Shown here: positions 1 to 64,000 of the stretch, piece by piece | Numbering within the stretch: position 1 is the first letter of the stretch | Layout: every line of letters begins with the position of its first letter | Position numbers and translations under genes: made by a program | NCBI RefSeq assembly: GCF_021172045.1 | Contig: NZ_CP087164.1 | Span: forward strand, 4,960,001 to 5,024,000 | Direction: 5' to 3' | Source: Capillimicrobium parvum | GTDB taxonomy: Bacteria > Actinomycetota > Thermoleophilia > Solirubrobacterales > Solirubrobacteraceae | Length of the DNA: 64,000 nt | Notes under the pieces: generated by a model | Told to the model about the DNA's origin: nothing | Databases searched by the model: none | Seen by the model: only the letters and a program-made list of their open reading frames with translations

Positions 1-253
1 TGTCGCGCTTGGGCTCGGAGCCTCCGGCGACGGGCTTGCCGTCCGCCCCCACGATGTCGATCCCCTGATCGACGAGGTGGGTGTGCAGCTCGGAGATCTG
101 CTCCTTCGTGACCTCGATCTCCTCGAGGCACGTCGTGATCTCCTCGATGGTAAGAAATCCGCGCTCGTGGCCGCCAACGATGAGCGGCTGGAGCTCCTCG
201 AGCTCGTGAATCGGAGCCTCGTCCGCGAGCAGTACGTCAGCCTTGTCCGTCAA
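1..253 (-). CDS. rpoD: RNA polymerase primary sigma factor, N-terminal part (runs off the window)
   Basis: The first 84 residues of a minus-strand gene are visible; the rest lies beyond base 1. The acidic, helical sequence has the look of sigma70 region 1.1: a segment reading GGHERGFLTIEEI, then a short loop and QISELHTHLVDQGIDIV. The family signature here is 'relatively short acidic N-terminal domain ending in a predicted helix that reads L..LGI'. I place the start at TTG 251-253 because GGGGGAG precedes it by five bases and no ATG or GTG in frame fits. Region 1.1 masks DNA binding in free sigma. The gene is divergent from the GTP cyclohydrolase gene. The conserved regions 2-4 are not in view, so the assignment rests only on region 1.1. 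Confidence 0.72.
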   Translation of the reverse strand, partial: MTDKADVLLADEAPIHELEELQPLIVGGHERGFLTIEEITTCLEEIEVTKEQISELHTHLVDQGIDIVGADGKPVAGGSEPKRD

Positions 254-389
254 ACCTGCTCCCCCTGGGTACACAGCCGATCGTCAGAGAACGCACGTGC
301 TCGGACCCGTATCGACCAAGACCCGCTCGTCCTTGATCCCCGCCCTCTCACTCCTGAGTGATAGCACAGCGTCACGCTAGGGTTGAAAC

Positions 390-1364
390 ATGAAGCTCGT
401 CGCCTCTCCAGACGTCCAGGCTAGCCAACCGACGGTCCAGATCTCGCTTTCGCGAGTGGGGGTGACCGGCGTGGAGAAGGTCATCCGCGTCGCGCATCAG
501 CTGTTCTGGGCGCGTCTGGAGTGCTTCGTGGATCTGGGGCCGCGCCAAAAGGGCGCGCACATGTCTCGTTTCGAGGAGACGGTGAACGACGTCATCGGCG
601 AGGTCATCCTCAACGAGGAGGCCTTCAGGGCCGAGATGCTGGCCGTACGCATCGCCGAGTTGGTGCGCGAGCGCCAGGGCGCCCTGCGCGCCGAGGTGAC
701 GATCGCCGCGCGCTATCCGGAGTACAAGCCGGCGCCGGTCTCCGGCATCCGCACGCAGGAGATCTACACGATGTTCGGCGGCGCGGTGGCCGCGGAGTCG
801 GGCACCCGGCGGCTCGTCGGCGTCGCCGCCCAGGGCATGACCGCCTGCCCGTGCGCCCAGCAGCTCGTCGCCGGCGCTGCGCGAGAGCGCCTCGACGAGC
901 ACGGCTTCAGCGACGACCAGATCGAGCAGATCCTCGACGACGTCCCGGTGGCGACCCACAACCAGCGCGGCCTCGGCACGCTGCACATCGGCTGCCCCGA
1001 GGACTGCGACGTCGAGCTCGACGCCGAGGCGCTGCTCGGCATCGTCGAGAACTCGATGTCCAGCGAGATCTATGAGCTGATGAAGCGCTCCGACGAGGGC
1101 GCGGTCGTCGAGAAGGCCCACCGGCGGCCGCGGTTCGTCGAGGACTGCGTGCGTGAGATGGTCCTCGGCGTCGTCGACGAGCTGCCGATCCTCACCGACC
1201 AGCACTTCGTCTCCGCCCGCCAGGAGAACCTCGAGACGATCCACCAGCACAACGTGGTCGCCGAGCGCTTCGGGCTTCTCGGCGAGCTGCGCCACGAGCT
1301 GGGCACGGGCGAGCACGCCGCGCGGCACACGTCGATGCGGGAATGGATGGACGGGCGGGGCTAG
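390..1364 (+). CDS. mptA: GTP cyclohydrolase of the MptA/FolE2 family
   Basis: Opens the GTP imidazole ring in pterin (folate-type) biosynthesis. Family members yield either dihydroneopterin triphosphate (FolE2) or its cyclic phosphate (archaeal MptA). The 324-residue length fits the family. The N-terminus carries DVQASQP and RVGVTGVEK, the core has the TACPCAQQ segment (Cys153, Cys155) and THNQRG follows (His190); these are the residues that hold the active-site metal in this family. The DVQ and RVGVTGV segments look more MptA-like than FolE2-like, but sequence alone does not fix the product. The ATG at 390 is the first in frame. The gene ends overlapping the 3' end of the convergent pgsA gene by four bases. 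Confidence 0.88.
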   Translation: MKLVASPDVQASQPTVQISLSRVGVTGVEKVIRVAHQLFWARLECFVDLGPRQKGAHMSRFEETVNDVIGEVILNEEAFRAEMLAVRIAELVRERQGALRAEVTIAARYPEYKPAPVSGIRTQEIYTMFGGAVAAESGTRRLVGVAAQGMTACPCAQQLVAGAARERLDEHGFSDDQIEQILDDVPVATHNQRGLGTLHIGCPEDCDVELDAEALLGIVENSMSSEIYELMKRSDEGAVVEKAHRRPRFVEDCVREMVLGVVDELPILTDQHFVSARQENLETIHQHNVVAERFGLLGELRHELGTGEHAARHTSMREWMDGRG

Positions 1365-1933
1365 ACCCCGGCGCTCTCGCCATCCCGCGTACGGGCCCGG
1401 TCGCGCGCCGCGAGCGTCCGCCGCAGCCCGAAGAAGTACTCGACGCCCGACATCACGGTCACGGCGACCGTCACGTAGACGAGCGCGTCGAGCCACACCG
1501 GCGAGCCGCTGACCGCGATGAGCAGGAAGATCGTCGCCACCTGCAGCGCGGTCTTGACCTTGCCCCAGCGGTTGGCGGAGATGACGACCCCCTGGGAGCC
1601 GACCGCCATGCGGCTCATCGTCACCGCCAGCTCGCGCGCGATGATCACCATCGCCACCCAGGCGGGCAGGCGGTCGAGCGACACGAGCGCCACCAGCGCG
1701 GCGACGACGAGCAGCTTGTCGGCGACCGGGTCCATGAGCTTGCCGAAGGTCGTCACCGCGCCGCGCGAGCGCGCGATGTAGCCGTCGACCCAGTCGGTGA
1801 TCGACGCGAGCGCGAACACGATCGCGGCGAGGAGGTCGCCGTTGGGCGTCTCGTCCAGCAACGCCACCACCACGACCGGCACCAGCAGGATCCGCAGCAG
1901 GGTGAGGACGTTGGGGATGTTGATCGGGAACAC
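1361..1933 (-). CDS. pgsA: CDP-diacylglycerol-glycerol-3-phosphate 3-phosphatidyltransferase
   Basis: Integral membrane enzyme that transfers a phosphatidyl group from CDP-diacylglycerol to glycerol 3-phosphate, the first committed step to phosphatidylglycerol and cardiolipin. The 190 residues contain the full CDP-alcohol phosphotransferase signature DG-x2-AR-x8-G-x3-D-x3-D (Asp50, Gly51, Ala54, Arg55, Gly64, Asp68, Asp72). About six hydrophobic segments surround it, and the opening residues NIPNVLTLLRI are typical for PgsA. The last dozen residues are charged. It is convergent with and overlaps the GTP cyclohydrolase gene at the stop codons. A related family member (another phosphatidyltransferase) is possible but less likely given the N-terminus. 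Confidence 0.93.
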   Translation of the reverse strand: MFPINIPNVLTLLRILLVPVVVVALLDETPNGDLLAAIVFALASITDWVDGYIARSRGAVTTFGKLMDPVADKLLVVAALVALVSLDRLPAWVAMVIIARELAVTMSRMAVGSQGVVISANRWGKVKTALQVATIFLLIAVSGSPVWLDALVYVTVAVTVMSGVEYFFGLRRTLAARDRARTRDGESAGV

Positions 1934-1950
1934 GGCTCTCCGTTAGAACG

Positions 1951-2826
1951 TTATGCCTCGGGCGCAGCTGCGGCGTTTCTCGACGCGCCGGCGCTCGCCG
2001 CCACGACGAGCCCGATCGCGACGACCTCGCGCGCGTCCAGGTTCTGGCCGAGCACGAGGAACCCGGCGAACGCCGCGACCGCGGGCTCCAGGCTCATGAG
2101 CACGCTGAAGACGTGGCGCGGGATGCGGCGCAGCGCCTCGGTCTCGAGCGTGTACGGCACGGCGGAGCTGAGGAAGCCGACTGCGAGGCCGATGGCGAGG
2201 ATGCCGGGCGCCAGCAGGTTCGTGCCCCCCTCGGCGATCCCGGGCCCGAGCGGCACGAGCGCGGCGACGACCATGGCGAGCGCCACCCCGTCGGCGCCTC
2301 GGAAGCGCGGGCCGGCGTGGGCGGCGAGGACGATGTAGATCGCCCAGCAGATGCCGGCCACCACGGCGAAGGCCAGGCCGAGCGTGTCGAGGCCGTGCGC
2401 GCCGCCGGGGTTGGCGAGCAGGACGATGCCGGTGGCGGCGAGCACGACCCAGACCAGGTCGAGCGGCCGGCGGGACCCGATGACCGCCACGGCGAGCGGC
2501 CCGGCGAACTCGATCGTCACGGCGATGCCGAGCGGGATGCGGTCCAGCGCCTCGTAGAAGCTCAGGTTCATCACGCCGAGCGTGAGGCCGAACCAGACCG
2601 CGAGCCGCAGCGTCGCGCGGTCGTAGCCCCGCCGCCACGGCCGCACCGCGACGCCCATGATGAGCGCGGCGAACCCGATGCGCAGGAACGCCGCGCCGCC
2701 CGGGCCGAGCTCGTCGAACAGCGTCGTGGCCAGCGCCGCGCCGAACTGCACCGACACGATGCCGGTGAGGACGAGCGCCAGCGGCGGGACCCGGTCGACG
2801 GGGCCGCGCGCCGGCGCGCCGGTCAC
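1951..2826 (-). CDS. EamA/DMT-family membrane transporter
   Basis: A 291-residue protein with about ten hydrophobic segments in two repeated EamA halves, as in drug/metabolite transporters of the RhtA/YdcZ type. Conserved-looking elements are FLRIGFAAL in the first half and the SSAVPYTLETEALRRIP segment in the second, which is characteristic of the RhtA-like threonine/homoserine exporters. I chose GTG at 2824-2826 because it overlaps the stop of the upstream ABC permease as GTGA, the coupling used throughout this strand. An ATG at 2859 would add eleven residues inside the permease gene. The substrate cannot be told. It is the last gene of a three-gene minus-strand unit. Confidence 0.82.
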   Translation of the reverse strand: MTGAPARGPVDRVPPLALVLTGIVSVQFGAALATTLFDELGPGGAAFLRIGFAALIMGVAVRPWRRGYDRATLRLAVWFGLTLGVMNLSFYEALDRIPLGIAVTIEFAGPLAVAVIGSRRPLDLVWVVLAATGIVLLANPGGAHGLDTLGLAFAVVAGICWAIYIVLAAHAGPRFRGADGVALAMVVAALVPLGPGIAEGGTNLLAPGILAIGLAVGFLSSAVPYTLETEALRRIPRHVFSVLMSLEPAVAAFAGFLVLGQNLDAREVVAIGLVVAASAGASRNAAAAPEA

Positions 2827-3587
2827 GGCTTGAGCTTGTGCCCGGTCCGGAACAGCCATGACGACCACGCGACCATCACCGCCGCCAGCACCGCGGTCAC
2901 GCCGAGCGCGAGGACGACGCTGACGTCGCTCGTCCCGAGGAACCCGTAGCGGACCGCCTGCACGATGTAGAAGATCGGGTTGGCGTGGGAGAGCTCGCGC
3001 CACGGCTCGGGCAGCAGGTCGACCGAGTAGAAGACCCCGCCGAGGAACGTCAGCGGCAGGATCACGATGTTGTTGACGAAGCCGGCGTGGTCCCACGATT
3101 CGGCGTAGATGCCGACGACCACGCCGAGCGACGAGAACAGGGTCAGCGCGAGCGCAACGGCGACGATCAGCACGAGCGGCTCGTGGATCGGCACCCCCGT
3201 GACCGGGAGGCTGAGGAGCAGGAGCGACACGCCGATCAGCAGCGCGCGCACGACCCCGCCGAGCGTCAGGCCGAGGTTGATCTCCCAGCTGCGCATCGGC
3301 GAGGCGAGGATGTCGTTGAGGTAGCGGTCGAACCGCGCCTGGAAGACGGTCGCCGAGTTGTTCGCGTAGGCCGCCTGGATCATCGCCATGGTGACGAGGC
3401 CGGGAACGATGAAGATCTCGTAGTCGACGCCGTCGACCTGCTTGATGCGCGAGCCGAGCGACAGGCCGAAGACGAGGATGAACAGGAACGACGAGACGAC
3501 CGGCGCGGCGATCGTCTGCGACCAGAGCTTCAGGACGCGGACGACCTCGCGGTGCGTCAGCGCCAGCAAACCGTGCATGCCGCTCAT
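2823..3587 (-). CDS. ABC-2 type exporter permease
   Basis: Membrane half of an ABC exporter, 254 residues with six hydrophobic segments and the ABC-2 family pattern. An amphipathic N-terminal helix is followed by the FDRYLNDILASPM loop, and PLTFLGGVFYSVDLLP with HANPIFY lies near the C-terminus. This is the layout of the YadH/NodJ-like group. The start ATG at 3585-3587 overlaps the stop of the ATPase gene (ATGA), so the two are translated together. Substrates of such exporters include drugs, lipids and polysaccharides; nothing here narrows it down. Confidence 0.88.
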   Translation of the reverse strand: MSGMHGLLALTHREVVRVLKLWSQTIAAPVVSSFLFILVFGLSLGSRIKQVDGVDYEIFIVPGLVTMAMIQAAYANNSATVFQARFDRYLNDILASPMRSWEINLGLTLGGVVRALLIGVSLLLLSLPVTGVPIHEPLVLIVAVALALTLFSSLGVVVGIYAESWDHAGFVNNIVILPLTFLGGVFYSVDLLPEPWRELSHANPIFYIVQAVRYGFLGTSDVSVVLALGVTAVLAAVMVAWSSWLFRTGHKLKP

Positions 3588-4315
3588 GCCGCCTGCGCCA
3601 TCGCCTTCACGTAGACCTCGGCGAGCGTGTCGGCGTCGAACGCGCTGCGCAGGTTGTCGGCGCTGTCGCGGGCGAGCAGCTGCCCGCCGCGGATGAGCGC
3701 GATCTCCTCGCAGAGCTCCTCGGCCTCCTCGAGGTAGTGCGTCGTCAGCAGGATCGTCGTGCCGCCCTCGTGCAGGCGGCGGATGTAGCGCCACAGCTCG
3801 ACGCGCAGCTCGAAGTCCACGCCGGCGGTCGGCTCGTCGAGGATGACCAGGCGCGGCTCGTGCATGAGCGCGCGGGCGAGCAGCAGGCGCCGGCGCATCC
3901 CGCCGGACAGCATGGGGGCGCGGACGCCGGCCTTCGCGCGCAGGTCGAAGACGTCCATCATCTCCTTCGCGCGGCGCCGCGCGTCCGCGCGCGACATGCC
4001 GTAGTAGCCGCCGTGGAAGAGGAGCGTCTCCTGGACGTCGAGGAAGCGGTCGAGGTTGACGTCCTGCTCGGCGAGGCCGATGAGCCGGCGCGCCTCCCAG
4101 GTGCGGTGGTCCTCGCCGAAGACGCGCAGCTCGCCGCCGGTGACGCGGATGAGGTTGCACACGGCGCTGATCAGGGTCGTCTTGCCGGCGCCGTTGGGGC
4201 CGAGCAGGCCGAAGAAGGCGCCGTCGGGGATCGTCAGGTCGAGCCCGTCGAGGGCGAGGAAACCGCCGTCGTAGCGCTTCGTGAGCTGCGTGATCTGCAG
4301 AGCGGGCTCGGGCAT
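3584..4315 (-). CDS. ABC exporter ATP-binding protein
   Basis: Nucleotide-binding subunit (243 residues) that powers the adjoining ABC-2 permease. Visible motifs are Walker [10 protein letters not shown] near residue 40, a Q-loop in LAEQDVNLD, signature LSGGMRRR, Walker [13 protein letters not shown] and the switch histidine in [10 protein letters not shown]. The DEPTAGVD and EEAEE segments are of the YadG/NodI/CcmA drug-type exporter group. It is the first gene of the minus-strand unit ATPase-permease-EamA. Upstream it is divergent from the aldo/keto reductase gene across 74 bases. Confidence 0.93.
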
Positions 4316-4389
4316 GGGCGAACGCCCAGACGGTAGAGGGATGGGACCGCGGTCCGGGACCGCTCGTCCGAAGGCGTAGCGTTCGGGCC

Positions 4390-5370
<981 letters not shown>

Positions 5371-5381
5371 CCTCATTCGCC

Positions 5382-5963
5382 ATGCCCCTGGTCCCCACGG
5401 TCGTGGAGCGCAGCGCCCGCGGCGAGCGCGAATACGACATCTACTCGCGCCTGCTCAACGAGCGCATCATCTTCCTCGGCTCCGCGGTCGACGATCAGGT
5501 GGCCAACCTGATCGTCGCGCAGCTGCTGCACCTCGAGTCGGCCGATCCCGACAAGGACATCTCGATCTACATCAACTCGCCGGGCGGGTCGATCTACGCG
5601 GGGCTCGGGATCTACGACACGATGCAGTTCATCAAGCCCGACGTGCAGACGATCTGCTGCGGGATCGCGATGAGCATGGGGTCGCTGCTGCTGGCCGGCG
5701 GCGCGAAGGGCAAGCGCTTCTCGCTGCCGAACTCGCGCATCCTGATCCACCAGCCGTCCGCCGGCTTCGAGGGCCAGTCGACCGACATCGAGATCCACGC
5801 GCGGGAGATCATCAAGACCCGCGCCAAGATCGACGAGATCTACGCCCACCACACGGGCCAGCCCGTTGAGCAGGTCCACGTCGACATGGAGCGCGACCGC
5901 TTCTTCAAGCCCGAAGAGGCCGTCGAGTACGGCCTCATCGACCGGGTCATCGAGTCGCACTAG
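5382..5963 (+). CDS. clpP: ATP-dependent Clp protease proteolytic subunit
   Basis: Serine protease subunit that forms the two-ring ClpP barrel and degrades proteins delivered by Clp ATPases. The protein has 193 residues, the usual length. The catalytic triad is present: Ser98 in GIAMSMGS, His123 in ILIHQPSAG and Asp172 in MERDRFF. The INSPGGS oxyanion region and the C-terminal EYGLIDRVI are also intact. Many actinobacteria have two adjacent clpP genes followed by clpX; here it stands alone behind an aldo/keto reductase gene, so another copy may be elsewhere. Confidence 0.96.
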
Positions 5964-5973
5964 ACGCTTGCGC

Positions 5974-6088
5974 GTCGCCGGCCGGTCAGGCGGTCGCGTG
6001 CTCGCCTGCGCCGTCGCGGGCCGGTCAGGCGATCGCGTGCTCGATCGCGCGTCGCCGGCCGGTCAGGCGATCGCGTGCTCGATCGCGC
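5974..6088. repeat. three tandem 38-39 bp repeats across the 3' end of the FAH-family gene
   Basis: Units are 5974-6012 (39 bp), 6013-6050 and 6051-6088 (38 bp each). The last two differ at one base; the first is more diverged in its second half. Each unit contains the stop codon TCA (minus strand) of the adjacent gene with the final codons before it, so the end of that gene has been copied twice downstream. The gene itself remains intact because the unit nearest to it supplies the stop. Confidence 0.9.
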
Positions 6089-6851
6089 CGAGCGACTCGA
6101 TCTCGATGCGCACGACGTCGCCGCTCGACAGCAGGCCCGGCGGGTCCATCGCCGCGCCGACGCCGCTCGGCGTCCCGGTGAGGATCAGGTCGCCGGGCTC
6201 GAGCGTGCACGTCTGGCCGATGAACTCGACGAGCTCGGCGACCCCGAAGACGAGGTCCGAGGTGGACGAGTCCTGGCGCAGGTCGCCGTTGACCCAGGTG
6301 CGTAGCCGCAGCGCCTCCGGGTCGGGGACCTCGTCGGCCGTCGTGATCCACGGCCCCCACGGGCACGAGTTGTCGAAGCCCTTCGCGCGCGTCCACTGGC
6401 GCTCGCGGCGCTGCAGATGGCGGGCCGAGAGGTCGTCGGCGACCGCGTAGCCGGCGACCGCGCCGTCCGCGCCCATGACGATCGTCAGCTCGCCCTCGTA
6501 GTCCAGGCGCGCCATCGCGGCGTCCGGCACCTGCACGGGCTCATTCGGAGCCGTCGAGCTCGAGGGAAGCTTGAGGAAGACCATCGGCGCCTCGGGCAGC
6601 TCGTTGCCGGTCTCCTCCACGTGCGCGCGGTAGTTCAGACCGATGCAGAAGGTCGCGCGCGGCTCGAGCACGGGCGCGAGCAGGCGGACGTCGGCGATCG
6701 GCCAGCTCTCTCCGCCGGCGGCGCTGCGGTCGCCGGAGGCGAGACGGTCGAGGACGGTCGAGCCGTCGGCGAACGCGGTCACGCGGTCGCCGGCGACCTC
6801 GCCGCTGAGGGGGCGCTCGGCGCCGGGGGGAACGAACGTGGTCAGGCGCAT
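6063..6851 (-). CDS. fumarylacetoacetate hydrolase (FAH) family protein
   Basis: A 262-residue member of the FAH fold, metal-dependent enzymes that cleave C-C bonds or decarboxylate/isomerise small oxo-acids. The metal-binding acidic pattern is visible: DYEGELTIVMG (Glu119, Glu121) and the Asp in AVADDLSARHLQ near residue 140. LNYRAHVEE, KGFDNSCPWGPW and LTGTPSGVG also match the family. I take ATG at 6849-6851 because the protein then starts at the usual MRLxTF position. It is divergent from the MMPL exporter gene. Acylpyruvase and ureidoglycolate-lyase-like activities are both possible; no neighbour indicates a pathway. Confidence 0.92.
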   Translation of the reverse strand: MRLTTFVPPGAERPLSGEVAGDRVTAFADGSTVLDRLASGDRSAAGGESWPIADVRLLAPVLEPRATFCIGLNYRAHVEETGNELPEAPMVFLKLPSSSTAPNEPVQVPDAAMARLDYEGELTIVMGADGAVAGYAVADDLSARHLQRRERQWTRAKGFDNSCPWGPWITTADEVPDPEALRLRTWVNGDLRQDSSTSDLVFGVAELVEFIGQTCTLEPGDLILTGTPSGVGAAMDPPGLLSSGDVVRIEIESLGAIEHAIA

Positions 6852-7009
6852 CGCGGCGCAACCGTAGTCGATCGCGCCGGGGGCTCCCCTCCAGGCGGGA
6901 AGTGTGGTTTCCCCCACCCGATGACACCAGGCGGCCGCATGGCGGCCGGCGGCCCTCGCGGCGAGCCTTCCGACGATGCCTCTTCCCTCCCCCATCCCGG
7001 AGGACCACC

Positions 7010-9250
7010 ATGCGTGAGAACCTCGCCGCTCGCGCCGGGCGATGGAGCGCCGCCCACCGCAAGACGGCCATCTTCGGATGGCTCGCCTTCGTGGCGGTCA
7101 GCCTCGTCATCGGCTCGGCGATCGGCACCAAGACGTTGAGCGACGTCGACAGCGGCACCGGCTCCTCGGGCCGCGCCGAGCGCGTCCTCGACGAGCAGTT
7201 CCCCCAGCCGGCGGGCGAGCAGGTGCTCGTGCAGTCGCGCGACGGATCGCTTCGCGCCGACGACCCCCGGTTCAGGGCCGCGGTCAAGGACGTCGTCGCG
7301 CGAATGAAGGCGCTGCCAGCTGTGGGCGCCGTCGACTCGCCGCTCGCCAAGGGCGCCGGCGACCAGATCTCCGAGGACGGTCGTTCCGCGCTCGTCCAGG
7401 TCGACCTGCGCGGCGATGCCGACCACGCCGAGGACCACGTCCAGCCGGTCATCGACGCGGTCAACGCCGCGCAGCGGGCGCACCCCGAGCTGCGCATCGA
7501 GCAGTTCGGCGACGCGAGCGCCAGCCAGGCGATCGACGACCGGGTCTCCAGCGACTTCCAGCGGGCCGAGACGCTCTCGATCCCGATCACCCTGATCATC
7601 CTCGTCATCACCTTCGGCGCGCTCGTCGCCGCCGGCCTGCCCGTGCTGCTCGCGCTGACCTCGGTCGCCGCATCCATCGGGCTCGTCGCGATCCCGAGCC
7701 AGATCGTGCATCTCGACCAAGCGGCATCGTCGGTGATCCTGCTCGTCGGCATGGCGGTGGGGGTCGACTACTCGTTGTTCTACATGCGCCGTGAACGCGA
7801 GGAACGCGAACGCGGACACGACCCAGGATCTGCTCTGCAGGTCGCGGCGGCGACGTCGGGACGAGCCGTGCTCGTCTCCGGGCTGACCGTCATGGTCGCC
7901 ATGGCCGGCATGTTCTTCACCGGCAGCGGCGTGTTCACGGGCTTCGCGGTCGGCACGATCGTCGTCGTCGGCGTCGCCATGATCGGCTCGGTCACCGTGC
8001 TGCCCGCGCTGCTGAGCGTGCTCGGCGACCGCATCCACAAGGGCAGGATCCCGTTCCTGCACCGCCTGCGCCGGCCCGGCCGCGAGCCCCGCCTGTGGGG
8101 TTGGCTCCTGGACCGCGTGCTGCGCCGGCCCGCGCTGTGGGCCGCCGCGGCGACCATCGTCCTGGTGCTGCTGGCGCTGCCGACGCTGCGGATGCACACG
8201 GTCAACCCGGGCGCCCAGGGGCTCCCCCACGACCTGCCCGTGATGAAGACCTACGAGCGCATCCAGGCCGCGTTCCCCGGCGGCCCGGCGCCCGCGGTCA
8301 TCGTCGTCCAGGGCGACCTGAGGTCGCCGCGGATGACGACCGCGCTGACCGACCTCAGGCAGCGCGCGCTCGACTCGGGCGAGATGGGCGGCCCGATCAC
8401 GCTCGACGTCTCGAAGGACGGCTCGACCGGCGTGATGAGCATCCCGCTGGCCGGGAGCGGGACGGACGCTCGCTCGGAGACGGCCCTGGCGTCGCTGCGC
8501 AACGACCTGATCCCCGCGACGGTCGGCAAGGTCCCGGGCACCCAGGTCGACGTGGCCGGCATGACCGCCGGGTCGAAGGACTTCAACGACCTGATGAAGG
8601 GCCACGCCCCCATCGTGTTCGCCTTCGTCCTCGGCATGGCGTTCCTGCTGCTGCTCGTCACGTTCCGGTCGATCGTGATCGCGCTCAAGGCGATCGTGCT
8701 CAACCTGCTGAGCGTGGCGGCGGCCTACGGCGTGCTCGTCTGGATCTTCCAGGACGGCCACTTCGAGAAGGCGCTCGGGTTCCGGTCCGACGGCGGGATC
8801 ACCTCCTGGCTGCCGCTGTTCCTGTTCGTGATCCTGTTCGGCCTGTCGATGGACTACCACGTGTTCATCCTCAGCCGGATCAAGGAGGCCTACGACCGGG
8901 GGATGTCGACCGAGCGGGCCGTGAGCCACGGCATCCGGGCGACGGCGTCGGTGGTGACGAGCGCGGCGATCGTGATGGTCGCGGTGTTCTCGGTCTTCGC
9001 CACGCTGTCGATGCTCGAGTTCAAGCAGATGGGCATCGGCCTGGCCGTGGCCGTGCTGCTCGACGCGACGATCATCCGCGGCATCCTGCTGCCGGCCGCG
9101 ATGAAGCTCCTCGGCGACCGCAACTGGTACCTGCCGAGGTGGCTGGAGTGGCTGCCGCGCTTCGACCACGAGCCGGCGGTCGCCGAGCCGGCCCGCCCGC
9201 TGCGGCGCCACGAGCCCGAGCCCGAGCCGGAGCCCGCGCAGGCCGCGTAG
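7010..9250 (+). CDS. MMPL-family (RND superfamily) transporter
   Basis: Large inner-membrane exporter of 746 residues with two repeated halves, each one helix, an extracytoplasmic domain and a five-helix bundle. The MMPL markers are GMAVGVDYSLF with REREERERG in the first half and GLSMDYHVFILSRIKEAYDRG in the second; the Asp-Tyr pairs are the proton-relay residues of the family. The ATG at 7010 is preceded by GGAGG seven bases upstream. The C-terminal tail is an acidic EPEPEPEP run. Family members move lipids or hydrophobic compounds across the membrane with proton import. It is followed by a strong hairpin. Confidence 0.93.
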   Translation: MRENLAARAGRWSAAHRKTAIFGWLAFVAVSLVIGSAIGTKTLSDVDSGTGSSGRAERVLDEQFPQPAGEQVLVQSRDGSLRADDPRFRAAVKDVVARMKALPAVGAVDSPLAKGAGDQISEDGRSALVQVDLRGDADHAEDHVQPVIDAVNAAQRAHPELRIEQFGDASASQAIDDRVSSDFQRAETLSIPITLIILVITFGALVAAGLPVLLALTSVAASIGLVAIPSQIVHLDQAASSVILLVGMAVGVDYSLFYMRREREERERGHDPGSALQVAAATSGRAVLVSGLTVMVAMAGMFFTGSGVFTGFAVGTIVVVGVAMIGSVTVLPALLSVLGDRIHKGRIPFLHRLRRPGREPRLWGWLLDRVLRRPALWAAAATIVLVLLALPTLRMHTVNPGAQGLPHDLPVMKTYERIQAAFPGGPAPAVIVVQGDLRSPRMTTALTDLRQRALDSGEMGGPITLDVSKDGSTGVMSIPLAGSGTDARSETALASLRNDLIPATVGKVPGTQVDVAGMTAGSKDFNDLMKGHAPIVFAFVLGMAFLLLLVTFRSIVIALKAIVLNLLSVAAAYGVLVWIFQDGHFEKALGFRSDGGITSWLPLFLFVILFGLSMDYHVFILSRIKEAYDRGMSTERAVSHGIRATASVVTSAAIVMVAVFSVFATLSMLEFKQMGIGLAVAVLLDATIIRGILLPAAMKLLGDRNWYLPRWLEWLPRFDHEPAVAEPARPLRRHEPEPEPEPAQAA

Positions 9251-9281
9251 GCACCGGAGGGCCCGGAGTCCACCACGCACA

Positions 9282-9311
9282 GCGGCCCGGGCGTTCACGC
9301 GCCCGGGCCGC
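9282..9311 (+). terminator. GC-rich hairpin after the MMPL gene
   Basis: A perfect 12-base-pair stem (arms 9282-9293 and 9300-9311) closes a six-base loop 31 bases after the MMPL stop codon. No run of T follows, so this is a GC-rich terminator-like structure rather than a classical intrinsic terminator. Its position between convergent genes suits termination from either side. Confidence 0.55.
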
Positions 9312-9323
9312 CCTGACCCGCAT

Positions 9324-9368
9324 CGAGGGTCGAGTTTCTTCGCGTACGGCTGAGGAAGTCGACGCTCG
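9324..9368. repeat. dispersed palindromic element, family 1, copy 1
   Basis: Arms of 10 bases (9324-9333 and 9359-9368, one mismatch) enclose a 25-base centre. Read on the minus strand it is the same element as 46309-46355: the arm CGAGCGTCGA, then CTTCCTCAGCCGTA and so on, with only three differences. It sits between the convergent MMPL and thioredoxin genes. Just after it the 12-mer GACGCTCGGCGG occurs twice (9361-9372 and 9378-9389), ending next to the thioredoxin stop codon. Confidence 0.85.
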
Positions 9369-9389
9369 GCGGTGAGCGACGCTCGGCGG

Positions 9390-9815
9390 TCAGCCCTGCG
9401 CGAGGACCGGCCCGAGGCGCTCCTCGAGCGCGCGGCGCGGCAGCGCACCGACGATGCGGTCGACCTCCTGCCCGTCGCGGAGGACGACGAGCAGCGGGAT
9501 GCTCATCGCGCCGAAGCGCTGCGCGAGCGACGGGTTCTCGTCGACGTTGACCTTGACCACCTTCAGATGACCGGCGTGCTCGGCGGCGAGCGCCTCGAGC
9601 ACGGGCGAGATCATCCGGCACGGTCCGCACCAGGGCGCCCAGAAGTCGGTGACGACCGGGACCGACGCAGCGACCTCGGCCTCGAAGTCCGCATCGCCGG
9701 CGTCGACGACCCACGGGAGGTCGTGGTGGCAGTTCGCGCACCGCGGGTGCCCCGACGCGGTCGGGCCGACGCGGTTGCGCGTCTGGCAGTGCGGGCAGCG
9801 GATGATCGCGGCCAT
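9390..9815 (-). CDS. trxC: thioredoxin with N-terminal zinc ribbon (thioredoxin 2 type)
   Basis: Disulfide reductase of 141 residues. The first 35 residues form a zinc ribbon with CPHC (7-10) and CANC (26-29), the feature that separates thioredoxin 2 from thioredoxin 1. The thioredoxin domain follows with the redox site WCGPC (62-66), the VNVDENP strand and the cis-proline in SIPLLVVL. The start ATG at 9813-9815 places CPHC at the usual distance; no clear ribosome binding site is seen before it. The protein would reduce cytoplasmic disulfides, with zinc binding modulating its stability. It follows the helicase gene in direction but is separated from it by only 46 bases. Confidence 0.93.
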   Translation of the reverse strand: MAAIIRCPHCQTRNRVGPTASGHPRCANCHHDLPWVVDAGDADFEAEVAASVPVVTDFWAPWCGPCRMISPVLEALAAEHAGHLKVVKVNVDENPSLAQRFGAMSIPLLVVLRDGQEVDRIVGALPRRALEERLGPVLAQG

Positions 9816-9861
9816 GAGGTGAGCGTACCCGGCAGGCGACGCCCGCGGCGGCCGGCGGGCG

Positions 9862-11520
9862 CTACTTCGCCAGCTCGCGCTCCAGCAGCGCGTTGCCCCT
9901 CTCGAGCTGCTCGCGCGTCGCGGCACCCACCGACCGCGCGCCCGTGCGGCGGTTGACGCGCGCATGGACCTCGCGATGCGCCTCGCCGGTGCGGCGGGCG
10001 ACCGCCGAGACGAGCCGCGAGCGCTCGTCGCGCAGGCGCTCGCGGGTCACGAACGCCGAGTCCGCGGACGGCTGGGAGTCCGTGCGCGCAGCGGCCGGCG
10101 GCGCGCCGGCGGTGAACGCGGCGAGGGCGGCGCTCGGCGCCGGGTCGGTCGCGAAGAGCTGCAGCGTCGTCTCGGAGAGGATCGCCTCGTCGAGCTGGGC
10201 CCCGCTGGAGCTGAGCGCCTCGAAGCCCTCGCCCTTCGGCGCGCGCTCGGCCGGCGCCTCGTCGAGCTCCTCCGGGTCGCCGAGCTCGCGCGGGGAGAGA
10301 TCCAGAGCATGCCGCCGCTCCTCCTCGATCTGCGTCGCCAGCGCCTTCAGGCGCATGTCGGCCGGCAGCAGCAGGTAGCTCATCTGGCGCTCGGGCGCGG
10401 GGGTCCGGCGGATGAAGCGCCCGACCACCTGGCGGAAGAACAGCTCGGTCCGCGCCGCGGTGGCGTACACGCCGACCCGCAGCCGCGGGATGTCGACGCC
10501 CTCGGAGACCATCAGCACCGACACGAGCCAGCGCCGCCGCGAGGCGCTGAACGCGGCGATCCGCGCGCTCGCCTCGGGCTCGTCGCTCATCACGATCTCC
10601 GGCTCCTCGCCCGCGATGCCGGCCAGCCGCGCCGCGATCGCCCGCGCGTGCTCCTGGTCGGAGGCGACGACGAGCCCGCCGGCCTCGGGATGTCCGTCGG
10701 CCCGCACGCGGTCCAGGCGGGCGTCGGCGTCGCGCAGCACCTCGCCCATCCAGTCGCCGTGCGCATCGAGCGCGGTGCGCAGCCGCCGCGCCGCCTCGGC
10801 CTGCGGCAGCACGAGGTCGAACGAGGCCTGGCGCAGCCGGCCGTCGCTGCGCCACTCCATCTCGCCGTCGTACGGCAGGAACGTGATCGGCCGGCAGACC
10901 TCGTCGACCAGCGCCTGGGAGTAGCCGTAGACGTAGTCGGCCCGGCTGATCCCCTCGTCGTCGTAGGCGACCCACGGGATCGCGGCGTTGTCGGAGCGAA
11001 ACGGCGTGCCCGACAGCAGCAGGCGGAACACCGCGCCGTCGAACGCCTGCAGCGCGTGCCGTCCCCACGCGGCGTGCTCGCCCATGTGGTGCGGCTCGTC
11101 GGCGATCAGCAGCGTCGGGCGGCGGGCGGCGCGGGCGTGCCCCTTCGGCCCGGCGGCGATGGTCTGGTACGTGACGGCGATCCCGTGGCGGTCGCGCGGC
11201 TCCGGCCCCTCGGCGTTGGGCCGGTTCGGCTCGAGGTCGATCCCGTAGCGCGCCGCGTCGGCCGCCCACTGACGGCAGATGTGCGTCGTCGGGCCCGCGA
11301 CCACGACCCGCGAGACGCGGCCGGCGCGCAGCAGCTCCCAGGCGACGCGCAGGCCGAACGTCGTCTTGCCCGCCGCGGGCGTCGCGGAGGCGAGCATGGA
11401 CGGCGCCTCGTGGTCGAGCGCGAGCTCCAGCGCGTCCCGCTGCCAGGCGCGCAAGGGCCGGTTCGCGGGCCAGTCCGGGAGCTCCCGGCCGCGGGTGAGG
11501 GGTGTGGCGAGGTCGGTCAA
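9862..11520 (-). CDS. DEAD/DEAH-box (superfamily 2) helicase
   Basis: ATP-dependent nucleic-acid helicase of about 552 residues. Motifs in order: Walker A ATPAAGKTT (about 46-54), motif II as ADEPHHMG, motif III LSGTPF, then the second RecA domain with VSEGVDIPRLRVG and motif VI QVVGRFIRR. It resembles the SSL2/type III-restriction-like actinobacterial helicases. The C-terminal 130 residues have no recognisable domain. The start is uncertain. The frame stays open to 11673, but the upstream part runs through a dispersed palindrome and reads as Arg-rich non-coding sequence, so I place the start at TTG 11518-11520. Confidence 0.85.
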   Translation of the reverse strand: MTDLATPLTRGRELPDWPANRPLRAWQRDALELALDHEAPSMLASATPAAGKTTFGLRVAWELLRAGRVSRVVVAGPTTHICRQWAADAARYGIDLEPNRPNAEGPEPRDRHGIAVTYQTIAAGPKGHARAARRPTLLIADEPHHMGEHAAWGRHALQAFDGAVFRLLLSGTPFRSDNAAIPWVAYDDEGISRADYVYGYSQALVDEVCRPITFLPYDGEMEWRSDGRLRQASFDLVLPQAEAARRLRTALDAHGDWMGEVLRDADARLDRVRADGHPEAGGLVVASDQEHARAIAARLAGIAGEEPEIVMSDEPEASARIAAFSASRRRWLVSVLMVSEGVDIPRLRVGVYATAARTELFFRQVVGRFIRRTPAPERQMSYLLLPADMRLKALATQIEEERRHALDLSPRELGDPEELDEAPAERAPKGEGFEALSSSGAQLDEAILSETTLQLFATDPAPSAALAAFTAGAPPAAARTDSQPSADSAFVTRERLRDERSRLVSAVARRTGEAHREVHARVNRRTGARSVGAATREQLERGNALLERELAK

Positions 11521-11578
11521 GCGGCGCCGAAAGGTAGGCGCCGCACCGGTCGGAAGCGCAACCGCCCGATGCCCATCG

Positions 11579-11627
11579 CGATCCTGTCGCGAACCCGGCG
11601 CATGACGCCGTCGGCGCGACAGGATCG
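11579..11627. repeat. dispersed palindromic element, family 2, copy 1
   Basis: A nested palindrome: outer arms CGATCCTGTCGCG (11579-11591) and its perfect complement (11615-11627), inner arms CGGCG/CGCCG (11596-11600, 11606-11610) around a five-base loop. The same element recurs at 57226-57332. It lies in the divergent gap between the helicase and MFS genes, so it is not placed as a terminator. Confidence 0.9.
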
Positions 11628-11684
11628 ACTCCTCGGGGGCTACCCGAACCACATCCGCGCCCTCACCCGGCACACTGACGGTCC

Positions 11685-13337
11685 GTGCGCCGCCTGCCGC
11701 TGATCATCGTCGCCGTCGCCGCCGGGCTCGCGCTCGCCGACTCGTCGATCGTCGCGCTCGCCCTGCCGCCGATCCTCACGGACATCGGCACGACCATCGA
11801 GGGCGTCGCCGCGGTCATCGGCGCCTACACGGCCGTCCTGGCGCTCGGCATCCTCCCCGCCGCGTGGCTCGGCCGCCGCTTCGGCCCCGGCCACGTCGGC
11901 GCGGTGGGGATGCTCGTCCTCGGCGCCGCGTCGATCGGCTGCGGGCTGTCGGACTCGCTGACCACCCTGCTGATCTTCCGCGCGCTGCAGGCCGCGGGCG
12001 GCGCCGCCGGCCTGCTCGCCGCCTTCGACCTCATGGACGCCGGCGGCCACGACGCCTCGCTCGGCCGCCGCCTGTGGATCGCCGCCGCGGTCTTCGGGTC
12101 GGCCGCCGGCCCGGCCATCGGCGGCGTGCTCACCGAGGCGCTCGACTGGCGGGCGATCTTCTTCGCCCAGGCCCCGGTCGCACTCGCCGCCTCCGTCTGC
12201 TGCTGGCAGCTGCGCATCCCGGCGCCCCACGCGCGCGCCAGCGAGCCCCTGAAGTGGGCGCCCGCGGTCGGCTTCGCGCTGATCTCCGCCGCGCTGACCG
12301 CCGTGCTGTTCCTCCTCGTGCTCGAGCTCGTCGCGGGATGGAGCGTCGACCCGCTCGCCGCCGCCGCGGCCGTGTCGGTCCTGCCGATCTCCGCGCTCGC
12401 CGCCGCCCGCATCCCGGGCAACGCCGCCGCGCGGGCGATCTGCGGCTGCCTGCTCGTGGCCGCCGGCGCGGGCGCGCTCGCCTACCTGCCCGACGCGGAC
12501 CTCAAGTGGACGATCGCGCCGCAGATCCTGGCCGGCGTGGGCATGGGCCTCGCCTTCCCCGCGCTGGCCGGCGGCCTGCTGCCGGAGCGCACGTCCGTCG
12601 ACGCCGCGCGGCTGCTCGTCGCCCGCCACGTGGGCATCGTCGCCGCGCTCCTCGTCATCGCGCCCGTGGTCAGCGGCAAGCTGAACTCGATCACCGAGAG
12701 CGCCCGGTACCAGGGCGTCGCCGTGGTGCTCGACGCCAAGCTCGACCCCCGCCAGAAGATCGACCTCGCGCCGACGCTGCTCGGCGACGTCGAGAGCGAG
12801 GACCCGCGCGGCGGGCTGGAGCGCGCGATCAAGAGCCAGGAGGGCAAGTTCGAGGGCGACGCCCGGACCGAGTTCCACCACCTCACCGACCGCCTCGACG
12901 ACGTCATCGTCGCCTCCGTCGCGCGCGCCTTCAAGCCCGCCTTCCTCATCACCGGCGCCCTCGCGCTGCTCGCCGCGCTGGTGCTGCTCGCCGGGGTGCG
13001 CCTCCGCATCGCCGCCGCCGCCGCCGTCGCCGCGATCGCCGCGCTCTCGGCGGCCGCGTTCGGCGCCGCGATCGTCATCGACAACCGCGAGCAGGCGCCG
13101 CCGGTGAAGATCGCCAGCCCGTGCCTGGACCGCAAGCTGCCCGACAGCGGCGGACTGTTCGGCGTGCTCCAGGACAGCGCGCTCATCCTGCTCGACAAGG
13201 CGGCGTGCGGCTACGGCTCGAGCCGCGAGGAGCTGGTGATGGCGCTCGCCGACGATGCCGAGTACGAGCGCTTCAAGCAGAAGTACGGCGAGGACCCGCG
13301 CTCGGCCAAGGGGATCCTCCAAGGCCTCTTCGGCTGA
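11685..13337 (+). CDS. MFS transporter with an unusual C-terminal extension
   Basis: A 550-residue major facilitator protein. The opening helix carries LADSSIVALALPPI, resembling the DHA2 motif with the buried Asp, and RALQAAGGAAGLL and GRRFG loops fit the family. At least twelve hydrophobic segments are seen. After the last standard helices comes a long hydrophilic insertion (about 350-410), two more helices and a 75-residue tail with two cysteines (in SPCLDRK and AACGYGSS), which I do not recognise. GTG at 11685 is the first sensible start. Substrate unknown. The M3 peptidase gene follows 20 bases later on the same strand. Confidence 0.82.
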   Translation: MRRLPLIIVAVAAGLALADSSIVALALPPILTDIGTTIEGVAAVIGAYTAVLALGILPAAWLGRRFGPGHVGAVGMLVLGAASIGCGLSDSLTTLLIFRALQAAGGAAGLLAAFDLMDAGGHDASLGRRLWIAAAVFGSAAGPAIGGVLTEALDWRAIFFAQAPVALAASVCCWQLRIPAPHARASEPLKWAPAVGFALISAALTAVLFLLVLELVAGWSVDPLAAAAAVSVLPISALAAARIPGNAAARAICGCLLVAAGAGALAYLPDADLKWTIAPQILAGVGMGLAFPALAGGLLPERTSVDAARLLVARHVGIVAALLVIAPVVSGKLNSITESARYQGVAVVLDAKLDPRQKIDLAPTLLGDVESEDPRGGLERAIKSQEGKFEGDARTEFHHLTDRLDDVIVASVARAFKPAFLITGALALLAALVLLAGVRLRIAAAAAVAAIAALSAAAFGAAIVIDNREQAPPVKIASPCLDRKLPDSGGLFGVLQDSALILLDKAACGYGSSREELVMALADDAEYERFKQKYGEDPRSAKGILQGLFG

Positions 13338-13357
13338 GCGGCGACTACCCTCCGAGC

Positions 13358-15151
13358 ATGGCCGCCGAGACCGAGACCGACCCCGCCCTCCAGGACGCCG
13401 CCTGGGACCTGAGCCCGCTGCTCGACGGCGGCGGCGAGGAGGCCGTCGACGCCCAGCTCGACGAGGCCCAGCGCCGGGCCGACACGTTCGCCGAGCGCCA
13501 CGCCGGCCGCGTCCCGGAGCTCGACGGGCCCGGACTCGTCGCGGCGATGCACGAGCTCGTGGGCATCTACGAGCTCGTCGGCAAGGCCGGCAGCTACGCC
13601 AGCCTGCGCTTCTCGACCGACACCGCCGACCCGGCCCGCGGCGCGCTGCTGCAGAAGGTGCAGGAGCGCGGCACGGCGATCGAGACGAAGCTCCTGTTCT
13701 TCGGCCTCGAGTGGGCCGCGCTCGACGACGCCAAGGCCGAGGAGCTGCTCGCGGCCGACGGGCTGGACTTCGCCCGCCACAACCTCCGCATGGAGCGCCG
13801 CTACCGCCCGCACCTGCTCTCCGAGCCCGAGGAGAAGCTGGTCAGCGAGAAGGCGGTCACCGGACGGTCGGCCTGGTCGCGCCTGTTCTCCGAGCAGGTC
13901 TCGGCCATCGAGATCGAGGGCGAGCCGCTCGACGTCGCGCTCAGCCGCCTGCTGTCCGCCGACCGCGAGGTGCGCCGCTCGACCGCCGAGCAGGTGACCG
14001 CCGCGCTCGAGCCCGGCCTGCGCACCCGCGCCTACATCTTCAACACGCTCATCCACGACAAGGCGGTCGACGACCGGCTGCGCCACTACCCGACGTGGCT
14101 GAGCGCGCGCAACCTCGCCAACGAGGTCTCCGACGAGTCCGTCCAGGCGCTCGTCGAGGCGGTCAAGGGCCGCTACGACATCCCGCAGCGCTGGTATCGC
14201 CTCAAGGCGCAGATGCTGGGCATCCCGCAGCTCGCCGACTACGACCGCAGCGCCGCGGTCACGTCCGAGGACGAGCGCTACGGCTGGGAGCAGTCGCGCG
14301 ACCTGGTGCTCGACTCGTTCGGGTCCTTCGCGCCCGAGATGGAGCGCCTCGCCCGCCGCTTCTTCGACGAGAGCTGGATCGACGCGCCGGTACGGCCGGG
14401 CAAGCGCGGGGGGGCGTTCGCCACCTCCGCGGTGCCGAGCGTGCACCCGTACGTGATGCTGAACTTCACGTTCAAGCGCCGCGACGTGCTCACGCTCGCC
14501 CACGAGCTGGGCCACGGCCTGCACTTCGCGCTCGCCGCCGACCAGGGCCTGCTGCAGCAGGGCACGCCGCTGACGGTGGCGGAGACCGCCTCGGTGTTCG
14601 GCGAGACGATCGTCTTCAACCGGCTGCTCGAGCAGGCCTCGACGCCCGAGTCGCGGCTGTCGCTGCTGTCGGAGGCCATCGAGGGCGCCATCGCGACCGT
14701 CTTCCGGCAGACCGCGATGAACCAGTTCGAGGACGCCGTCCACACGGCGCGGCGCAGCGAGGGCGAGCTGTCCGTCGACCGCTTCAACGAGGCGTGGGTC
14801 ACCACCCAGCGCGAGATGCTCGGCGACTCGGTGGAGATCACCGACGGCTACCGGATGTGGTGGAGCTACATCCCGCACTTCATCGGGACGCCCGGCTACG
14901 TCTACGCGTACGCCTACGGCCAGCTGCTCGCCCTGTCGGTCTACCGCCGCTACCTCGACGAGGGCGCGCCGTTCGTGCCGCGCTACCTCGACATGCTCGC
15001 CGCGGGCGGCTCGATGCTCCCCGAGGACCTGGGCCGCATCGTGGGCATCGACCTGACGGACCCCGGCTTCTGGTCGGCCGGGCTCGACCTGGTCGAGGGC
15101 CAGCTGCGCGACGCCGAGCAGGCGGCACACGAGGCCGGACGGCTGAGCTGA
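13358..15151 (+). CDS. pepF: M3-family zinc metallopeptidase (oligoendopeptidase F-like)
   Basis: Cytoplasmic oligopeptidase, 597 residues, the usual length. The zinc motif HELGH is at 382-386, followed by the family Glu in VAETASVFGET. Upstream elements KRGGAFATSAVP and the C-terminal YAYGQLLALSVYRRY are characteristic of the PepF branch of M3. These enzymes cut short peptides of roughly 6-20 residues with limited specificity. The ATG at 13358 follows the MFS stop closely. The gene is convergent with the first TetR gene. Confidence 0.93.
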   Translation: MAAETETDPALQDAAWDLSPLLDGGGEEAVDAQLDEAQRRADTFAERHAGRVPELDGPGLVAAMHELVGIYELVGKAGSYASLRFSTDTADPARGALLQKVQERGTAIETKLLFFGLEWAALDDAKAEELLAADGLDFARHNLRMERRYRPHLLSEPEEKLVSEKAVTGRSAWSRLFSEQVSAIEIEGEPLDVALSRLLSADREVRRSTAEQVTAALEPGLRTRAYIFNTLIHDKAVDDRLRHYPTWLSARNLANEVSDESVQALVEAVKGRYDIPQRWYRLKAQMLGIPQLADYDRSAAVTSEDERYGWEQSRDLVLDSFGSFAPEMERLARRFFDESWIDAPVRPGKRGGAFATSAVPSVHPYVMLNFTFKRRDVLTLAHELGHGLHFALAADQGLLQQGTPLTVAETASVFGETIVFNRLLEQASTPESRLSLLSEAIEGAIATVFRQTAMNQFEDAVHTARRSEGELSVDRFNEAWVTTQREMLGDSVEITDGYRMWWSYIPHFIGTPGYVYAYAYGQLLALSVYRRYLDEGAPFVPRYLDMLAAGGSMLPEDLGRIVGIDLTDPGFWSAGLDLVEGQLRDAEQAAHEAGRLS

Positions 15152-15205
15152 CGTTCGATCTCCTCGTCCGTACCCGTGGCTTCAGGGTCACGCCCGCGCG
15201 ACTCG

Positions 15206-15841
15206 TCAGGGCCGGATGTGCCCGACCATCGCCAGCACGAGGTCGCGATAGGAGTCCGCCACCTGGTCGATGGTCATGGGTCCGTCGGGCCGCACCCAGA
15301 TGAAGACGTACTCGCACATCGTGACGATCGCAAAGGCGGTGGGCGTGACCTGGGGGAACCGGAACGTCCCGGCGTCCCGTCCCGACTCGAGGATCGACTG
15401 CACCAGCGTCAACACCCGCCGTTGCAGCTCGTCAAGCTGCGCCTGGTGCTCGGCGCCCAGCGCGTCGCGCACCTGACCGTAGGATCCGCTCGCGCCGGGC
15501 ATGCGCAGCCGCTTGCCCTGCTCGAGCTTCGCGCGGACGTACGTGCGCACGAACATGCTGAGCCGTTCGTCCGGCGCGAGATCAGCGTCCTTGCACGGGT
15601 CGAAGGCCTCGACGAAGCGCCGCAGCTCGGCCTCGACGGCGGTGAAGCACAGCTCCTCCTTCGAGGCGAAGTGCCAGTACAGCGCGGGCGCCGAGATGCC
15701 CACCTCGCGGGCGATCGCGGTCAGGCTCGTTCCCGAGTACCCCCGCTCGTACAGCAGCGCGTTCGCGACGCGGAGGATGTCGTCGCGCGTGTGCGGAGCC
15801 CCGTCCTCCGTAGGCGCCCTCCTAGCAGTCCGGCTCGTCAT
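15206..15841 (-). CDS. TetR-family regulator (A) of the hydantoinase region
   Basis: A 211-residue repressor-type protein: an N-terminal helix-turn-helix (TRDDILRVANALLYERGYSGTS then TAIAREVGISAPALYWHFASKEE, split here for length) and an all-helical ligand domain. It is strongly similar along its whole length to the second regulator at 25218-25850: GYSGTSL, GISAPALYWHF, RLSMFVRTYVR and MCEYVF.WVR recur. It is the last gene on the minus strand of the catabolic region and is preceded immediately by a copy of the shared operator motif, so it probably controls itself and the region. The ligand is unknown. The start ATG is at 15839-15841. Confidence 0.9.
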   Translation of the reverse strand: MTSRTARRAPTEDGAPHTRDDILRVANALLYERGYSGTSLTAIAREVGISAPALYWHFASKEELCFTAVEAELRRFVEAFDPCKDADLAPDERLSMFVRTYVRAKLEQGKRLRMPGASGSYGQVRDALGAEHQAQLDELQRRVLTLVQSILESGRDAGTFRFPQVTPTAFAIVTMCEYVFIWVRPDGPMTIDQVADSYRDLVLAMVGHIRP

Positions 15842-15858
15842 TGATCGAACGTTAGGGG
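15842..15858 (+). promoter_or_regulatory. operator-like motif, site 1 (before TetR-A)
   Basis: The 17-mer TGATCGAACGTTAGGGG abuts the start codon of TetR-A. It is the most diverged of five sites and matches the consensus TGANTGAACGATAAGTT at TGA, GAACG and T12. The centre GAACGTT contains the palindrome AACGTT. The location fits autoregulation. Confidence 0.5.
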
Positions 15859-15894
15859 ACGGCACCCGTCGTGTGAAGGCCGAGGGCGCGGTCG

Positions 15895-16710
15895 TCACCG
15901 CATGAGCATGCCGCCGTTGATGTCGCACGTCGCGCCGGTGATGTACCCGGCGTCGTCGGAGGCCAGGAAGGCGACGAGCGCGGCCACCTCCTCCGTGGTG
16001 CCAGCGCGTCCGACGGGGACCTGCCGCGTGAGCTGCTGGACGCGCTCGGCGCCGATCGCCTGGAGCATCGGCGTGTCGACGATCGCGGGGGCGACCGCGT
16101 TGACCGTCACGCCGTCGGCGGCGAGCTCGGAGGCGAAGACGCGGGTGAGGGCGATCACGCCGCCCTTGGACGCCGCGTAGTGCGCGCCGCTCGGACGCGC
16201 CATCTGTCCGGCCAGCGATGCGATGTTCACGATGCGCCCGCCGCCGCTGTCACGCATGTGGCGTCCGGCGATACGGGACATGATGAAGACGCCGCGCAGG
16301 TTGACGCTCATCACGTCGTCCCACTCGTCCATGGTGATCTGCCACAGCGACCTGGCGGCTGTGACGGCCGCGTTGTTCACGAGGATATCCACCGTCCCCC
16401 ACCGCTCCAGCGCCGCGCGGAACGACTCGTCGGCGGACGCCGGGTCGCCGACGTCCACGTGCAGCGCCTGGACGCGCTCCCCGTCGGCGTCGATGGCGTG
16501 GGCCGTGGCCTCATTGCTCCGTGCGTTGACATCCGCCAGCACGACGTTGCAGCCGCGGTCCCAGAGGCCCTGGGCCACGCCGGCGCCGAGCCCCTGGGCC
16601 GACCCGGTGACGAACGCGGTCTTGCCGCAGAGCCCGTCGTCAGACCGCAGGGCGACCCCGTCCGTCGAGGGGGCGTTGGCGATGGCCATCATGTTGTCCG
16701 TCTCGCTCAC
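15895..16710 (-). CDS. short-chain dehydrogenase/reductase (SDR)
   Basis: A classical SDR of 271 residues. The cofactor site TGSAQGLG is at 35-42 with Asp60 after the second strand, suggesting NAD rather than NADP. The NNAA motif is at 112-115 and the catalytic Ser165, Tyr178 and Lys182 are all present. The C-terminus GYITGATCDINGG is typical of FabG-like members. GTG at 16708-16710 has GAGAG upstream; an ATG at 16692 is the alternative. It lies downstream of the cupin-unknown-gene pair but has its own copy of the operator motif nine bases before the start, so it may have a separate promoter. Probably oxidises an alcohol intermediate of the pathway. Confidence 0.93.
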   Translation of the reverse strand: MSETDNMMAIANAPSTDGVALRSDDGLCGKTAFVTGSAQGLGAGVAQGLWDRGCNVVLADVNARSNEATAHAIDADGERVQALHVDVGDPASADESFRAALERWGTVDILVNNAAVTAARSLWQITMDEWDDVMSVNLRGVFIMSRIAGRHMRDSGGGRIVNIASLAGQMARPSGAHYAASKGGVIALTRVFASELAADGVTVNAVAPAIVDTPMLQAIGAERVQQLTRQVPVGRAGTTEEVAALVAFLASDDAGYITGATCDINGGMLMR

Positions 16711-16719
16711 GTAGCTCTC

Positions 16720-16736
16720 AAGTTATCGTTTATTAG
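16720..16736 (-). promoter_or_regulatory. operator-like motif, site 2 (before the SDR gene)
   Basis: On the minus strand CTAATAAACGATAACTT, matching the consensus at 11 of the 16 defined positions, including the invariant A-AACG-T core. It sits nine bases before the SDR start and overlaps the stop codon of the preceding gene. Confidence 0.65.
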
Positions 16737-17632
16737 GGAACACTCAAAGCCCGCTCCTTGGAGCGCGGAAGCCGCGTGGAGACCAGCGGCGCCTCCATCC
16801 CGCGCCGCGCCGCGAGCCGCTGCAGCACGATGACCGTGTCGGCGACCGGCACCCGCTCGAGGAAGCGCGTGCGCTCCTCGAAGGACCGCAGGACGGCGCC
16901 CACCGCCTCGCCGTACGCCGCGCCGTCGCACGCGGCGAGGGCGTACAGCGCGGCGGAGGTCCCGCCGATGCCGACCGGGAACGCGTCTTCCTCGCTCACC
17001 GAGGCGGCCAGCCTCCCCGCCGCGGTGTTGTCCTCGAGCGTCAGGCAGGCGAGCGCCGCGGCATACCGGGCGATGGGCGAGCCGGCCTCGGCGGCTCCCA
17101 GGTCGAGCGTCCACCGAGCCTCGAGCCGCGCGCGCGGCCAGTCGTGGGCGATCAGACGCGCCTTCACCGCTGCGATTGACCGGCCCCAGCTCCCGGCCTC
17201 GGCGTCCGCCAGGCTCCAGCGATAGCACGTGGCCGACCGGTCGAGCCACTCGTCCGCGCGCTCGGCGCAGCCGATCATGAGCATCCCCAGCGACGCGGCC
17301 CACGCGGCGCCGCCCATGCGCAGCAGCTGCTGCTGGCGCCGCTCCGCGGTGGTGGCCTCCGGCAGCCGGCGCTGACCGTCGCGGAACCTGGCGAGTCCGC
17401 GCTCGATGTGCGCCTGCCAGGCGTCCCCGTCCGCGTCTCCGTCCCCGTCCTGCGCATCCGTCGCGATCAGCCCGGACAGCAGATCCGCGGACACAAGCTC
17501 GGTACCGTCGTCGAGGACCCGCACGGGCTCCGGGAGCCGCCCCGCACGCATCAGGGCGCGCACATGGTGCAGCGGACGGTCCCAAGGCAGGCACACGTCG
17601 CGCAGCGCGACCAGCGTGTCCGTGTCGCTCAT
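16733..17632 (-). CDS. helical protein of unknown function in the catabolic operon
   Basis: I do not recognise this 299-residue protein. It is almost entirely alpha-helical by composition, with Ala-rich paired helices from about 90 onward that suggest a TPR-like or helical-repeat scaffold, and no membrane segment or catalytic motif. A short acidic stretch of Asp-Gly pairs (QDGDGDADGD, about 81-90) separates an N-terminal 75-residue part (LPWDRPLHHVRALMRAGRLP) from the rest. Its ATG overlaps the cupin stop as ATGA, so it is cotranslated with the cupin. A role as a regulatory or assembly factor is conceivable but unsupported. Confidence 0.82.
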   Translation of the reverse strand: MSDTDTLVALRDVCLPWDRPLHHVRALMRAGRLPEPVRVLDDGTELVSADLLSGLIATDAQDGDGDADGDAWQAHIERGLARFRDGQRRLPEATTAERRQQQLLRMGGAAWAASLGMLMIGCAERADEWLDRSATCYRWSLADAEAGSWGRSIAAVKARLIAHDWPRARLEARWTLDLGAAEAGSPIARYAAALACLTLEDNTAAGRLAASVSEEDAFPVGIGGTSAALYALAACDGAAYGEAVGAVLRSFEERTRFLERVPVADTVIVLQRLAARRGMEAPLVSTRLPRSKERALSVP

Positions 17633-18117
17633 GCGCGGGGCACGGGCCGGCCGGGATCCGACCATCGCGGCGACGGGGTGACCGACTTCTCGAAGTCGGA
17701 CACGGCGAACGCCACACCGGGGTTGGTCCCGAAGGTCAGCACGACGGTCCCCGGCTCCTTCGCCGTCACGCTGCGCACGACGAACGGGTCGCCGATGAAG
17801 ACGAACGTGCCCTCGCCGACGTCGCGCACCTCGTCGTCGAGCTTGACCACCGCCGAGCCGGAGGCAATGTAGTAGAGTTCCTCGTCGCCGATGTCGCTCT
17901 GGTCGTCGTTGGGCCGTTCGAAGTGCTCGTGCACGATCTCCTGGCCGGCCGCGGTGGCGACGAACGCGTTCGCCGCGAATTCCGTGATGGCGAAGTGATG
18001 GCGGACCTGTTTCCACTCGCCGACCAGCTGGAAGCTGTGCGACGGCCCGCTCGGGCTGTGCGCGATCTCCGTGAGGTGCGCGACCTCGTACGGCGGGCGG
18101 GGCGGGGCATCCGTCAT
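17629..18117 (-). CDS. cupin-domain protein
   Basis: A 162-residue single-domain cupin. The first cupin motif is recognisable around GQEIVHEHFERPN and EELYYIASGSA, giving candidate metal ligands His-x-His and Glu; the second motif is FVFIGDPFVVRSV with no His, so metal binding may be incomplete. Such proteins can be dioxygenases, isomerases or small-molecule sensors. ATG at 18115-18117 has an excellent GAGGAGG nine to ten bases upstream. It follows the ferredoxin gene by ten bases and overlaps the next gene. Confidence 0.85.
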   Translation of the reverse strand: MTDAPPRPPYEVAHLTEIAHSPSGPSHSFQLVGEWKQVRHHFAITEFAANAFVATAAGQEIVHEHFERPNDDQSDIGDEELYYIASGSAVVKLDDEVRDVGEGTFVFIGDPFVVRSVTAKEPGTVVLTFGTNPGVAFAVSDFEKSVTPSPRWSDPGRPVPRA

Positions 18118-18127
18118 GTGGACCTCC

Positions 18128-18412
18128 TCATTCGCTGGCCTGCAGGTACTGCTCCACCAAGGCGTCCACGGCGGCCGCGCCGCCGCCCCACGCACGGTTG
18201 ATCGCGACGAACTCCGCGTGCTCCGGCGGCATCCCGTCCTGCTCGAAGATCGCGTCGACCGGGCACTCGGGAGCGCAGGCGCCGCAATCGATGCACTCAT
18301 CGGGGGCGATGACGACCATGTGCGCCGTCTCGTAGATGCAATCGACCGGGCAGACCTCGATGCACGAGCGGTCCATGCTGCCGATGCACCCGGGTCCCAC
18401 GACGTAGGTCAT
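18128..18412 (-). CDS. 7Fe-type ferredoxin (3Fe-4S plus 4Fe-4S)
   Basis: A 94-residue electron carrier. Cysteines 9, 17, 21 and 25 and then 40, 43, 46 and 50 give the spacing C-x7-C-x3-CP and C-x2-C-x2-C-x3-CP, the 7Fe ferredoxin pattern (FdxA/Azotobacter FdI type). The C-terminal extension ends EQYLQASE. The ATG overlaps the stop of the esterase fusion gene (ATGA). No oxygenase or P450 that it might serve is seen in the window, so its electron partner must be encoded elsewhere or be one of the unidentified proteins. Confidence 0.94.
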
Positions 18413-19539
18413 GCCGGCACTCCCAGGGCGGCGCAGACGCGCGCCGCCGTCTCGCACCAGGCGAGCGACCGCGGGTCCACGAGGTCGAAGTGGTCGGCCT
18501 CCGGCCGCAGCAGCAACTCGACGTCGTCCCCTGCGCGCTGCGCCGCCCGCACGTAGGTCGCATTGAGGTCCATGAGGTCGGGCGTGGCCTCCCGCTCGCC
18601 CTGCACGACGAGCTGCGCCACGCCGAGCGGCAGCGCCGCCCGCGGCGAGGCCTCCGCGTACGCGTCCGGGCACGCGCCGGGTGGACTGCCCATCAGATCC
18701 GCCGCGGCATCGGCGCCCTCGCCCAGGCCTCGTCGGGCGCACTCCGCCACATCGGCGATGCCCGCGAGGGACACGACCAGGCCGGCCCGGACGGCCGGTG
18801 GCCGGTCCAGGCCGAGCCGGCGTACCGCCCACAGCGCGAGCTGACCGCCCGCAGAGTGCCCGACGAACACGACGCGGTCGAGGTCCAAGGGGTGGCGCCC
18901 GGCAAGGTCGGCCAGGTGATCGATCCCGGCGGCGACGTCATCGCGCACGGACGGCCAGCCCCCGCCGACGCGGCCGACCCGGCGGTACTCCAGGTTCCAC
19001 GTCGCGAACCCCCGCCGCGCGAGGTCGATCGCGAGCGGCTCGATCGTGTCGCGCTCCCAGCGCTCGCGCCAGAACCCGCCGTGCAGGAGGACCGCCACGG
19101 GGACGGCCTTCGCAACGCTCGCCGGCAGCCGCAGATCGCCGACCTGATCGCGCTGGGGGCCATACGGGACGACCTCGCATGGAGACTGCAGGCGCCGCAG
19201 CAGCCACGCCGCCGCCCAGCGGTAGCCCATGACGCCGCGGCCGCGGACCTCGATCGCGGCGGGATCGCCGCCACGCGGCCGCTCGGCCGCGTTGAGGTCG
19301 ACCCGCGCGACGAGCGGTCCGTCCATGTCCCGCACCGTCGCTCGGCCCGGATTGACCAGGACGCCGCGCGCATCTGCGCGCGCCCGCCCCAGCGCCATCT
19401 TGAGGTCCTCGTCGGTCTGGCAGAAGACGACAGACAGCTCGGCTCCAAGCGCGGGCTCCCAGCTTCGGCACAGGCGGCGCAGCGTCTCAGGGTCGACGCC
19501 CGTGTCGGGTCCCTCGATGAGGTCGATCCGGGGGGTCAT
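18409..19539 (-). CDS. fusion of a type II dehydroquinase-like domain and an alpha/beta-hydrolase (esterase)
   Basis: A 376-residue protein with two parts. Residues 1-120 follow the outline of type II 3-dehydroquinate dehydratase: DLIEGPDTG at the start, FCQTDEDL in the place of the usual Gln-Ser-Asn/Asp segment, VNPGRAT for the INPGA loop (Asn63), then VARVDLN where active enzymes read VEVHLSN. The catalytic His is therefore Asp81. Residues 125-376 are an alpha/beta-hydrolase of the kynurenine formamidase/BD-FAE esterase kind: oxyanion HGG (153-155), nucleophile Ser229 in GHSAGG, and a C-terminal His in ADHFDLVDP. It lies 12 bases after the second hydantoinase B gene and overlaps the ferredoxin gene. 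It probably hydrolyses an ester or amide made in this pathway; the first domain may only bind ligand. Confidence 0.86.
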
Positions 19540-19551
19540 CGACCAGGGCGC

Positions 19552-21393
19552 TCAGCGCGCCGCGGGCTCCGGATCCGCCTGGTGCGCCGCATCGGCGCCC
19601 ACGTCCTCGAGCGTGCGCAGCCGGCCCAGCGACATCCAGTCGGGCTGCTCGCGGCGCTCCTCGCGCAGCCGCGCGCGCTCGGCGGCCGTCGCCGGCTCGT
19701 CGACGTCGCCCGTCACTGGGTCTACGCACACCCCGTAGTCGTGCCGCGCGCCCTCCGGCGAGACGTACCCGTCGCGCACGTCCTCGGCCACCATCTCGGC
19801 GTCGCGGTCGAGGGAGTCGCCCCAGCCGCCTCCGCCGCCGCTCTGGAAGAAGACGATCTCGTCCTCGCCGCACGGCTCGCGGTCGCTCCAGCGCGGCACG
19901 ACCTCCTCGTCCGGGGTGCCGTAGCGGATCACGACGTAGTTGCCGATCGCGGGACGACCGCCGCAGAACCCGTGCAGCGGCGAGTAGCAGCCCTGCACGC
20001 GGATCGTGTGGTGCGTGCCGTCCGAGCCGTACGCCTGCCGCTGCGTCGCCCACGCGGGCGTGCCGCGCCACTGGCCGGGCGCAGCGCCGTCGGTCAGGTA
20101 CTCCGCCTGGCGGTAGAGGACCGGGTACTGCACCTCGCTCATCTCGATCGACGGCACGTCCGCCGATGCGAACGTCGCCGGCCACGCGCCCCAGCCGTCG
20201 GCCAGGTACACCCCGCCGGCGGCCGTCGGCGTGCAGCCCAGCTCGTAGTGCAGGTAGCCGCGGCCGTTGCGCCGGTCGGTGCCCCAGAACCACGGCCCGA
20301 GCAGGTCGATGCTGCACGTGCCGACCCGATCGGCCGCGAAGCCCTCGGCGGCCTTCATGACCACGTCGCCGATGTCGGCAACGATGGTCACCGTCGCCGC
20401 CCGCACGGGCGCCGGCGGGTTCGGGTTGACGATGCTGGCCTCCGGGAGCTTCGGCGTGAGCGGCCGGAAGAAGCCGGAGTTGATCGGGATCTCGGGGCAC
20501 AGCGCCGAGAACGCCGTGTAGAGGAACGCGAGCGTGTTGGCCGGCACGCTGTTGACCAACCCCGGGCTCTGCGGCGACGAGCCGGTGAAGTCGGCCTCGA
20601 TGCTGTCGCCGTCGATCGTCAGCGCCACGCGCACCTTGAGGTCGACGCCCCCGGCGAAGTCGCTGTCCAGCGTCGACTCCGCCTCGTAGCGGCCGTCGGG
20701 CCAGCGGCGAATCTGCTCGCGGAAGCGGTGCTCGGAGTACCCCATCAGCCAGTCCACGGCCTCGCGGACGGTCGCGACGCCGTACTTGTCGCACAGCTCG
20801 CGGATCCGGCGCGCACCGACGCGGCAGCCCCCGATCTGCGCGTCGAGGTCCGCGCGCAGGTTCTCGGGCAGCCGGTTGTTGCGCAGGATCCACTCCCAGA
20901 CGTCCTCGCGCAGCTCGCCGCGCTCGTAGAGCTTCAGCGGGCTGAACCGGAAGCCCTCCTGCCAGATGTCGCGCGCGTTCATGTTGCCGCCGGGCGCCGG
21001 GCCGCCGTTGTCGGGCATGTGGCCGCGCACGGACGGCAGGAACATCGGCTCGCCCTCGATGAAGATTGGCGTCACCACCGTGTAGTCGGGCAGGTGCGAG
21101 CCCCCGTAATAGGGGTCGCAGACGATGATCACGTCGCCCTCGTGCAGGTCGCCCTGGAAGAACTCGAGCGAGGCCTCCGCAGAGCTCAGGGCGGCGTAGA
21201 TGTGCACCGGAGCCGCATCGGCGCGCGCAAGCAGGGACACCGTCTCCCCGTCGTAGCCGAAGACCCCGGCCGAGCAGTCGTGCGCCTCGTTGAAGATGGG
21301 GCTGACGGCCGTGCGGACCATGGTGCGGACCATCTCGGCCGCGACGCTCTCGAGGTAGTTGCGGACGATCTCGCCCGTGACGGCGTCGGTCAT
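19552..21393 (-). CDS. hyuB: hydantoinase/oxoprolinase subunit B (HyuB), second copy
   Basis: A 613-residue HyuB-type subunit, with HyuA part of an ATP-dependent amidohydrolase that opens cyclic amides such as hydantoins, 5-oxoproline or lactams. Family segments are visible: FNEAHDCSAGVF at the start, DPYYGGSHLPD, VRGHMPDNGGPAPGG, RNNRLPENLRADL and the metal/active-site-rich GGGGGWGD at the C-terminus. It is the more typical of the two HyuB copies (AcxA/HyuB-like, full length). ATG overlaps the stop of the first hyuB (ATGA). Two consecutive B subunits with one A subunit suggest either a hetero-complex or two enzymes sharing one A subunit. Confidence 0.93.
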   Translation of the reverse strand: MTDAVTGEIVRNYLESVAAEMVRTMVRTAVSPIFNEAHDCSAGVFGYDGETVSLLARADAAPVHIYAALSSAEASLEFFQGDLHEGDVIIVCDPYYGGSHLPDYTVVTPIFIEGEPMFLPSVRGHMPDNGGPAPGGNMNARDIWQEGFRFSPLKLYERGELREDVWEWILRNNRLPENLRADLDAQIGGCRVGARRIRELCDKYGVATVREAVDWLMGYSEHRFREQIRRWPDGRYEAESTLDSDFAGGVDLKVRVALTIDGDSIEADFTGSSPQSPGLVNSVPANTLAFLYTAFSALCPEIPINSGFFRPLTPKLPEASIVNPNPPAPVRAATVTIVADIGDVVMKAAEGFAADRVGTCSIDLLGPWFWGTDRRNGRGYLHYELGCTPTAAGGVYLADGWGAWPATFASADVPSIEMSEVQYPVLYRQAEYLTDGAAPGQWRGTPAWATQRQAYGSDGTHHTIRVQGCYSPLHGFCGGRPAIGNYVVIRYGTPDEEVVPRWSDREPCGEDEIVFFQSGGGGGWGDSLDRDAEMVAEDVRDGYVSPEGARHDYGVCVDPVTGDVDEPATAAERARLREERREQPDWMSLGRLRTLEDVGADAAHQADPEPAAR

Positions 21394-23096
21394 GCTGGCG
21401 CTCCCCGCTCGAGCCGGTGCTCTCTGGTTCCGAGGTCGTCGACCTCGCGCTCGCCGGCGTCGACGACGACGCCGTAGTCACGGCGTGCGGCGGCGGCCGT
21501 GAGCAATCCGTCCTGGACGTCCTCGAGCACGTCGGCCGGCGCCCGCAGGAACGGGTCCCCGTGGCCGCAGCCGCCGCCGAAGCGCGCGACCACGCGGCAG
21601 GGACCGATGCGCCGGGACAGCTCGACTGTGCCGATCTCGGGCTCGCCGCCGCCTGAGACGCGCAGGTCGGCGCCGGCCGCGCCAGCCCCGCCGGCGACGC
21701 CGTTCGCGTCGTCGGAGGAGGTCGCCGACGACACGGTCCAGGCTCGCTCGTCCGGGACGTCGACGACGAGCTCGAGCGCGGGCGAGCCGCGCCAGCGCCC
21801 CGCACCGGCGCTGTCGCTGACGAGCTCGGCCGCGCGGACGACCATGCCGGTCGAGACCTCCCACTCCTCCGCCGAGGGCCGCCGGGCCCGGCTGAGCACG
21901 TGCGGCGCGCCCCATCCGTCGCGGCCGTGGGCGCCGGCGCAGCCGGCGATCGCCCAGGCCGCGATGTCGATGGGCGCCGCGTCGACGGCCGGGCGGTGCG
22001 CCGTCAGCAGCCATCGCGGCGCGGAGACGGCGCCGTAGTCGTCGCCGGCCGCCTCCCGCAGCGCGGCCGCCGTCACCTCGGCGATCTCGCCCGCGAGATG
22101 GACGGCGCCGCCGTTGACGGCGGCGGGCCAGCGCGGGTTCGCGAGCCGTCCCTCGTCGCATCGGACATCGAGACAGCGCAGTACGCCGCCGTTCGGCGGG
22201 ACGTCCGGGCCGAGGAGCGCGAGCAGCGCAGTCGCGGCGGCGTTCACGCTCGCCGACATGGTGCTGTTGAGGAAGCTCGCCTGCTGCGGGTCCGACCCGC
22301 TGAGGTCCACGCTCACGCGGCCCTCCTCGACGCTGACCGACGCCCGCACCGTGACCGGCGCTCCGGCGTGCCAGATCTGCCGCTCGCTCGCGTATGTGCC
22401 GTCGGCCCATCGGGCGATGCGGCTCCGGGCCTGGCGCTCGCCGTACCCCTGGGCGTATGCCATCGCCTCGCCCACGCCGTCGGCGCCGTGGGCGCCGACG
22501 AGCTCGTCGAGGCGGCGAGCCGCGAGGTCGGCCGCAGCCAGCATCGCGGACAGGTTCTCGCGCACCTCCGCGTCGCAGCGGCTGTTGAGCAGCACGGAGG
22601 TCAGCACGTCGCGGACCGGCCGCCCGTGACGGTGGATCTTCAGCGGGGAGATCGGCACGCCCTCCGCCCAGATCTCGCGCGCCGCCGGCACGTGGCTGCC
22701 GGGCGCATCGCCGCCGATGTCCGGCATGCGGGCCCGCACGCAGACGAAGGTCTGCACGACTTCGTCGACGGCATGCGGAATGACGAGCGTGAAGTCGTGC
22801 AGGCGCGCGCCGCCCAGGTAGGGGTCGGTGAGCAGCACGACGTCCCCGCTGCGCATGTCGAACTTGAACCGCGCCAGCGCCACGTCGACGGCGGCGGTCA
22901 GGAGGCCGAGCTGGAGCGGGTCGTCGGTCGCGACGATCCCGCCCTGCCGGTCGGCGAGCGCGACCGCGCACTCCCGCCCTTCCTTGATCTCGCGCGAGCG
23001 GGCCAGGTTCGCCAGCACAACCCCCGCGTCCCGGGTGACGGCCTCGAACTTGCGGCGCAGGACCTCGGACTCGATCGCCGCGATCAACCCCGCCAT
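21390..23096 (-). CDS. hyuB: hydantoinase/oxoprolinase subunit B (HyuB), first copy
   Basis: A 568-residue HyuB homologue, clearly different from its neighbour. It has the family landmarks LTDPYLGGARLHD, RARMPDIGGDAPGSH, LLNSRCDAEVRENL and GGGCGHGDP, but lacks about 45 residues compared with the second copy, and its central part is richer in Ala. ATG at 23094-23096 shares one base with the HyuA stop (TGATG). Transcribed directly behind hyuA, so it is probably the principal B partner. Confidence 0.92.
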   Translation of the reverse strand: MAGLIAAIESEVLRRKFEAVTRDAGVVLANLARSREIKEGRECAVALADRQGGIVATDDPLQLGLLTAAVDVALARFKFDMRSGDVVLLTDPYLGGARLHDFTLVIPHAVDEVVQTFVCVRARMPDIGGDAPGSHVPAAREIWAEGVPISPLKIHRHGRPVRDVLTSVLLNSRCDAEVRENLSAMLAAADLAARRLDELVGAHGADGVGEAMAYAQGYGERQARSRIARWADGTYASERQIWHAGAPVTVRASVSVEEGRVSVDLSGSDPQQASFLNSTMSASVNAAATALLALLGPDVPPNGGVLRCLDVRCDEGRLANPRWPAAVNGGAVHLAGEIAEVTAAALREAAGDDYGAVSAPRWLLTAHRPAVDAAPIDIAAWAIAGCAGAHGRDGWGAPHVLSRARRPSAEEWEVSTGMVVRAAELVSDSAGAGRWRGSPALELVVDVPDERAWTVSSATSSDDANGVAGGAGAAGADLRVSGGGEPEIGTVELSRRIGPCRVVARFGGGCGHGDPFLRAPADVLEDVQDGLLTAAAARRDYGVVVDAGEREVDDLGTREHRLERGAPA

Positions 23097-25171
23097 CAGC
23101 CGCTCACCTCGATCACGTACATGTCGTTCTGGTCGAGCATCGCCTCCTGGCTGCCCGCCACGACGATCGTGGTGTCCGGCTCGTGGATGACCGCTGGCCC
23201 GGTGATGATGTTGCCGGGCTCGATCAGCGCGCCGTCGTAGATCCGGGCGTCGACGAAGCCGTCCGGCTCGAAGTACACCTGGCGCGTGCCGACCAGCGCG
23301 TGCTCGGAGTCCTCGCTGCCGAACCGGTGGGTCGGGAGCTGGAGCGGTTCGCGCTTGGCCCACAGCTCGATGCGCACCGACACGATCTCGGTGGCGTATC
23401 CGGGGCGTTTGAACGCGTAGAGCTGCTCGTGCAGGTCGTGGAAGTCGCGCAGCGAGCGCGCGAAGTTGACCGCGGTCACTCGCCGGGTGCGGCTGCGCAG
23501 CGGCACGATGACCTCCTGCACCTGGCCCTGGTACCGCACGTCCAGGGAGCGCTTGACGATGAGCTCTCCGGGCGCGCCGCCGCGCGTCAGCAGCGCCTCG
23601 GCGTCCTCCTGCATGGCCAGGAACGTCGCGTTGAGCTCGTCGAGGTCCACGTCCTCCCAGGCGCGCAGCATCGAGCGCACGCGCGACACCTTGAAGTCGG
23701 CGATCAGGGCGCCGAGCGCGCTGAGGACCGATGCGTGCCGGGGCACGAGCACCGTCGACAGACCGAGGTCGGAGGCCTGCACCGCCGCGTGGATCGCGCC
23801 AGCGCCGCCGAACGCCATCAGCGCGTAGTCGCGGGGGTCGCGGCCGCGGGAGACCGAGATGTAGCGCAGCGCGTTGGACATGTCGCTGTTGGCGATCCGG
23901 AAGATGCCGATAGCCGCGTCGGTGGCCGACACGCCGAGCGGCGCGCCCACGTGCGTCTCGACGGCCTGCCGGGCGGCGTCGACGTCCAACCGCATCCCGC
24001 CCGACAGGAAGCGGTCGGGGTCGATGTAGCCGAGCATGAGGTTCGCGTCGGTCACCGTCGGGCGTTCGCCGCCCCGGCCGTAACACGCCGGCCCCGGGTA
24101 CGCCCGGGCGCTCTCCGGCCCCACGTGGAGGGCGCCGCCCTCGTCGACGCCGGCGATCGAGCCGCCGCCCGCACCGACGGTGTGGATGTCGAGAAGCGGC
24201 ACGGCCACCCGGTAGCGGCTGACCCACTGGTCGACGCCCAGCTCGGGCTCGCCGTCGTGCACGAGGCAGACGTCGTAGCTCGTGCCGCCCATGTCCGCGG
24301 TGATGATGTTGCGGTAGCCGGACTCGCGCGCGGCCCACAGCCCGGCGACCACACCGCCGGAGGGCCCGGAGAACACGGCGTCGACGCCGCGGGCCCGCGA
24401 GAACTCCACGTCCATCACACCGCCGTTGGACTGCATGATCAGCAGCGAGCCGCCGAAGCCCTCCTGCTCGAGGCGCGCCTGGAGAAGGTCGAGGTACTGG
24501 CGCAGCTTGGGGCTCGTGTAGGCGTTGACGAGCGTCGTGCTCAGGCGCTCGAACTCACGGATCTGCGGGAGCACTTCGCTGGAGGTGGTCACGAAGCAGT
24601 CGGGGTGGACCTCGCGGATCAGCTCGGCCGCGCGCTGCTCGTGCGCCGGGTTCGCGTACGAGAAGAGGAAGCACACCGCGATCGACTCGACGCCCGCCTC
24701 GCGCAGCGCCTCGGCTTCGCGGCGCACCTGGGCCTCGTCGAGTTCCTCGACGACGCGGCCGGTGTGGTCGACGCGTCCGGCGACGGTCCGGCGATGGCGG
24801 CGCGTGACGATGGCCACCGGCGCAGCGAGGCGCAGGTCGACCTGGCTCTCCTTGTGCCCGCGCCGCAGCTCGATGACGTCTCGGAAGCCCTCGTTGGTGA
24901 TCAACCCGGTGTGGGCGCCGTCGAACTCGAGCATGGTGTTGAGGACCACCGTGGTGCCCAGCACGATCGAGTCCGTGGACTCGAGGAGTGGCCGCACGCC
25001 CACGCCCGCGCGCGACGCGATCTCGCCGACAGCCTCCATGACGGACGTCGACTCGTCGCCGGGCCGCGACGGGACCTTGCCCTTCACCAGGCCGTTCCCA
25101 TGCGTCGCGACGAAGTCGGTGAACGTGCCCCCGACGTCGATGCCGATTCGGTACCGCATTCGTGCCGTCAT
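23096..25171 (-). CDS. hyuA: hydantoinase/oxoprolinase subunit A (HyuA)
   Basis: ATP-binding subunit of an ATP-dependent cyclic amide hydrolase, 691 residues. The actin-like phosphate loop GIDVGGTFTDF near the start, SGPSGGVVAGLWAA, DMGGTSYDVC and GAGGGSIAGVD are the conserved HyuA motifs (also in acetone carboxylase and 5-oxoprolinase). The C-terminal part has FAFKRPGY-like YAFKRPGYATEI and PAVIHEPDTTIVV. A start at ATG 25159 is equally possible, with GAGG twelve bases before it; the 25171 ATG directly touches that GAGG. It is the first gene of the operon hyuA-hyuB-hyuB-esterase-ferredoxin-cupin-unknown and carries an almost perfect operator copy 21 bases upstream. Confidence 0.94.
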   Translation of the reverse strand: MTARMRYRIGIDVGGTFTDFVATHGNGLVKGKVPSRPGDESTSVMEAVGEIASRAGVGVRPLLESTDSIVLGTTVVLNTMLEFDGAHTGLITNEGFRDVIELRRGHKESQVDLRLAAPVAIVTRRHRRTVAGRVDHTGRVVEELDEAQVRREAEALREAGVESIAVCFLFSYANPAHEQRAAELIREVHPDCFVTTSSEVLPQIREFERLSTTLVNAYTSPKLRQYLDLLQARLEQEGFGGSLLIMQSNGGVMDVEFSRARGVDAVFSGPSGGVVAGLWAARESGYRNIITADMGGTSYDVCLVHDGEPELGVDQWVSRYRVAVPLLDIHTVGAGGGSIAGVDEGGALHVGPESARAYPGPACYGRGGERPTVTDANLMLGYIDPDRFLSGGMRLDVDAARQAVETHVGAPLGVSATDAAIGIFRIANSDMSNALRYISVSRGRDPRDYALMAFGGAGAIHAAVQASDLGLSTVLVPRHASVLSALGALIADFKVSRVRSMLRAWEDVDLDELNATFLAMQEDAEALLTRGGAPGELIVKRSLDVRYQGQVQEVIVPLRSRTRRVTAVNFARSLRDFHDLHEQLYAFKRPGYATEIVSVRIELWAKREPLQLPTHRFGSEDSEHALVGTRQVYFEPDGFVDARIYDGALIEPGNIITGPAVIHEPDTTIVVAGSQEAMLDQNDMYVIEVSG

Positions 25172-25192
25172 CCTCGTGGTCGTTGAGTTCCC

Positions 25193-25209
25193 AACTTATC
25201 GTTCATTCA
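25193..25209 (-). promoter_or_regulatory. operator-like motif, site 3 (before hyuA)
   Basis: TGAATGAACGATAAGTT on the minus strand, followed by GGG. It differs at a single base from site 4 upstream of the binding-protein gene, although the surrounding sequence is unrelated. It lies between the end of TetR-B and the hyuA start, where a repressor would block the promoter of the hydantoinase operon. Confidence 0.78.
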
Positions 25210-25217
25210 GGAGGTCG

Positions 25218-25850
25218 TCAAGGATGCGCGCACCCCACCATCGCGAGGACCATGTCCCGGTAGAGATCTGCGACGTGATCGCTCGCGAGGGGGCCGTCGC
25301 GTCGTACCCAGACGAAGACGTACTCGCACATGGTCAGGATCGCGAACGCGGTCGTGGTCGTCTGGGCGAAGCGGAAGGTCCGGGCCTCGTGCCCTGCGGC
25401 GAGGATCGAGCGCAGCAGCACGAGGACCTCGCGCTGGAGGAGGTCGAGCTGCTCGCGGTACTCGGGGCCGAGCGCGTCGCGCAGCGGGCCGTAGGAGGCG
25501 GTCGCCCCGGGGGTCACGAGCCACTCGCTCTGCTCGAGCTTCTGGCGCACGTACGTCCGGACGAACATGCTCAACCGCGCGGCCGGCGGCGCGCTCTCGT
25601 CGCGACATGACCCGAACGCATCCACGAAGCGGCTGAGCTCCGCGTGCACCGCCGTGAAGCAGATCTCCTCCTTGGAGGAGAAGTGCCAGTACAGCGCCGG
25701 GGCCGAGATGCCGACGCCGTCGGCGATCGCGGCGAGACTCGTCCCGCTGTAGCCGTGCTGGTAGAAGAGCGCGTTCGCGACGCGCAGGATGCGGTCGCGG
25801 GTCTCCTCGGCGCCGTCCTCGGGGACGGTGACGCGTGCGGCACGGGCCAC
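25218..25850 (-). CDS. TetR-family regulator (B) of the hydantoinase region
   Basis: A 210-residue TetR protein, a close paralogue of regulator A. The helix-turn-helix is nearly the same (GVGISAPALYWHFSSKEE), as are RLSMFVRTYVRQKLEQ and the last helix TMCEYVFVWVRRDGPL. Differences cluster in the ligand-binding middle, for example SEWLVTPGATASYG against the other copy's KRLRMPGASGSYG. I start it at GTG 25848-25850, since sequence before this reads as Arg-rich non-coding. It lies between the ABC importer genes and hyuA on the same strand. Confidence 0.9.
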   Translation of the reverse strand: MARAARVTVPEDGAEETRDRILRVANALFYQHGYSGTSLAAIADGVGISAPALYWHFSSKEEICFTAVHAELSRFVDAFGSCRDESAPPAARLSMFVRTYVRQKLEQSEWLVTPGATASYGPLRDALGPEYREQLDLLQREVLVLLRSILAAGHEARTFRFAQTTTTAFAILTMCEYVFVWVRRDGPLASDHVADLYRDMVLAMVGCAHP

Positions 25851-25851
25851 T

Positions 25852-25864
25852 ACGGGTGACCCGT
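25852..25864. promoter_or_regulatory. 13-bp perfect palindrome before TetR-B
   Basis: ACGGGTGACCCGT, a perfect inverted repeat about a central G, begins two bases before the GTG of TetR-B. It does not resemble the five-site motif. It could be a private operator, or chance in GC-rich sequence. Confidence 0.3.
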
Positions 25865-25908
25865 CCCGCCGGCCGCGTGCACGCCGGCCTTCCTGCCGCC
25901 GGTCATCC

Positions 25909-26772
25909 TCATGGCGCGTTGACCTCGGCCACCCGACCCAGCGCCCGGCGCGGCGCCCACCCGGGGCCCGGCACGGACGCACGCAGCAACTGCGTGTAGG
26001 GATGGCTCGGCTCGTCGAGTATCTGACCCGTCGGCCCGCGCTCGACGATCGCGCCGTGCCGCATGACGATCACGTCGTCGGTCACCTGCCGGACCGCAGC
26101 GAAGTTGTGGGTGATGAACAGGTACGCGACCTGCGAGCGCTCGCGGATCTCGGCGAGGAGGTTGAGCACCTGCGCCTGGATCGAGACGTCGAGCGCCGCC
26201 ACCGCCTCGTCAAGGACGAGCAGCAGGGGCTCCGCCGCCAGCGCCTTCGCGATCGCGACGCGCTGGCGCTGCCCCCCGGACAGATGGCGCGGCAGCGACC
26301 CGGCGTGGCGCTGGTCGAGGTGCACCGCGTCCAGCAGCTCGGCGACGCGGCGCGCGCGCTCGTCCCGGCTGAGGTCGAAGTGCAGGCGCAGCACCTCCTC
26401 GATGGCCGCCCCGACGCGCTGGCGCGGGTCGAGCGACGAGTACGGGTCCTGGAAGACGATCGACACCTCGCGGCCGCGGCGCCGGCGCTCGCGGCCAGAG
26501 AACCATCGACCGCCGTGCCGCTCGCGCCCCGCGACGACGATCCGTCCCGCGGTCGCCTGCTGGAGGCCGAGGACGAGCCGCGCGACGGTGGTCTTGCCGG
26601 AACCCGACTCGCCGACGATGCCCACGGACCCAGCGGCGGGCACGCGGAAGGAGACGTCGTCGACCGCGACGAGATCCGAGTGGCCTCGCTGCCCCGGCTC
26701 GCTCACCCGGTACACCTTGCGCAGCCCCTCGACCGCGAGGACGTCGCCGCTGTGCTCAGTGGGAGCGGTCAC
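25909..26772 (-). CDS. dppF: Dpp/Opp-type ABC importer ATPase (second, DppF-like)
   Basis: A 287-residue nucleotide-binding subunit. Walker A is GESGSGKTT, the signature LSGGQRQRVAIAKAL, and Walker B LLVLDEAVAALD; the switch His is in FITHNFAAVRQ. The C-terminus has the HPYTQLLRASVP element of the oligopeptide family. Walker B reads DEAVAALD rather than the usual DEPVSALD, but the catalytic Glu is kept. GTG at 26770-26772 overlaps the preceding ATPase gene by 17 bases. It works with the other four genes of the importer. Confidence 0.93.
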   Translation of the reverse strand: MTAPTEHSGDVLAVEGLRKVYRVSEPGQRGHSDLVAVDDVSFRVPAAGSVGIVGESGSGKTTVARLVLGLQQATAGRIVVAGRERHGGRWFSGRERRRRGREVSIVFQDPYSSLDPRQRVGAAIEEVLRLHFDLSRDERARRVAELLDAVHLDQRHAGSLPRHLSGGQRQRVAIAKALAAEPLLLVLDEAVAALDVSIQAQVLNLLAEIRERSQVAYLFITHNFAAVRQVTDDVIVMRHGAIVERGPTGQILDEPSHPYTQLLRASVPGPGWAPRRALGRVAEVNAP

Positions 26773-27754
26773 CGGCCACCCTCCCTTCCAGCTCCTCGGC
26801 CCGCACGCACCGCACGCGCGCCGAGCCGATGTGCGTCACCGGCGGATGCGCGGCGCAGACCGCCTGCGCGTGGCCGCATCGCGGAGCGAACCCGCACCCG
26901 GCATCTGCCTCGTAGGCGGCGACCGGCCGGCCGGCCACCGTTCGCAGCCGGTGCGACGAACGCTCCACGCTGGGCCGGGCGTCGAGCAGCGCGGCGGTGT
27001 ACGGGTGGCGCGGGGCGGTGTGCAGCGCCTCCGACGACTGCTCCTCGACGATCTCGCCGGCGTACATGACCGCGGTGCGGTCGCAGACGGCCGCGGCCAG
27101 CTCGAGGTCGTGGGTGACGAACAGCAGCGCGAGCCCCCGCTCGGCGCGGAGGTCCTGGAGGATCGCCATGACCTCGGCCTGGGTGGTCACGTCGAGCGCG
27201 GTCGTCGGCTCGTCGGCGATCAGCAGCTCCGGCTCGGCGGCGAGCGCACCGGCGATCATCACCCGCTGCAGGAGGCCGCCCGACAGCTCGTGCGGGTACT
27301 GACGCAGCCGCCGCGCCGCGTGCGGGACTCCTACCTCCTCCAACAACACCGTCACGCGGCGCCGGGCCTCGCCGCCGCGTACGTGCTGGTTGGTCCGCAG
27401 CGCCTCCGTCAGGAAGTCGCCGATCTGGCGGACGGGGTTCACGTGGGCCGTCGGGTCCTGGAAGATCATCGCCACGCGTGTCGCCCGGTAGCGCCGCAGG
27501 TCCTCGCGGCTCATCGCGTAGACCGACGCGCCGTCCGCGCGGATGTCGCCGGCGACCTGCGCGCGCGGCGGCACGAGGCCGAGCATCGCACGCGCCAGCA
27601 TCGACTTGCCGCCCCCCGACTCGCCGACCAGCGCCACGGCCTCGCGGCGGTCGACCACGAGGTCCACGCCACGCAGGATCGGACGCTGCTGCCCGTCGAT
27701 CGGCAGCGACAGGCGGAAGTCGCGCACCTCCAGCAGCAGTGGCGCCGGCGTCAT
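26756..27754 (-). CDS. dppD: Dpp/Opp-type ABC importer ATPase (first, DppD-like)
   Basis: A 332-residue nucleotide-binding subunit. Walker A is GESGGGKSM, the signature HELSGGLLQRVMIAGAL, Walker B LLIADEPTTALD, and the C-terminal extension carries the conserved cysteines of the oligopeptide/dipeptide ATPases (AGCGFAPRCGHAQAVC) followed by HPPVT. In the family this cysteine cluster can bind an Fe-S centre. The ATG overlaps the permease stop (ATGA). Confidence 0.94.
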   Translation of the reverse strand: MTPAPLLLEVRDFRLSLPIDGQQRPILRGVDLVVDRREAVALVGESGGGKSMLARAMLGLVPPRAQVAGDIRADGASVYAMSREDLRRYRATRVAMIFQDPTAHVNPVRQIGDFLTEALRTNQHVRGGEARRRVTVLLEEVGVPHAARRLRQYPHELSGGLLQRVMIAGALAAEPELLIADEPTTALDVTTQAEVMAILQDLRAERGLALLFVTHDLELAAAVCDRTAVMYAGEIVEEQSSEALHTAPRHPYTAALLDARPSVERSSHRLRTVAGRPVAAYEADAGCGFAPRCGHAQAVCAAHPPVTHIGSARVRCVRAEELEGRVAGDRSH

Positions 27755-28626
27755 CGCAGCTCCTCCTCGCCGATGTCCCCGAGCCGCTGGCCCAGCACGT
27801 TCACGGCGACGATCACCAGCACGATCATCAGGCCGGCGCTCAGCGACTCCTGCGGGTAGCCGGAGAGGATGTCCTGCTGCCCGCTGGCCACCATCGCGCC
27901 CCAGTCCGCCGTCGGCGGCTGCACCCCGAGCCCTAGGTACGAGAGCGCCGACAGGTCGATCATCGCCTGGCCGAACAGGATCGTCGCGATGCTCGCCGTC
28001 ATCGGCGCCAGGTTGCGCAGCAGATGCCGCAGCCAGATCGTCCGCACCGGAAGCCCCTGCACCTCGCACGCGGCGATGAAGGGCGCGTTGCGAAGCCGCA
28101 GCGCCGGAGCCCGGGTGAGGCGCACGACATACGGCGTGAACCCGATGGCCAGGGCGATGATCGGCGCCACGAGGCCCGCGCCGAACAGCGCGGCCGACAT
28201 GATCGCCAGCAGCAGGGACGGGAACGCGAAAACGACGTCGAGCGCTCGTGCGATGAAGGCGTCCACGCGGCCGCCGACCCAGACCGACGTCAACGCGATC
28301 GCCGTGCCCAAGGTCACCGACGCGACGACCACGATCAGCGGCCCGAGCAGGCTCAGCCTGGCGCCGTAGATGATGCGCGACAGAATATCTCTACCCGTGC
28401 TGTCAGTGCCGAGAAGGTGGGCCGCCGACGGGCTCAGCCGCGCGGCCGAGAGATCGGCGACGTTCGGGTCCTGGGGGGCGATCAGGGGCGCGAGGAGCGC
28501 GACCAGCACCACCGCGGCGAGGAACCAGATGCAGACGGTGCTCGGCCAGCCCAGGCCGGCCACGCCCCGCCAACGGCGGCGGCCGGCGGCGACTGGGGGC
28601 CGCGCCTCGGACTCGATGACGCTCAC
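27751..28626 (-). CDS. dppC: Dpp/Opp-type ABC importer permease (DppC-like)
   Basis: A 291-residue permease with six helices: the first after WRGVAGLGWPS, then the periplasmic part HLLGTDSTGRDILSRIIYG, a DppC hallmark, and the cytoplasmic coupling loop (AACEVQGLPVRTIWLRHLLRN). GTG at 28624-28626 overlaps the DppB stop as GTGA. Confidence 0.94.
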   Translation of the reverse strand: MSVIESEARPPVAAGRRRWRGVAGLGWPSTVCIWFLAAVVLVALLAPLIAPQDPNVADLSAARLSPSAAHLLGTDSTGRDILSRIIYGARLSLLGPLIVVVASVTLGTAIALTSVWVGGRVDAFIARALDVVFAFPSLLLAIMSAALFGAGLVAPIIALAIGFTPYVVRLTRAPALRLRNAPFIAACEVQGLPVRTIWLRHLLRNLAPMTASIATILFGQAMIDLSALSYLGLGVQPPTADWGAMVASGQQDILSGYPQESLSAGLMIVLVIVAVNVLGQRLGDIGEEELR

Positions 28627-29657
28627 GAGCGAGCGCTCCGTGCCCGAACCCGCGGATCGAGCACCCCGTACAGGACGTCGACGACCGTGTTGGCCACCAC
28701 GAACACCGCGACGAGGATGAGCGTGATGGCCTGTACGACGGCGAAGTCGCGCTGCTGCACGCTCTTGACGAGGTACGAGCCGAGGCCTTCGATGCCGAAC
28801 GCGGTCTCCACGACCACGGCGCCCGAGATCTGCGTCGCGACGACGAGTCCGCTCACCGTCACGATCGGAATCAGGCCGTTGCGGACGATGTGGCGCCGGC
28901 GCACGAGCGACTCGGGGATGCCGCGGCTGCGCGCCGTCTCCACGTGCTCGCTGCGCGACTCCTCGCGGATCGAGGTGCGGGTCACGCGCGTCACCACGGA
29001 CAGCGACACGAGGGCCATCGCGAATGCGGGCAGCGTCATGTGCCACAGCCGGTCGACGAACCCGGAGCCGGCGCCGGACACGGGGAACCAGCCGAGGCCG
29101 ACGGCGAAGGTCGCGATCAGGAAGATCGCGGCCACGTAGGCGGGGATCGCCTGGCCCGCGGCGGTGACCACCATGATCATCCGGTCGCGCCAACCGCCGC
29201 GCAGGCCCGACACGATGCCCAGCAGGATCCCTGGGATCAGGATCAGCAGCGACGCGTAGGTCGCCAGGAACAGCGAGTTCACCGCCCGCTCGCCGAGCAG
29301 CCCGGACACCGGCACGCGGAACAGGATCGAGGTACCGAAGTCACCCTGGAGGATGCCACTCAGCCAGACCCAGTAGCGCAGCAGGAAGGGGTCGTCCAGG
29401 TGGTACTCGGCCCGGATCGACGCGATCGTCGCCGGGTCGGTCGGCTGGTCGCCCAGTACGAACGCGACGGGATCGCCGGGCGCGATGTAGAGCATCGCGA
29501 AGACCACGAAGCTGACCACCAGCATCGTGACCAGCATCCCGACGAGCCGCCAGGCGGTCTGCCCGGCGACTCGCCTCACGGCGTCGCCCGGCGCCCCGGA
29601 GCCCGTTTCAGGGCTCCGGGCGCCGTCTTCGACGCTCGCTGCCAGCTCGCCCGCCAC
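28623..29657 (-). CDS. dppB: Dpp/Opp-type ABC importer permease (DppB-like)
   Basis: A 344-residue permease. After a 35-residue hydrophilic head, the first helix leads to MLYIAPGDPVAFVLG, and the coupling loop ARSRGIPESLVRRRHIVRNGLIP is preceded by the TRTSIREE segment, all DppB-typical. The C-terminus ends VDVLYGVLDPRVR, again characteristic. GTG at 29655-29657 lies ten bases after the binding-protein stop. Confidence 0.94.
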   Translation of the reverse strand: MAGELAASVEDGARSPETGSGAPGDAVRRVAGQTAWRLVGMLVTMLVVSFVVFAMLYIAPGDPVAFVLGDQPTDPATIASIRAEYHLDDPFLLRYWVWLSGILQGDFGTSILFRVPVSGLLGERAVNSLFLATYASLLILIPGILLGIVSGLRGGWRDRMIMVVTAAGQAIPAYVAAIFLIATFAVGLGWFPVSGAGSGFVDRLWHMTLPAFAMALVSLSVVTRVTRTSIREESRSEHVETARSRGIPESLVRRRHIVRNGLIPIVTVSGLVVATQISGAVVVETAFGIEGLGSYLVKSVQQRDFAVVQAITLILVAVFVVANTVVDVLYGVLDPRVRARSARS

Positions 29658-29667
29658 CGCGTGCCGC

Positions 29668-31323
29668 CTACTCGCCTCGCGGTCCGGCCGTCGCCGCCCA
29701 GGGGCCGCCGAACTGGCCGAGCTGGCTCGCCGGCGCGCCCGTGACCTTCGGGCCCTGGTAGACCGACCCGCTGATCGCCACGATCGGGATCCAAGGGAAG
29801 TCCGGCATGAACTTCGCCTGCGCGTCGATCAGCAGCTTCGCGCGCTGCTCGTGGTCATCCGTCGCCCGCGCCTCGGCGAACTGCCGCGTGACGCCCGGGT
29901 TGTCGTACGGCCCGTAGTTGCGCGGACCCCCCGGGACGAGCACCCGATATGCCTGGACGAGCGGGTCGCTGAGTGGCGGCGCCGAGGTCGTGAGAATCGC
30001 GTCGGTGCTCTTGCGCAGGCTCGGGTCCCCGAACATGGCCCCGAAAACGGTGTTGGGGACCGCATTGATCTTCACGTTGAGGCCGATCTGCTTCGCCGCG
30101 CTCTGGATCGCCGTGCCCGTCTGGACGAACTCCTGCAGTCCTGCGGGGACGGTGATGACGATCTGCTCACCCGGCGAGCCGGCGCTCTCGACGAGCTGCT
30201 TCGCCTTGTCGAGATCGACGCTCAGCTCGGGCAGCTGGTCGTAGGCCTGCTGGAACGTGTCGCGGGCATAGCCCCACATCGCCGGCGAGAAGATCGACCG
30301 CACCGGCTCCGCGGCGCCCTGGTAGACGGTCTTGGCGACCGCGGCGCGGTCGATCGCGTACGCCAAGGCCTCACGAATCCGGCGATCCCCGAGCGGCCCG
30401 TCGTCGCCCACCGGCGCGATGGACATGACCTCCGGGCTCGGGCCGACAGTCAGGGTCCCACCGGACGTGTTCCTCAGCTGCGGGAAGCTCGCCGGCGAGA
30501 GCGTGAACGCTCCGTCGACCTCACCGCTGACCAGCGCGCTCGTGAGCAGCGGCGTGTCGGTGATGAACCGGACGTCGATTCGCTGGATGCGGCGCTTGAC
30601 GTCCGGGTTCCAGTAGTCCTTCGCCGCGTCGAGCGTGATGCCCCGGCCGGTCTTCCAGTCCGTGAGCTCGTAGGGACCCGTGCACAGGGGCGGCCCCTGC
30701 GCAGTCCCATAGCGCTTGCCCATACGCTCGACATACGCGGCGCTCTCGACGATGCCGAGCCTGGTGGCCGTCGCGTCGTTGAACAGCGCGTCCGGCTTCT
30801 TGAGCTTCACCGTGACCTCGAACGGTCCGGTCTTGGAAATCTGCTTGACGGTGCCGGCGAGCTCGTTGACCGTCGACGTGTCCGAGAACGCGGCGCGGCG
30901 CAAGCTGAAGACGGCGTCGTCGGCGGTCATCTGCGTGCCGTCGTGGAACTTGACCCCGCTGCGGAGCTTGTAGACCCACGTGACCGGATCGGGATGGTCG
31001 ATCGACTCGGCCAGACCGGGGCCGATCGATCCGTCCGGGGCGATGCTGCGCAGTGACTCGCAGACAACCGGCAGCTCGGCCTCGATCGGCTGCGCGCTGA
31101 TCCAGTCGAGCGTCGACGGCTCGCCGCGATTGTTGTTCCAGACCACCGACGGGAGCGTGCCGTCGGTGGGGTGCGCCGTCGTGATCGACCGCTCGAGGCC
31201 GCCGGCCGTGCCCGTGCTGCTGCTGCCGCCGCCCTCAGAGGCTGAGGTTCCGCACCCCGCCGAGACCAGGCCGACGACGCCGAGCAGGCCGCACACGGCG
31301 GCAACCGGTGGATTGATCCGCAT
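29668..31323 (-). CDS. extracellular solute-binding lipoprotein of the Dpp type (family 5)
   Basis: Substrate-binding protein of the importer, 551 residues. The signal peptide ends in the lipobox LVSAGC (Cys at about 24), followed by a Gly/Ser-rich linker, so it is anchored to the outer face of the membrane. Family 5 features are VYKLRSGVKFHDGTQMTADDAVFS, here abbreviated to KFHDG and DDAVFS, and REALAYAIDRAAVAKTVY. Start ATG 31321-31323 has AAGGAGA upstream. Family 5 proteins bind peptides but also many other small solutes. Since this one is regulated with a cyclic-amide hydrolase, the ligand may be that compound. Operator site 4 lies 56 bases upstream. Confidence 0.94.
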   Translation of the reverse strand: MRINPPVAAVCGLLGVVGLVSAGCGTSASEGGGSSSTGTAGGLERSITTAHPTDGTLPSVVWNNNRGEPSTLDWISAQPIEAELPVVCESLRSIAPDGSIGPGLAESIDHPDPVTWVYKLRSGVKFHDGTQMTADDAVFSLRRAAFSDTSTVNELAGTVKQISKTGPFEVTVKLKKPDALFNDATATRLGIVESAAYVERMGKRYGTAQGPPLCTGPYELTDWKTGRGITLDAAKDYWNPDVKRRIQRIDVRFITDTPLLTSALVSGEVDGAFTLSPASFPQLRNTSGGTLTVGPSPEVMSIAPVGDDGPLGDRRIREALAYAIDRAAVAKTVYQGAAEPVRSIFSPAMWGYARDTFQQAYDQLPELSVDLDKAKQLVESAGSPGEQIVITVPAGLQEFVQTGTAIQSAAKQIGLNVKINAVPNTVFGAMFGDPSLRKSTDAILTTSAPPLSDPLVQAYRVLVPGGPRNYGPYDNPGVTRQFAEARATDDHEQRAKLLIDAQAKFMPDFPWIPIVAISGSVYQGPKVTGAPASQLGQFGGPWAATAGPRGE

Positions 31324-31379
31324 CCTGCCTCTCCTTTGAATCGAGCGCTGCCTCGAAGCCACCAGGCCCCAAGGCACCC

Positions 31380-31396
31380 AACTTATCGTTAATTCA
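31380..31396 (-). promoter_or_regulatory. operator-like motif, site 4 (before the ABC importer operon)
   Basis: Minus strand TGAATTAACGATAAGTT, followed by GGG, one base different from site 3. It lies upstream of the binding-protein gene, whose transcript probably continues through dppBCDF. Confidence 0.78.
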
Positions 31397-31450
31397 AGGC
31401 GAATGCAAGGCGGGTTCTCGTGGAGGCGCCAGGCCGCCCCGAACGGACGG

Positions 31451-31798
31451 TCAGGATCCGAAGAACAGCTCGCGCCCGACGCGCGCCTCCACCTTCATGA
31501 ACCGCCATAGCCGGTCGTCACCGACCTGGATCTCACGCAGGACGTCGCAACAACGGACGACGGCGTCGTAGTCAGGTGCATCGGCGAGGATGTATGCCGT
31601 CCACGGATAGCCCAGTGTCGGGCCAACCATCCCGCGATCATCGTCCATCGTCCCGATCACGCGAACGCCGAACCGATGGTCCAGATCGCTGTAGGCATCC
31701 TTGATGGCCCGTGCGACCCGCTGACGCAGTTCGTCGTCGATCTCGAAGAAGGCCGGAAGGACTCCGAAGCAGAACAGGACGCGCATTGGCGTGTTCAT
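31451..31798 (-). CDS. small IacB-like protein, likely dimeric alpha/beta barrel fold
   Basis: A 115-residue soluble protein: strand MRVLFCFGVLP, helix, strand VRVIGTMDDD, then GYPWTAYILADAPDYDAVVRCC and a final strand FMKVEARVGRELFF. The alternation suggests a ferredoxin-like (dimeric alpha/beta barrel) fold as in EthD and muconolactone isomerase. From memory the sequence recalls IacB, the small uncharacterised protein of indole-3-acetate catabolic clusters. I could not test this. It is the most upstream gene of the regulon and has operator site 5 just before it; the start ATG has GGGG upstream. Confidence 0.75.
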   Translation of the reverse strand: MNTPMRVLFCFGVLPAFFEIDDELRQRVARAIKDAYSDLDHRFGVRVIGTMDDDRGMVGPTLGYPWTAYILADAPDYDAVVRCCDVLREIQVGDDRLWRFMKVEARVGRELFFGS

Positions 31799-31817
31799 CT
31801 GTTACCCCAGCAGTGGT

Positions 31818-31836
31818 TGACTGAACGATCGCTAAG
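31818..31836 (+). promoter_or_regulatory. operator-like motif, site 5 (before the IacB-like gene)
   Basis: TGACTGAACGATCGCTAAG on the plus strand, with the near-symmetric core TGAACGATCGCTAA. It agrees with the shared motif over TGA-TGAACGAT and lies 20 bases upstream of the ATG. This copy has the clearest two-fold symmetry, as expected for a TetR dimer site. Confidence 0.68.
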
Positions 31837-31980
31837 CGCCTGAAGGGTACCGAGTGCCTGCATCGCGGGCATCACGGGCCTCACGACCAGAACGCCCGCC
31901 AGTTGCCCAGCACGGCCGGCCGGGTCAGGCCGACCGAGTTGCGGCCTGCCACACGCGGACGGCCTTGATGCGTCAGGGCA

Positions 31981-33642
31981 CTAGGCGTCCTCAGCCTCGT
32001 ACCGGGTCGTGAACGGCTGGCGCGCGACGCGCCCGTCCGGGTAGCGCATGACGCGGGTCACGACGACCGAGAAGTCGCCGCCCGGCACCGGCTCACGTGG
32101 TGCTGACTCGGCGCGCACCCGCCGGCCGCCGTTGTCGCCGTACAGGCTGACGGTCACCGACGCCGGGTCGCCGCTGGCGCGTACGAGCACCGGCACCCCG
32201 GTGTCGTTCGTCCACTTCAGGTCGATGTCCGGGTAGTTCAGCGTCGACTCCCGGCCCGCGGGATAGCGGTCGATGAACAGGCTGTGGGGTTGGTGCGTGT
32301 CGATCCGCAGACCGGCGAAGTACGCCGCGTTGTACATCGTCGTCGAGAACTGCGAGACGCCGCCGCCGACCGACTCGACGATCCGGTTGCCGTCGGTGAT
32401 GAACGGCGCCGGGACGTAGCCCTTCTCCCGCGTGCGCGGGCCCGAGATGCCGTTGAGCGAGAACTGCTCGCCCGGGGCGATCACCGTGCCGTCGATGGCG
32501 CGGGCGATGCGGCGGATGTTGCGCACGCGCGGCTGGCCGGGCTCGTAGTGGGTCGTGAACGTCCCGATGAGCCGGTCCGCCCTGCGGGCCGCGGCCGTCG
32601 TCACGCGCGCCCTGACCGGCTCGGCGCCGAGCGATGCCGTGTGGCGCCCGGCGCGGATCGCCTCGTCGATCGACCGCGCGAGCGCCGCCTGATCGAGCTT
32701 GCGGCCGGCCCGGCCGGCGCGCACCCGCACCCGCGCGGGGCGCGGCCGCCAGGACGCGTCGCCCTTGGGGTCGAAGACGACCGGCCGCACGGGCGCCGAC
32801 AGCCGCGCCGAGCGCGGTGAGCGCTCGACCTGCTCCGCCAGCCGAGCGGCGAGCGCGCGGGTGCGGCCGGCCCGGGCGCCGAGCCGGGCGTCCGCGCCGC
32901 CGTCGACGGGCTGCAGCTCGACGAGCCGCGCCAGCCGCCGGGGCGAGAGCTCCACGACGGCCCCGGCGCCGGCGAGGCGCAGCGGCCGCTGCAGGTACGC
33001 CTCGGCCGCGGCGGCCAGCTCGCGCACGCGCGCCCGGCTGACCGCGGGGGTGCGTTCGATCGGGACGTGGATCACGACGCGCTGCCGGTCGGAGCGCAGC
33101 GCGGCCCGGACGAGCTTCGCGAGCCGGCGGCGGTCGACCTCCCGCCCCTGCCGCGGCGCGGACCGCACGCCGACCGCGAGCGTCGCGTCGTCGACGTGCA
33201 GCGCGCCGACCGACGCCGGGCGGTCCAGGCGCCCTGCGACTCCGGCGACGGCGTCGCGCAGCCGCGCGCGGTCGATCCGGGCGACCACGGGGACGTCGCG
33301 GGCCGTGAACAGTCCCTTCAGCGTCGTCCAGGCGCCGCCCAGTCGTCCCTCCCGGCCCGAGCGCATCGCCCGGCGCGCGCTCGCACGTTCGTCGAGGTCA
33401 TGACCGGCCGCGCTCGGTCGCAGGCGGACGACGCGGCGGCCCGTCGTCAGTACGAGCGGGGCGTCCTCGGCCTCCAGCGCGGCCAGGCGCCGGCGTGCCT
33501 CGGTCTCGGTCGCGCCGCCGAGCGAGATGCCCGCCATCCGCGTGCCCGGCAGCACCTCGTCGCGGTGGGTGAGACGAACGGCGACGACGACGGCAGCGAG
33601 GACCGCGGCCAGCAGGAGGCCGGCGAGGACCACGCCGAGCAC
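31981..33642 (-). CDS. VanW-family protein (YoaR-like) with putative peptidoglycan-binding domains
   Basis: A 553-residue exported or membrane-anchored protein. A hydrophobic segment at 1-25 is followed by GTRMAGISLGG, the entry to PG_binding_4 domains (about 30-330), and then the VanW domain (about 365-520): THYEPGQPRVRNIRRIA, GEQFSLNGISGPR, GGGVSQFSTTMYNAAYFAGL and HSLFIDRYPAGRESTLNYPD. Function is unknown in the family; envelope or peptidoglycan roles are assumed. The start at GTG 33642 would lie inside the membrane segment. The frame is open for 48 codons further but has no ATG, GTG or TTG there. The tail so encoded would be basic with four His-Arg-Pro repeats. Confidence 0.88.
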   Translation of the reverse strand: MLGVVLAGLLLAAVLAAVVVAVRLTHRDEVLPGTRMAGISLGGATETEARRRLAALEAEDAPLVLTTGRRVVRLRPSAAGHDLDERASARRAMRSGREGRLGGAWTTLKGLFTARDVPVVARIDRARLRDAVAGVAGRLDRPASVGALHVDDATLAVGVRSAPRQGREVDRRRLAKLVRAALRSDRQRVVIHVPIERTPAVSRARVRELAAAAEAYLQRPLRLAGAGAVVELSPRRLARLVELQPVDGGADARLGARAGRTRALAARLAEQVERSPRSARLSAPVRPVVFDPKGDASWRPRPARVRVRAGRAGRKLDQAALARSIDEAIRAGRHTASLGAEPVRARVTTAAARRADRLIGTFTTHYEPGQPRVRNIRRIARAIDGTVIAPGEQFSLNGISGPRTREKGYVPAPFITDGNRIVESVGGGVSQFSTTMYNAAYFAGLRIDTHQPHSLFIDRYPAGRESTLNYPDIDLKWTNDTGVPVLVRASGDPASVTVSLYGDNGGRRVRAESAPREPVPGGDFSVVVTRVMRYPDGRVARQPFTTRYEAEDA

Positions 33643-33672
33643 GTACCGCGTGCGGGTGAAGCGGCGCGCGCG

Positions 33673-33708
33673 CGGGCGGTGCGGGCGGTGCGGGCGGTGC
33701 GGGCGGTG
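33673..33708. repeat. four perfect 9-bp tandem repeats
   Basis: The unit CGGGCGGTG occurs four times without change directly upstream of the annotated VanW start. In the open VanW frame (minus strand) each unit reads His-Arg-Pro. Confidence 0.9.
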
Positions 33709-33812
33709 GGAGCGGTGCTGTCGGGTCAGATCCGAATGGGCGTCAAGGTAGTGGCCGCCTCGGTTCGACGACCCCTGCTCAGACTTTCTTCGAGGCGCTC
33801 AACCCCCGGCGG

Positions 33813-34904
33813 GTGGGCGCCGAAGATACGTGGGTGAAGCGCCTCGCAGCCTTCCTGTGCCCGACCGACGGCGACCGCGAGCGACTCCTCGAGCTCGAGG
33901 AGACCCTGCGCACGCCGCGGCTGCTGACGTACGTCGCGGTGGCGGCGACGCTCGTCGCCCTGGGGCCGTTCGTCGGCTGGTGGCTGCCGCTCCTCCTCGG
34001 CGGCCTGTCCGCGCTCTACGAGCTGATCATCCGGCGCGGCATCCAGGCCACGACGCACCCCGCGATGCTCATCGTCTGCGGGTTCACGATGAACCTCGCC
34101 GTGACGGCGATCGCCGCCGCGCTGAGCGGCGGGCCGCAGAGCCCGCTGCTGCCGTGGCTCGTCATCCCGATCATCGCGCTGGCGGGCCGCTTCGGCAGCC
34201 GCGGGGTGTGGTGGGGCACCGGCATGGTCGCGCTGGCCATCCTCGCCGTGATCGCGACCGACGTCCCCGCGTTCCGGCACGATCCGGCGCCGGCCTTGGT
34301 CATCATGCCGTTGACGATCGCGCTCGCGAGCTTCGGCTCCGCGCTGAACTTCGCCGAGCTGCGCCAGCGCCGTGCGTCGGCCCTCGACCCGCTCACCGGG
34401 CTGCTGAACCGGCGCTCCCTGCCCGACCGCTTCGGCGAGCTCGCCGAGCAGGCGCGCCTGAGCGGCGAGCCGATCGCGCTCATCGTCCTCGACATCGACC
34501 ACTTCAAGCGCATCAACGACGAGTACGGCCACTCGCGCGGCGACACGGTGCTGCGCGAGATCGCCACGGCGCTGCGCGGCGAGCTGCGCTCGTTCGAGCT
34601 CGCCTACCGACTGGGCGGCGAGGAGTTCCTGATCGTGCTGCCGGCGATCGACGTCGAGCACGGCACCGGCGTCGCCGAGCGCCTGCGCCGGTGCCTCGCC
34701 GCGCTGTACCCCGACGGCGTGCCGATCACCGCTTCGCTGGGCGTGAGCGCGGGGCGCGGCGACGACCTCGCGTTCGAGTCTCTCTTCGACGCCGCCGACC
34801 GCGCGCTCTACGCCGCGAAGGACGCCGGACGCGACCGCGTGTGCACGGCCGGCGGCGATGGCGCCGGCGACCGGCCGGACCGGGTCGCGAACTTCGTGCG
34901 CTAG
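33813..34904 (+). CDS. membrane-bound diguanylate cyclase (GGDEF domain)
   Basis: Makes the second messenger c-di-GMP from GTP. The N-terminal half (about 35-175) has five or six hydrophobic segments, probably a sensor. The C-terminal GGDEF domain starts at ALDPLTGLLNRRSL and contains the metal Asp in VLDIDHFKRINDEYGH and the active-site motif as GGEEF in YRLGGEEFLIVLP. The inhibitory RxxD motif is not obvious. GTG at 33813 is used; GTG 33834 would remove seven residues. Divergent from the VanW gene. Confidence 0.9.
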   Translation: MGAEDTWVKRLAAFLCPTDGDRERLLELEETLRTPRLLTYVAVAATLVALGPFVGWWLPLLLGGLSALYELIIRRGIQATTHPAMLIVCGFTMNLAVTAIAAALSGGPQSPLLPWLVIPIIALAGRFGSRGVWWGTGMVALAILAVIATDVPAFRHDPAPALVIMPLTIALASFGSALNFAELRQRRASALDPLTGLLNRRSLPDRFGELAEQARLSGEPIALIVLDIDHFKRINDEYGHSRGDTVLREIATALRGELRSFELAYRLGGEEFLIVLPAIDVEHGTGVAERLRRCLAALYPDGVPITASLGVSAGRGDDLAFESLFDAADRALYAAKDAGRDRVCTAGGDGAGDRPDRVANFVR

Positions 34905-34933
34905 CAGCGCCCAGTCTGTGTACGGTCGTACAC

Positions 34934-35254
34934 GTGCCTGCGCTCCTGCTCGCCTGCGCCATCCTGATCGAGATCGCCGCAACGACGTGCCTGAAGTACT
35001 CGGACGGCTTCACGAAGCTGTGGCCGAGCGTCGGGACGGTCGCGGGCTACCTCATCTCGTTCGTCCTGCTCGCCAGGGTCCTGAGGTCGATCGACGTCAG
35101 CATCGCGTACGCCATCTGGGCGGGTGCGGGCACCGCCCTGATCGCCCTCGTCGGGGTCGTGTGGCTCGGCGAGCCGGTGACCGCGCTGAAGCTCGCGGGC
35201 GTCGCGCTGGTCGTCCTCGGCGTGGTGGCGCTCAACCTCGGCGGGGCGCACTGA
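34934..35254 (+). CDS. small multidrug resistance (SMR) family exporter
   Basis: A four-helix proton-coupled exporter of 106 residues. The essential membrane Glu is in the first helix (ILIEIAATTCLKYSDGF), and YAIWAGAGTALIALVG with WLGEPVTALKL are SMR signatures of the EmrE/QacE branch that expels quaternary cations. GTG at 34934 is the start. It is followed after two bases by a TetR gene on the same strand, the usual regulator-pump arrangement. Confidence 0.94.
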   Translation: MPALLLACAILIEIAATTCLKYSDGFTKLWPSVGTVAGYLISFVLLARVLRSIDVSIAYAIWAGAGTALIALVGVVWLGEPVTALKLAGVALVVLGVVALNLGGAH

Positions 35255-35256
35255 CG

Positions 35257-35796
35257 GTGGCCCGCGGCCCGACGGATCCCGGCCGGCGCGACCGCATCGC
35301 CGCCGCGGCCCTGGAGATCGCGCTCGGTCAGGGGGTGCACGCGGTCTCGCATCGAACCGTCGCCGCCGCGGCCGGGGTGCCGCTCGGCTCGACGACCTAC
35401 CACTTCCGCACGCTCGACGACCTCCTGTCCGTGGCGATGGGCCAGGCGGGGCAGTCTTATCGCGCCGAGCTCGAGATCTGGGAGGCCAAGCTCGGCCCCG
35501 GCGCCGACCTGGCCGAGGCGATCGCCGACCACATCGCCGGCGCGCTCGACCACGACCGCGCGCGCGTTGTGGCCGAGTACGAGCTCTACCTGGCCTCGAT
35601 CCGCCGCCCGCAGCTCGCCCCGGCCAGCGCGAGCTGGGCGGCGCAGTTCACCCGCGTCCTGGAGCGGCGCACCGATCCACCCACCGCCCGCGCGCTCACG
35701 ATGCTCGCCGACGGCGCGCTCATGCACGCGCTCGCCACAGGCACCGATCCAGACCGCGACGAGCTCGTCGCGCTGCTGCGCCGCGTCATCGCCTGA
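35257..35796 (+). CDS. TetR-family regulator of the SMR exporter
   Basis: A 179-residue regulator whose helix-turn-helix spans about 12-55 (RDRIAAAALEIA, VAAAAGVPLGSTTYHFRTLDDLL). The SMR gene precedes it by two bases, so they form one transcript; it likely represses both until a drug-like ligand binds. Not related in detail to the two regulators of the hydantoinase region. Confidence 0.92.
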   Translation: MARGPTDPGRRDRIAAAALEIALGQGVHAVSHRTVAAAAGVPLGSTTYHFRTLDDLLSVAMGQAGQSYRAELEIWEAKLGPGADLAEAIADHIAGALDHDRARVVAEYELYLASIRRPQLAPASASWAAQFTRVLERRTDPPTARALTMLADGALMHALATGTDPDRDELVALLRRVIA

Positions 35797-35804
35797 CGGC
35801 CGGG

Positions 35805-37595
35805 CTACCGGGCGCTCGCGGCGACGCCGCCGCTGCCGTTCTGCTCGGTCTGCGCGGTGCCCCCCGCGTCGATCTCGACCGGCTGGCCGGCGGTCGCCCC
35901 GCGCGCGCAGCGCACGTGGATGAGCGGCGTCGTCACCGCCATAGCGCGCGAGTCCGCGAGGGCGGCGACCGAGAAGCCGTAGAGGCCCGGCTGCGTCAGG
36001 CGCACGGTGGCACGCGCCGTCGATCCGCTGACCGTCATCGTGACGCGCCGCACCGTCGAGTACCGGCCGTCGCGGCCCTTCTTGGAGATCGTGAGCTGCA
36101 CCTTCTTGCGCGTGGGCCTCAGCGCGGCGCTGACCGTCACGGTCCCGCCCACGCCGACGCGCTTGGCCGACAGGCGCGCGGTCATCGAGGGCACGGCGCT
36201 GACGTTGACGGTCGGCGAGGTGAGGGGCTCGCCGCCGAGGTCGGCGTCGCCGTTCCAGTACGCCCGCAGGCGGGAGTTCTGGCGCACGAGCACGTTGGTG
36301 TGAAACAGGCCGTCCTTGTCGGTGACCGCGTGCGCCGCGGTCGACCAGCGCGTCGCCCCCAGCTTCTGGACGCGCACCTCGGCGTTGGCCATGGGGCCGC
36401 CGTCGACGTCGACGAGCGACCCGGAGACGAGCACGCTCGAGTTCGCCGCGACCTGCGTGGAGGCGGCGTTGATCGTGATCTGCGACGTCGTCTCCGGCGT
36501 CACCGCCACCGGGTAGTCCCTGGCGGCGGCGCGCCGGCGGATCTCCGGCAGCTGCGCGTACAGGGCGCTGCCGGGGCAGCTCGTCTTGTCGCCGTCGCGA
36601 TGGCCGGAGATCCGCTGCAGCGTCACCGTGCGCCCGGAGGGGTAGCGGTTGGAAGCGCCGCCGGCGGACACGACCGCGATCTCGCCCTCCACGGGCGCGC
36701 CGTGGAGCGCCAGCTTCCAGCCGATGAGCTGCGCCATGGCGTTCAGCGCCGGGTCGGTCTGGGCGACGGTCTCGAACGTGCCGATGTTCGAGATGCCGGT
36801 CGACACGGAGTTGTAGCCCTGGGCCTGCGCGCCGATGACCGCCTCGGTCATGCCGCCCGCCCGGCCCTCGAAGATCTGGCCGTACTTGTCGACGAGGAAG
36901 TTGTAGCCGATGTCGTTCCAGCCGTTGCCGCTGATGTGGTACTTCGCGATGGCGAGGACGATGCCGGCGGCGTCCTCCGGCAGGTAGTCGTTCGCGTTGA
37001 CCGTGTGGTGCACGAACGCGAGCTGCACCGAGCCGTACTCCGGCCGGCCGCGCAGGCGCAGGGAGTCGGCGCCCCACTGCGCGCGCGTGATGACCGCCGG
37101 GCCGCCGTCGGTGACCGGCGCGGCCTGGGCGGCGTGGGCGAAGACGCCGCGCGGGCGGTCGGTGCGGACGGTGTGCAGCGTGAGCCCGTCGACGGGATGG
37201 TCGAGGCGCAGCTCGACGGCGTCCGAGCGGCCCGTCCAGACCGGGTCGGTCGCCGAGGCCGGGCCGCTGCCGTCGGGGCCGTGGTCGTGCGCGTGAGCGA
37301 CGGGCAGCCACTCGGTGAAGCGGCCGCCGGGCCGCCGCGCGCGCAGCTCGATGCGGGGGTGCGCGCGGCCGCTCCAGCGCAGGCCGGCGAGGTCGAGGCC
37401 GCCGGGCACGTCGACGGGCCCGATGCGCCGCGCGCGGGGCAAGCCGATCGCGGCGGACGTGGCCGTGGGGCCGCGGCGTGCGCGGGCCAGCGCCTCCGAG
37501 GCGCCGGGCACCGTCTCGAGCCACACGGCCCCGGCGGTCATCAGGCCGAGGCCGAGCAGGCGGCGGCGGGAGAGGTCGTGGGGGGCTGAGGTCAT
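35805..37595 (-). CDS. Tat-exported N-acetylmuramoyl-L-alanine amidase (PGRP/amidase_2 domain)
   Basis: A 596-residue secreted cell-wall protein. It begins with a twin-arginine signal (SRRRLLGLGLMTAGA). The PGRP/amidase_2 domain runs from about 165 to 345: RAQWGAD, the first zinc ligand in AFVHHTVN, a YHI.GNGWNDIGYNFLVDKYG stretch and the last ligands in ISGHRDGDKTSCPG (His and Cys). Such domains cleave the bond between MurNAc and the stem peptide. The C-terminal 240 residues are two or three Ig-like beta domains with ISKKGRDGRYS-type strands. The start ATG 37593-37595 leaves eight residues before the twin arginine. Confidence 0.92.
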   Translation of the reverse strand: MTSAPHDLSRRRLLGLGLMTAGAVWLETVPGASEALARARRGPTATSAAIGLPRARRIGPVDVPGGLDLAGLRWSGRAHPRIELRARRPGGRFTEWLPVAHAHDHGPDGSGPASATDPVWTGRSDAVELRLDHPVDGLTLHTVRTDRPRGVFAHAAQAAPVTDGGPAVITRAQWGADSLRLRGRPEYGSVQLAFVHHTVNANDYLPEDAAGIVLAIAKYHISGNGWNDIGYNFLVDKYGQIFEGRAGGMTEAVIGAQAQGYNSVSTGISNIGTFETVAQTDPALNAMAQLIGWKLALHGAPVEGEIAVVSAGGASNRYPSGRTVTLQRISGHRDGDKTSCPGSALYAQLPEIRRRAAARDYPVAVTPETTSQITINAASTQVAANSSVLVSGSLVDVDGGPMANAEVRVQKLGATRWSTAAHAVTDKDGLFHTNVLVRQNSRLRAYWNGDADLGGEPLTSPTVNVSAVPSMTARLSAKRVGVGGTVTVSAALRPTRKKVQLTISKKGRDGRYSTVRRVTMTVSGSTARATVRLTQPGLYGFSVAALADSRAMAVTTPLIHVRCARGATAGQPVEIDAGGTAQTEQNGSGGVAASAR

Positions 37596-37698
37596 GCCTG
37601 ACTCATGGTGGCCATCGTTGGCTGCGAACACGGCACGACCCCTTGCAGAGCGGTGCGCGCCGATCGAATCCCTTCGCGACGCAGGCTAGAACGCCTGC

Positions 37699-38511
37699 TC
37701 AGCGCACCGTGAAGCTCCAGCTCCCGGTCTCGCTGTGGCCGTCGTCGGCGCGCGCCCGCCAGCTCACCGTGTACCGCCCGGGGGCCAGCGGCCGGGCGAA
37801 TCGCGCGCGCAGCACGGCGTGGTCGGACGGCTGCAGGCCCGAGCGGGCGGGCTTCAGGGCGGTCGGGCCGCGGCTCACCGTGATGAGCCCGGCCACGACG
37901 GCCTCGCCGAAGCGCACCTTGACGGTGCGCACGCGGCCTGCGGTCGAGCCGGGGCGCGGCGTGCGGCTGCGGACGGGCGAGTGCGCCGTCGTCGCGGTCG
38001 GCGGTGCGGCGAGCGAGAGCGTCGGCGCGGGCCGGTCGCTGCCCGGCGCGCCGGTCCACTTGACGACCTCGCCGTCCGAGTACGTCTGGTAGGCCGGGAA
38101 CGCCAGCGTGGAGCCCAGCCGGTCGGGCAACTTCAGCGAGAGCGGGAACTCCTTGAACTGCCCGGGGGCGATGCGGCCCAGCCCGCGGCCCGTGCCGGTG
38201 AAGGTCACCGAGCTGACCCGTTCGGTGATCGGCCCGTCGGCGGTCTGCACAGGGTTGGCCAGCCTGCTCTTCCTGACCGTCACCCGCCAGCGCGCCTGCG
38301 CCGCGTAGGACACGGAGTAGATGCCGTCGGGCAACTCGACGCGGACCTTCGTCGTCGAGGCGTCGTCGCGCTCGTTGGGGACGCGGACGTTGACGACGGT
38401 GAACGCGCCGGCGGTCTGGGCCTTCGGCTGCAGGGTGGCGTGGGCCTGGGCGGCGGCCGCCGGGAGCAGGAGAGCGGTGGCCGCGATGGCCGGGATGGTT
38501 CGCTTGGTCAT
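37699..38511 (-). CDS. YcnI-CopC fusion, periplasmic copper-binding protein
   Basis: A 270-residue exported protein. The signal peptide ends at AAAQA, giving a mature N-terminus that begins with His (HATLQP), the copper ligand of YcnI (DUF1775) proteins. The YcnI domain continues to about 150 with YQTYSDGEVVKWTGAP. After a linker with many Thr/Pro, residues 185-270 form a CopC-like domain (TVKVRFGEAVVAG, RYTVSWRARADDGHSETG). YcnI and CopC are normally separate neighbouring genes. Start ATG 38509-38511. Confidence 0.88.
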   Translation of the reverse strand: MTKRTIPAIAATALLLPAAAAQAHATLQPKAQTAGAFTVVNVRVPNERDDASTTKVRVELPDGIYSVSYAAQARWRVTVRKSRLANPVQTADGPITERVSSVTFTGTGRGLGRIAPGQFKEFPLSLKLPDRLGSTLAFPAYQTYSDGEVVKWTGAPGSDRPAPTLSLAAPPTATTAHSPVRSRTPRPGSTAGRVRTVKVRFGEAVVAGLITVSRGPTALKPARSGLQPSDHAVLRARFARPLAPGRYTVSWRARADDGHSETGSWSFTVR

Positions 38512-38527
38512 GAGGTCCTTTCGGTGA

Positions 38528-39330
38528 TCACACGTGGGTGGCGGAGCGTGCGCGGCGCGCCAGGACGAGTGCGGCGGCCCCGGCGGCGAGACCGAGCGCG
38601 CCCGTCAGCGCGGCGGCGACGAGCACGCTCAACAGACGCCGCCCGAACGCCTCGCCGGCGGGCGAGTCCAGCGTGTCGGCGGGCCACGGCGGCAGGCGGA
38701 TGGATGCTCCGCCGGCGGGCGAGTCGAGCGTGTCGGCGGGCCAGGGCCGCGGGCGAATGGATGCCCCGCCGCCGCCCGCCGCCGCGGCGGCGGCGGCGGC
38801 GGGCCAGCTCCACAGGAGGAACGCCAGGCCGCCCACGACGATCGCGATCGCCGCGAACGCCATCCCCTTGCCGACGTCCAGCGCGGTCGCCGTCACGGGC
38901 CCGGCGTCCGAGCCCGCGAGCAGGTCGGCGACCGTCGCGCCCGCGCCCCCGGCCGCCCGACGGAGAAGGTGCTGCCGCCGCTGACGACGTGGCCGTCGGC
39001 CGAGACGACCCGGTAGGTCGCGGTGTACGTCCCGTCGCCCAGCGACGGCTTCAGGTGGACCGCGATCTGCTCGCCGTGGCCGCCGGGGTGGTAGGCATCG
39101 CCGGCGTCGACGCGCTCGCCGCGCGCGTCGAAGACCCGGACCGCGCCGAAGTTGCCCTCGACCGCCTCGTCGAACCGGAACGCGACGGCGCCGGGAGCGG
39201 CCTGCGCCACGGCACCGCGCTGCGGGGTCACGCCCTCGAGCTGGGCATGGGCGGGCGCGGCCGCGGGCAGCGCCAGCGGCGTCGCCGCGAGGACCGCGCA
39301 GACGGCCGCGAGGCGCCGTGCCACCGTCAC
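38528..39330 (-). pseudogene. CopC-CopD-like copper protein interrupted by a frameshift
   Basis: Starting at GTG 39328-39330 the gene encodes a signal peptide ending APAHA, then a CopC domain (AFRFDEAVEGNFGAV, STFSVGRPG). Frame is lost near 38946-38950, a run of five C; as it stands translation ends at 38893 after a short unrelated tail. Adding one base there restores a continuation GATVADLLAGSDAGPV and a membrane helix AAIAIVVGGLAFLLWSW, as in CopC-CopD fusions. The continuation then has an Ala run, two copies of a 19-residue repeat, one more helix and a stop at 38528, so the CopD part is itself very short. Genuine decay and a sequencing error in the homopolymer are both possible. Confidence 0.72.
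38654..38767. repeat. 57-bp tandem duplication inside the CopD-like region
   Basis: Units 38654-38710 and 38711-38767 differ at a few positions and keep the reading frame, each coding 19 residues around WPADTLDSPAG. An alanine tract (GCC/GGC codons, about 38775-38805) adjoins it. Confidence 0.88.
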
Positions 39331-40022
39331 CACGCCTCCCGTGCCGGGCCGTCCGCGGACGGCGCGCCGCCGCCACCGCGGCGGCGCCGCCGCACCACGA
39401 CGACCACCCCCGCGCCCGCCAGGACGAGCGCGGCGAGGCCGGCGATCGCGCCGGCGGGCGGGCCGCCCCCGGGCTGCGGCGTCCACCACAGCGTCCCCGT
39501 GAGCTGGGCCGGGCGACCGTCGACGGCGATCGGGACCGTCCAGTCGTCGACCTTCGTCTGCTTGGACTCGTGAGTGACCGCCGGCGGCGTCCCCCGGCCC
39601 ATCCAGTGCATCCGGTGGTCGTGCCACTCGAACCGGCCGGTGCCGGACTCCGTACGCTAGTCCGGCGGCAGGCCGCGCTGCACCGCGGCGGGCACGGGCA
39701 CCTCGCCGTCGCGCTCCTGGTTGAGGTAGTAGGCCGCCGAGTTGTGGTTGACCTCGACGGTGCCGTCCGGGCGCAGCCGCGCGTACGGATCGCCGCTGTA
39801 GCCCTGGATGACGATGGTGCGCCCCGAGCGGTTGGTCAGCAGCAGGCGGTCGTCGCGGTTGAGCACCTCGACGGTGACACCGCGGGTGGCCGGCTCCAGC
39901 CCGTGCACGTCGGAGCGGAAGTTCGGATTGCCCTGGTGGGCGAGCGCCGTCGCGGCCGGCAACGTGGATGCGCACGCAGCGGCACCCGCACACGCGGCCG
40001 CGACGACGAGCAGACGGCGCAT
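39327..40022 (-). pseudogene. exported membrane-anchored protein of the copper locus, interrupted by an in-frame TAG
   Basis: ATG at 40020-40022 starts a signal peptide (ending ATALAHQG) and a soluble domain with NFRSDVHGLEPATRGV and YLNQERDGEVPVPAA. TAG at 39657-39659 ends this at 121 residues. The same frame resumes directly: [38 protein letters not shown], one helix and a basic tail, stopping at 39327. The continuous domain logic and unchanged frame indicate one gene of about 231 codons with a nonsense codon. It overlaps the next copper gene (GTGA). Proteins of this layout accompany YcnI/CopC in related genomes as far as I recall; their function is unknown to me. Confidence 0.7.
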
Positions 40023-40059
40023 GGCGCGCCCTCCTCTCGTTCTCGGTCTCTGAACGGGG

Positions 40060-40380
40060 TCAGCCGAGAGCGGGCGGCGGCCACGTCGCCAGCGACGACG
40101 CGAGCAGCAGGCCGCCGCGCGGGACGAGCGCGACGGCGGGATGGGACGGAGCCGCAGGACGGGCGCCCCGGCGGCGCAGGGGAGGCGCGCCGCGGGCGTG
40201 CCGCACCCGCCCGAGCGCCTCCTCGCCGACGTACCGGCCGGCGAGCAGCGGCAGGAGCAGCAGCAGGGCCGGCGCGACCATAGCGAGGCCGTCGCCGATG
40301 CCGGCGAACGCGCCGACGAGCACCCACGCCATCGAGGCGACAGCGAGGCCGAGCAGCAGGCGGCGGTCCCGGCTGGTCAC
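40060..40380 (-). CDS. small membrane protein, unknown
   Basis: About 106 residues with two hydrophobic helices near the start (LLLGLAVASMAWVLVGAF and MVAPALLLLLPLLAG), then a basic stretch RVRHARGAPPLRRR and a Pro-rich tail. I do not recognise a family. GTG 40378-40380 is chosen since the sequence before it (to ATG 40416) is only an Ala-rich head; both are possible. It may belong to the adjacent copper locus. Confidence 0.6.
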   Translation of the reverse strand: MTSRDRRLLLGLAVASMAWVLVGAFAGIGDGLAMVAPALLLLLPLLAGRYVGEEALGRVRHARGAPPLRRRGARPAAPSHPAVALVPRGGLLLASSLATWPPPALG

Positions 40381-40541
40381 GGCCGACACCCTATCCGCGC
40401 CGGCCGCGGCTGCCATCAGCTCGGCCTGCGTGGGGGCCGGCTCAGCCCGCCCGCCGGCGCGAACGGCCGCCCGTCCTCAGGGCACCCTAACAGACCGGGA
40501 CTGGAAATCCTTCAGAGCCGGTAGGGATTACCATTCCCACC

Positions 40542-42323
40542 TTGCACAGCGGCGAACTCATTCTCGTGGCCGGTGCCCTGCTGGCCGGCGGGGTCGCCGC
40601 GTCGTTGCTCGCCCGGAGGGTCCGGCTGCCGGGCCTCGTGCTGTTCCTCGGGCTCGGCATGCTCGTCGGTTCGGACGGGCTCGGCTGGATCAACTTCAAC
40701 GACTACGAGCTCGCCCAGACGATCGGCATCATCGCCCTCGCGCTCATCCTCTACGAGGGCGGGCTGAGCGCGGGGTTCGGCGAGATCCGGCCCGTCCTCA
40801 GGCCCGCGCTGTCCCTGGCCACCGTCGGCACGCTGATCACGGCCCTGATCACGGGCTACGCCGCATCCGAGATCTTCGACCTGCCGCTCCTCGAGGGCCT
40901 GTTGATCGGCGCCGTCCTGTCCTCGACGGACGGCGCGGCGGTCTTCGCCCTGCTGCGCGGATCGACGCTGCGCCGCCGCCTGGCGCGGACGCTCGAGGGC
41001 GAGGCCGGCTTCAACGACCCCGTCGCGGTCCTCCTCGTCCTGGGCTTCATCGAGTGGCTCGAGAACCCGGACTACGGCGTGCTCGACCTCCTCTGGAAGT
41101 TCGTCCAGGAGATGACGATCGGGGGGGTGGTCGGGCTCGCGGTGGGCGTGGGCGCGGTCGCCGTGTTCCGCCGCGCCCGGCTCGAGACCGCCGGCCTGTA
41201 CCCCGTCGCCTCGGTCGCCGCCGCGGCGCTCTCGTACGGCGCGGCGAGCGTCCTGCACGGCTCGGGCTTCCTGGCCGTCTACCTCGCCGGCCTCGTGCTC
41301 GGCACCGGCCAGATCCCGGCGCGCGCCACGATCTCGGCGTTCCACGAGGGGCTCGCATGGGTCGCGCAGATCACGATGTTCCTCACGCTCGGCATCCTCG
41401 TCTTCCCGTCGACGCTGCTGGACTACTGGTGGCAGGGCACGCTGCTCGCGCTGATCATCTGCTTCGTCGCGCGCCCGGTCGCGACGTTCACCTCGACCGC
41501 CTTCCAGGGCTTCTCGGTGCGGGAGCAGACGCTGCTCGGCTGGGCCGGCCTTCGCGGGGCGGTGCCCGTCGTCCTGGCGATCTTCCCGGTCATCGCCAAC
41601 GTGCCGCACGACGACGAGCTGTTCAACATCGTCTTCTTCGCCGTCGTCATCTCGACCATCCTCCAGGGCGTCAGCTTCGTCCCGCTCGCGACGAAGCTGG
41701 GCGTGACGACCGACGAGCCGGCGCTGCCCAAGCCCCTCATGGAGACCGGCACGGTGCGCGCGCTCGGCGCCGAGGTCGTCGAGTACCCGGTCGCCGAGGG
41801 CGACGCGATCGTCGGCCGACGCGTACGCGAGCTCGGGCTGCCGCGCGACTCGCTGCTGAACGTCATCGTCCGCGACGGGCAGGCGCTGCCGCCGCGCGGG
41901 TCGTCGCGCATCGAGGCCGGCGACCGCCTCCACGTGCTGGTCGTCAAGGACGTCGCGAACGAGTTCCAGGCCCTGCTCGAGCGCTGGCGCCACGGGCCGT
42001 TCGACGAGATCCCGCGCCGGCGTCCCGCCATCTACGGCCGCCAGGTCATCTTCTCCACGCGCCCGTGGGACGACGATCTCGGCGATCCGGCGCGGCCCGC
42101 CGCGGTCGCCGGCGTGCCGGTCATCGAGCGCATGCGCACGCGGCGCGACACGCGCGGCGCGCTCGTCGCCCTCGACGACGGCCGCTACGCGGTCACCGGC
42201 CCGTCGCTCGCGGTGGGCTCGGCGTCCGACCTGCAGCGCTACGCCCGCCGGCGCCTGGAGAAGGCGCGCAGCGAAGCGGAGCGCGGCTGGTGGCAGGAGG
42301 TCATCGGCGCGGTGGCGCGGTGA
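40542..42323 (+). CDS. K+/H+ (cation/proton) antiporter with TrkA-C domain
   Basis: A 593-residue CPA-type antiporter of the NhaP2/CvrA group. Twelve hydrophobic segments include ALILYEGGLSAGF, STDGAAVFALLRG and GEAGFNDPVAVLL, the last holding the Asn-Asp transport residues. A cytoplasmic TrkA_C domain follows (about 400-470; VGRRVRELGLPRDSLLNVIVRDG), which senses nucleotides or ions, and a C-terminal 110-residue cytosolic tail. The TTG start at 40542 lacks a clear ribosome site; a leaderless start is possible. It would expel K+ or Na+ in exchange for protons, complementing the Kdp importer encoded further on. Confidence 0.92.
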   Translation: MHSGELILVAGALLAGGVAASLLARRVRLPGLVLFLGLGMLVGSDGLGWINFNDYELAQTIGIIALALILYEGGLSAGFGEIRPVLRPALSLATVGTLITALITGYAASEIFDLPLLEGLLIGAVLSSTDGAAVFALLRGSTLRRRLARTLEGEAGFNDPVAVLLVLGFIEWLENPDYGVLDLLWKFVQEMTIGGVVGLAVGVGAVAVFRRARLETAGLYPVASVAAAALSYGAASVLHGSGFLAVYLAGLVLGTGQIPARATISAFHEGLAWVAQITMFLTLGILVFPSTLLDYWWQGTLLALIICFVARPVATFTSTAFQGFSVREQTLLGWAGLRGAVPVVLAIFPVIANVPHDDELFNIVFFAVVISTILQGVSFVPLATKLGVTTDEPALPKPLMETGTVRALGAEVVEYPVAEGDAIVGRRVRELGLPRDSLLNVIVRDGQALPPRGSSRIEAGDRLHVLVVKDVANEFQALLERWRHGPFDEIPRRRPAIYGRQVIFSTRPWDDDLGDPARPAAVAGVPVIERMRTRRDTRGALVALDDGRYAVTGPSLAVGSASDLQRYARRRLEKARSEAERGWWQEVIGAVAR

Positions 42324-42472
42324 CCGCTTCGCTCCAGGCCTCCCAGCTTCGCTCCCAGAATGCGGAAGGTGACCGCTCCGCTGGTCGGCCACGTCGGTGA
42401 CCGCTTCGCTCCCGGCCTCCCAGCTTCGCTCCCAGAATGCGGAAGGTGACCGCTCCGCTGGTCGGCCACGTC
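42319..42472. repeat. 77-bp direct tandem duplication at the antiporter stop codon
   Basis: Units 42319-42395 and 42396-42472 are identical except for one base. The first unit starts two bases before the antiporter's TGA, so the second carries a copy of the stop. Within each unit the phrases TGACCGCTTCGCTC and TGACCGCTCCGCTGG are themselves similar, pointing to older slippage. The gap ends at the stop of the convergent fur-family gene. Confidence 0.93.
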
Positions 42473-42480
42473 ACATCGGC

Positions 42481-42918
42481 TTATGAAGCGCAGCGGGCGC
42501 ACTCGCCGTGGAGGACGACGTCGTGCTCGCCGACGGTGAACGCCGGCACGCGGTCGGCCAGCCGCGCGATGGTGCGCTCGAGCTCGGGATCCTCGAACGG
42601 CTGGACGGTGCCGCAGGTGTCGCAGACCATGTGATGGTGGTGGTCGCCGCCGGGCAGCGCGGCCTCGTAGCGCGCGGTGCCCTGCCCGACGTCGAGCCGG
42701 CTGACGAGATGCAGCTCGTCGAGCTGCTCGAGCGTCCGGTACACCGACGCGCGGCCCACGGCGCGGCCGTCGGCGCGCAGGCGGTCCTCGATCTCGGCCG
42801 CGGTCATGGCGCAGTGGCCCTTGGCGAGAAGCTCGATCACGGCCCTGCGCGAGGCGCCCCGCCGGTACCCCGCGTCGGTCAGCCGCGCCTCTGCGTGCTC
42901 GATCCACTCAGCGCTCAC
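42481..42918 (-). CDS. zur: Fur-family metalloregulator, probably Zur
   Basis: A 145-residue Fur-fold protein. The winged helix is at 15-80 (TAAEIEDRLRADGRAVGRASVYRTLEQL in part), then the metal sites: HHHHMVCDTCG (His cluster and first CxxC) and the C-terminal CARC. The two CxxC pairs bind structural zinc. Its start overlaps the stop of the zinc permease gene (four bases), so it is part of the znu-like operon; this context rather than the sequence favours Zur over Fur. It would repress the operon when zinc is plentiful. Confidence 0.9.
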   Translation of the reverse strand: MSAEWIEHAEARLTDAGYRRGASRRAVIELLAKGHCAMTAAEIEDRLRADGRAVGRASVYRTLEQLDELHLVSRLDVGQGTARYEAALPGGDHHHHMVCDTCGTVQPFEDPELERTIARLADRVPAFTVGEHDVVLHGECARCAS

Positions 42919-43760
42919 GACGCCCCCGAGGGTAGTGGCCCCACCAGCGCGCCCCGAGCCGCCCGCGCGACGAGCGCGGTGGCCCAGAGCGCGACCGTCA
43001 CGAGCGCGATGGAGGCGCCCGCCGCGGTCCCCGCGTGGTAGCTGAGCAGCAGCCCGCCGAGCCCGCCGGCGACCGCGACGCCGACCGCCACGGCCATCAT
43101 CGCCGGCATCCGATGGGCCACGAGCCGGGCCGTCGCTCCCGGGCCCACGAGGACGGCGACGACGAGCAGGTTGCCGAGGCCCTGCACCGCGACGAGGATC
43201 GCGGCGGCGACGAGGACGAGCAGCGCGGCGTCGACGACGGCCGGGGATGCGCCGAGCGAGCCCGCGGTCGAGCGGTCGAAGCCGACGGCCAGCAGCCGGC
43301 CGTGCAGCAGGCGCAGCGCGACGACCACGGCGATCGCCAGCGCCGCGGCGAGCCGCAGGTCGCCGTCGCTGACGCCGAGCACGTCGCCGAACAGCAGCTC
43401 CCCGAGCCCGGGCGGCGTGGCGCGCGACAGCGCGAGCAGCACGCCGGCCCCGAGCAGCGCCGTCACGACCACCGCGACCGCGTTGTCGCGGCCGATGCCC
43501 GGAACCCGCCCGGCGAGCGCGACCGCCAGCGCGGCGACGACCAGGCCGGCCGCCCCACCGATCAGGATCGGGATGCCGACGAGCGCGGCCGCCACCAGGC
43601 CGGGGAAGAGCGCGTGGGCCAGCGACTCGGTGCCGTACGCGAGCTCGTAGAACACGATCCAGCAGCCGAGCAGGCCGCCGGCGATGCCGAGCAGGACGAC
43701 CTCCAGCGCGGCGCGCTGGACGATCGGGTCCGAGAACGGGTCGGCGAGCCAGTCGATCAT
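42915..43760 (-). CDS. znuB: zinc/manganese ABC importer permease (ZnuB-like)
   Basis: A 281-residue ABC-3 family permease with eight or nine hydrophobic segments. Family elements: CWIVFYELAYGTESLAHALFPG near the start, a SDGDLRLA loop and GNLLVVAVLVGPGATARLVAHRM. ATG at 43758-43760 overlaps the ATPase stop (ATGA). A second permease of the same family is fused to the binding protein upstream, so the importer probably uses a permease heterodimer. Confidence 0.92.
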   Translation of the reverse strand: MIDWLADPFSDPIVQRAALEVVLLGIAGGLLGCWIVFYELAYGTESLAHALFPGLVAAALVGIPILIGGAAGLVVAALAVALAGRVPGIGRDNAVAVVVTALLGAGVLLALSRATPPGLGELLFGDVLGVSDGDLRLAAALAIAVVVALRLLHGRLLAVGFDRSTAGSLGASPAVVDAALLVLVAAAILVAVQGLGNLLVVAVLVGPGATARLVAHRMPAMMAVAVGVAVAGGLGGLLLSYHAGTAAGASIALVTVALWATALVARAARGALVGPLPSGAS

Positions 43761-44518
43761 GCGCGATCGGGCTCGTGGTCGTGATCGTGGTGGTGCGCGG
43801 GCATCACGCCGCGCCCCCCGCCCGGCAGCTCGACGACCTGCGCGCCGTACGTGCGCTCGAGCACGGGCCGCGTGAGCACCTCGTCGGGCGCGCCGAACGC
43901 GATCTGCGCGCGGTTCAGGCAGAGGACGAGGTCCCACGCGCGCGCCTGGTCCACCTCGTGGGTCGAGATCAGGAGGCCGCGCCCGTCGGCGGCGAGTTCG
44001 GCGAGCAGGCCTTCGAGGCGCCGCGAGCTCGGCTCGTCCAGGCCGGTGAACGGCTCGTCGAGCAGCAGCAGGCCGGCGTCCTGCACGAGCGCCCGGGCGA
44101 TCAGCACCCGCTGGCGCTGGCCGCCGGACAGCTCGCCGAAGGTCCGCCGCGCCTCGGCGCCGAGGCCGACCCGCTCGAGGGCCTCGCACGCCGCGCGGCG
44201 ATCGGCGCGGCCGGGGCGCCGCCACCACGGCAGCCGCGCGAGCGTGCCCATGAGCGCGACGTCGAGCGCGCTGACCGGGAAGTCCAGCCGCGAGCGCTCG
44301 GTCTGCGGCACGACGGCGCAGCGGGTCGCGACCGCCAAGCCGCCCCGGACGACGGGCAGCTCGCCGAGCACCGCGCGAAACAGCGTGGTCTTGCCGCCGC
44401 CGTTGGGGCCGAGCAGCCCGACGCGCTCGCCCGCCCGCAGCGTGAAGTCGAGCCCGTCGATGGCGGGCGCGCCGCCGTAGCCGCCGCTGAGATCGCGGGC
44501 GCGGACGAGGACGGTCAC
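43757..44518 (-). CDS. znuC: zinc/manganese ABC importer ATPase (ZnuC-like)
   Basis: A 253-residue ATPase: Walker A GPNGGGKTT, signature LSGGQRQRVLIARAL, Walker B LLLLDEPFTGLD and the switch His in STHEVDQAR. The C-terminus ends in a histidine-aspartate run (HHHDHDHE), a feature of zinc transport components such as ZnuC. GTG 44516-44518 overlaps the fusion gene's stop (GTGA). Confidence 0.93.
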   Translation of the reverse strand: MTVLVRARDLSGGYGGAPAIDGLDFTLRAGERVGLLGPNGGGKTTLFRAVLGELPVVRGGLAVATRCAVVPQTERSRLDFPVSALDVALMGTLARLPWWRRPGRADRRAACEALERVGLGAEARRTFGELSGGQRQRVLIARALVQDAGLLLLDEPFTGLDEPSSRRLEGLLAELAADGRGLLISTHEVDQARAWDLVLCLNRAQIAFGAPDEVLTRPVLERTYGAQVVELPGGGRGVMPAHHHDHDHEPDRA

Positions 44519-46263
44519 GCCGCACCCCCGCCGCAGCGCACCGTGCCGCCGCTCATCCCGCGCGCGATCGCGTCTGCGTTGTGACGCTCGGCCTGCAGGT
44601 ACGTGGCGCCGCTGGAGCCCTCCGGCCCGAGCGTGTCGCCGTACAGGGTGCCGCCCACGGCGGCCCGGGTCTGCTCGGCGATCGCGCTCGCCAGCTTGCG
44701 GTTGACCGAGCTCTCCGGGAAGACCGCGCGCACGCCCTCGTCGCGGATCGTGCGGACCAGGGCGGCCACCTCGCCCGCCGATGCCTGCGCCCGCGTCGTC
44801 TGCGACGGGATGACCGCGCCGACCACGTCGAGGCCGTAGCGGTGGGCGAAGTAGCCGAGCGCGTCGTGGTCGGTGACGAGCTTGCGCTGCCCGTCCGGGA
44901 CGCGGTCCAGGCACCGGCGGGTCTCGGCATCGAGGGCGCGCAGGCGCGTGACGTAGGCGTCGGCGCGGCGCGCGAACGCCGCGCGATGCGCCGGGTCGGC
45001 CCGGGTCAGCGCGGCCTGGATCTCGCGCGTCGCCGCGATCGCGTTGCGCGGGTCGTGCCACCAGTGCGGGTCGTGGTCCTCGTCGCCGTGATCGTGCGCG
45101 TCGTCCCCCCCGAGCGCGACCGGCAGCCGCGCGCTGAGGTCCGCGACGTCGCCGTCGGCGCCGCCCTGGTCGACCACGTCGCCGATCCAGTGGTCAAGGC
45201 CGAACCCGCTGACGAGGATGACCTTCGCCTCGGCGGTGCGCACGACGTCGGAGGGGCGCGGCTCGTACTCGTGCGGATCGGAGTTCGGCTGCAGGAGCTG
45301 GGTGACCTCGACCGCATCCCCGCCGACCTGGCGGGCCAGGTCGGCGACGACCGGCGTCGTGGCCACGACCTGGAGGCGATGGGGGTCGGGCGACGAGCCG
45401 CAGCCGCCGGCGACGAGCGCGGCGGCGACGGCGGCCAGCGCCGCGAACGCCGCGGCCCGGCGCACCCGCAGGACGCGGACGACGGCCGCGGCGGCGAACA
45501 CGGCGCCTGAGATGGCGGCGATCGTCGCGCCGGGCGGCGCATCGGTCTGGACGGACAGCCACAGCCCGGCGGTCCCCTCCACCGCGGCGAGCGCGACCGT
45601 GGCGATCTGCCAGGGGCGCAGGCGGTCGCAGAGCATCCGGGTCGTCACGGCCGGCACCACGAGCAGCGCGGTGGCGAGCAGCGCGCCCACCGCCGACAGC
45701 GCCGCGACGGCGGTGATCGCGACGAGCGCGAGCAGCACGGTCTCGGGCAGGCGCGAGCGCAGGCCGAGCGCCCGCGCCGAGCTCGGATCGAAGCCCTCGG
45801 CGAGCCACTGCCGGCCGAGCAGGAGCGTCGCGGCGAGGACCAGGGCGGCGGCGGCGGCGGCGATCGCCACGTCGCTCCAGCTGATGAGCAGCAGCGAGCC
45901 GAACAGCAGCGTGTCGACGTTGGCGGCCGAGTGGAACACGTCCGAAGCGAGCACGACGCCGCCGGCGAGGCAGGCGACGAGGACGAGCGCGGTCGGCGGG
46001 CCGTGCTCGTCGCGCCCCCGGCGAACGACCACCGCGACGCCCGCGGTGAACAGCGCCGCGGCCCCGAGTGCGCCGAGCGTCGCCGCGAAGCCGAGGCCGT
46101 CCGCGACGACCAGGCCGGGGAACGTCGCCGTGCCCACCGCGTGCGCGTGGAAGGCGAGCCCACGGAGCACGATCCACGTCCCGAGCAGGCCGCTGGCGAG
46201 CGCGAGCAGCAGGATCTCCACGAGCCCGCGCTGGACGAAGGGAAGCGCGAACGGCTCCAACAT
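44515..46263 (-). CDS. fusion of an ABC-3 permease and a zinc-binding lipoprotein-like domain (ZnuB-ZnuA)
   Basis: One 582-residue reading frame encodes two importer components. Residues 1-265 are a permease with eight or nine helices (GLAFHAHAVGTATFPGLV, TTRMLCDRLRP). Residues 270-295 are hydrophobic and end in LVAGGC, a lipobox-like sequence now in the middle of the protein. Residues 300-582 are a ZnuA-type binding protein: QLLQPNSDPHEYEP, a His-rich loop (GDDAHDHGDEDHDPHWWHD, shown within limit), DHDALGYFAHRYGL and AVFPESSVNRKLA. The binding domain would stay tethered through the extra helix. No stop or start codon pair separates the halves. First gene of the operon that ends with zur. Confidence 0.9.
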   Translation of the reverse strand: MLEPFALPFVQRGLVEILLLALASGLLGTWIVLRGLAFHAHAVGTATFPGLVVADGLGFAATLGALGAAALFTAGVAVVVRRGRDEHGPPTALVLVACLAGGVVLASDVFHSAANVDTLLFGSLLLISWSDVAIAAAAAALVLAATLLLGRQWLAEGFDPSSARALGLRSRLPETVLLALVAITAVAALSAVGALLATALLVVPAVTTRMLCDRLRPWQIATVALAAVEGTAGLWLSVQTDAPPGATIAAISGAVFAAAAVVRVLRVRRAAAFAALAAVAAALVAGGCGSSPDPHRLQVVATTPVVADLARQVGGDAVEVTQLLQPNSDPHEYEPRPSDVVRTAEAKVILVSGFGLDHWIGDVVDQGGADGDVADLSARLPVALGGDDAHDHGDEDHDPHWWHDPRNAIAATREIQAALTRADPAHRAAFARRADAYVTRLRALDAETRRCLDRVPDGQRKLVTDHDALGYFAHRYGLDVVGAVIPSQTTRAQASAGEVAALVRTIRDEGVRAVFPESSVNRKLASAIAEQTRAAVGGTLYGDTLGPEGSSGATYLQAERHNADAIARGMSGGTVRCGGGAA

Positions 46264-46264
46264 G

Positions 46265-46275
46265 AGACTGAGTCT
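46265..46275. promoter_or_regulatory. 11-bp palindrome directly before the zinc operon
   Basis: AGACTGAGTCT, a perfect inverted repeat about a central G, ends two bases before the ATG of the fusion gene. The sequence around it (TAAGAAGTAGACT on the minus strand) is the most AT-rich of the area and has no ribosome site, consistent with a promoter/operator and perhaps a leaderless message. It does not match the usual Zur box closely. Confidence 0.4.
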
Positions 46276-46308
46276 ACTTCTTATTTGTGCCCCGCGCCCC
46301 TGCGCCCA

Positions 46309-46355
46309 CCGAGCGTCGACTTCCTCAGCCGTAGGCGCAGAAACTCGACGCTCGG
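46309..46355. repeat. dispersed palindromic element, family 1, copy 2
   Basis: Perfect 11-base arms CCGAGCGTCGA (46309-46319) and complement (46345-46355) flank the same 25-base centre as copy 1 at 9324-9368, with two differences. The gene context differs: here it lies upstream of the zinc operon, there between convergent genes. Confidence 0.9.
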
Positions 46356-46402
46356 CGCCAGAGCGGGCGGGGCGCCGTCTTTCAGGCGCCCCGCCGTACG
46401 CC

Positions 46403-46564
46403 CTACTGGCCGCAGGTGAGCGCGAGGTTCAGCGTCTGCCCGCGCCCGATGACCAGGCTGCGCCGCTCCCGGACGCGGCCGGTCGCGCTCTCGCACGTGA
46501 GCGTGTAGGCCTCGGTGTGGCCCTCGGACACCTCGCGCGTCGTGCGGAAGTGCTCGACCTTCAT
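46403..46564 (-). CDS. small protein of unknown function
   Basis: A 53-residue frame, MKVEHFRTTREVSEG at the start and NLALTCGQ at the end, with two cysteines (LTCES and LTCGQ) and beta-strand-like alternation. The coding bias is compatible with the neighbours, but no family or ribosome site is evident; it could be the remnant of a longer secreted protein. The frame is open upstream, though that part overlaps the end of the Usp gene and reads as non-coding. Confidence 0.4.
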   Translation of the reverse strand: MKVEHFRTTREVSEGHTEAYTLTCESATGRVRERRSLVIGRGQTLNLALTCGQ

Positions 46565-46623
46565 CGCATGCAGCCGGAAACGGCAGGGTCGAGGCGAACT
46601 TGCGCGCATTCGCACGAGCTGGG

Positions 46624-47190
46624 TCAGAAGTGACCGCGCACGCCGGCGCCCGACACGCTGAGGTGGTCGGCCGGGTCCGGCCGCAGGATGACGACCTCGG
46701 CGGGTGCCTTCTCCAGCAGCCACACCAAGTCGTCGCCCGACAGACCGGCGTGCGCGTCATTGGTCGCCGGGACGACGACGCGGTCGACCTGCTCGCCGGC
46801 CAGCAGCTGCTCGAGGGCGTGGCGCGGTGTGCGACCCCGGCTCACCCGCGCGTCGACCGCGACGTCCTGGCGCGCCGCGAGCTGCTCGATCGCCTCGAGG
46901 ACCGGCATGCCATTCGCGCACTGGCGCGGCAGCGGCGCGTCGAGCGCGAGCGTGCGCGGCACGGTCGCCAGGAATGCGGGCATGAGCGTGGCCTCCTCGG
47001 CCCGGGCGAGACGCAGCGCCGCGTCGAGCGCGCGCCGCGAGATGGCAGTCCCCGCGAACGGGAGCAGGATGCGGCGGACCTCCCCGGCGCCCCGGGCGCG
47101 GCGGGTCCGGCGGCGCCGGCCGATCTCCACGGCGCCGGCGGCGCCGGTCACCAGGCCGATGACGAGCGCGAGCAGGTGCCAGGCCGTCAT
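46624..47190 (-). CDS. membrane-anchored universal stress (Usp) domain protein
   Basis: A 188-residue protein: one N-terminal helix (WHLLALVIGLVTGAAGAV), a basic linker RRRRTRRAR and a Usp-type domain beginning RRILLPFAGTAISRRALDAAL, with VDRVVVPATNDAHAGLSGDD as a partial nucleotide loop (the G-x2-G-x9-G motif is not complete). ATG overlaps the truncated KdpD stop (ATGA) and has GGAGG upstream. Because KdpD normally contains a Usp domain, this protein may serve the same potassium-sensing system. Confidence 0.85.
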   Translation of the reverse strand: MTAWHLLALVIGLVTGAAGAVEIGRRRRTRRARGAGEVRRILLPFAGTAISRRALDAALRLARAEEATLMPAFLATVPRTLALDAPLPRQCANGMPVLEAIEQLAARQDVAVDARVSRGRTPRHALEQLLAGEQVDRVVVPATNDAHAGLSGDDLVWLLEKAPAEVVILRPDPADHLSVSGAGVRGHF

Positions 47191-48311
47191 CGCGTCTCCT
47201 CCATGCGGCGGGAGCGGTCGGCGACGATGCGCACGTCGACGCCGGGCGCGGCGCGCATCAGCCGCTGCGGCAGCGGCGTCCGCCAGCGCGCCAGGCCGCC
47301 CGAGCGCATCGACTCGCCGACGAGCAGGTATGTCGCGCTGCGCTCGCGGGCGACGCGCGCCGCGACCTCCACCACGTCGTCTCCGTCCTCGACCAGCATC
47401 CGGCACCCGAGCACGGAGCACAGCTGGCGCAGCGCCCCCAGCCCGCGCTCCTCGTCCTCGGTGGCCGCCCGGCCCGGCGCCTTGACCCACAGGACGTCGA
47501 GGTCCGCGCCGAGGCGCTGGGCCGACCGCCACGCCCGGCGGACGAGGCGCTGGGCGCTCGGAACGGGACGCACGAGGGCGAGCAGACGCTCGCCGACGGC
47601 GACGCGCGCCTCGTCGAGCACCCGATCGTCGCGGGTGCCGAGCACCGGGTCCACCTCGATGCGCTGGGCGCCGACCTCCTCGGCGACCTGGCGCAGCGCG
47701 GTCTCGCGCAGCGCCCGCAGGTTCTCGATCCGGAAGAAGCCGTTCAGCGCGGCCTCGATGCGCTCGGCCGGGTACACCTTGCCCGCCCGCAGGCGCTCGA
47801 GCAGCTCCTCGGGCGTGAGGTCGGCGATGACGATCTCGTCCGCGCGCTTGAGCACCGAGTCCGGCACCGTCTCGCGCACCGTGATGCCGCTGAGCTCCGC
47901 GACCATGTCGTTGAGCGACTCGAGGTGCTGGACGTTGACGGTCGACAGGACGTCGACACCGGCGTTCAGGGCGTCCTCGATGTCCTCGTAGCGCTTGCGA
48001 TGCTCGAGGCCCGGCGCGTTCGTGTGGGCGAGCTCGTCGATCAGGCACAGCTCCGGCGCCCGTCGCAGGATGGCGGGCAGGTCCATCTCCTCGAGCTCCG
48101 TCGCCCTGTAGTCGACGCGCCGGCGGGGCAGGATCTCGAGGCCGTCGGCCGCCGCCAGCGTGGCGGCCCGGCCGTGGGTCTCGAGCAGTCCCACGACCAC
48201 GTCGCGGCCGGCCTCGAGCTCGGCCCGGCCCTCCTGCAGCATGCGCACCGTCTTGCCCACGCCGGCCGCCATGCCGAGGAACACCTTGTAGTGGCCGCGG
48301 CCGTCGCGCAT
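47187..48311 (-). CDS. kdpD: truncated KdpD: sensor (KdpD plus Usp) half without histidine kinase
   Basis: Contains only the cytoplasmic N-terminal half of KdpD, 374 residues. The KdpD domain has Walker A GMAAGVGKT (13-21), LLETHGR, ELAHTNAPG and DVLSTVNVQHLESLND; a Usp domain follows (about 240-370; VRPVPSAQRLVRRAW). The usual DUF4118 helices, GAF and histidine kinase are absent: the gene ends and a Usp gene overlaps it. The missing half is at 58114-59505. Short KdpD proteins of this kind are known from cyanobacteria. An upstream GTG (48329) overlapping the kdpB stop is an alternative start. Confidence 0.93.
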   Translation of the reverse strand: MRDGRGHYKVFLGMAAGVGKTVRMLQEGRAELEAGRDVVVGLLETHGRAATLAAADGLEILPRRRVDYRATELEEMDLPAILRRAPELCLIDELAHTNAPGLEHRKRYEDIEDALNAGVDVLSTVNVQHLESLNDMVAELSGITVRETVPDSVLKRADEIVIADLTPEELLERLRAGKVYPAERIEAALNGFFRIENLRALRETALRQVAEEVGAQRIEVDPVLGTRDDRVLDEARVAVGERLLALVRPVPSAQRLVRRAWRSAQRLGADLDVLWVKAPGRAATEDEERGLGALRQLCSVLGCRMLVEDGDDVVEVAARVARERSATYLLVGESMRSGGLARWRTPLPQRLMRAAPGVDVRIVADRSRRMEETR

Positions 48312-48321
48312 CCCCGACCGC

Positions 48322-50381
<2,060 letters not shown>

Positions 50382-50385
<4 letters not shown>

Positions 50386-50963
50386 CGAGCCTCCGTGTCG
50401 AGAGCGAGGTTGAGCTCGGTCACGTTCACGCCGGACTCACCGACGAAGCCGAGGAACCGGCCGCTGGTGTGGTCGTCGATGAGCTGCTTGACCCGGTCGA
50501 GCGGGATGTTGCGCACCGCCGCGACGCGGCGGGCCTGGATCTCGGCGTTATCCCTGGAGATGAGCGGGTCGACGCCGGAGCCCGAGGTGGTCACGGCATC
50601 GATCGGTATGTCCGCCACCGTCAGATCGCGGTTGTAGGGGCGCTCGCGCCGGAGGTACCTGGCGGCCTGCGCGTCGTAGAACGCCTTGGCCGACCGCTGG
50701 TTCGGGCCGCGGTTGGAGAAGAACGTCGCGGCCGGGTCATAGCCCGTCTGCGAGGGGCGCGGATGAAACCAGCGCGGTCCGGTCGTCTTCTGCGCGAGCA
50801 GCTTCGAGCCGACGACCTTGCCGTCGCGCTCGATCTGGGATCCGTTGGCGTTGCCGGGGAACGCCACCTGGCCGATCCCGGTCATGACGAGCGGATAGGC
50901 GAGCCCGAGCAGCAGCGTGAAGACCACGACCGCCACCACGGAGCTGATGAGCGTCTTCTTCAT
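50382..50963 (-). CDS. kdpC: potassium-transporting ATPase subunit KdpC
   Basis: A 193-residue subunit with one N-terminal helix ([19 protein letters not shown]) and a periplasmic domain. Typical segments are [24 protein letters not shown] and the [15 protein letters not shown] motif. KdpC stabilises the KdpA-KdpB complex and helps couple ATP hydrolysis. It lies ten bases after kdpA and overlaps kdpB. Confidence 0.97.
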
Positions 50964-50973
50964 GGCGTCTCTC

Positions 50974-52710
50974 TCAGAACAACTGGTTGGTCAGGCCCTG
51001 GACGACCGGGCCGAGGAGAAGGGCGGGGAAGAACGTCAGCGCGCCGATCAGGACGACGACGAAGATGTTCATCCCGACGAACGTCGGCGTGTCCGTGCGC
51101 AGCGTGCCCAGGCCCGCGGGCGCGACCTTCTTGCGCACCAGCGTCCCGGCGACGGCGAGCACGAGAACGATCGGGATGTAGCGGCCGAGGAGCATCGAGA
51201 ACCCGCCCATGAGGTCGGCGAACGTGACGCCGTGGGCGCCGACGTTGCCCGCGACCGGCTGGAGGTAGCCCGTGTAGCCGGCCCATGCCGAGCCGTTGTT
51301 GTTGGCCTGGCTCATGTACGCGTAGAGCGTCTGGCTGAAGCCCTGGGGTCCCGAGGCGTAGATCGACGGGGCGCCGTACTTCGTGGCCAGGGCGAGCCCG
51401 GTGAAGAACAGGACGATCAGCGGCGTGAAGATCACCGCGACGCTGACGAGCTTGATCTCCCGCGCCTCGATCTTCTTGCCGAGATACTCCGGCGTGCGCC
51501 CGACCATCAGGCCGCCGATGAATACGGCGAGCAGGACGTAGAGCAGCATCGTGTACAGACCGGTGCCGACCCCGCCGAAGACCGACTCCGAATAGCTCAG
51601 GTTGATCATCGGCACGAGGCCGCCGATGCCGGTCAGCGACTCGAAGGCCGAGTTGACCGCACCGCAGGAGACGACGGTGGTGATGGCCGTGAACAGCGAC
51701 GAGTTGGCGATCCCGAAGCGGACCTCCTTGCCCTCCATGTTCCCGACGCCGTGCAGGCCGGCGAGGTGCTGGGCCGGCGTCACGTCGGACTCGGCGACGT
51801 AGACGATGACCACCGAGACGACGAAGAGGATCGCCATGGCGGTGAAGATCGACCAGCCCTGCCGGCGGCTGCCCACCATGCGCCCGTACGTGTAGGTCAG
51901 GGAGGCGGGGATGCAGAGGATGAGGAACATCTCGATCCAGTTCGCGAGCTGGCTCGGGTTCTCGAACGGCATCGCCGAGTTGACGTTGAAGAAGCCGCCG
52001 CCGTTCGTCCCGAGCATCTTGATCGCCTCCTGGGAGGCGACCGGGCCGACCGCGAGCTTGGAGTCGGTGCCGTTGAGCGAGGTGAAGTGCACGGAGCCGC
52101 CGAGCGTCTGCAGCGCGCCCTGGGAGATCAGCAGGATCGTCGCGACGATCGCGATGGGCAGCAGGACGTAGAGGACGGCGCGCGTCAGGTCGACGAAGAA
52201 GACGCCGAGCCCCTGCTCGCCGCTGCGCCTGTTGGCGATCCCGCGGATGAGCGCGATGACCACGACGATGCCGACGGCGGCCGAGATGAAGTTCTGGACG
52301 GCCAGCCCGGCCATCTGGCTGAAGTACGAGAGCGTGGTCTCGCCGCCGTAGAACTGCCAGTTCGTGTTCGTCAGAAACGACGAGGCGGTGTTGAACGACA
52401 GGTCCCAGGTGCCCGAGTGAAACCCCTCCGGGTTCCACGGGTGGATGGTCTGGGTGCGCAGGATCAGGTACAGCAGCAGCCAGAACAGCGCGGAGAAGAC
52501 GATGAGCGTCCCGGCGTAGGACTTCCAGCCCTGGGAGCGCTGGGGATCGACGCGCAGGATGCGGTACAGCAGGCGCTCGACCGGCGCCAGCACCGGCGTC
52601 AGGAGCACCCGCTCGCCGGTGAAGACCCTCGCCATGTAGCCGCCGAGCAGCGGCACGGCGGCCACGATCATCGCGCAGAAGACGGCGATCTGGATCCATC
52701 CCTGGAGCAT
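50974..52710 (-). CDS. kdpA: potassium-transporting ATPase, K+-binding subunit KdpA
   Basis: The channel-like K+-translocating subunit, 578 residues and ten or more helices. The four degenerate selectivity filters are recognisable, for example FNTASSFLTNTNWQ, MLGTNGGGFFN, CGAVNSAFESLTGIGG and YMSQANNNGSAWAG. ATG 52708-52710 shares its first base with the kdpF stop (TGATG), so translation is coupled. Confidence 0.97.
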   Translation of the reverse strand: MLQGWIQIAVFCAMIVAAVPLLGGYMARVFTGERVLLTPVLAPVERLLYRILRVDPQRSQGWKSYAGTLIVFSALFWLLLYLILRTQTIHPWNPEGFHSGTWDLSFNTASSFLTNTNWQFYGGETTLSYFSQMAGLAVQNFISAAVGIVVVIALIRGIANRRSGEQGLGVFFVDLTRAVLYVLLPIAIVATILLISQGALQTLGGSVHFTSLNGTDSKLAVGPVASQEAIKMLGTNGGGFFNVNSAMPFENPSQLANWIEMFLILCIPASLTYTYGRMVGSRRQGWSIFTAMAILFVVSVVIVYVAESDVTPAQHLAGLHGVGNMEGKEVRFGIANSSLFTAITTVVSCGAVNSAFESLTGIGGLVPMINLSYSESVFGGVGTGLYTMLLYVLLAVFIGGLMVGRTPEYLGKKIEAREIKLVSVAVIFTPLIVLFFTGLALATKYGAPSIYASGPQGFSQTLYAYMSQANNNGSAWAGYTGYLQPVAGNVGAHGVTFADLMGGFSMLLGRYIPIVLVLAVAGTLVRKKVAPAGLGTLRTDTPTFVGMNIFVVVLIGALTFFPALLLGPVVQGLTNQLF

Positions 52711-52799
52711 CAGAACCGCTCGCCGCGCAGGAGCGCGTAGAGGAGGTAGACGAAGACGAGGCCCGACACGATCAGGCCCATGAGGTCGGCGCCGCTCAT
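52710..52799 (-). CDS. kdpF: KdpF, small stabilising peptide of the Kdp ATPase
   Basis: A 29-residue single-helix peptide: MSGADLMGLIVSGLVFVY then LLYALLRGERF. The pattern of a short N-terminus, one helix and a C-terminal Leu-Leu-x-Arg-(Gly)-Glu-x-Phe is that of KdpF, and it directly precedes kdpA with a shared base (TGATG). KdpF helps hold the KdpFABC complex together in the membrane. Too short for normal ORF cut-offs. Confidence 0.9.
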   Translation of the reverse strand: MSGADLMGLIVSGLVFVYLLYALLRGERF

Positions 52800-52876
52800 A
52801 CCCGGTCGAAGGCCTCGATCGAGAGGTACAGGACGACGAACACGACGACGCCGATGGCGATGGCGAGGAAGTCCAT
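52796..52876 (-). CDS. second single-helix peptide at the head of the kdp operon
   Basis: A 26-residue frame: MDFLAIAIGVVVFVVLYL then SIEAFDRV. One helix with an acidic first residue and a C-terminal Glu-x-x-Asp-Arg. Its TGA overlaps the kdpF ATG (ATGA), the same coupling used by the other kdp genes, which argues for real translation. Small unannotated frames at this place occur before kdpF in other genomes as far as I recall. It could be an additional small Kdp subunit. Confidence 0.7.
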   Translation of the reverse strand: MDFLAIAIGVVVFVVLYLSIEAFDRV

Positions 52877-52933
52877 GACCGCGACGCTAGGTCCGCTCTC
52901 GTCAAGCCGGCATGAAGCTCCGGGGCCCGCCCG

Positions 52934-52946
52934 TACAGATTGTGTA
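52934..52946. promoter_or_regulatory. inverted repeat between kdp operon and corA
   Basis: TACAGATTGTGTA, with TACA/TGTA arms, lies in the only AT-rich patch of the 110-base divergent gap. Read on the minus strand it begins CTTTACACAATC, similar in style to the T-rich sites bound by KdpE. It is a candidate KdpE site for kdpF-A-B-C; the divergent corA gene would share it. Confidence 0.4.
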
Positions 52947-52986
52947 AAGGCCATCGGAGGCAGGCGCTGGGGTTTACGCTCCTACC

Positions 52987-54066
52987 GTGCCCGGCGACCG
53001 ATCGTCCTGGCTTCCGCTTCCGCGCCGCGAGGAGCGCGCGACCGTCGTCCAGCCGCCCGAGCCGGCGCCCGGCCGCTCGGCCGGCGCCGCGATCGTCGAC
53101 TGCGCGCTCTACGAGGACGGCTGCCGGCGCGGCGGGCGCCTGAGCGTGCAGCAGGCCGTCCAGCAGGCGGTGGAGCGCGATCACGGCTTCGTCTGGATCG
53201 GCCTGCACGACCCGAGCTCGGACGCGGTCGAGGAGATCGGGCGTCGCTTCGGGCTGCATCCCCTTGCGGTCGAGGACGCCGTCCACGCGCACCAGCGCCC
53301 CAAGCTCGAGCGCTTCGGCGACACGCTGCTGATGGTGCTCAAGACCGCGCGCTACGTCGACAGCTCGGAGCTCGTGGAGATCGGCGAGCTCGCGGTGTTC
53401 GTGGGGCGCCGCTTCGTCGTGACCGTGCGCCACGGCGAGGGCAGACCGCTCGCCGGCGTGCGCCGAGACGTCGAAGCGCACCCGAAACTCCTCGACCTCG
53501 GTCCGAGCGCCATCCTGTACGCCGTCGCCGACCGCGTCGTCGACGACTACGAGGCGGTCATCGAGGGCGTCGCCGTCGACCTCGACGAGCTCGAGGCCGA
53601 CGTCTTCTCGGGCACGCGCTCGAACCCGGCGGAGCGCATCTACCGGCTCAAGCGCGAAGTCATCGAGTTCCGCCGCGCCGTCGCGCCGCTGGCGGCGCCG
53701 ATGCAGCGGCTGGCCGACGGCGGCGCGACGCTCGGGCTCGACGACCGTGTCGCCGAGTACTTCCGCGACGTGACCGACCACCTGCTGCGCGACATCGAGC
53801 AGATCGCCGCCTTCGACGAGTTGCTCAACGGCGCCCTGCAGGCGAACCTCGCGCAGCTCAGCACCCGCGACAACCAGGACATGCGTCGCATCTCGGCGGT
53901 GGTCGCGATCCTCGCGGTGCCGACCATGGTCTTCGGGCTGTACGGCATGAACTTCGATCACATGCCGGAGCTGCACTGGAGGTTCGGCTATCCGGCCGTG
54001 ATCCTCGTGGTCCTCGTCGTGTGCGCGCTCCTCTACCGCCAGTTCCGTCGCGCCGGCTGGCTCTGA
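52987..54066 (+). CDS. corA: CorA-family divalent cation channel
   Basis: A 359-residue Mg2+/Co2+ (or Zn2+) transporter. A large cytoplasmic domain (RPKLERFGDTLLMVLKTARY, reduced here, and TVRHGEG) leads to two C-terminal helices with the signature YGMNF just after the first one, and the variant loop DHMPELHW, then a basic tail. The second helix is followed by only a few residues, as normal. GTG 52987 is the start. The arrangement opposite the kdp operon may reflect shared control by ion stress. Confidence 0.93.
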   Translation: MPGDRSSWLPLPRREERATVVQPPEPAPGRSAGAAIVDCALYEDGCRRGGRLSVQQAVQQAVERDHGFVWIGLHDPSSDAVEEIGRRFGLHPLAVEDAVHAHQRPKLERFGDTLLMVLKTARYVDSSELVEIGELAVFVGRRFVVTVRHGEGRPLAGVRRDVEAHPKLLDLGPSAILYAVADRVVDDYEAVIEGVAVDLDELEADVFSGTRSNPAERIYRLKREVIEFRRAVAPLAAPMQRLADGGATLGLDDRVAEYFRDVTDHLLRDIEQIAAFDELLNGALQANLAQLSTRDNQDMRRISAVVAILAVPTMVFGLYGMNFDHMPELHWRFGYPAVILVVLVVCALLYRQFRRAGWL

Positions 54067-54206
54067 CGGGCCTCAAGCGCCGGCGAAAGCGCCTGTTCAT
54101 CGCCACCTCCCACATCGCGGTCGACGCATCCGACGACGTCAAGCTCCCGCGCCACCGCACCGTGATCGTGGGGGCGCGGATCGAGGTATAGGCGGTTCGG
54201 CCGCCG

Positions 54207-54518
54207 TCAGAACGCGAGCCGCGCGAGGGCCGTGACCACCGCCGCGATGACGATGATCGCGATGATCGGCAGGCGCGCGGCGATGGCCAGACCGGCGGCG
54301 GCGAGCCCGGCCACGCGCGCGTCGATCGTCAGGCCCGTCGGGTGGCCGCCGAACGTCTGGTAGACGACGAGCGAGGTCAGCACCGCGGGCGCCACGAGGA
54401 CGATCACGCCGAGCGCGCGCTCCGACGGCGTGCGGGAGCCGAGCAGCAGCGGGCCGGACGCCTTGATCAGGAACCCGCCGATCGTCAGCCCGGCGATGGT
54501 GACCCAGACGGCGGTCAC
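54207..54518 (-). CDS. azlD: AzlD-family branched-chain amino acid export subunit
   Basis: A 103-residue protein with four helices (GFLIKASGPLLLG, VLTSLVVYQTFGG and AARLPIIAIIVIAAVV). AzlD acts with AzlC to export branched-chain amino acids or analogues. GTG 54516-54518 overlaps the azlC stop (GTGA). Confidence 0.9.
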   Translation of the reverse strand: MTAVWVTIAGLTIGGFLIKASGPLLLGSRTPSERALGVIVLVAPAVLTSLVVYQTFGGHPTGLTIDARVAGLAAAGLAIAARLPIIAIIVIAAVVTALARLAF

Positions 54519-55174
54519 CGGCGCAGTCCGATCAGTGCGGCCGCCGAGGCCGCGACGACCGGCACGCCCGCGGGCGCGACCGGCATCAGCGCGAGGGTGA
54601 TCGCCGCCGACAGCACGATCACCGCGATCGCCATCCGGTCGCGGGCCTCCTCGGCCAGCAGCGCGAGGTAGAACGCCGGGAAGATCGCGTCGAAGCCGAG
54701 CTGGGCGGGGTCCGGGATCACCCCGCCGAGCAGCACCCCGGCGACCGTGCCGCCGACCCAGCAGCACCACTGCGGCACGGTCGCGCCGACGAGGATCTCG
54801 CGGTCGAAGCGCCCGCCGCCCTGCCCGGCGATGACGAACGACGCGTCGACGATCGCCTGGGACTCGACCGCGCGCCGAGCGCGGCTTCCGCGCAGCCACG
54901 GCGCCAGCGCGAACGACATCGGGATGAAGCGCGCGTTCATGAGCAGGCCGGCGGCGATCGCGGCCCCGGCCGCCCCGCCGGCCTCCAGGACGCTCGTGGC
55001 CGCGAACTGGGCACCGCCGGCGAAGACGATCGCGGACATGATGCTGCCGGCGGCCGACCCCACGACCGGCTGTGCGAGGACCCCGAAGGACATGCCGAGC
55101 ACGAGCGTCGGCACCAGCAGCGGCAGGGCCGCGCGCAGCCCGTCGCGCAGGGTGTGCCTTGGCGTCTCCTCCAT
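54515..55174 (-). CDS. azlC: AzlC-family branched-chain amino acid exporter
   Basis: A 219-residue membrane protein with the AzlC outline: RDGLRAALPLLVPTLVLGMSFGVLA, a GGAQFAATSVLEAGG segment, LLMNARFIPMSFALAPWLRG and DASFVIAG. It pairs with the overlapping azlD. Start ATG at 55172-55174; divergent from the acyl-CoA dehydrogenase gene. Confidence 0.93.
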   Translation of the reverse strand: MEETPRHTLRDGLRAALPLLVPTLVLGMSFGVLAQPVVGSAAGSIMSAIVFAGGAQFAATSVLEAGGAAGAAIAAGLLMNARFIPMSFALAPWLRGSRARRAVESQAIVDASFVIAGQGGGRFDREILVGATVPQWCCWVGGTVAGVLLGGVIPDPAQLGFDAIFPAFYLALLAEEARDRMAIAVIVLSAAITLALMPVAPAGVPVVAASAAALIGLRR

Positions 55175-55228
55175 CCGATGGCGGGACGTTAGCCGTCGGT
55201 TGACTCACGGATCGGGTATCCAACGGCC

Positions 55229-57121
55229 ATGGCCGCGAACCCCACGTATGAGCAGTCCAAGCAGGTCGCCGAGGAGAGCCGCGAGACCGAGTGGACCCAG
55301 CCGTCGTTCGGCAAGGAGCTCTTCCTCGGCAGCTTCCGGCCCGACCTGATCCATCCGCAGCCGCGCGAGGCGCCCGAGGTCACCGCCCGCGGCGAGGAGT
55401 TCCTCGGCCGGCTGCGCGCGTTCCTGACCGAGCGCGTCGACCCCTTCCAGATCGAGCGCGACGCGAAGATCCCCGGCGACGTGCTCGACGGGCTCAAGCA
55501 GCTCGGCGCGCTCGGGATGAAGGTCCCCGTCGAGTACGGCGGGCTCGGCCTCTCGCAGGTCTACTACAACAAGGCGCTCGCGCTGGCCGGCACCTGGCAC
55601 TCGTCGATCTCGACGCTGCTGTCCGCGCACCAGTCGATCGGCCTGCCCGAGCCGCTGCGCATGTTCGGCTCCGAGGAGCAGAAGAGCGAGTGGCTGCCGA
55701 AGGTCGCTCGCACGCACGTCTCCGCCTTCCTGCTGACCGAGCCCGACGTCGGCTCGGACCCCGCGCGCATGAGCACGACCGCGATCCCGACCGAGGACGG
55801 CCGCGGCTTCCGGCTGAACGGCGTGAAGCTCTGGGCGACGAACGGCGCGATCGCCGACGTCGTGATCGTGATGGCGGTCGTCCCGAAGAGCGACGGCCAT
55901 CGCGGCGGGATCAGCGCGTTCATCTGCCCCTACGACGCCCAGGGCATCACCGTCGAGGCGCGCAACGAGTTCATGGGCCTGCGCGGCATCGAGAACTCGC
56001 TGACGCGCTTCGAGGACGTCTTCGTGCCGAACGACAGCCTCATCGCCGGCGAGGGGAAGGGGCTGCGCATCGCCCTGTCGACGCTGAACACGGGCCGGCT
56101 CGCCCTGCCCGCGATCTGCTCGGCGATGAGCAGGTACGCACTGAAGATCGCGCGCGAGTGGTCGGGCGAGCGCAGGCAGTGGGGCGTGCCGATCGGCGAG
56201 CACGACCCGGTTGCGCAGCACCTGGCGTTCATCGCCGGCTCGGCGTTCGGCATCGAGGCGGTCGTCGACGTCTCGAGCCGCCTGGCCGACGACAAGCGCA
56301 ACGACATCCGCATCGAGGCCGCGCTGGCCAAGCTCTACGCCTCCGAGCTCGGATGGCAGGTCATCGACGCGATGATCCAGGTGCGCGGCGGGCGCGGGTA
56401 CGAGACCGCGGAGTCGCTGCGCCGGCGCGGCGAGAAGCCGGTGCCCGCCGAGCAGCTGCTGCGCGACATGCGCATCAACCGGATCTTCGAGGGCTCGACG
56501 GAGATCATGCACCTGCTGATCGCCCGCGAGGCGGTCGACCAGCACCTCGCGGTGGCCGGTGACGTGCTCGACCCGAAGACGGCGATCGCCGAGAAGGCGA
56601 AGGCCGCCGGCAAGGCGGGCGCGTTCTACGCGAAGTGGTTCCCGAAGCTGGCGGTCGGCTCGGGGATGAAGCCGGGCTCCTTCGAGGAGTTCGGCCCGCT
56701 CGCCGAGCACATGCGCTACGTCGAGCGGGGGTCGCGCAAGCTCGCGCGGTCGACCTTCTACCTCATGGGGCGCTACCAGGCGTCGCTGGAGCAGCGCGGC
56801 AAGCTGCTCGGCCGCATCGTCGACATCGGCGCCGAGCTCTACGCGATCGCGTGTGCGTGCGTGTACGCGACGACGCTGGACCGCGAGGAGGCGCGCGAGC
56901 TGGCCGCGCTGTTCGCGCGCCAGGCGCGCCGGCGGGCGGACCGGCTCTTCGGCGAGCTGTGGTCCAACGACGACGCGGCGCAGTACCAGACGGCGCAGCA
57001 CCTGCTCGCGGGCCGATACACGTGGTTCGAGGACGACGTGCTCGACCCGGCGGGCGAGGGCCCGATGATCCCCGAGCACGAGCCGTCGGCACGCAGGCAG
57101 TTCGAGGAAGCGACGAAGTAG
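55229..57121 (+). CDS. acyl-CoA dehydrogenase (long/very-long-chain type with C-terminal extension)
   Basis: FAD enzyme that introduces the alpha-beta double bond in acyl-CoA, 630 residues. The ACAD core is at 55-460: LLTEPDVGSDPARM (FAD/substrate loop), FEDVFVPND, a VRGGRGYETAES helix and RINRIFEGSTEIMHLLIARE, where the Glu is the likely base. The extra C-terminal 170 residues (from about 465) are a helical domain as in ACADVL/FadE-like proteins. The first 50 residues include ESRETEWTQPSFGKELFLG. Located alone on the plus strand. Confidence 0.93.
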   Translation: MAANPTYEQSKQVAEESRETEWTQPSFGKELFLGSFRPDLIHPQPREAPEVTARGEEFLGRLRAFLTERVDPFQIERDAKIPGDVLDGLKQLGALGMKVPVEYGGLGLSQVYYNKALALAGTWHSSISTLLSAHQSIGLPEPLRMFGSEEQKSEWLPKVARTHVSAFLLTEPDVGSDPARMSTTAIPTEDGRGFRLNGVKLWATNGAIADVVIVMAVVPKSDGHRGGISAFICPYDAQGITVEARNEFMGLRGIENSLTRFEDVFVPNDSLIAGEGKGLRIALSTLNTGRLALPAICSAMSRYALKIAREWSGERRQWGVPIGEHDPVAQHLAFIAGSAFGIEAVVDVSSRLADDKRNDIRIEAALAKLYASELGWQVIDAMIQVRGGRGYETAESLRRRGEKPVPAEQLLRDMRINRIFEGSTEIMHLLIAREAVDQHLAVAGDVLDPKTAIAEKAKAAGKAGAFYAKWFPKLAVGSGMKPGSFEEFGPLAEHMRYVERGSRKLARSTFYLMGRYQASLEQRGKLLGRIVDIGAELYAIACACVYATTLDREEARELAALFARQARRRADRLFGELWSNDDAAQYQTAQHLLAGRYTWFEDDVLDPAGEGPMIPEHEPSARRQFEEATK

Positions 57122-57225
57122 GCGGCTGCGGGGCGGCGCTCAGCGCCAAGGGCCAGAGCGGGTTCACGTCCATATGCGACGTCAACACGCCGCGCCCCTT
57201 GCGCGCGACCGGGCCGCCGCGGCGA

Positions 57226-57332
57226 TCCTGTCGCGATCACGGCGCCCTACGCCGTCACCGCGACAGGACCGCCCACGCGACGCGGCGACGCGACCCGCGA
57301 TCACGGCGCCCTACGCCGTCACCGCGACAGGA
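57226..57332. repeat. dispersed palindromic element, family 2, copies 2 and 3 (tandem)
   Basis: Copy 2 is complete: arms TCCTGTCGCG (57226-57235) and complement (57259-57268) around an inner stem ACGGCG/CGCCGT. Copy 3 (57297-57332) has the inner stem and the right arm, but its left arm is altered. They arise from a 64-bp tandem duplication (57233-57296 and 57297-57360). The whole 312-base gap 57122-57433 holds no gene that I can see; it contains only these repeats. Confidence 0.9.
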
Positions 57333-57433
57333 CCGCCCACGCGAGCGGCGACGCGACCCCTTGCGTTCCCCTCGGATGCCGCGCACCACGCCCGCACGCG
57401 GGCCGACGTGCCGCGCTGAGCTCGGCACCGCCG

Positions 57434-58117
57434 TCATCCCCCGGCGCGGTCGTCGAACCGGTACCCCACCCCCGGGTCCGTCCGGATGTACCGAGCGCCG
57501 ATCTTGCGGCGCAGGTTGGCGACGTGGACGCGCAGGACCGCGACGTCCTCGCCGTACGCGCTGCCCCACACGGACGTGAGCAGCTGGCGGTGGGTGAGCA
57601 GCCGGCCGCGCTGGCGCAGGAGCGTGCGCAGGAGCTCGAACTCGGTCGGGGTGAGGTGGACCTCCGCGCCGTCGACGAGCACGCGCCGCGCCGCGAGGTC
57701 GACCTCGAGGCCGTCGACGCGGACCGCCGGCTCGTCGGGGTCGCCGCCGGCGCGGCGCAGCGCCGCCTGCAGGCGCGCGACGAGCTCGCGCGGCCCGAAG
57801 GGCTTGACGATGTAGTCGTCGGCGCCGGCCTCGAGCGCGCGGACCTTCTCGTCCTCGTCGCCGATCGCCGACAGGACGATGATCGGCATCTGCGACCACT
57901 CGCGCAGGCGCCGGCAGACCTCGACGCCGTCGCCGTCGGGCAGGACCAGGTCGACGATCGCGGCGTCCGGCGGGCGGACGGCCGCCCGGTCGAGCGCCTC
58001 CTCGGCGGTCGCCGCCTCGATCACCTCGAAGCCCGCTTCGCGCAGGATGACCCGCAGCGCGCGGAGGATCTGGTGCTCGTCGTCGCAGACGAGCACCCGC
58101 GGGCCGGGGGCGCTCAC
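57434..58117 (-). CDS. kdpE: response regulator KdpE
   Basis: A 227-residue OmpR-type regulator. The receiver has the acidic pair in VCDDEHQ, the phosphorylated Asp in AIVDLVLPDGDG, and Lys in YIVKPFG; the winged helix has EFELLRTLLRQRGRLLTHRQLL and NLRRKIG. The sequence (RALRVILREAGFEVIEAATAEEAL) and pairing with a KdpD-type kinase mark it as KdpE, activator of the kdp operon under potassium limitation. GTG 58115-58117 overlaps the kinase stop (GTGA). Confidence 0.92.
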   Translation of the reverse strand: MSAPGPRVLVCDDEHQILRALRVILREAGFEVIEAATAEEALDRAAVRPPDAAIVDLVLPDGDGVEVCRRLREWSQMPIIVLSAIGDEDEKVRALEAGADDYIVKPFGPRELVARLQAALRRAGGDPDEPAVRVDGLEVDLAARRVLVDGAEVHLTPTEFELLRTLLRQRGRLLTHRQLLTSVWGSAYGEDVAVLRVHVANLRRKIGARYIRTDPGVGYRFDDRAGG

Positions 58118-59505
58118 CGCGCGAGCGCCTCCGCGCGCTCGATGGGCAGCGCCACGACGAACGAGGAGCCCTGACCGGGCAGCGACTCGACCCACACGCG
58201 CCCGCCGTTGGCCTCGACGAGGCCGCGGACGATGGCCAGGCCGAGCCCCGCGCCCGCGTCGCGCCCGCCTCCGCGGCCGCCCCCGCCTCCGCCCCCGCGA
58301 TAGAACGGCTCGAAGATCCGCTCCTGCTCAGCGCGCGGGATGCCGGGGCCGCGATCCACCACCCGGATGACGAGCCGATCCCGCTGTGCGCGAGCGCGGA
58401 CGATGACCGGGTGCCCGCCGCTGTGGCGCGCGGCGTTCTCCAGGAGGTTCGCGAAGGCGCGCTCGAGCTGCGCGGCGTCCGCGCGCACCGGCGGCAGCGC
58501 CCCGAGCGACAGCTCGAAGCGGTCCGCGCCGCCGGCGGCGTGCGCCGCCTCGCGCAGCAGGTCCTCGACCTCGACGAGCTCGGGACGCCGCGTCCCCGTG
58601 CCCGACTGCAGCCGCGACAGGTCGAGCAGCTTCTCGATGAGGCGCGACAGCCGCGAACCCTCGTCGACGACCACCGAAGCGAGCTCGTCGCGCTCGGCCG
58701 CCTCCAGCGCAGGCGAGCGCAGCGCCTCGCCGGCCGTGACCATCGCCGTCAGCGGCGAGCGCAGGTCGTGCGAGACCGCCCGCAGCACCGCGGTCTTCGC
58801 CACGTCGCTCTGGCGCAGCGCCGCGGTCTCCACGACCTCGGCCTGCAGCGACTCGCGCTCCAGCGCCGCCGCGACGACCGGCTCGAGTGCGGGGACGATC
58901 CGCTCGGCGAGCCGGCCGGCCACCGCGGGCGTCAGCTCCGCCGGCACGACGAGCTCGGCCCCGGCGCCGAGCGCGAGGGCCTGACGGTTCGGCCCGGGGT
59001 CCTGACCGGCCGGCGCGATCGCCGCCGATGGCAGGCCGAGCCCGGTGGCGACCCGCTCGGCGACCAGCTTCAGAGCGTCTTCGAGGTCGCGCTCTCCGAG
59101 CAGCAGGCGCGCGGCCTCCGCGGCGAGGTCGGCCTCCTCGCGGCGCATCTCGGCCTCGACCGCCCGCCGGCGCGCGACGGCGGCGACGCTGCAGGTCGCC
59201 AGGCCGACCACGACGAACGCCGCCAGCGAGAGCCAGTGGTTGCGCTCGGCGAGCGTGAACCGCCCCGTGGGCGGGAGGTGGAAGAAGTTGAACGCGGCCG
59301 CGGAGGCCACGGTCGTGACGACGGCGAGCCAGACCGGCCAGAACGTCGCGACGACGATCACCGCGAGCAGGTAGACCACCCCGAGGGTGGCGACCGGGGC
59401 GATGTCCTCGAGCGGATACAGGACGATCGTGGTCGCCGCCACGAGCGCAGCGGCGACGAGGGCACCCGTCAGAATCGACGGCGCTGCGTCCCGAGCTCCG
59501 TCCAT
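58114..59505 (-). CDS. kdpD: C-terminal half of KdpD: DUF4118, GAF-like and histidine kinase domains
   Basis: A 463-residue sensor kinase with exactly the parts missing from the short KdpD at 47187. Residues 10-105 are four helices of the DUF4118 domain (PLEDIAPVATLGVVYLLAV, FNFFHLPPTGRFTL), then a GAF-like segment (about 130-235), the HisKA box AVSHDLRSPLTAM and the ATPase domain with NLLENAARHS and GAGLGLAIVRGLVEANGG. A glycine-rich loop (GGGGGGGRGGG) sits in the ATP lid. Together with kdpE it forms the two-component half of the split potassium-sensing system. Confidence 0.92.
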   Translation of the reverse strand: MDGARDAAPSILTGALVAAALVAATTIVLYPLEDIAPVATLGVVYLLAVIVVATFWPVWLAVVTTVASAAAFNFFHLPPTGRFTLAERNHWLSLAAFVVVGLATCSVAAVARRRAVEAEMRREEADLAAEAARLLLGERDLEDALKLVAERVATGLGLPSAAIAPAGQDPGPNRQALALGAGAELVVPAELTPAVAGRLAERIVPALEPVVAAALERESLQAEVVETAALRQSDVAKTAVLRAVSHDLRSPLTAMVTAGEALRSPALEAAERDELASVVVDEGSRLSRLIEKLLDLSRLQSGTGTRRPELVEVEDLLREAAHAAGGADRFELSLGALPPVRADAAQLERAFANLLENAARHSGGHPVIVRARAQRDRLVIRVVDRGPGIPRAEQERIFEPFYRGGGGGGGRGGGRDAGAGLGLAIVRGLVEANGGRVWVESLPGQGSSFVVALPIERAEALAR

Positions 59506-59574
59506 GGGATGCGAGCGTAGCGCTCGGACCCAGCGGCTCGGTGCGGACGGGGCGGCTGGCGCGCTCGCGGGCGC

Positions 59575-60048
59575 TCAGCCCGCTTCGGCGATGCGCAGCG
59601 CCCCGCCGGCCAGCGTCACGCACGCGTCATAGAACTCGCGCAGGAGCGCCTCGTCGGCGTAGGCGATCGCGCTGAGCTGCCAGTCCTCGTCGTCGGCGAG
59701 CGCCGGGAGCGCGAGCGCGGTGCGCGCCACCTCCCCGAGGGCCTGTGCACCGTGGAACTCCGGCCAGCGCGCCCGCGCCCGCATGTCGGCGGCCACTCGG
59801 GCCAGCGCCTCCTCGAGCCCGGGGCGGTCGCCGAAGGCGCCATGGGTGCCGCCGGCCGCACACGCCGCGAGGGCAGCGAGCCGCCGCGCCCCAGCGACGT
59901 GCCGCCGCCGCCCGAACGCATCCTCGGCCGCCGGATCGAGCTCGGCGAACGCCTGCGCGAGCCGCGCGACCGCCCGCAGCGGCGGGCCGAGGCCGTGAGG
60001 CTCGGCGGCGCGGATGCGCGCCAGCTCGCTGTCGAATCCTGCGGGGAT
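59575..60048 (-). CDS. small protein of unknown function, apparent ATC start
   Basis: A frame with good coding bias encoding 157 residues: PAGFDSELARIRAAEPHG at the start, Ala-rich helices in the middle (RRLAALAACAAGG) and LLREFYDACVTLAGGALRIAEAG at the end. No ATG, GTG or TTG occurs in frame before GTG 59796, which would leave only half of the protein. At the upstream limit the codon ATC (60046-60048) lies seven bases after an ideal ribosome site AAGGAGG. I therefore read ATC as the start, as in infC-type genes. No family recognised; helical composition and paired helices suggest a soluble protein. Confidence 0.65.
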   Translation of the reverse strand: MPAGFDSELARIRAAEPHGLGPPLRAVARLAQAFAELDPAAEDAFGRRRHVAGARRLAALAACAAGGTHGAFGDRPGLEEALARVAADMRARARWPEFHGAQALGEVARTALALPALADDEDWQLSAIAYADEALLREFYDACVTLAGGALRIAEAG

Positions 60049-60143
60049 CCCTCACCCTCCTTGGGGGCCTGGCATCGAACAACCGTTGAGATGAACCTTG
60101 CAGGACTCGATTCCCGCCCGGCCCCGGCCGACAAACACGGAGA

Positions 60144-60161
60144 GCGCCCCCTGGGGGACGC
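60144..60161 (-). terminator. hairpin downstream of the mini-ORF
   Basis: GCGCCCCC/GGGGG-A-CGC stem closing tightly, followed on the minus strand by CTCTCCGTGTTTGT, a moderate T-rich tail. It lies between the mini-ORF and the ATC-start gene, and could end or attenuate transcription. Confidence 0.4.
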
Positions 60162-60198
60162 CCTCTGGTCGCCTGTTCGAAGAGCAGGCGCTGTTCGA

Positions 60199-60216
60199 TC
60201 AGAGCTTGAAGCCCAT
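60199..60216 (-). other. six-codon mini-ORF with a strong ribosome binding site
   Basis: ATG GGC TTC AAG CTC TGA (peptide MGFKL) preceded by GAGGAG seven bases upstream, one of the best ribosome sites in the window. It is followed by two hairpins (60170-60190 and 60144-60161) and 150 bases later by the ATC-start gene. The gap 60049-60490 has no longer gene that I can see. The arrangement resembles a leader peptide. Confidence 0.35.
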
Positions 60217-60281
60217 GGTGGCGCTCCTCTTCCCGCCGCATGTCCGTGCGGCGTCACGTTGGTATCCGATTCGCCGTGAGC

Positions 60282-60307
60282 AGAGCGGGCGTTGCAGCGC
60301 CCGCTCT
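60282..60307. other. 10-bp perfect hairpin in the leader region
   Basis: AGAGCGGGCG and its complement with a six-base loop, upstream of the mini-ORF. Might be a 5' leader structure of the minus-strand transcript or a bidirectional terminator. Confidence 0.5.
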
Positions 60308-60420
60308 GTGCTTCCTGCGATGGCGCCACTGTAGGCGCGGTCCCGGACGTCCAGCCAGCTTCACTCGAGCATTCGGCCGAATTCTGGACGAATGTTTGAG
60401 CTTGAACGCGCGAACTTCGT

Positions 60421-60490
60421 CGCGTGGCGTGGCGTCGTGGCGTCGTGGCGTCGTGGCGTCGTGGCGTCGCGTCGCGTCGCGTCGCGTCGA
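60421..60490. repeat. short tandem repeats of 8 and 5 bases after the HD-GYP gene
   Basis: After two partial units the octamer GTCGTGGC occurs four times, followed by four pentamers GTCGC, ending one base before the stop codon of the HD-GYP gene. Slippage-prone; non-coding. Confidence 0.92.
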
Positions 60491-61834
60491 TCAGGCGACG
60501 AAGGCGCGCACGCGCGCCTCGAGGTCCAGCTCGGCCTCGAAGTCGGCGTCCGTCGTGTGCTGGAAGGCGACGGAGGAGCCGAGCAACAGGTCGATGAACG
60601 CCTCGACGAGCCGTCCGTCGAGCTGCGTGCTCGAGACGCGGCGCAGCTCGGCGATCGCTTCCTGCCGGGAGACCGGGGTGCGGTAGGAATCGCGCGCGGT
60701 CATCACGTCGTAGGTGTCGGCGACCGAGATGATGCGCGACAGCAGCGGGATCTCCTCCCCGCGCAGGCCGCGCGGGTAGCCCGCGCCGTCGACGCGCTCG
60801 TGGTGGCAGCGGATGATCTCGGCGACCGCGGCGAGGCCCGCGACCTTGCCGACCACCCGGGCGCCCTGCGCCGGGTGGCGCTTGACGATCTGCCAGTCGT
60901 CGTCGCTGAGCCGGGCCTCGGCGAAGAGGATGCGGTCAGGGAAGATGAACTTGCCGATGTCGTGCAGGAGCCCGGCGGTGTGGACGAGCTCCTGCTCCTC
61001 GGGCGTGCAGCCCGCCGCGAGCGCGATGGCCCGCGAGTAGCGCGCGACCGCGGCCGAATGGCGCGCGGTCATCTTGTCGCGCAGCGACAGCGTCTGGACG
61101 AGCGCGGCGAGCGCCCCGACCTGGAGCGCGGCGAGCTCGGTGGTGCGGGTCTCGAGCTGCTCGGCCCGCTCCTCGGACTCGAGCAGCGCCCGCGTCAGGA
61201 ACTGGAAGGCGACGAGCGCGACGACGAGGACGGCGAAGGCGGCGATGCCGATGCTGATGTAGATGACCGAGAACGCGAGCACGAGCGTCGCGGCGGCCAG
61301 CTCCGAGGGCAGCAGCGGCACGAGGACCCGGCGGACCTGCATCCCGATGCCGTAGCCCAGCCACAGGCGGCCGCCGAGGGCCGTGAGCGCGAAGTTCAGC
61401 GTGATGGTGGCGACGTAGACGCCGAAGACCACGAAGCCATAGGCGAGGCCGGCGGGGTCCGCGCCGGCCTCCTGCGCCCCACGGGCGAGCAGGCCGCCCA
61501 CGAGCGGGAAGAGCGCGTACGTGACGACGTTGCTCAGCGTGCGGGCCCGGGACAGCCGCTCGCGGGCGGCGTCGACGCCGATCGTCAACAGGGCGATCGC
61601 GACGGCGGGCGCCGGCCCGAGGAACGCCATCGCCAGCACGAGCGCGATGAAGGATCCCGAGAGCCGCTGCCCGCGGGTCTCGATGCTCAGGGCATCGCTG
61701 AGCACCGCCAGCGCGGCGAGCAGGATGACGAGGGCGAGCGGCCGCCAGTCGCTCGCGCGCGACGTCAGAACCGCGACCGACAGCGCGCCGACCAGCACGG
61801 CGAGGTGTCCGCCGATCAGGGTTGTCCGTCGCAC
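60491..61834 (-). CDS. membrane-bound HD-GYP domain protein (putative c-di-GMP phosphodiesterase)
   Basis: Degrades c-di-GMP if the domain is active. The N-terminal 210 residues have six or seven hydrophobic segments (an unidentified membrane sensor), then a coiled linker (LESEERAEQLETRTTELAAL, 20 residues) and the HD-GYP domain: HSAAVARYS, HDIGK, and HHERVDGAGYPRGLRGEEIP. The GYP motif itself reads GYPRG, so the family signature is kept. GTG 61834 is the start. The diguanylate cyclase at 33813 is its counterpart in this window. Confidence 0.9.
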   Translation of the reverse strand: MRRTTLIGGHLAVLVGALSVAVLTSRASDWRPLALVILLAALAVLSDALSIETRGQRLSGSFIALVLAMAFLGPAPAVAIALLTIGVDAARERLSRARTLSNVVTYALFPLVGGLLARGAQEAGADPAGLAYGFVVFGVYVATITLNFALTALGGRLWLGYGIGMQVRRVLVPLLPSELAAATLVLAFSVIYISIGIAAFAVLVVALVAFQFLTRALLESEERAEQLETRTTELAALQVGALAALVQTLSLRDKMTARHSAAVARYSRAIALAAGCTPEEQELVHTAGLLHDIGKFIFPDRILFAEARLSDDDWQIVKRHPAQGARVVGKVAGLAAVAEIIRCHHERVDGAGYPRGLRGEEIPLLSRIISVADTYDVMTARDSYRTPVSRQEAIAELRRVSSTQLDGRLVEAFIDLLLGSSVAFQHTTDADFEAELDLEARVRAFVA

Positions 61835-61951
61835 ACCCGCGTCTATCGGTCGATGCAACGGAGAAGTTGAGTAACGGGTCGGACGCGGTGCGATCGACGC
61901 GCACCCCGATCCCCTAACGTGCCGTCCCTCTTGGGGGAGCACCGGGCACCC

Positions 61952-63139
61952 ATGCGCGTCGCGGGCTTCCCGCGTCTGGCGCTCTCGTACGCGGTCAACG
62001 AGCTGGGCGACAACCTGGGGGTCGTCGCCCTGGCGATCCTCGTGCTCGACGGAACCGACTCGGCCCTGGCGACCGCCGGGCTCTTCGTCTGCGCGCGCTT
62101 CCTTCCCGCGCTCGCGGCCCCCTGGCTGACCGCCCGCCTCGACCGCCGGGCCGTCAACCGCTCGCTTCCGGCGCTCTACGTGCTCGAGGCGCTCGCCTTC
62201 GCCGGGCTGGCGCTCATCGCCGGCGGCACGTTCGCGCTGGCGGCGGTGCTCGTCCTCGCGTTCGCTGACGGAACGCTCGCGCTGACCGGCCGTGGCATCT
62301 CCCGCGCCGCGGTGGCCGCGCTGCTCCTGCCCCACCGCGCGCTGCGGGAGGGCAACGCCCTGCTCAACGCGGCCTTCGCGGTCACGTCGGCGGCCGGCCC
62401 CGCGGCGGCGGGCATCCTCGTCGGCACCGCGGGCGCGGCCGCGGCGCTGTGGGTCGACGCGGCGTCGTTCGCGCTCATCGCCGCGCTGCTGTTCGTGGCG
62501 CGGGACCTGCCGCCGGCCGCTGCGGAGGATCCGGGCGGCGCGCACTGGGCGGCCCGCGTCCGCGAGGGCGTCGCCGCGGTGCGCCGCGAGCCGATCCGCA
62601 CGCTCATCGCCGCCCAGGCGGTCGCGTTCGTCTTCTTCTTTCTCGTCATCCCGATCGAGGTCGTCTACGCGAAGGAGACGCTGGACGCCGGCGACGTCGG
62701 CTACGGCGTGCTGCTCGCCGCGTGGGGCGTCGGACTCGTGCTCGGGTCGGCCGTCTTCGCCCGCGTGCGCGAGCGGCCGACCCGCCTGCTGGTGGTCGGC
62801 TCGACCCTGCTGGTCGGCGCCGGCTACATCGGCCTGGCCGCCGCACCCGGGATCGTGCTCGCCTGCGTCGCGTCGGTCGTCGGCGGCACGGGCAACGGGG
62901 TCCAGTGGGTGTCGGTGCTGACCGCGGTCCAGGAGGCGCTGCCCGAAGGGCTGCAGGCCCGGGTCGTCGGGCTGCTCGAATCGGTGGCGGCCGCCGCGCC
63001 CGGCGCCGGGTTCCTGGCCGGCGGCGTGCTGACCGCGCTGTGGTCGCCGCGCCTGGCGTACCTCGTTGCGGGGGCCGGCGTGATCGTCGTGGCGATCGCG
63101 ATGGCGCGCCGGATCGCCCCCACCGCCCGTTCAGGCTGA
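61952..63139 (+). CDS. MFS exporter
   Basis: A 395-residue transporter with twelve helices. PRLALSYAVNELGDNLGVVALAILV at the start, the ARLDRRAVNRSLP loop and GTGNGVQWVSVLTAVQEALP (20 residues) resemble the EntS/MefA group of drug and siderophore exporters. ATG at 61952 has GGGGGAG twelve bases upstream; GTG 61919 would add eleven residues. Divergent from the HD-GYP gene. Substrate unknown. Confidence 0.87.
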   Translation: MRVAGFPRLALSYAVNELGDNLGVVALAILVLDGTDSALATAGLFVCARFLPALAAPWLTARLDRRAVNRSLPALYVLEALAFAGLALIAGGTFALAAVLVLAFADGTLALTGRGISRAAVAALLLPHRALREGNALLNAAFAVTSAAGPAAAGILVGTAGAAAALWVDAASFALIAALLFVARDLPPAAAEDPGGAHWAARVREGVAAVRREPIRTLIAAQAVAFVFFFLVIPIEVVYAKETLDAGDVGYGVLLAAWGVGLVLGSAVFARVRERPTRLLVVGSTLLVGAGYIGLAAAPGIVLACVASVVGGTGNGVQWVSVLTAVQEALPEGLQARVVGLLESVAAAAPGAGFLAGGVLTALWSPRLAYLVAGAGVIVVAIAMARRIAPTARSG

Positions 63140-63162
63140 CCGCGCGGGGGTACGGTCGGTGG

Positions 63163-64000
63163 GTGGCCACCGTCCGCGACCGTCTCACGCGCCCGCCCGG
63201 CGACCTGATCGACGCGGCGGCGCGCCGGTCGCGCAGCTCGATGCGCGAGCGTGTCGACCGCCTGCTCGGGACGTGGCTCACCGTGGCCCAGTGCGCGGTC
63301 GGCGCGGGGCTCGCCTGGCTCGCGGCGACGCAGATCGCGGGCCACGCGCACCCGTTCTTCGCCCCGATCGCCGCGATCCTCACGCTCGGCCTGACGTACG
63401 GCCAGCGCTGGCGCCGGGCCGTCGAGCTCTCGGCCGGGGTCGCGATCGGCATCGGCATCGCGGACCTCATCGTCCTCGGGATCGGCACCGGCGCGTGGCA
63501 GATCGTCATCGTCGTGGCGCTCGCGATGAGCGCCGCGGTCCTCGTCGGCGGCGGGCCGCTGTTCGTCAACCAGTGCGCCGTCTCCGCGGTGCTGGTCGCC
63601 ACGCTGCAGGGGCCGAACACGAGCTTCTCCGGCGCGCGCTTCGTCGACGCGCTCATCGGCGGCGCGGTCGGCCTGCTCATCACCGCCGTCATCCCGACCG
63701 ACCCGCTGCGAATCGTGCGCCGCGAGGCCGAGCCGCTGCTCGAGGAGCTCGCCGAGGTCCTCGACGACGTGGCGGCCGCCCTGCAGGACCGCGATCCCGA
63801 GGCGGCCAAGGCGGCGCTGCGCCGCGGCCGGGCGATGGATCCGGCGAGCGCGCGCCTGCGCGAGGCGATCAGCACCGGCCACGAGGTGACGACGTTCTCG
63901 CTGGCGCCGCGCCGGGCGCGCGGCCCGCTCGACGCGTACTCGGTCGCCTACGAGCAGATCGACCTCGCCGTGCGCAACAGCCGGGTGCTCGCGCGCGGGG
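63163..64000 (+). CDS. FUSC/aromatic acid exporter family protein (runs off the window)
   Basis: The first 279 residues of an open frame that continues beyond base 64000. A basic head (RLTRPPGDLIDAAARRSRSS) leads to six hydrophobic segments: HAHPFFAPIAAILTLGLTYGQ is the hallmark FUSC segment, followed by RWRRAVELSAGVAIGIG, a VNQCAVSAVLVATL helix and ITAVIPTDPLR. After that comes a long cytoplasmic helical region. GTG 63163-63165 starts it. Family members export aromatic acids or related compounds. Confidence 0.87.
   Translation, partial: MATVRDRLTRPPGDLIDAAARRSRSSMRERVDRLLGTWLTVAQCAVGAGLAWLAATQIAGHAHPFFAPIAAILTLGLTYGQRWRRAVELSAGVAIGIGIADLIVLGIGTGAWQIVIVVALAMSAAVLVGGGPLFVNQCAVSAVLVATLQGPNTSFSGARFVDALIGGAVGLLITAVIPTDPLRIVRREAEPLLEELAEVLDDVAAALQDRDPEAAKAALRRGRAMDPASARLREAISTGHEVTTFSLAPRRARGPLDAYSVAYEQIDLAVRNSRVLARG

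What the first reader, a model, noticed from the sequence alone, without database searches (positions are those of the whole stretch)
44515..46263. Permease and binding protein of the zinc importer fused in one polypeptide
A ZnuB-type permease runs without a stop into a ZnuA-type binding protein, joined by a hydrophobic segment ending LVAGGC that was evidently once a lipoprotein signal. The binding domain is thus tethered by a transmembrane helix instead of a lipid. A second permease, ATPase and Zur gene follow, so two permeases with different architectures may pair.
Basis: seen in the sequence. Interest (0 to 1): 0.6.

Follow-up and report, generated by a model that had tools for sequence, protein, structure and literature searches.

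The report
Zinc importer fusion with internal lipobox
In this soil-type actinobacterium and many of its relatives, the membrane channel and the metal-catching protein of a probable zinc importer are encoded as one long protein, yet the lipoprotein processing signal between them has been kept nearly unchanged, so the cell probably lipidates, and may also cut, the protein at that point.

Summary
ORF 44515-46263 (-) is one uninterrupted 582-aa frame: ABC-3 permease (8 TM helices, best solved match PsaC) joined to a ZnuA/AztC-type binding protein. It is not an error: the same in-frame fusion occurs in 46 genomes of the class (Thermoleophilia), in several families and orders, and in none of about 320 sampled genomes of the phylum outside it.

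The junction is not a relic. Gly287-Cys288 of the lipobox are kept in 54 and 52 of 55 fused proteins (1 and 3 changes on the tree; linker median 23), with a basic n-region and 15-22 uncharged residues. Internal start codons are not conserved. So the internal lipoprotein signal is under selection. The likeliest mechanism is lipidation by Lgt at Cys288, and probably a cut by LspA, giving a permease and a separate lipoprotein. A permanent tether remains the main rival; it may apply to the three Cys-less lineages.

The second permease probably forms an obligate heterodimer with the first: their transmembrane metal residues are invariantly asymmetric (His/Thr versus Glu/His). A Fur-type palindrome precedes the operons. 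New variant of a known kind. Processing is inferred, not shown.

The parts
44515..46263 (-). Fused permease / metal-binding protein, 582 aa, ATG start
   Evidence: conserved fusion
45460..46263 (-). Permease half (PERM1), residues 1-268, 8 transmembrane helices
   Evidence: Pfam ABC-3; AF2 helices; PsaC 7kyp Z 31.7, rmsd 3.1 A over 267 residues
45403..45459 (-). Internal lipoprotein-type signal: residues 269-287 (basic n-region Arg268-Arg269, hydrophobic stretch, lipobox to Gly287)
   Evidence: AF2 helix 272-285
45400..45402 (-). Cys288, predicted lipidation site (TGC)
   Evidence: kept in 52 of 55 fused proteins, 3 changes on the tree against a linker median of 23
44545..45381 (-). Metal-binding (SBP) half, residues 295-573; conserved His331, His400, His466, Asp543
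   Evidence: Pfam ZnuA; AztC 5kzj Z 37.4, rmsd 1.4 A; conservation 53-55 of 55 rows
46141..46143 (-). His41 of PERM1, at the place of PsaC Asp46; Thr45 stands for PsaC His50
43757..44518 (-). ABC ATPase, GTG start, 4-nt overlap (GTGA) with the fused gene
   Evidence: Pfam ABC_tran
42915..43760 (-). Second permease (PERM2), 281 aa, with the canonical-type Glu45/His49 pair
   Evidence: Pfam ABC-3
42481..42918 (-). Fur-family regulator (Zur-like by context), GTG start
   Evidence: Pfam FUR
46263..46277 (-). Candidate regulator box GTAGACTCAGTCTCA (contains inverted repeat AGACT-C-AGTCT) touching the start codon
   Evidence: homologous boxes TGAGAAYGRTTCTCA upstream of fused operons of relatives

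Best explanation
The gene makes a fused precursor of a cluster A-I (probably zinc) ABC importer. The permease half inserts with its C-terminus in the cytoplasm; the following segment is a working lipoprotein signal that carries the binding protein out. Lgt then lipidates Cys288, and LspA probably cuts between Gly287 and Cys288, leaving the permease with an extra C-terminal helix and the binding protein as a lipid-anchored neighbour made in equal amount. The permease pairs with the second, different permease of the operon and two copies of the ATPase; a Fur-family (Zur-like) repressor controls the operon. Shown: the fusion, its conservation, selection on the lipobox, permease asymmetry, and the palindrome. 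Inferred: topology, lipidation, cutting, heterodimer, metal. Estimated: lipidation about 0.7, cutting about 0.5.
For: Lipobox Gly287 54/55 and Cys288 52/55, 1 and 3 parsimony changes on a tree built without the linker, against a linker median of 23. Basic n-region in 52/52 and 15-22 residues to Cys (median 17), similar to the free lipoproteins of unfused relatives. Lgt in 12/12 and LspA in 11/12 genomes searched. An lgt gene lies next to the operon in all four genomes of one family, same strand in two. Internal starts not conserved: 14 of 46 have no ATG/GTG/TTG in the useful range, only 3 have an SD-like tetramer. PERM1 matches PsaC over residues 1-268; the C-terminus of a PsaC homologue is placed in the cytosol (PMC8487065). 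Metal residues: PERM1 His in 52/52 aligned rows and Thr/Ala; PERM2 Glu 50/51 and His 52/52. A second fusion, to PERM2, also keeps a lipobox (VGC).
Against: Three fused lineages have lost the Cys: G001 (same genus as the window), G021 (Patulibacter minatonensis) and G354; so the lipobox is not indispensable. In the genome with the PERM2 fusion (G031) no LspA was found, though that assembly is incomplete. Selection on the Cys speaks for lipidation; it does not by itself show cutting. I know of no natural example of LspA cutting after a polytopic membrane protein, and no protein-level data exist here.
Confidence: 0.52

Rival explanations
1. Permanent tether: the fused protein stays whole, with the binding domain held by a ninth membrane helix as in OpuA; Cys288 may or may not carry a lipid.
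For: OpuA works this way, by a transmembrane anchor and an 11-residue linker (PMC11065425). Three lineages keep the fusion without the Cys. The frame is open and the fold fits.
Against: A plain anchor needs no Gly-Cys pair, yet the pair is among the best conserved parts of the protein; in OpuA anchor and linker are stated not to be conserved even within one order. A helix that is lipidated but uncut is not excluded.
Confidence: 0.38
2. Internal translation start: a separate lipoprotein is made from a start codon inside the linker (GTG at residue 267 in the window), besides or instead of the fusion.
For: The window has GTG 21 codons before the Cys, giving a good signal peptide, (V/M)RRAAAFAALAAVAAALVAGGC.
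Against: No SD there; 14 of 46 relatives have no start codon in range and only 3 any SD-like tetramer. The permease has no stop codon, so the fusion is made in any case.
Confidence: 0.06
3. The fusion is an artefact of a base error that hides a stop and a start.
For: The other three junctions of the operon are 4-nt overlaps, so a hidden overlap could be imagined here; one relative, G205, does show a frame break.
Against: 46 independently assembled genomes, closed ones included, show the same open frame.
Confidence: 0.01

Closest known systems
AztABC / cluster A-I zinc importers (AztC of Paracoccus denitrificans, 5kzj/5w57)
   Same: Binding-protein fold (Z 37.4, rmsd 1.4 A, 34% identity), conserved His/His/His/Asp set, His-rich loop, ABC-3 permease.
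   Different: There the binding protein is a separate gene product. The window protein is below NCBIfam's AztC cut-off (247.8 against 350) and AztB cut-off (150.1 against 280), and it has two unlike permeases.
PsaBCA / MntBC-A manganese importers (7kyo, 7kyp)
   Same: Permease fold of residues 1-268 (Z 31.7).
   Different: Homodimeric permease with Asp46 and His50 in each copy (PMC11779740); here two permeases, His/Thr and Glu/His.
OpuA of Lactococcus lactis
   Same: Binding domain in one chain with the transmembrane domain, through a membrane helix (PMC11065425).
   Different: Another transporter family; its anchor and linker are not conserved, and I know of no conserved lipobox there; here Gly-Cys is nearly invariant.
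YtgCR of Chlamydia trachomatis
   Same: A metal-transport permease made as one chain with another domain and cut afterwards (PMC7755916); that it is of the same permease family is from established knowledge.
   Different: The partner is a cytoplasmic DtxR-like repressor, not an exported binding protein.

Membership tests
Cluster A-I (ABC-3/ZnuA) metal importer | ABC-3 permease, ZnuA-type binding protein and ABC ATPase encoded together | tested here: met
   Pfam ABC-3, ZnuA, ABC_tran above cut-offs
Cluster A-I (ABC-3/ZnuA) metal importer | Conserved metal ligands in the binding protein | tested here: met
   His331 55/55, His400 53/55, His466 and Asp543 53/55 with gaps in the rest; that these are the ligands rests on homology to AztC/TroA
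Cluster A-I (ABC-3/ZnuA) metal importer | Transports zinc rather than manganese or iron | not testable with these tools
   His466 and the His-rich loop favour zinc (established knowledge of TroA/AztC against PsaA); no transport data
AztABC equivalog | Curated NCBIfam score of AztC and AztB | tested here: not met
   AztC 247.8 of 350; AztB 150.1 of 280 (fused) and 162.7 of 280 (PERM2)
Anchored repeat-type ABC transporter (TIGR03770/TIGR03772) | Curated NCBIfam score | tested here: not met
   119.6 of 296.8 and 160.4 of 350.45
Bacterial lipoprotein | Basic n-region, hydrophobic stretch and lipobox ending in Cys | tested here: met
   52 of 55 fused proteins, the window's included
Bacterial lipoprotein | Signal at the N-terminus of the protein | tested here: not met
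   The signal follows 268 residues of permease, and internal starts are not conserved
Bacterial lipoprotein | Lipidation of the Cys by Lgt and cutting by LspA | not testable with these tools
   Both enzymes are encoded in the genome
ABC importers with fused binding domains (OpuA type) | Binding domain and transmembrane domain in one translated chain | tested here: met
   (open frame; translation itself not observed)
ABC importers with fused binding domains (OpuA type) | Mature transporter keeps the covalent link | not testable with these tools
   The conserved lipobox makes it doubtful; needs protein-level data
Zur regulator | Fur-family protein that answers to zinc | tested here: inconclusive
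   Pfam FUR met; NCBIfam Fur, PerR and Zur models all far below their cut-offs; operon position and palindrome suggest Zur

The most novel reading that the evidence does not exclude
A bacterial class widely makes its zinc importer as a polyprotein: the lipoprotein machinery (Lgt, LspA) cuts a polytopic membrane protein at an internal lipobox to release the binding protein, fixing the ratio of permease to binding protein at one to one in an obligate, asymmetric permease heterodimer.
Probability: 0.42. Interest if true: 0.7.

Novelty: new variant of a known kind. Interest (0 to 1): 0.52.

Why it matters
If the internal lipobox is used, signal peptidase II can mature an internal signal that follows eight membrane helices: a natural way to build a polyprotein in bacteria, and a reason to look for lipoboxes away from N-termini, where lipoprotein predictors do not look. 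If it is not cut, it is the first cluster A-I importer known to me with a tethered binding domain, with at most one per heterodimer, which makes the role of tethering in metal import testable. The invariant His/Thr against Glu/His asymmetry of the two permeases also offers a natural test of which half of the pore holds the metal.

Tried and rejected
Base error at the junction: rejected, 46 genomes share the frame. Internal start codon as the general solution: not conserved. Fusion in Firmicutes (Enterococcus, Lactobacillus, Leuconostoc, Sporosarcina hits): the genes there are adjacent but separate. Fusion elsewhere in the phylum: none among some 320 genomes outside the class at E <= 1e-60; weaker fusions cannot be excluded. 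Literature for a described permease/binding-protein fusion in this family or for internal LspA cutting: nothing found in the open library, which lacks most subscription papers. Viral structure library: no match. Some 'permease only' rows of the tree (L108, L167, L168) end at or near contig ends, so the 10 fused/unfused changes are an upper figure; L102 is a frame break and not a clean split. The first family scans of the ATPase used a wrong frame and were repeated.

Full report
OBSERVATION. The frame 44515-46263 on the minus strand is one open reading frame of 582 codons. Pfam finds ABC-3 at residues 8-261 and ZnuA at 299-568. The window lies in a 5.95-Mb closed genome, and ZnuA-family proteins occur in it only once; the only hits of the fused query there are this gene and the second permease of the operon. 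Genus- and family-mates carry record titles such as Solirubrobacteraceae, Patulibacter and Paraconexibacter, so the organism is a member of Solirubrobacterales, class Thermoleophilia (by inference from these relatives).

NOT AN ERROR. Whole-genome searches and operon maps show the same in-frame permease/binding-protein fusion in 46 genomes, 55 non-redundant permease-1 fusions after adding named contigs, down to 34% identity with the window. It spans at least six family codes and more than one order of the class. Of about 320 sampled genomes of the phylum outside the class none showed a match across both halves, and the Firmicutes hits are adjacent separate genes.

OPERON. The usual order is permease 1 = binding protein, ATPase, permease 2, Fur-family regulator. 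In the window the three remaining junctions are 4-nt overlaps (GTGA, ATGA, GTGA), so loss of the same kind of stop is a simple origin for the fusion (inference). Other states exist. Solirubrobacter has the same order with two separate genes. Conexibacter has permease 1, ATPase and permease 2 together and the binding protein elsewhere in the genome. In one lineage, G031, the binding protein is fused to permease 2 instead: a separate fusion event. On the permease tree the fused state needs up to 10 changes (shuffled mean 21.4), so it is clustered and probably old, with repeated separations or regains; direction cannot be told without a root.

THE JUNCTION IS STILL A LIPOPROTEIN SIGNAL. In 55 fused proteins, aligned, with a tree built without the linker, Gly287 changes once and Cys288 three times, while the other linker columns change a median of 23 times, and the permease and binding-protein columns a median of 9 and 12 times. 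All 52 Cys-bearing rows have a basic n-region and 15-22 residues (median 17) between the last charged or polar residue and the Cys, close to the free lipoproteins of unfused relatives. AlphaFold gives a short, low-confidence helix 272-285 there. Gly-Cys is of no obvious use to a plain membrane anchor; its conservation says the lipobox is used. Lgt is present in 12 of 12 and LspA in 11 of 12 genomes examined, and in all four genomes of one family an lgt gene sits next to this operon, on the same strand in two of them. Three lineages have lost the Cys: G001, whose stretch even holds an Arg; G021, Patulibacter minatonensis; and G354, where an Ala-rich end looks like a type I signal peptidase site. 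So the fusion can also live without lipid.

INTERNAL START? The window has a GTG 21 codons before the Cys, but without a Shine-Dalgarno sequence; 14 of 46 fused loci have no start codon from 34 to 14 codons before the Cys (or the equivalent place), and only 3 have any SD-like tetramer. Internal initiation is thus not the general solution.

STRUCTURE AND TOPOLOGY. The model (pLDDT 88, pTM 0.85) has eight long membrane helices, the short junction helix and a binding-protein domain. Residues 1-268 match PsaC (7kyp, Z 31.7, rmsd 3.1 A, 267 aligned); residues 295-573 match AztC (5kzj, Z 37.4, rmsd 1.4 A, 272 aligned). The C-terminus of the homologue baMntC is placed in the cytosol (PMC8487065), so a helix after residue 268 would run outwards and put the binding protein outside (inference). 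His331, His400, His466 and Asp543 are conserved and correspond to a His/His/His/Asp metal site of the TroA/AztC kind (homology; established knowledge), which with the His-rich loop favours zinc over manganese.

TWO UNLIKE PERMEASES. PsaC Asp46 and His50 coordinate manganese in the membrane (PMC11779740), and the equivalent residues are essential in MntBC-A (PMC8487065). At these places permease 1 has His (52 of 52 aligned rows) and mostly Thr or Ala, never His; permease 2 has Glu (50 of 51) and His (52 of 52). This holds in fused and unfused loci. The simplest reading is an obligate heterodimer with an asymmetric metal path, hence at most one fused binding domain per transporter (inference).

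REGULATION. Upstream of 33 of 36 fused operons a 15-base palindrome close to TGAGAAYGRTTCTCA matches at 9 or more of 12 scored places, against about 1.1 of 36 expected from shuffles (the consensus was read from the same sequences, so the contrast is somewhat flattered). The window's own box, GTAGACTCAGTCTCA at 46263-46277, is a weaker match that touches the start codon. With the Fur-family gene at the end of the operon this suggests self-regulation by a Zur-like repressor; the regulator's metal is not shown.

MECHANISM AND RIVALS. Most likely the chain inserts as permease plus signal, Lgt lipidates Cys288 (about 0.7) and LspA probably cuts (about 0.5), giving permease and lipoprotein in equal amounts. 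The main rival is a permanent tether as in OpuA, whose anchor and linker, in contrast, are stated not to be conserved (PMC11065425). A cut fusion of a metal permease is known from chlamydial YtgCR, with a quite different partner (PMC7755916). No protein-level data bear on the present case.

NOVELTY. Each domain is ordinary. Fusions of transport and binding domains are known in other ABC families. What appears undescribed in the papers I could search is this fusion in cluster A-I importers, its wide conservation in the class, and a selected lipobox inside a polytopic protein. The open library is incomplete, so 'undescribed' is provisional.

Noticed in passing
42318-42471: A 77-bp unit stands twice in tandem, 99% identical, just downstream of the Fur-family gene.
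   Followed up: partly
46624-50963 (-): A Kdp potassium-pump group (KdpC, KdpB) with a KdpD that by Pfam holds only the sensor domain and no kinase domain (47187-48329), then a Usp-domain protein with a hydrophobic N-terminus (46624-47190).
   Followed up: partly
46310-46354 and about 9324-9368: A 45-bp element with complementary ends (CGAGCGTCGA / TCGACGCTCG) upstream of the fused operon occurs once more in the genome, inside this window, with 3 mismatches.
   Followed up: partly
L095 (G031), 3020-4738 (+): A separate fusion of the binding protein to permease 2 rather than permease 1, again with a lipobox (VGC); no LspA was found in that genome.
   Followed up: partly
L094, L097, L098, L099: An lgt gene (prolipoprotein diacylglyceryl transferase) is the direct neighbour of the fused operon in four genomes of one family; it is on the same strand in two and convergent in two.
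   Followed up: partly
46141-46143 and 43614-43628: The two permeases differ invariantly at the transmembrane metal residues (His/Thr against Glu/His) in all operons examined.
   Followed up: yes
L102 (G205): A fused gene interrupted by a frame break and apparently missing about 20 codons in two places; assembly error or decaying copy.
   Followed up: no
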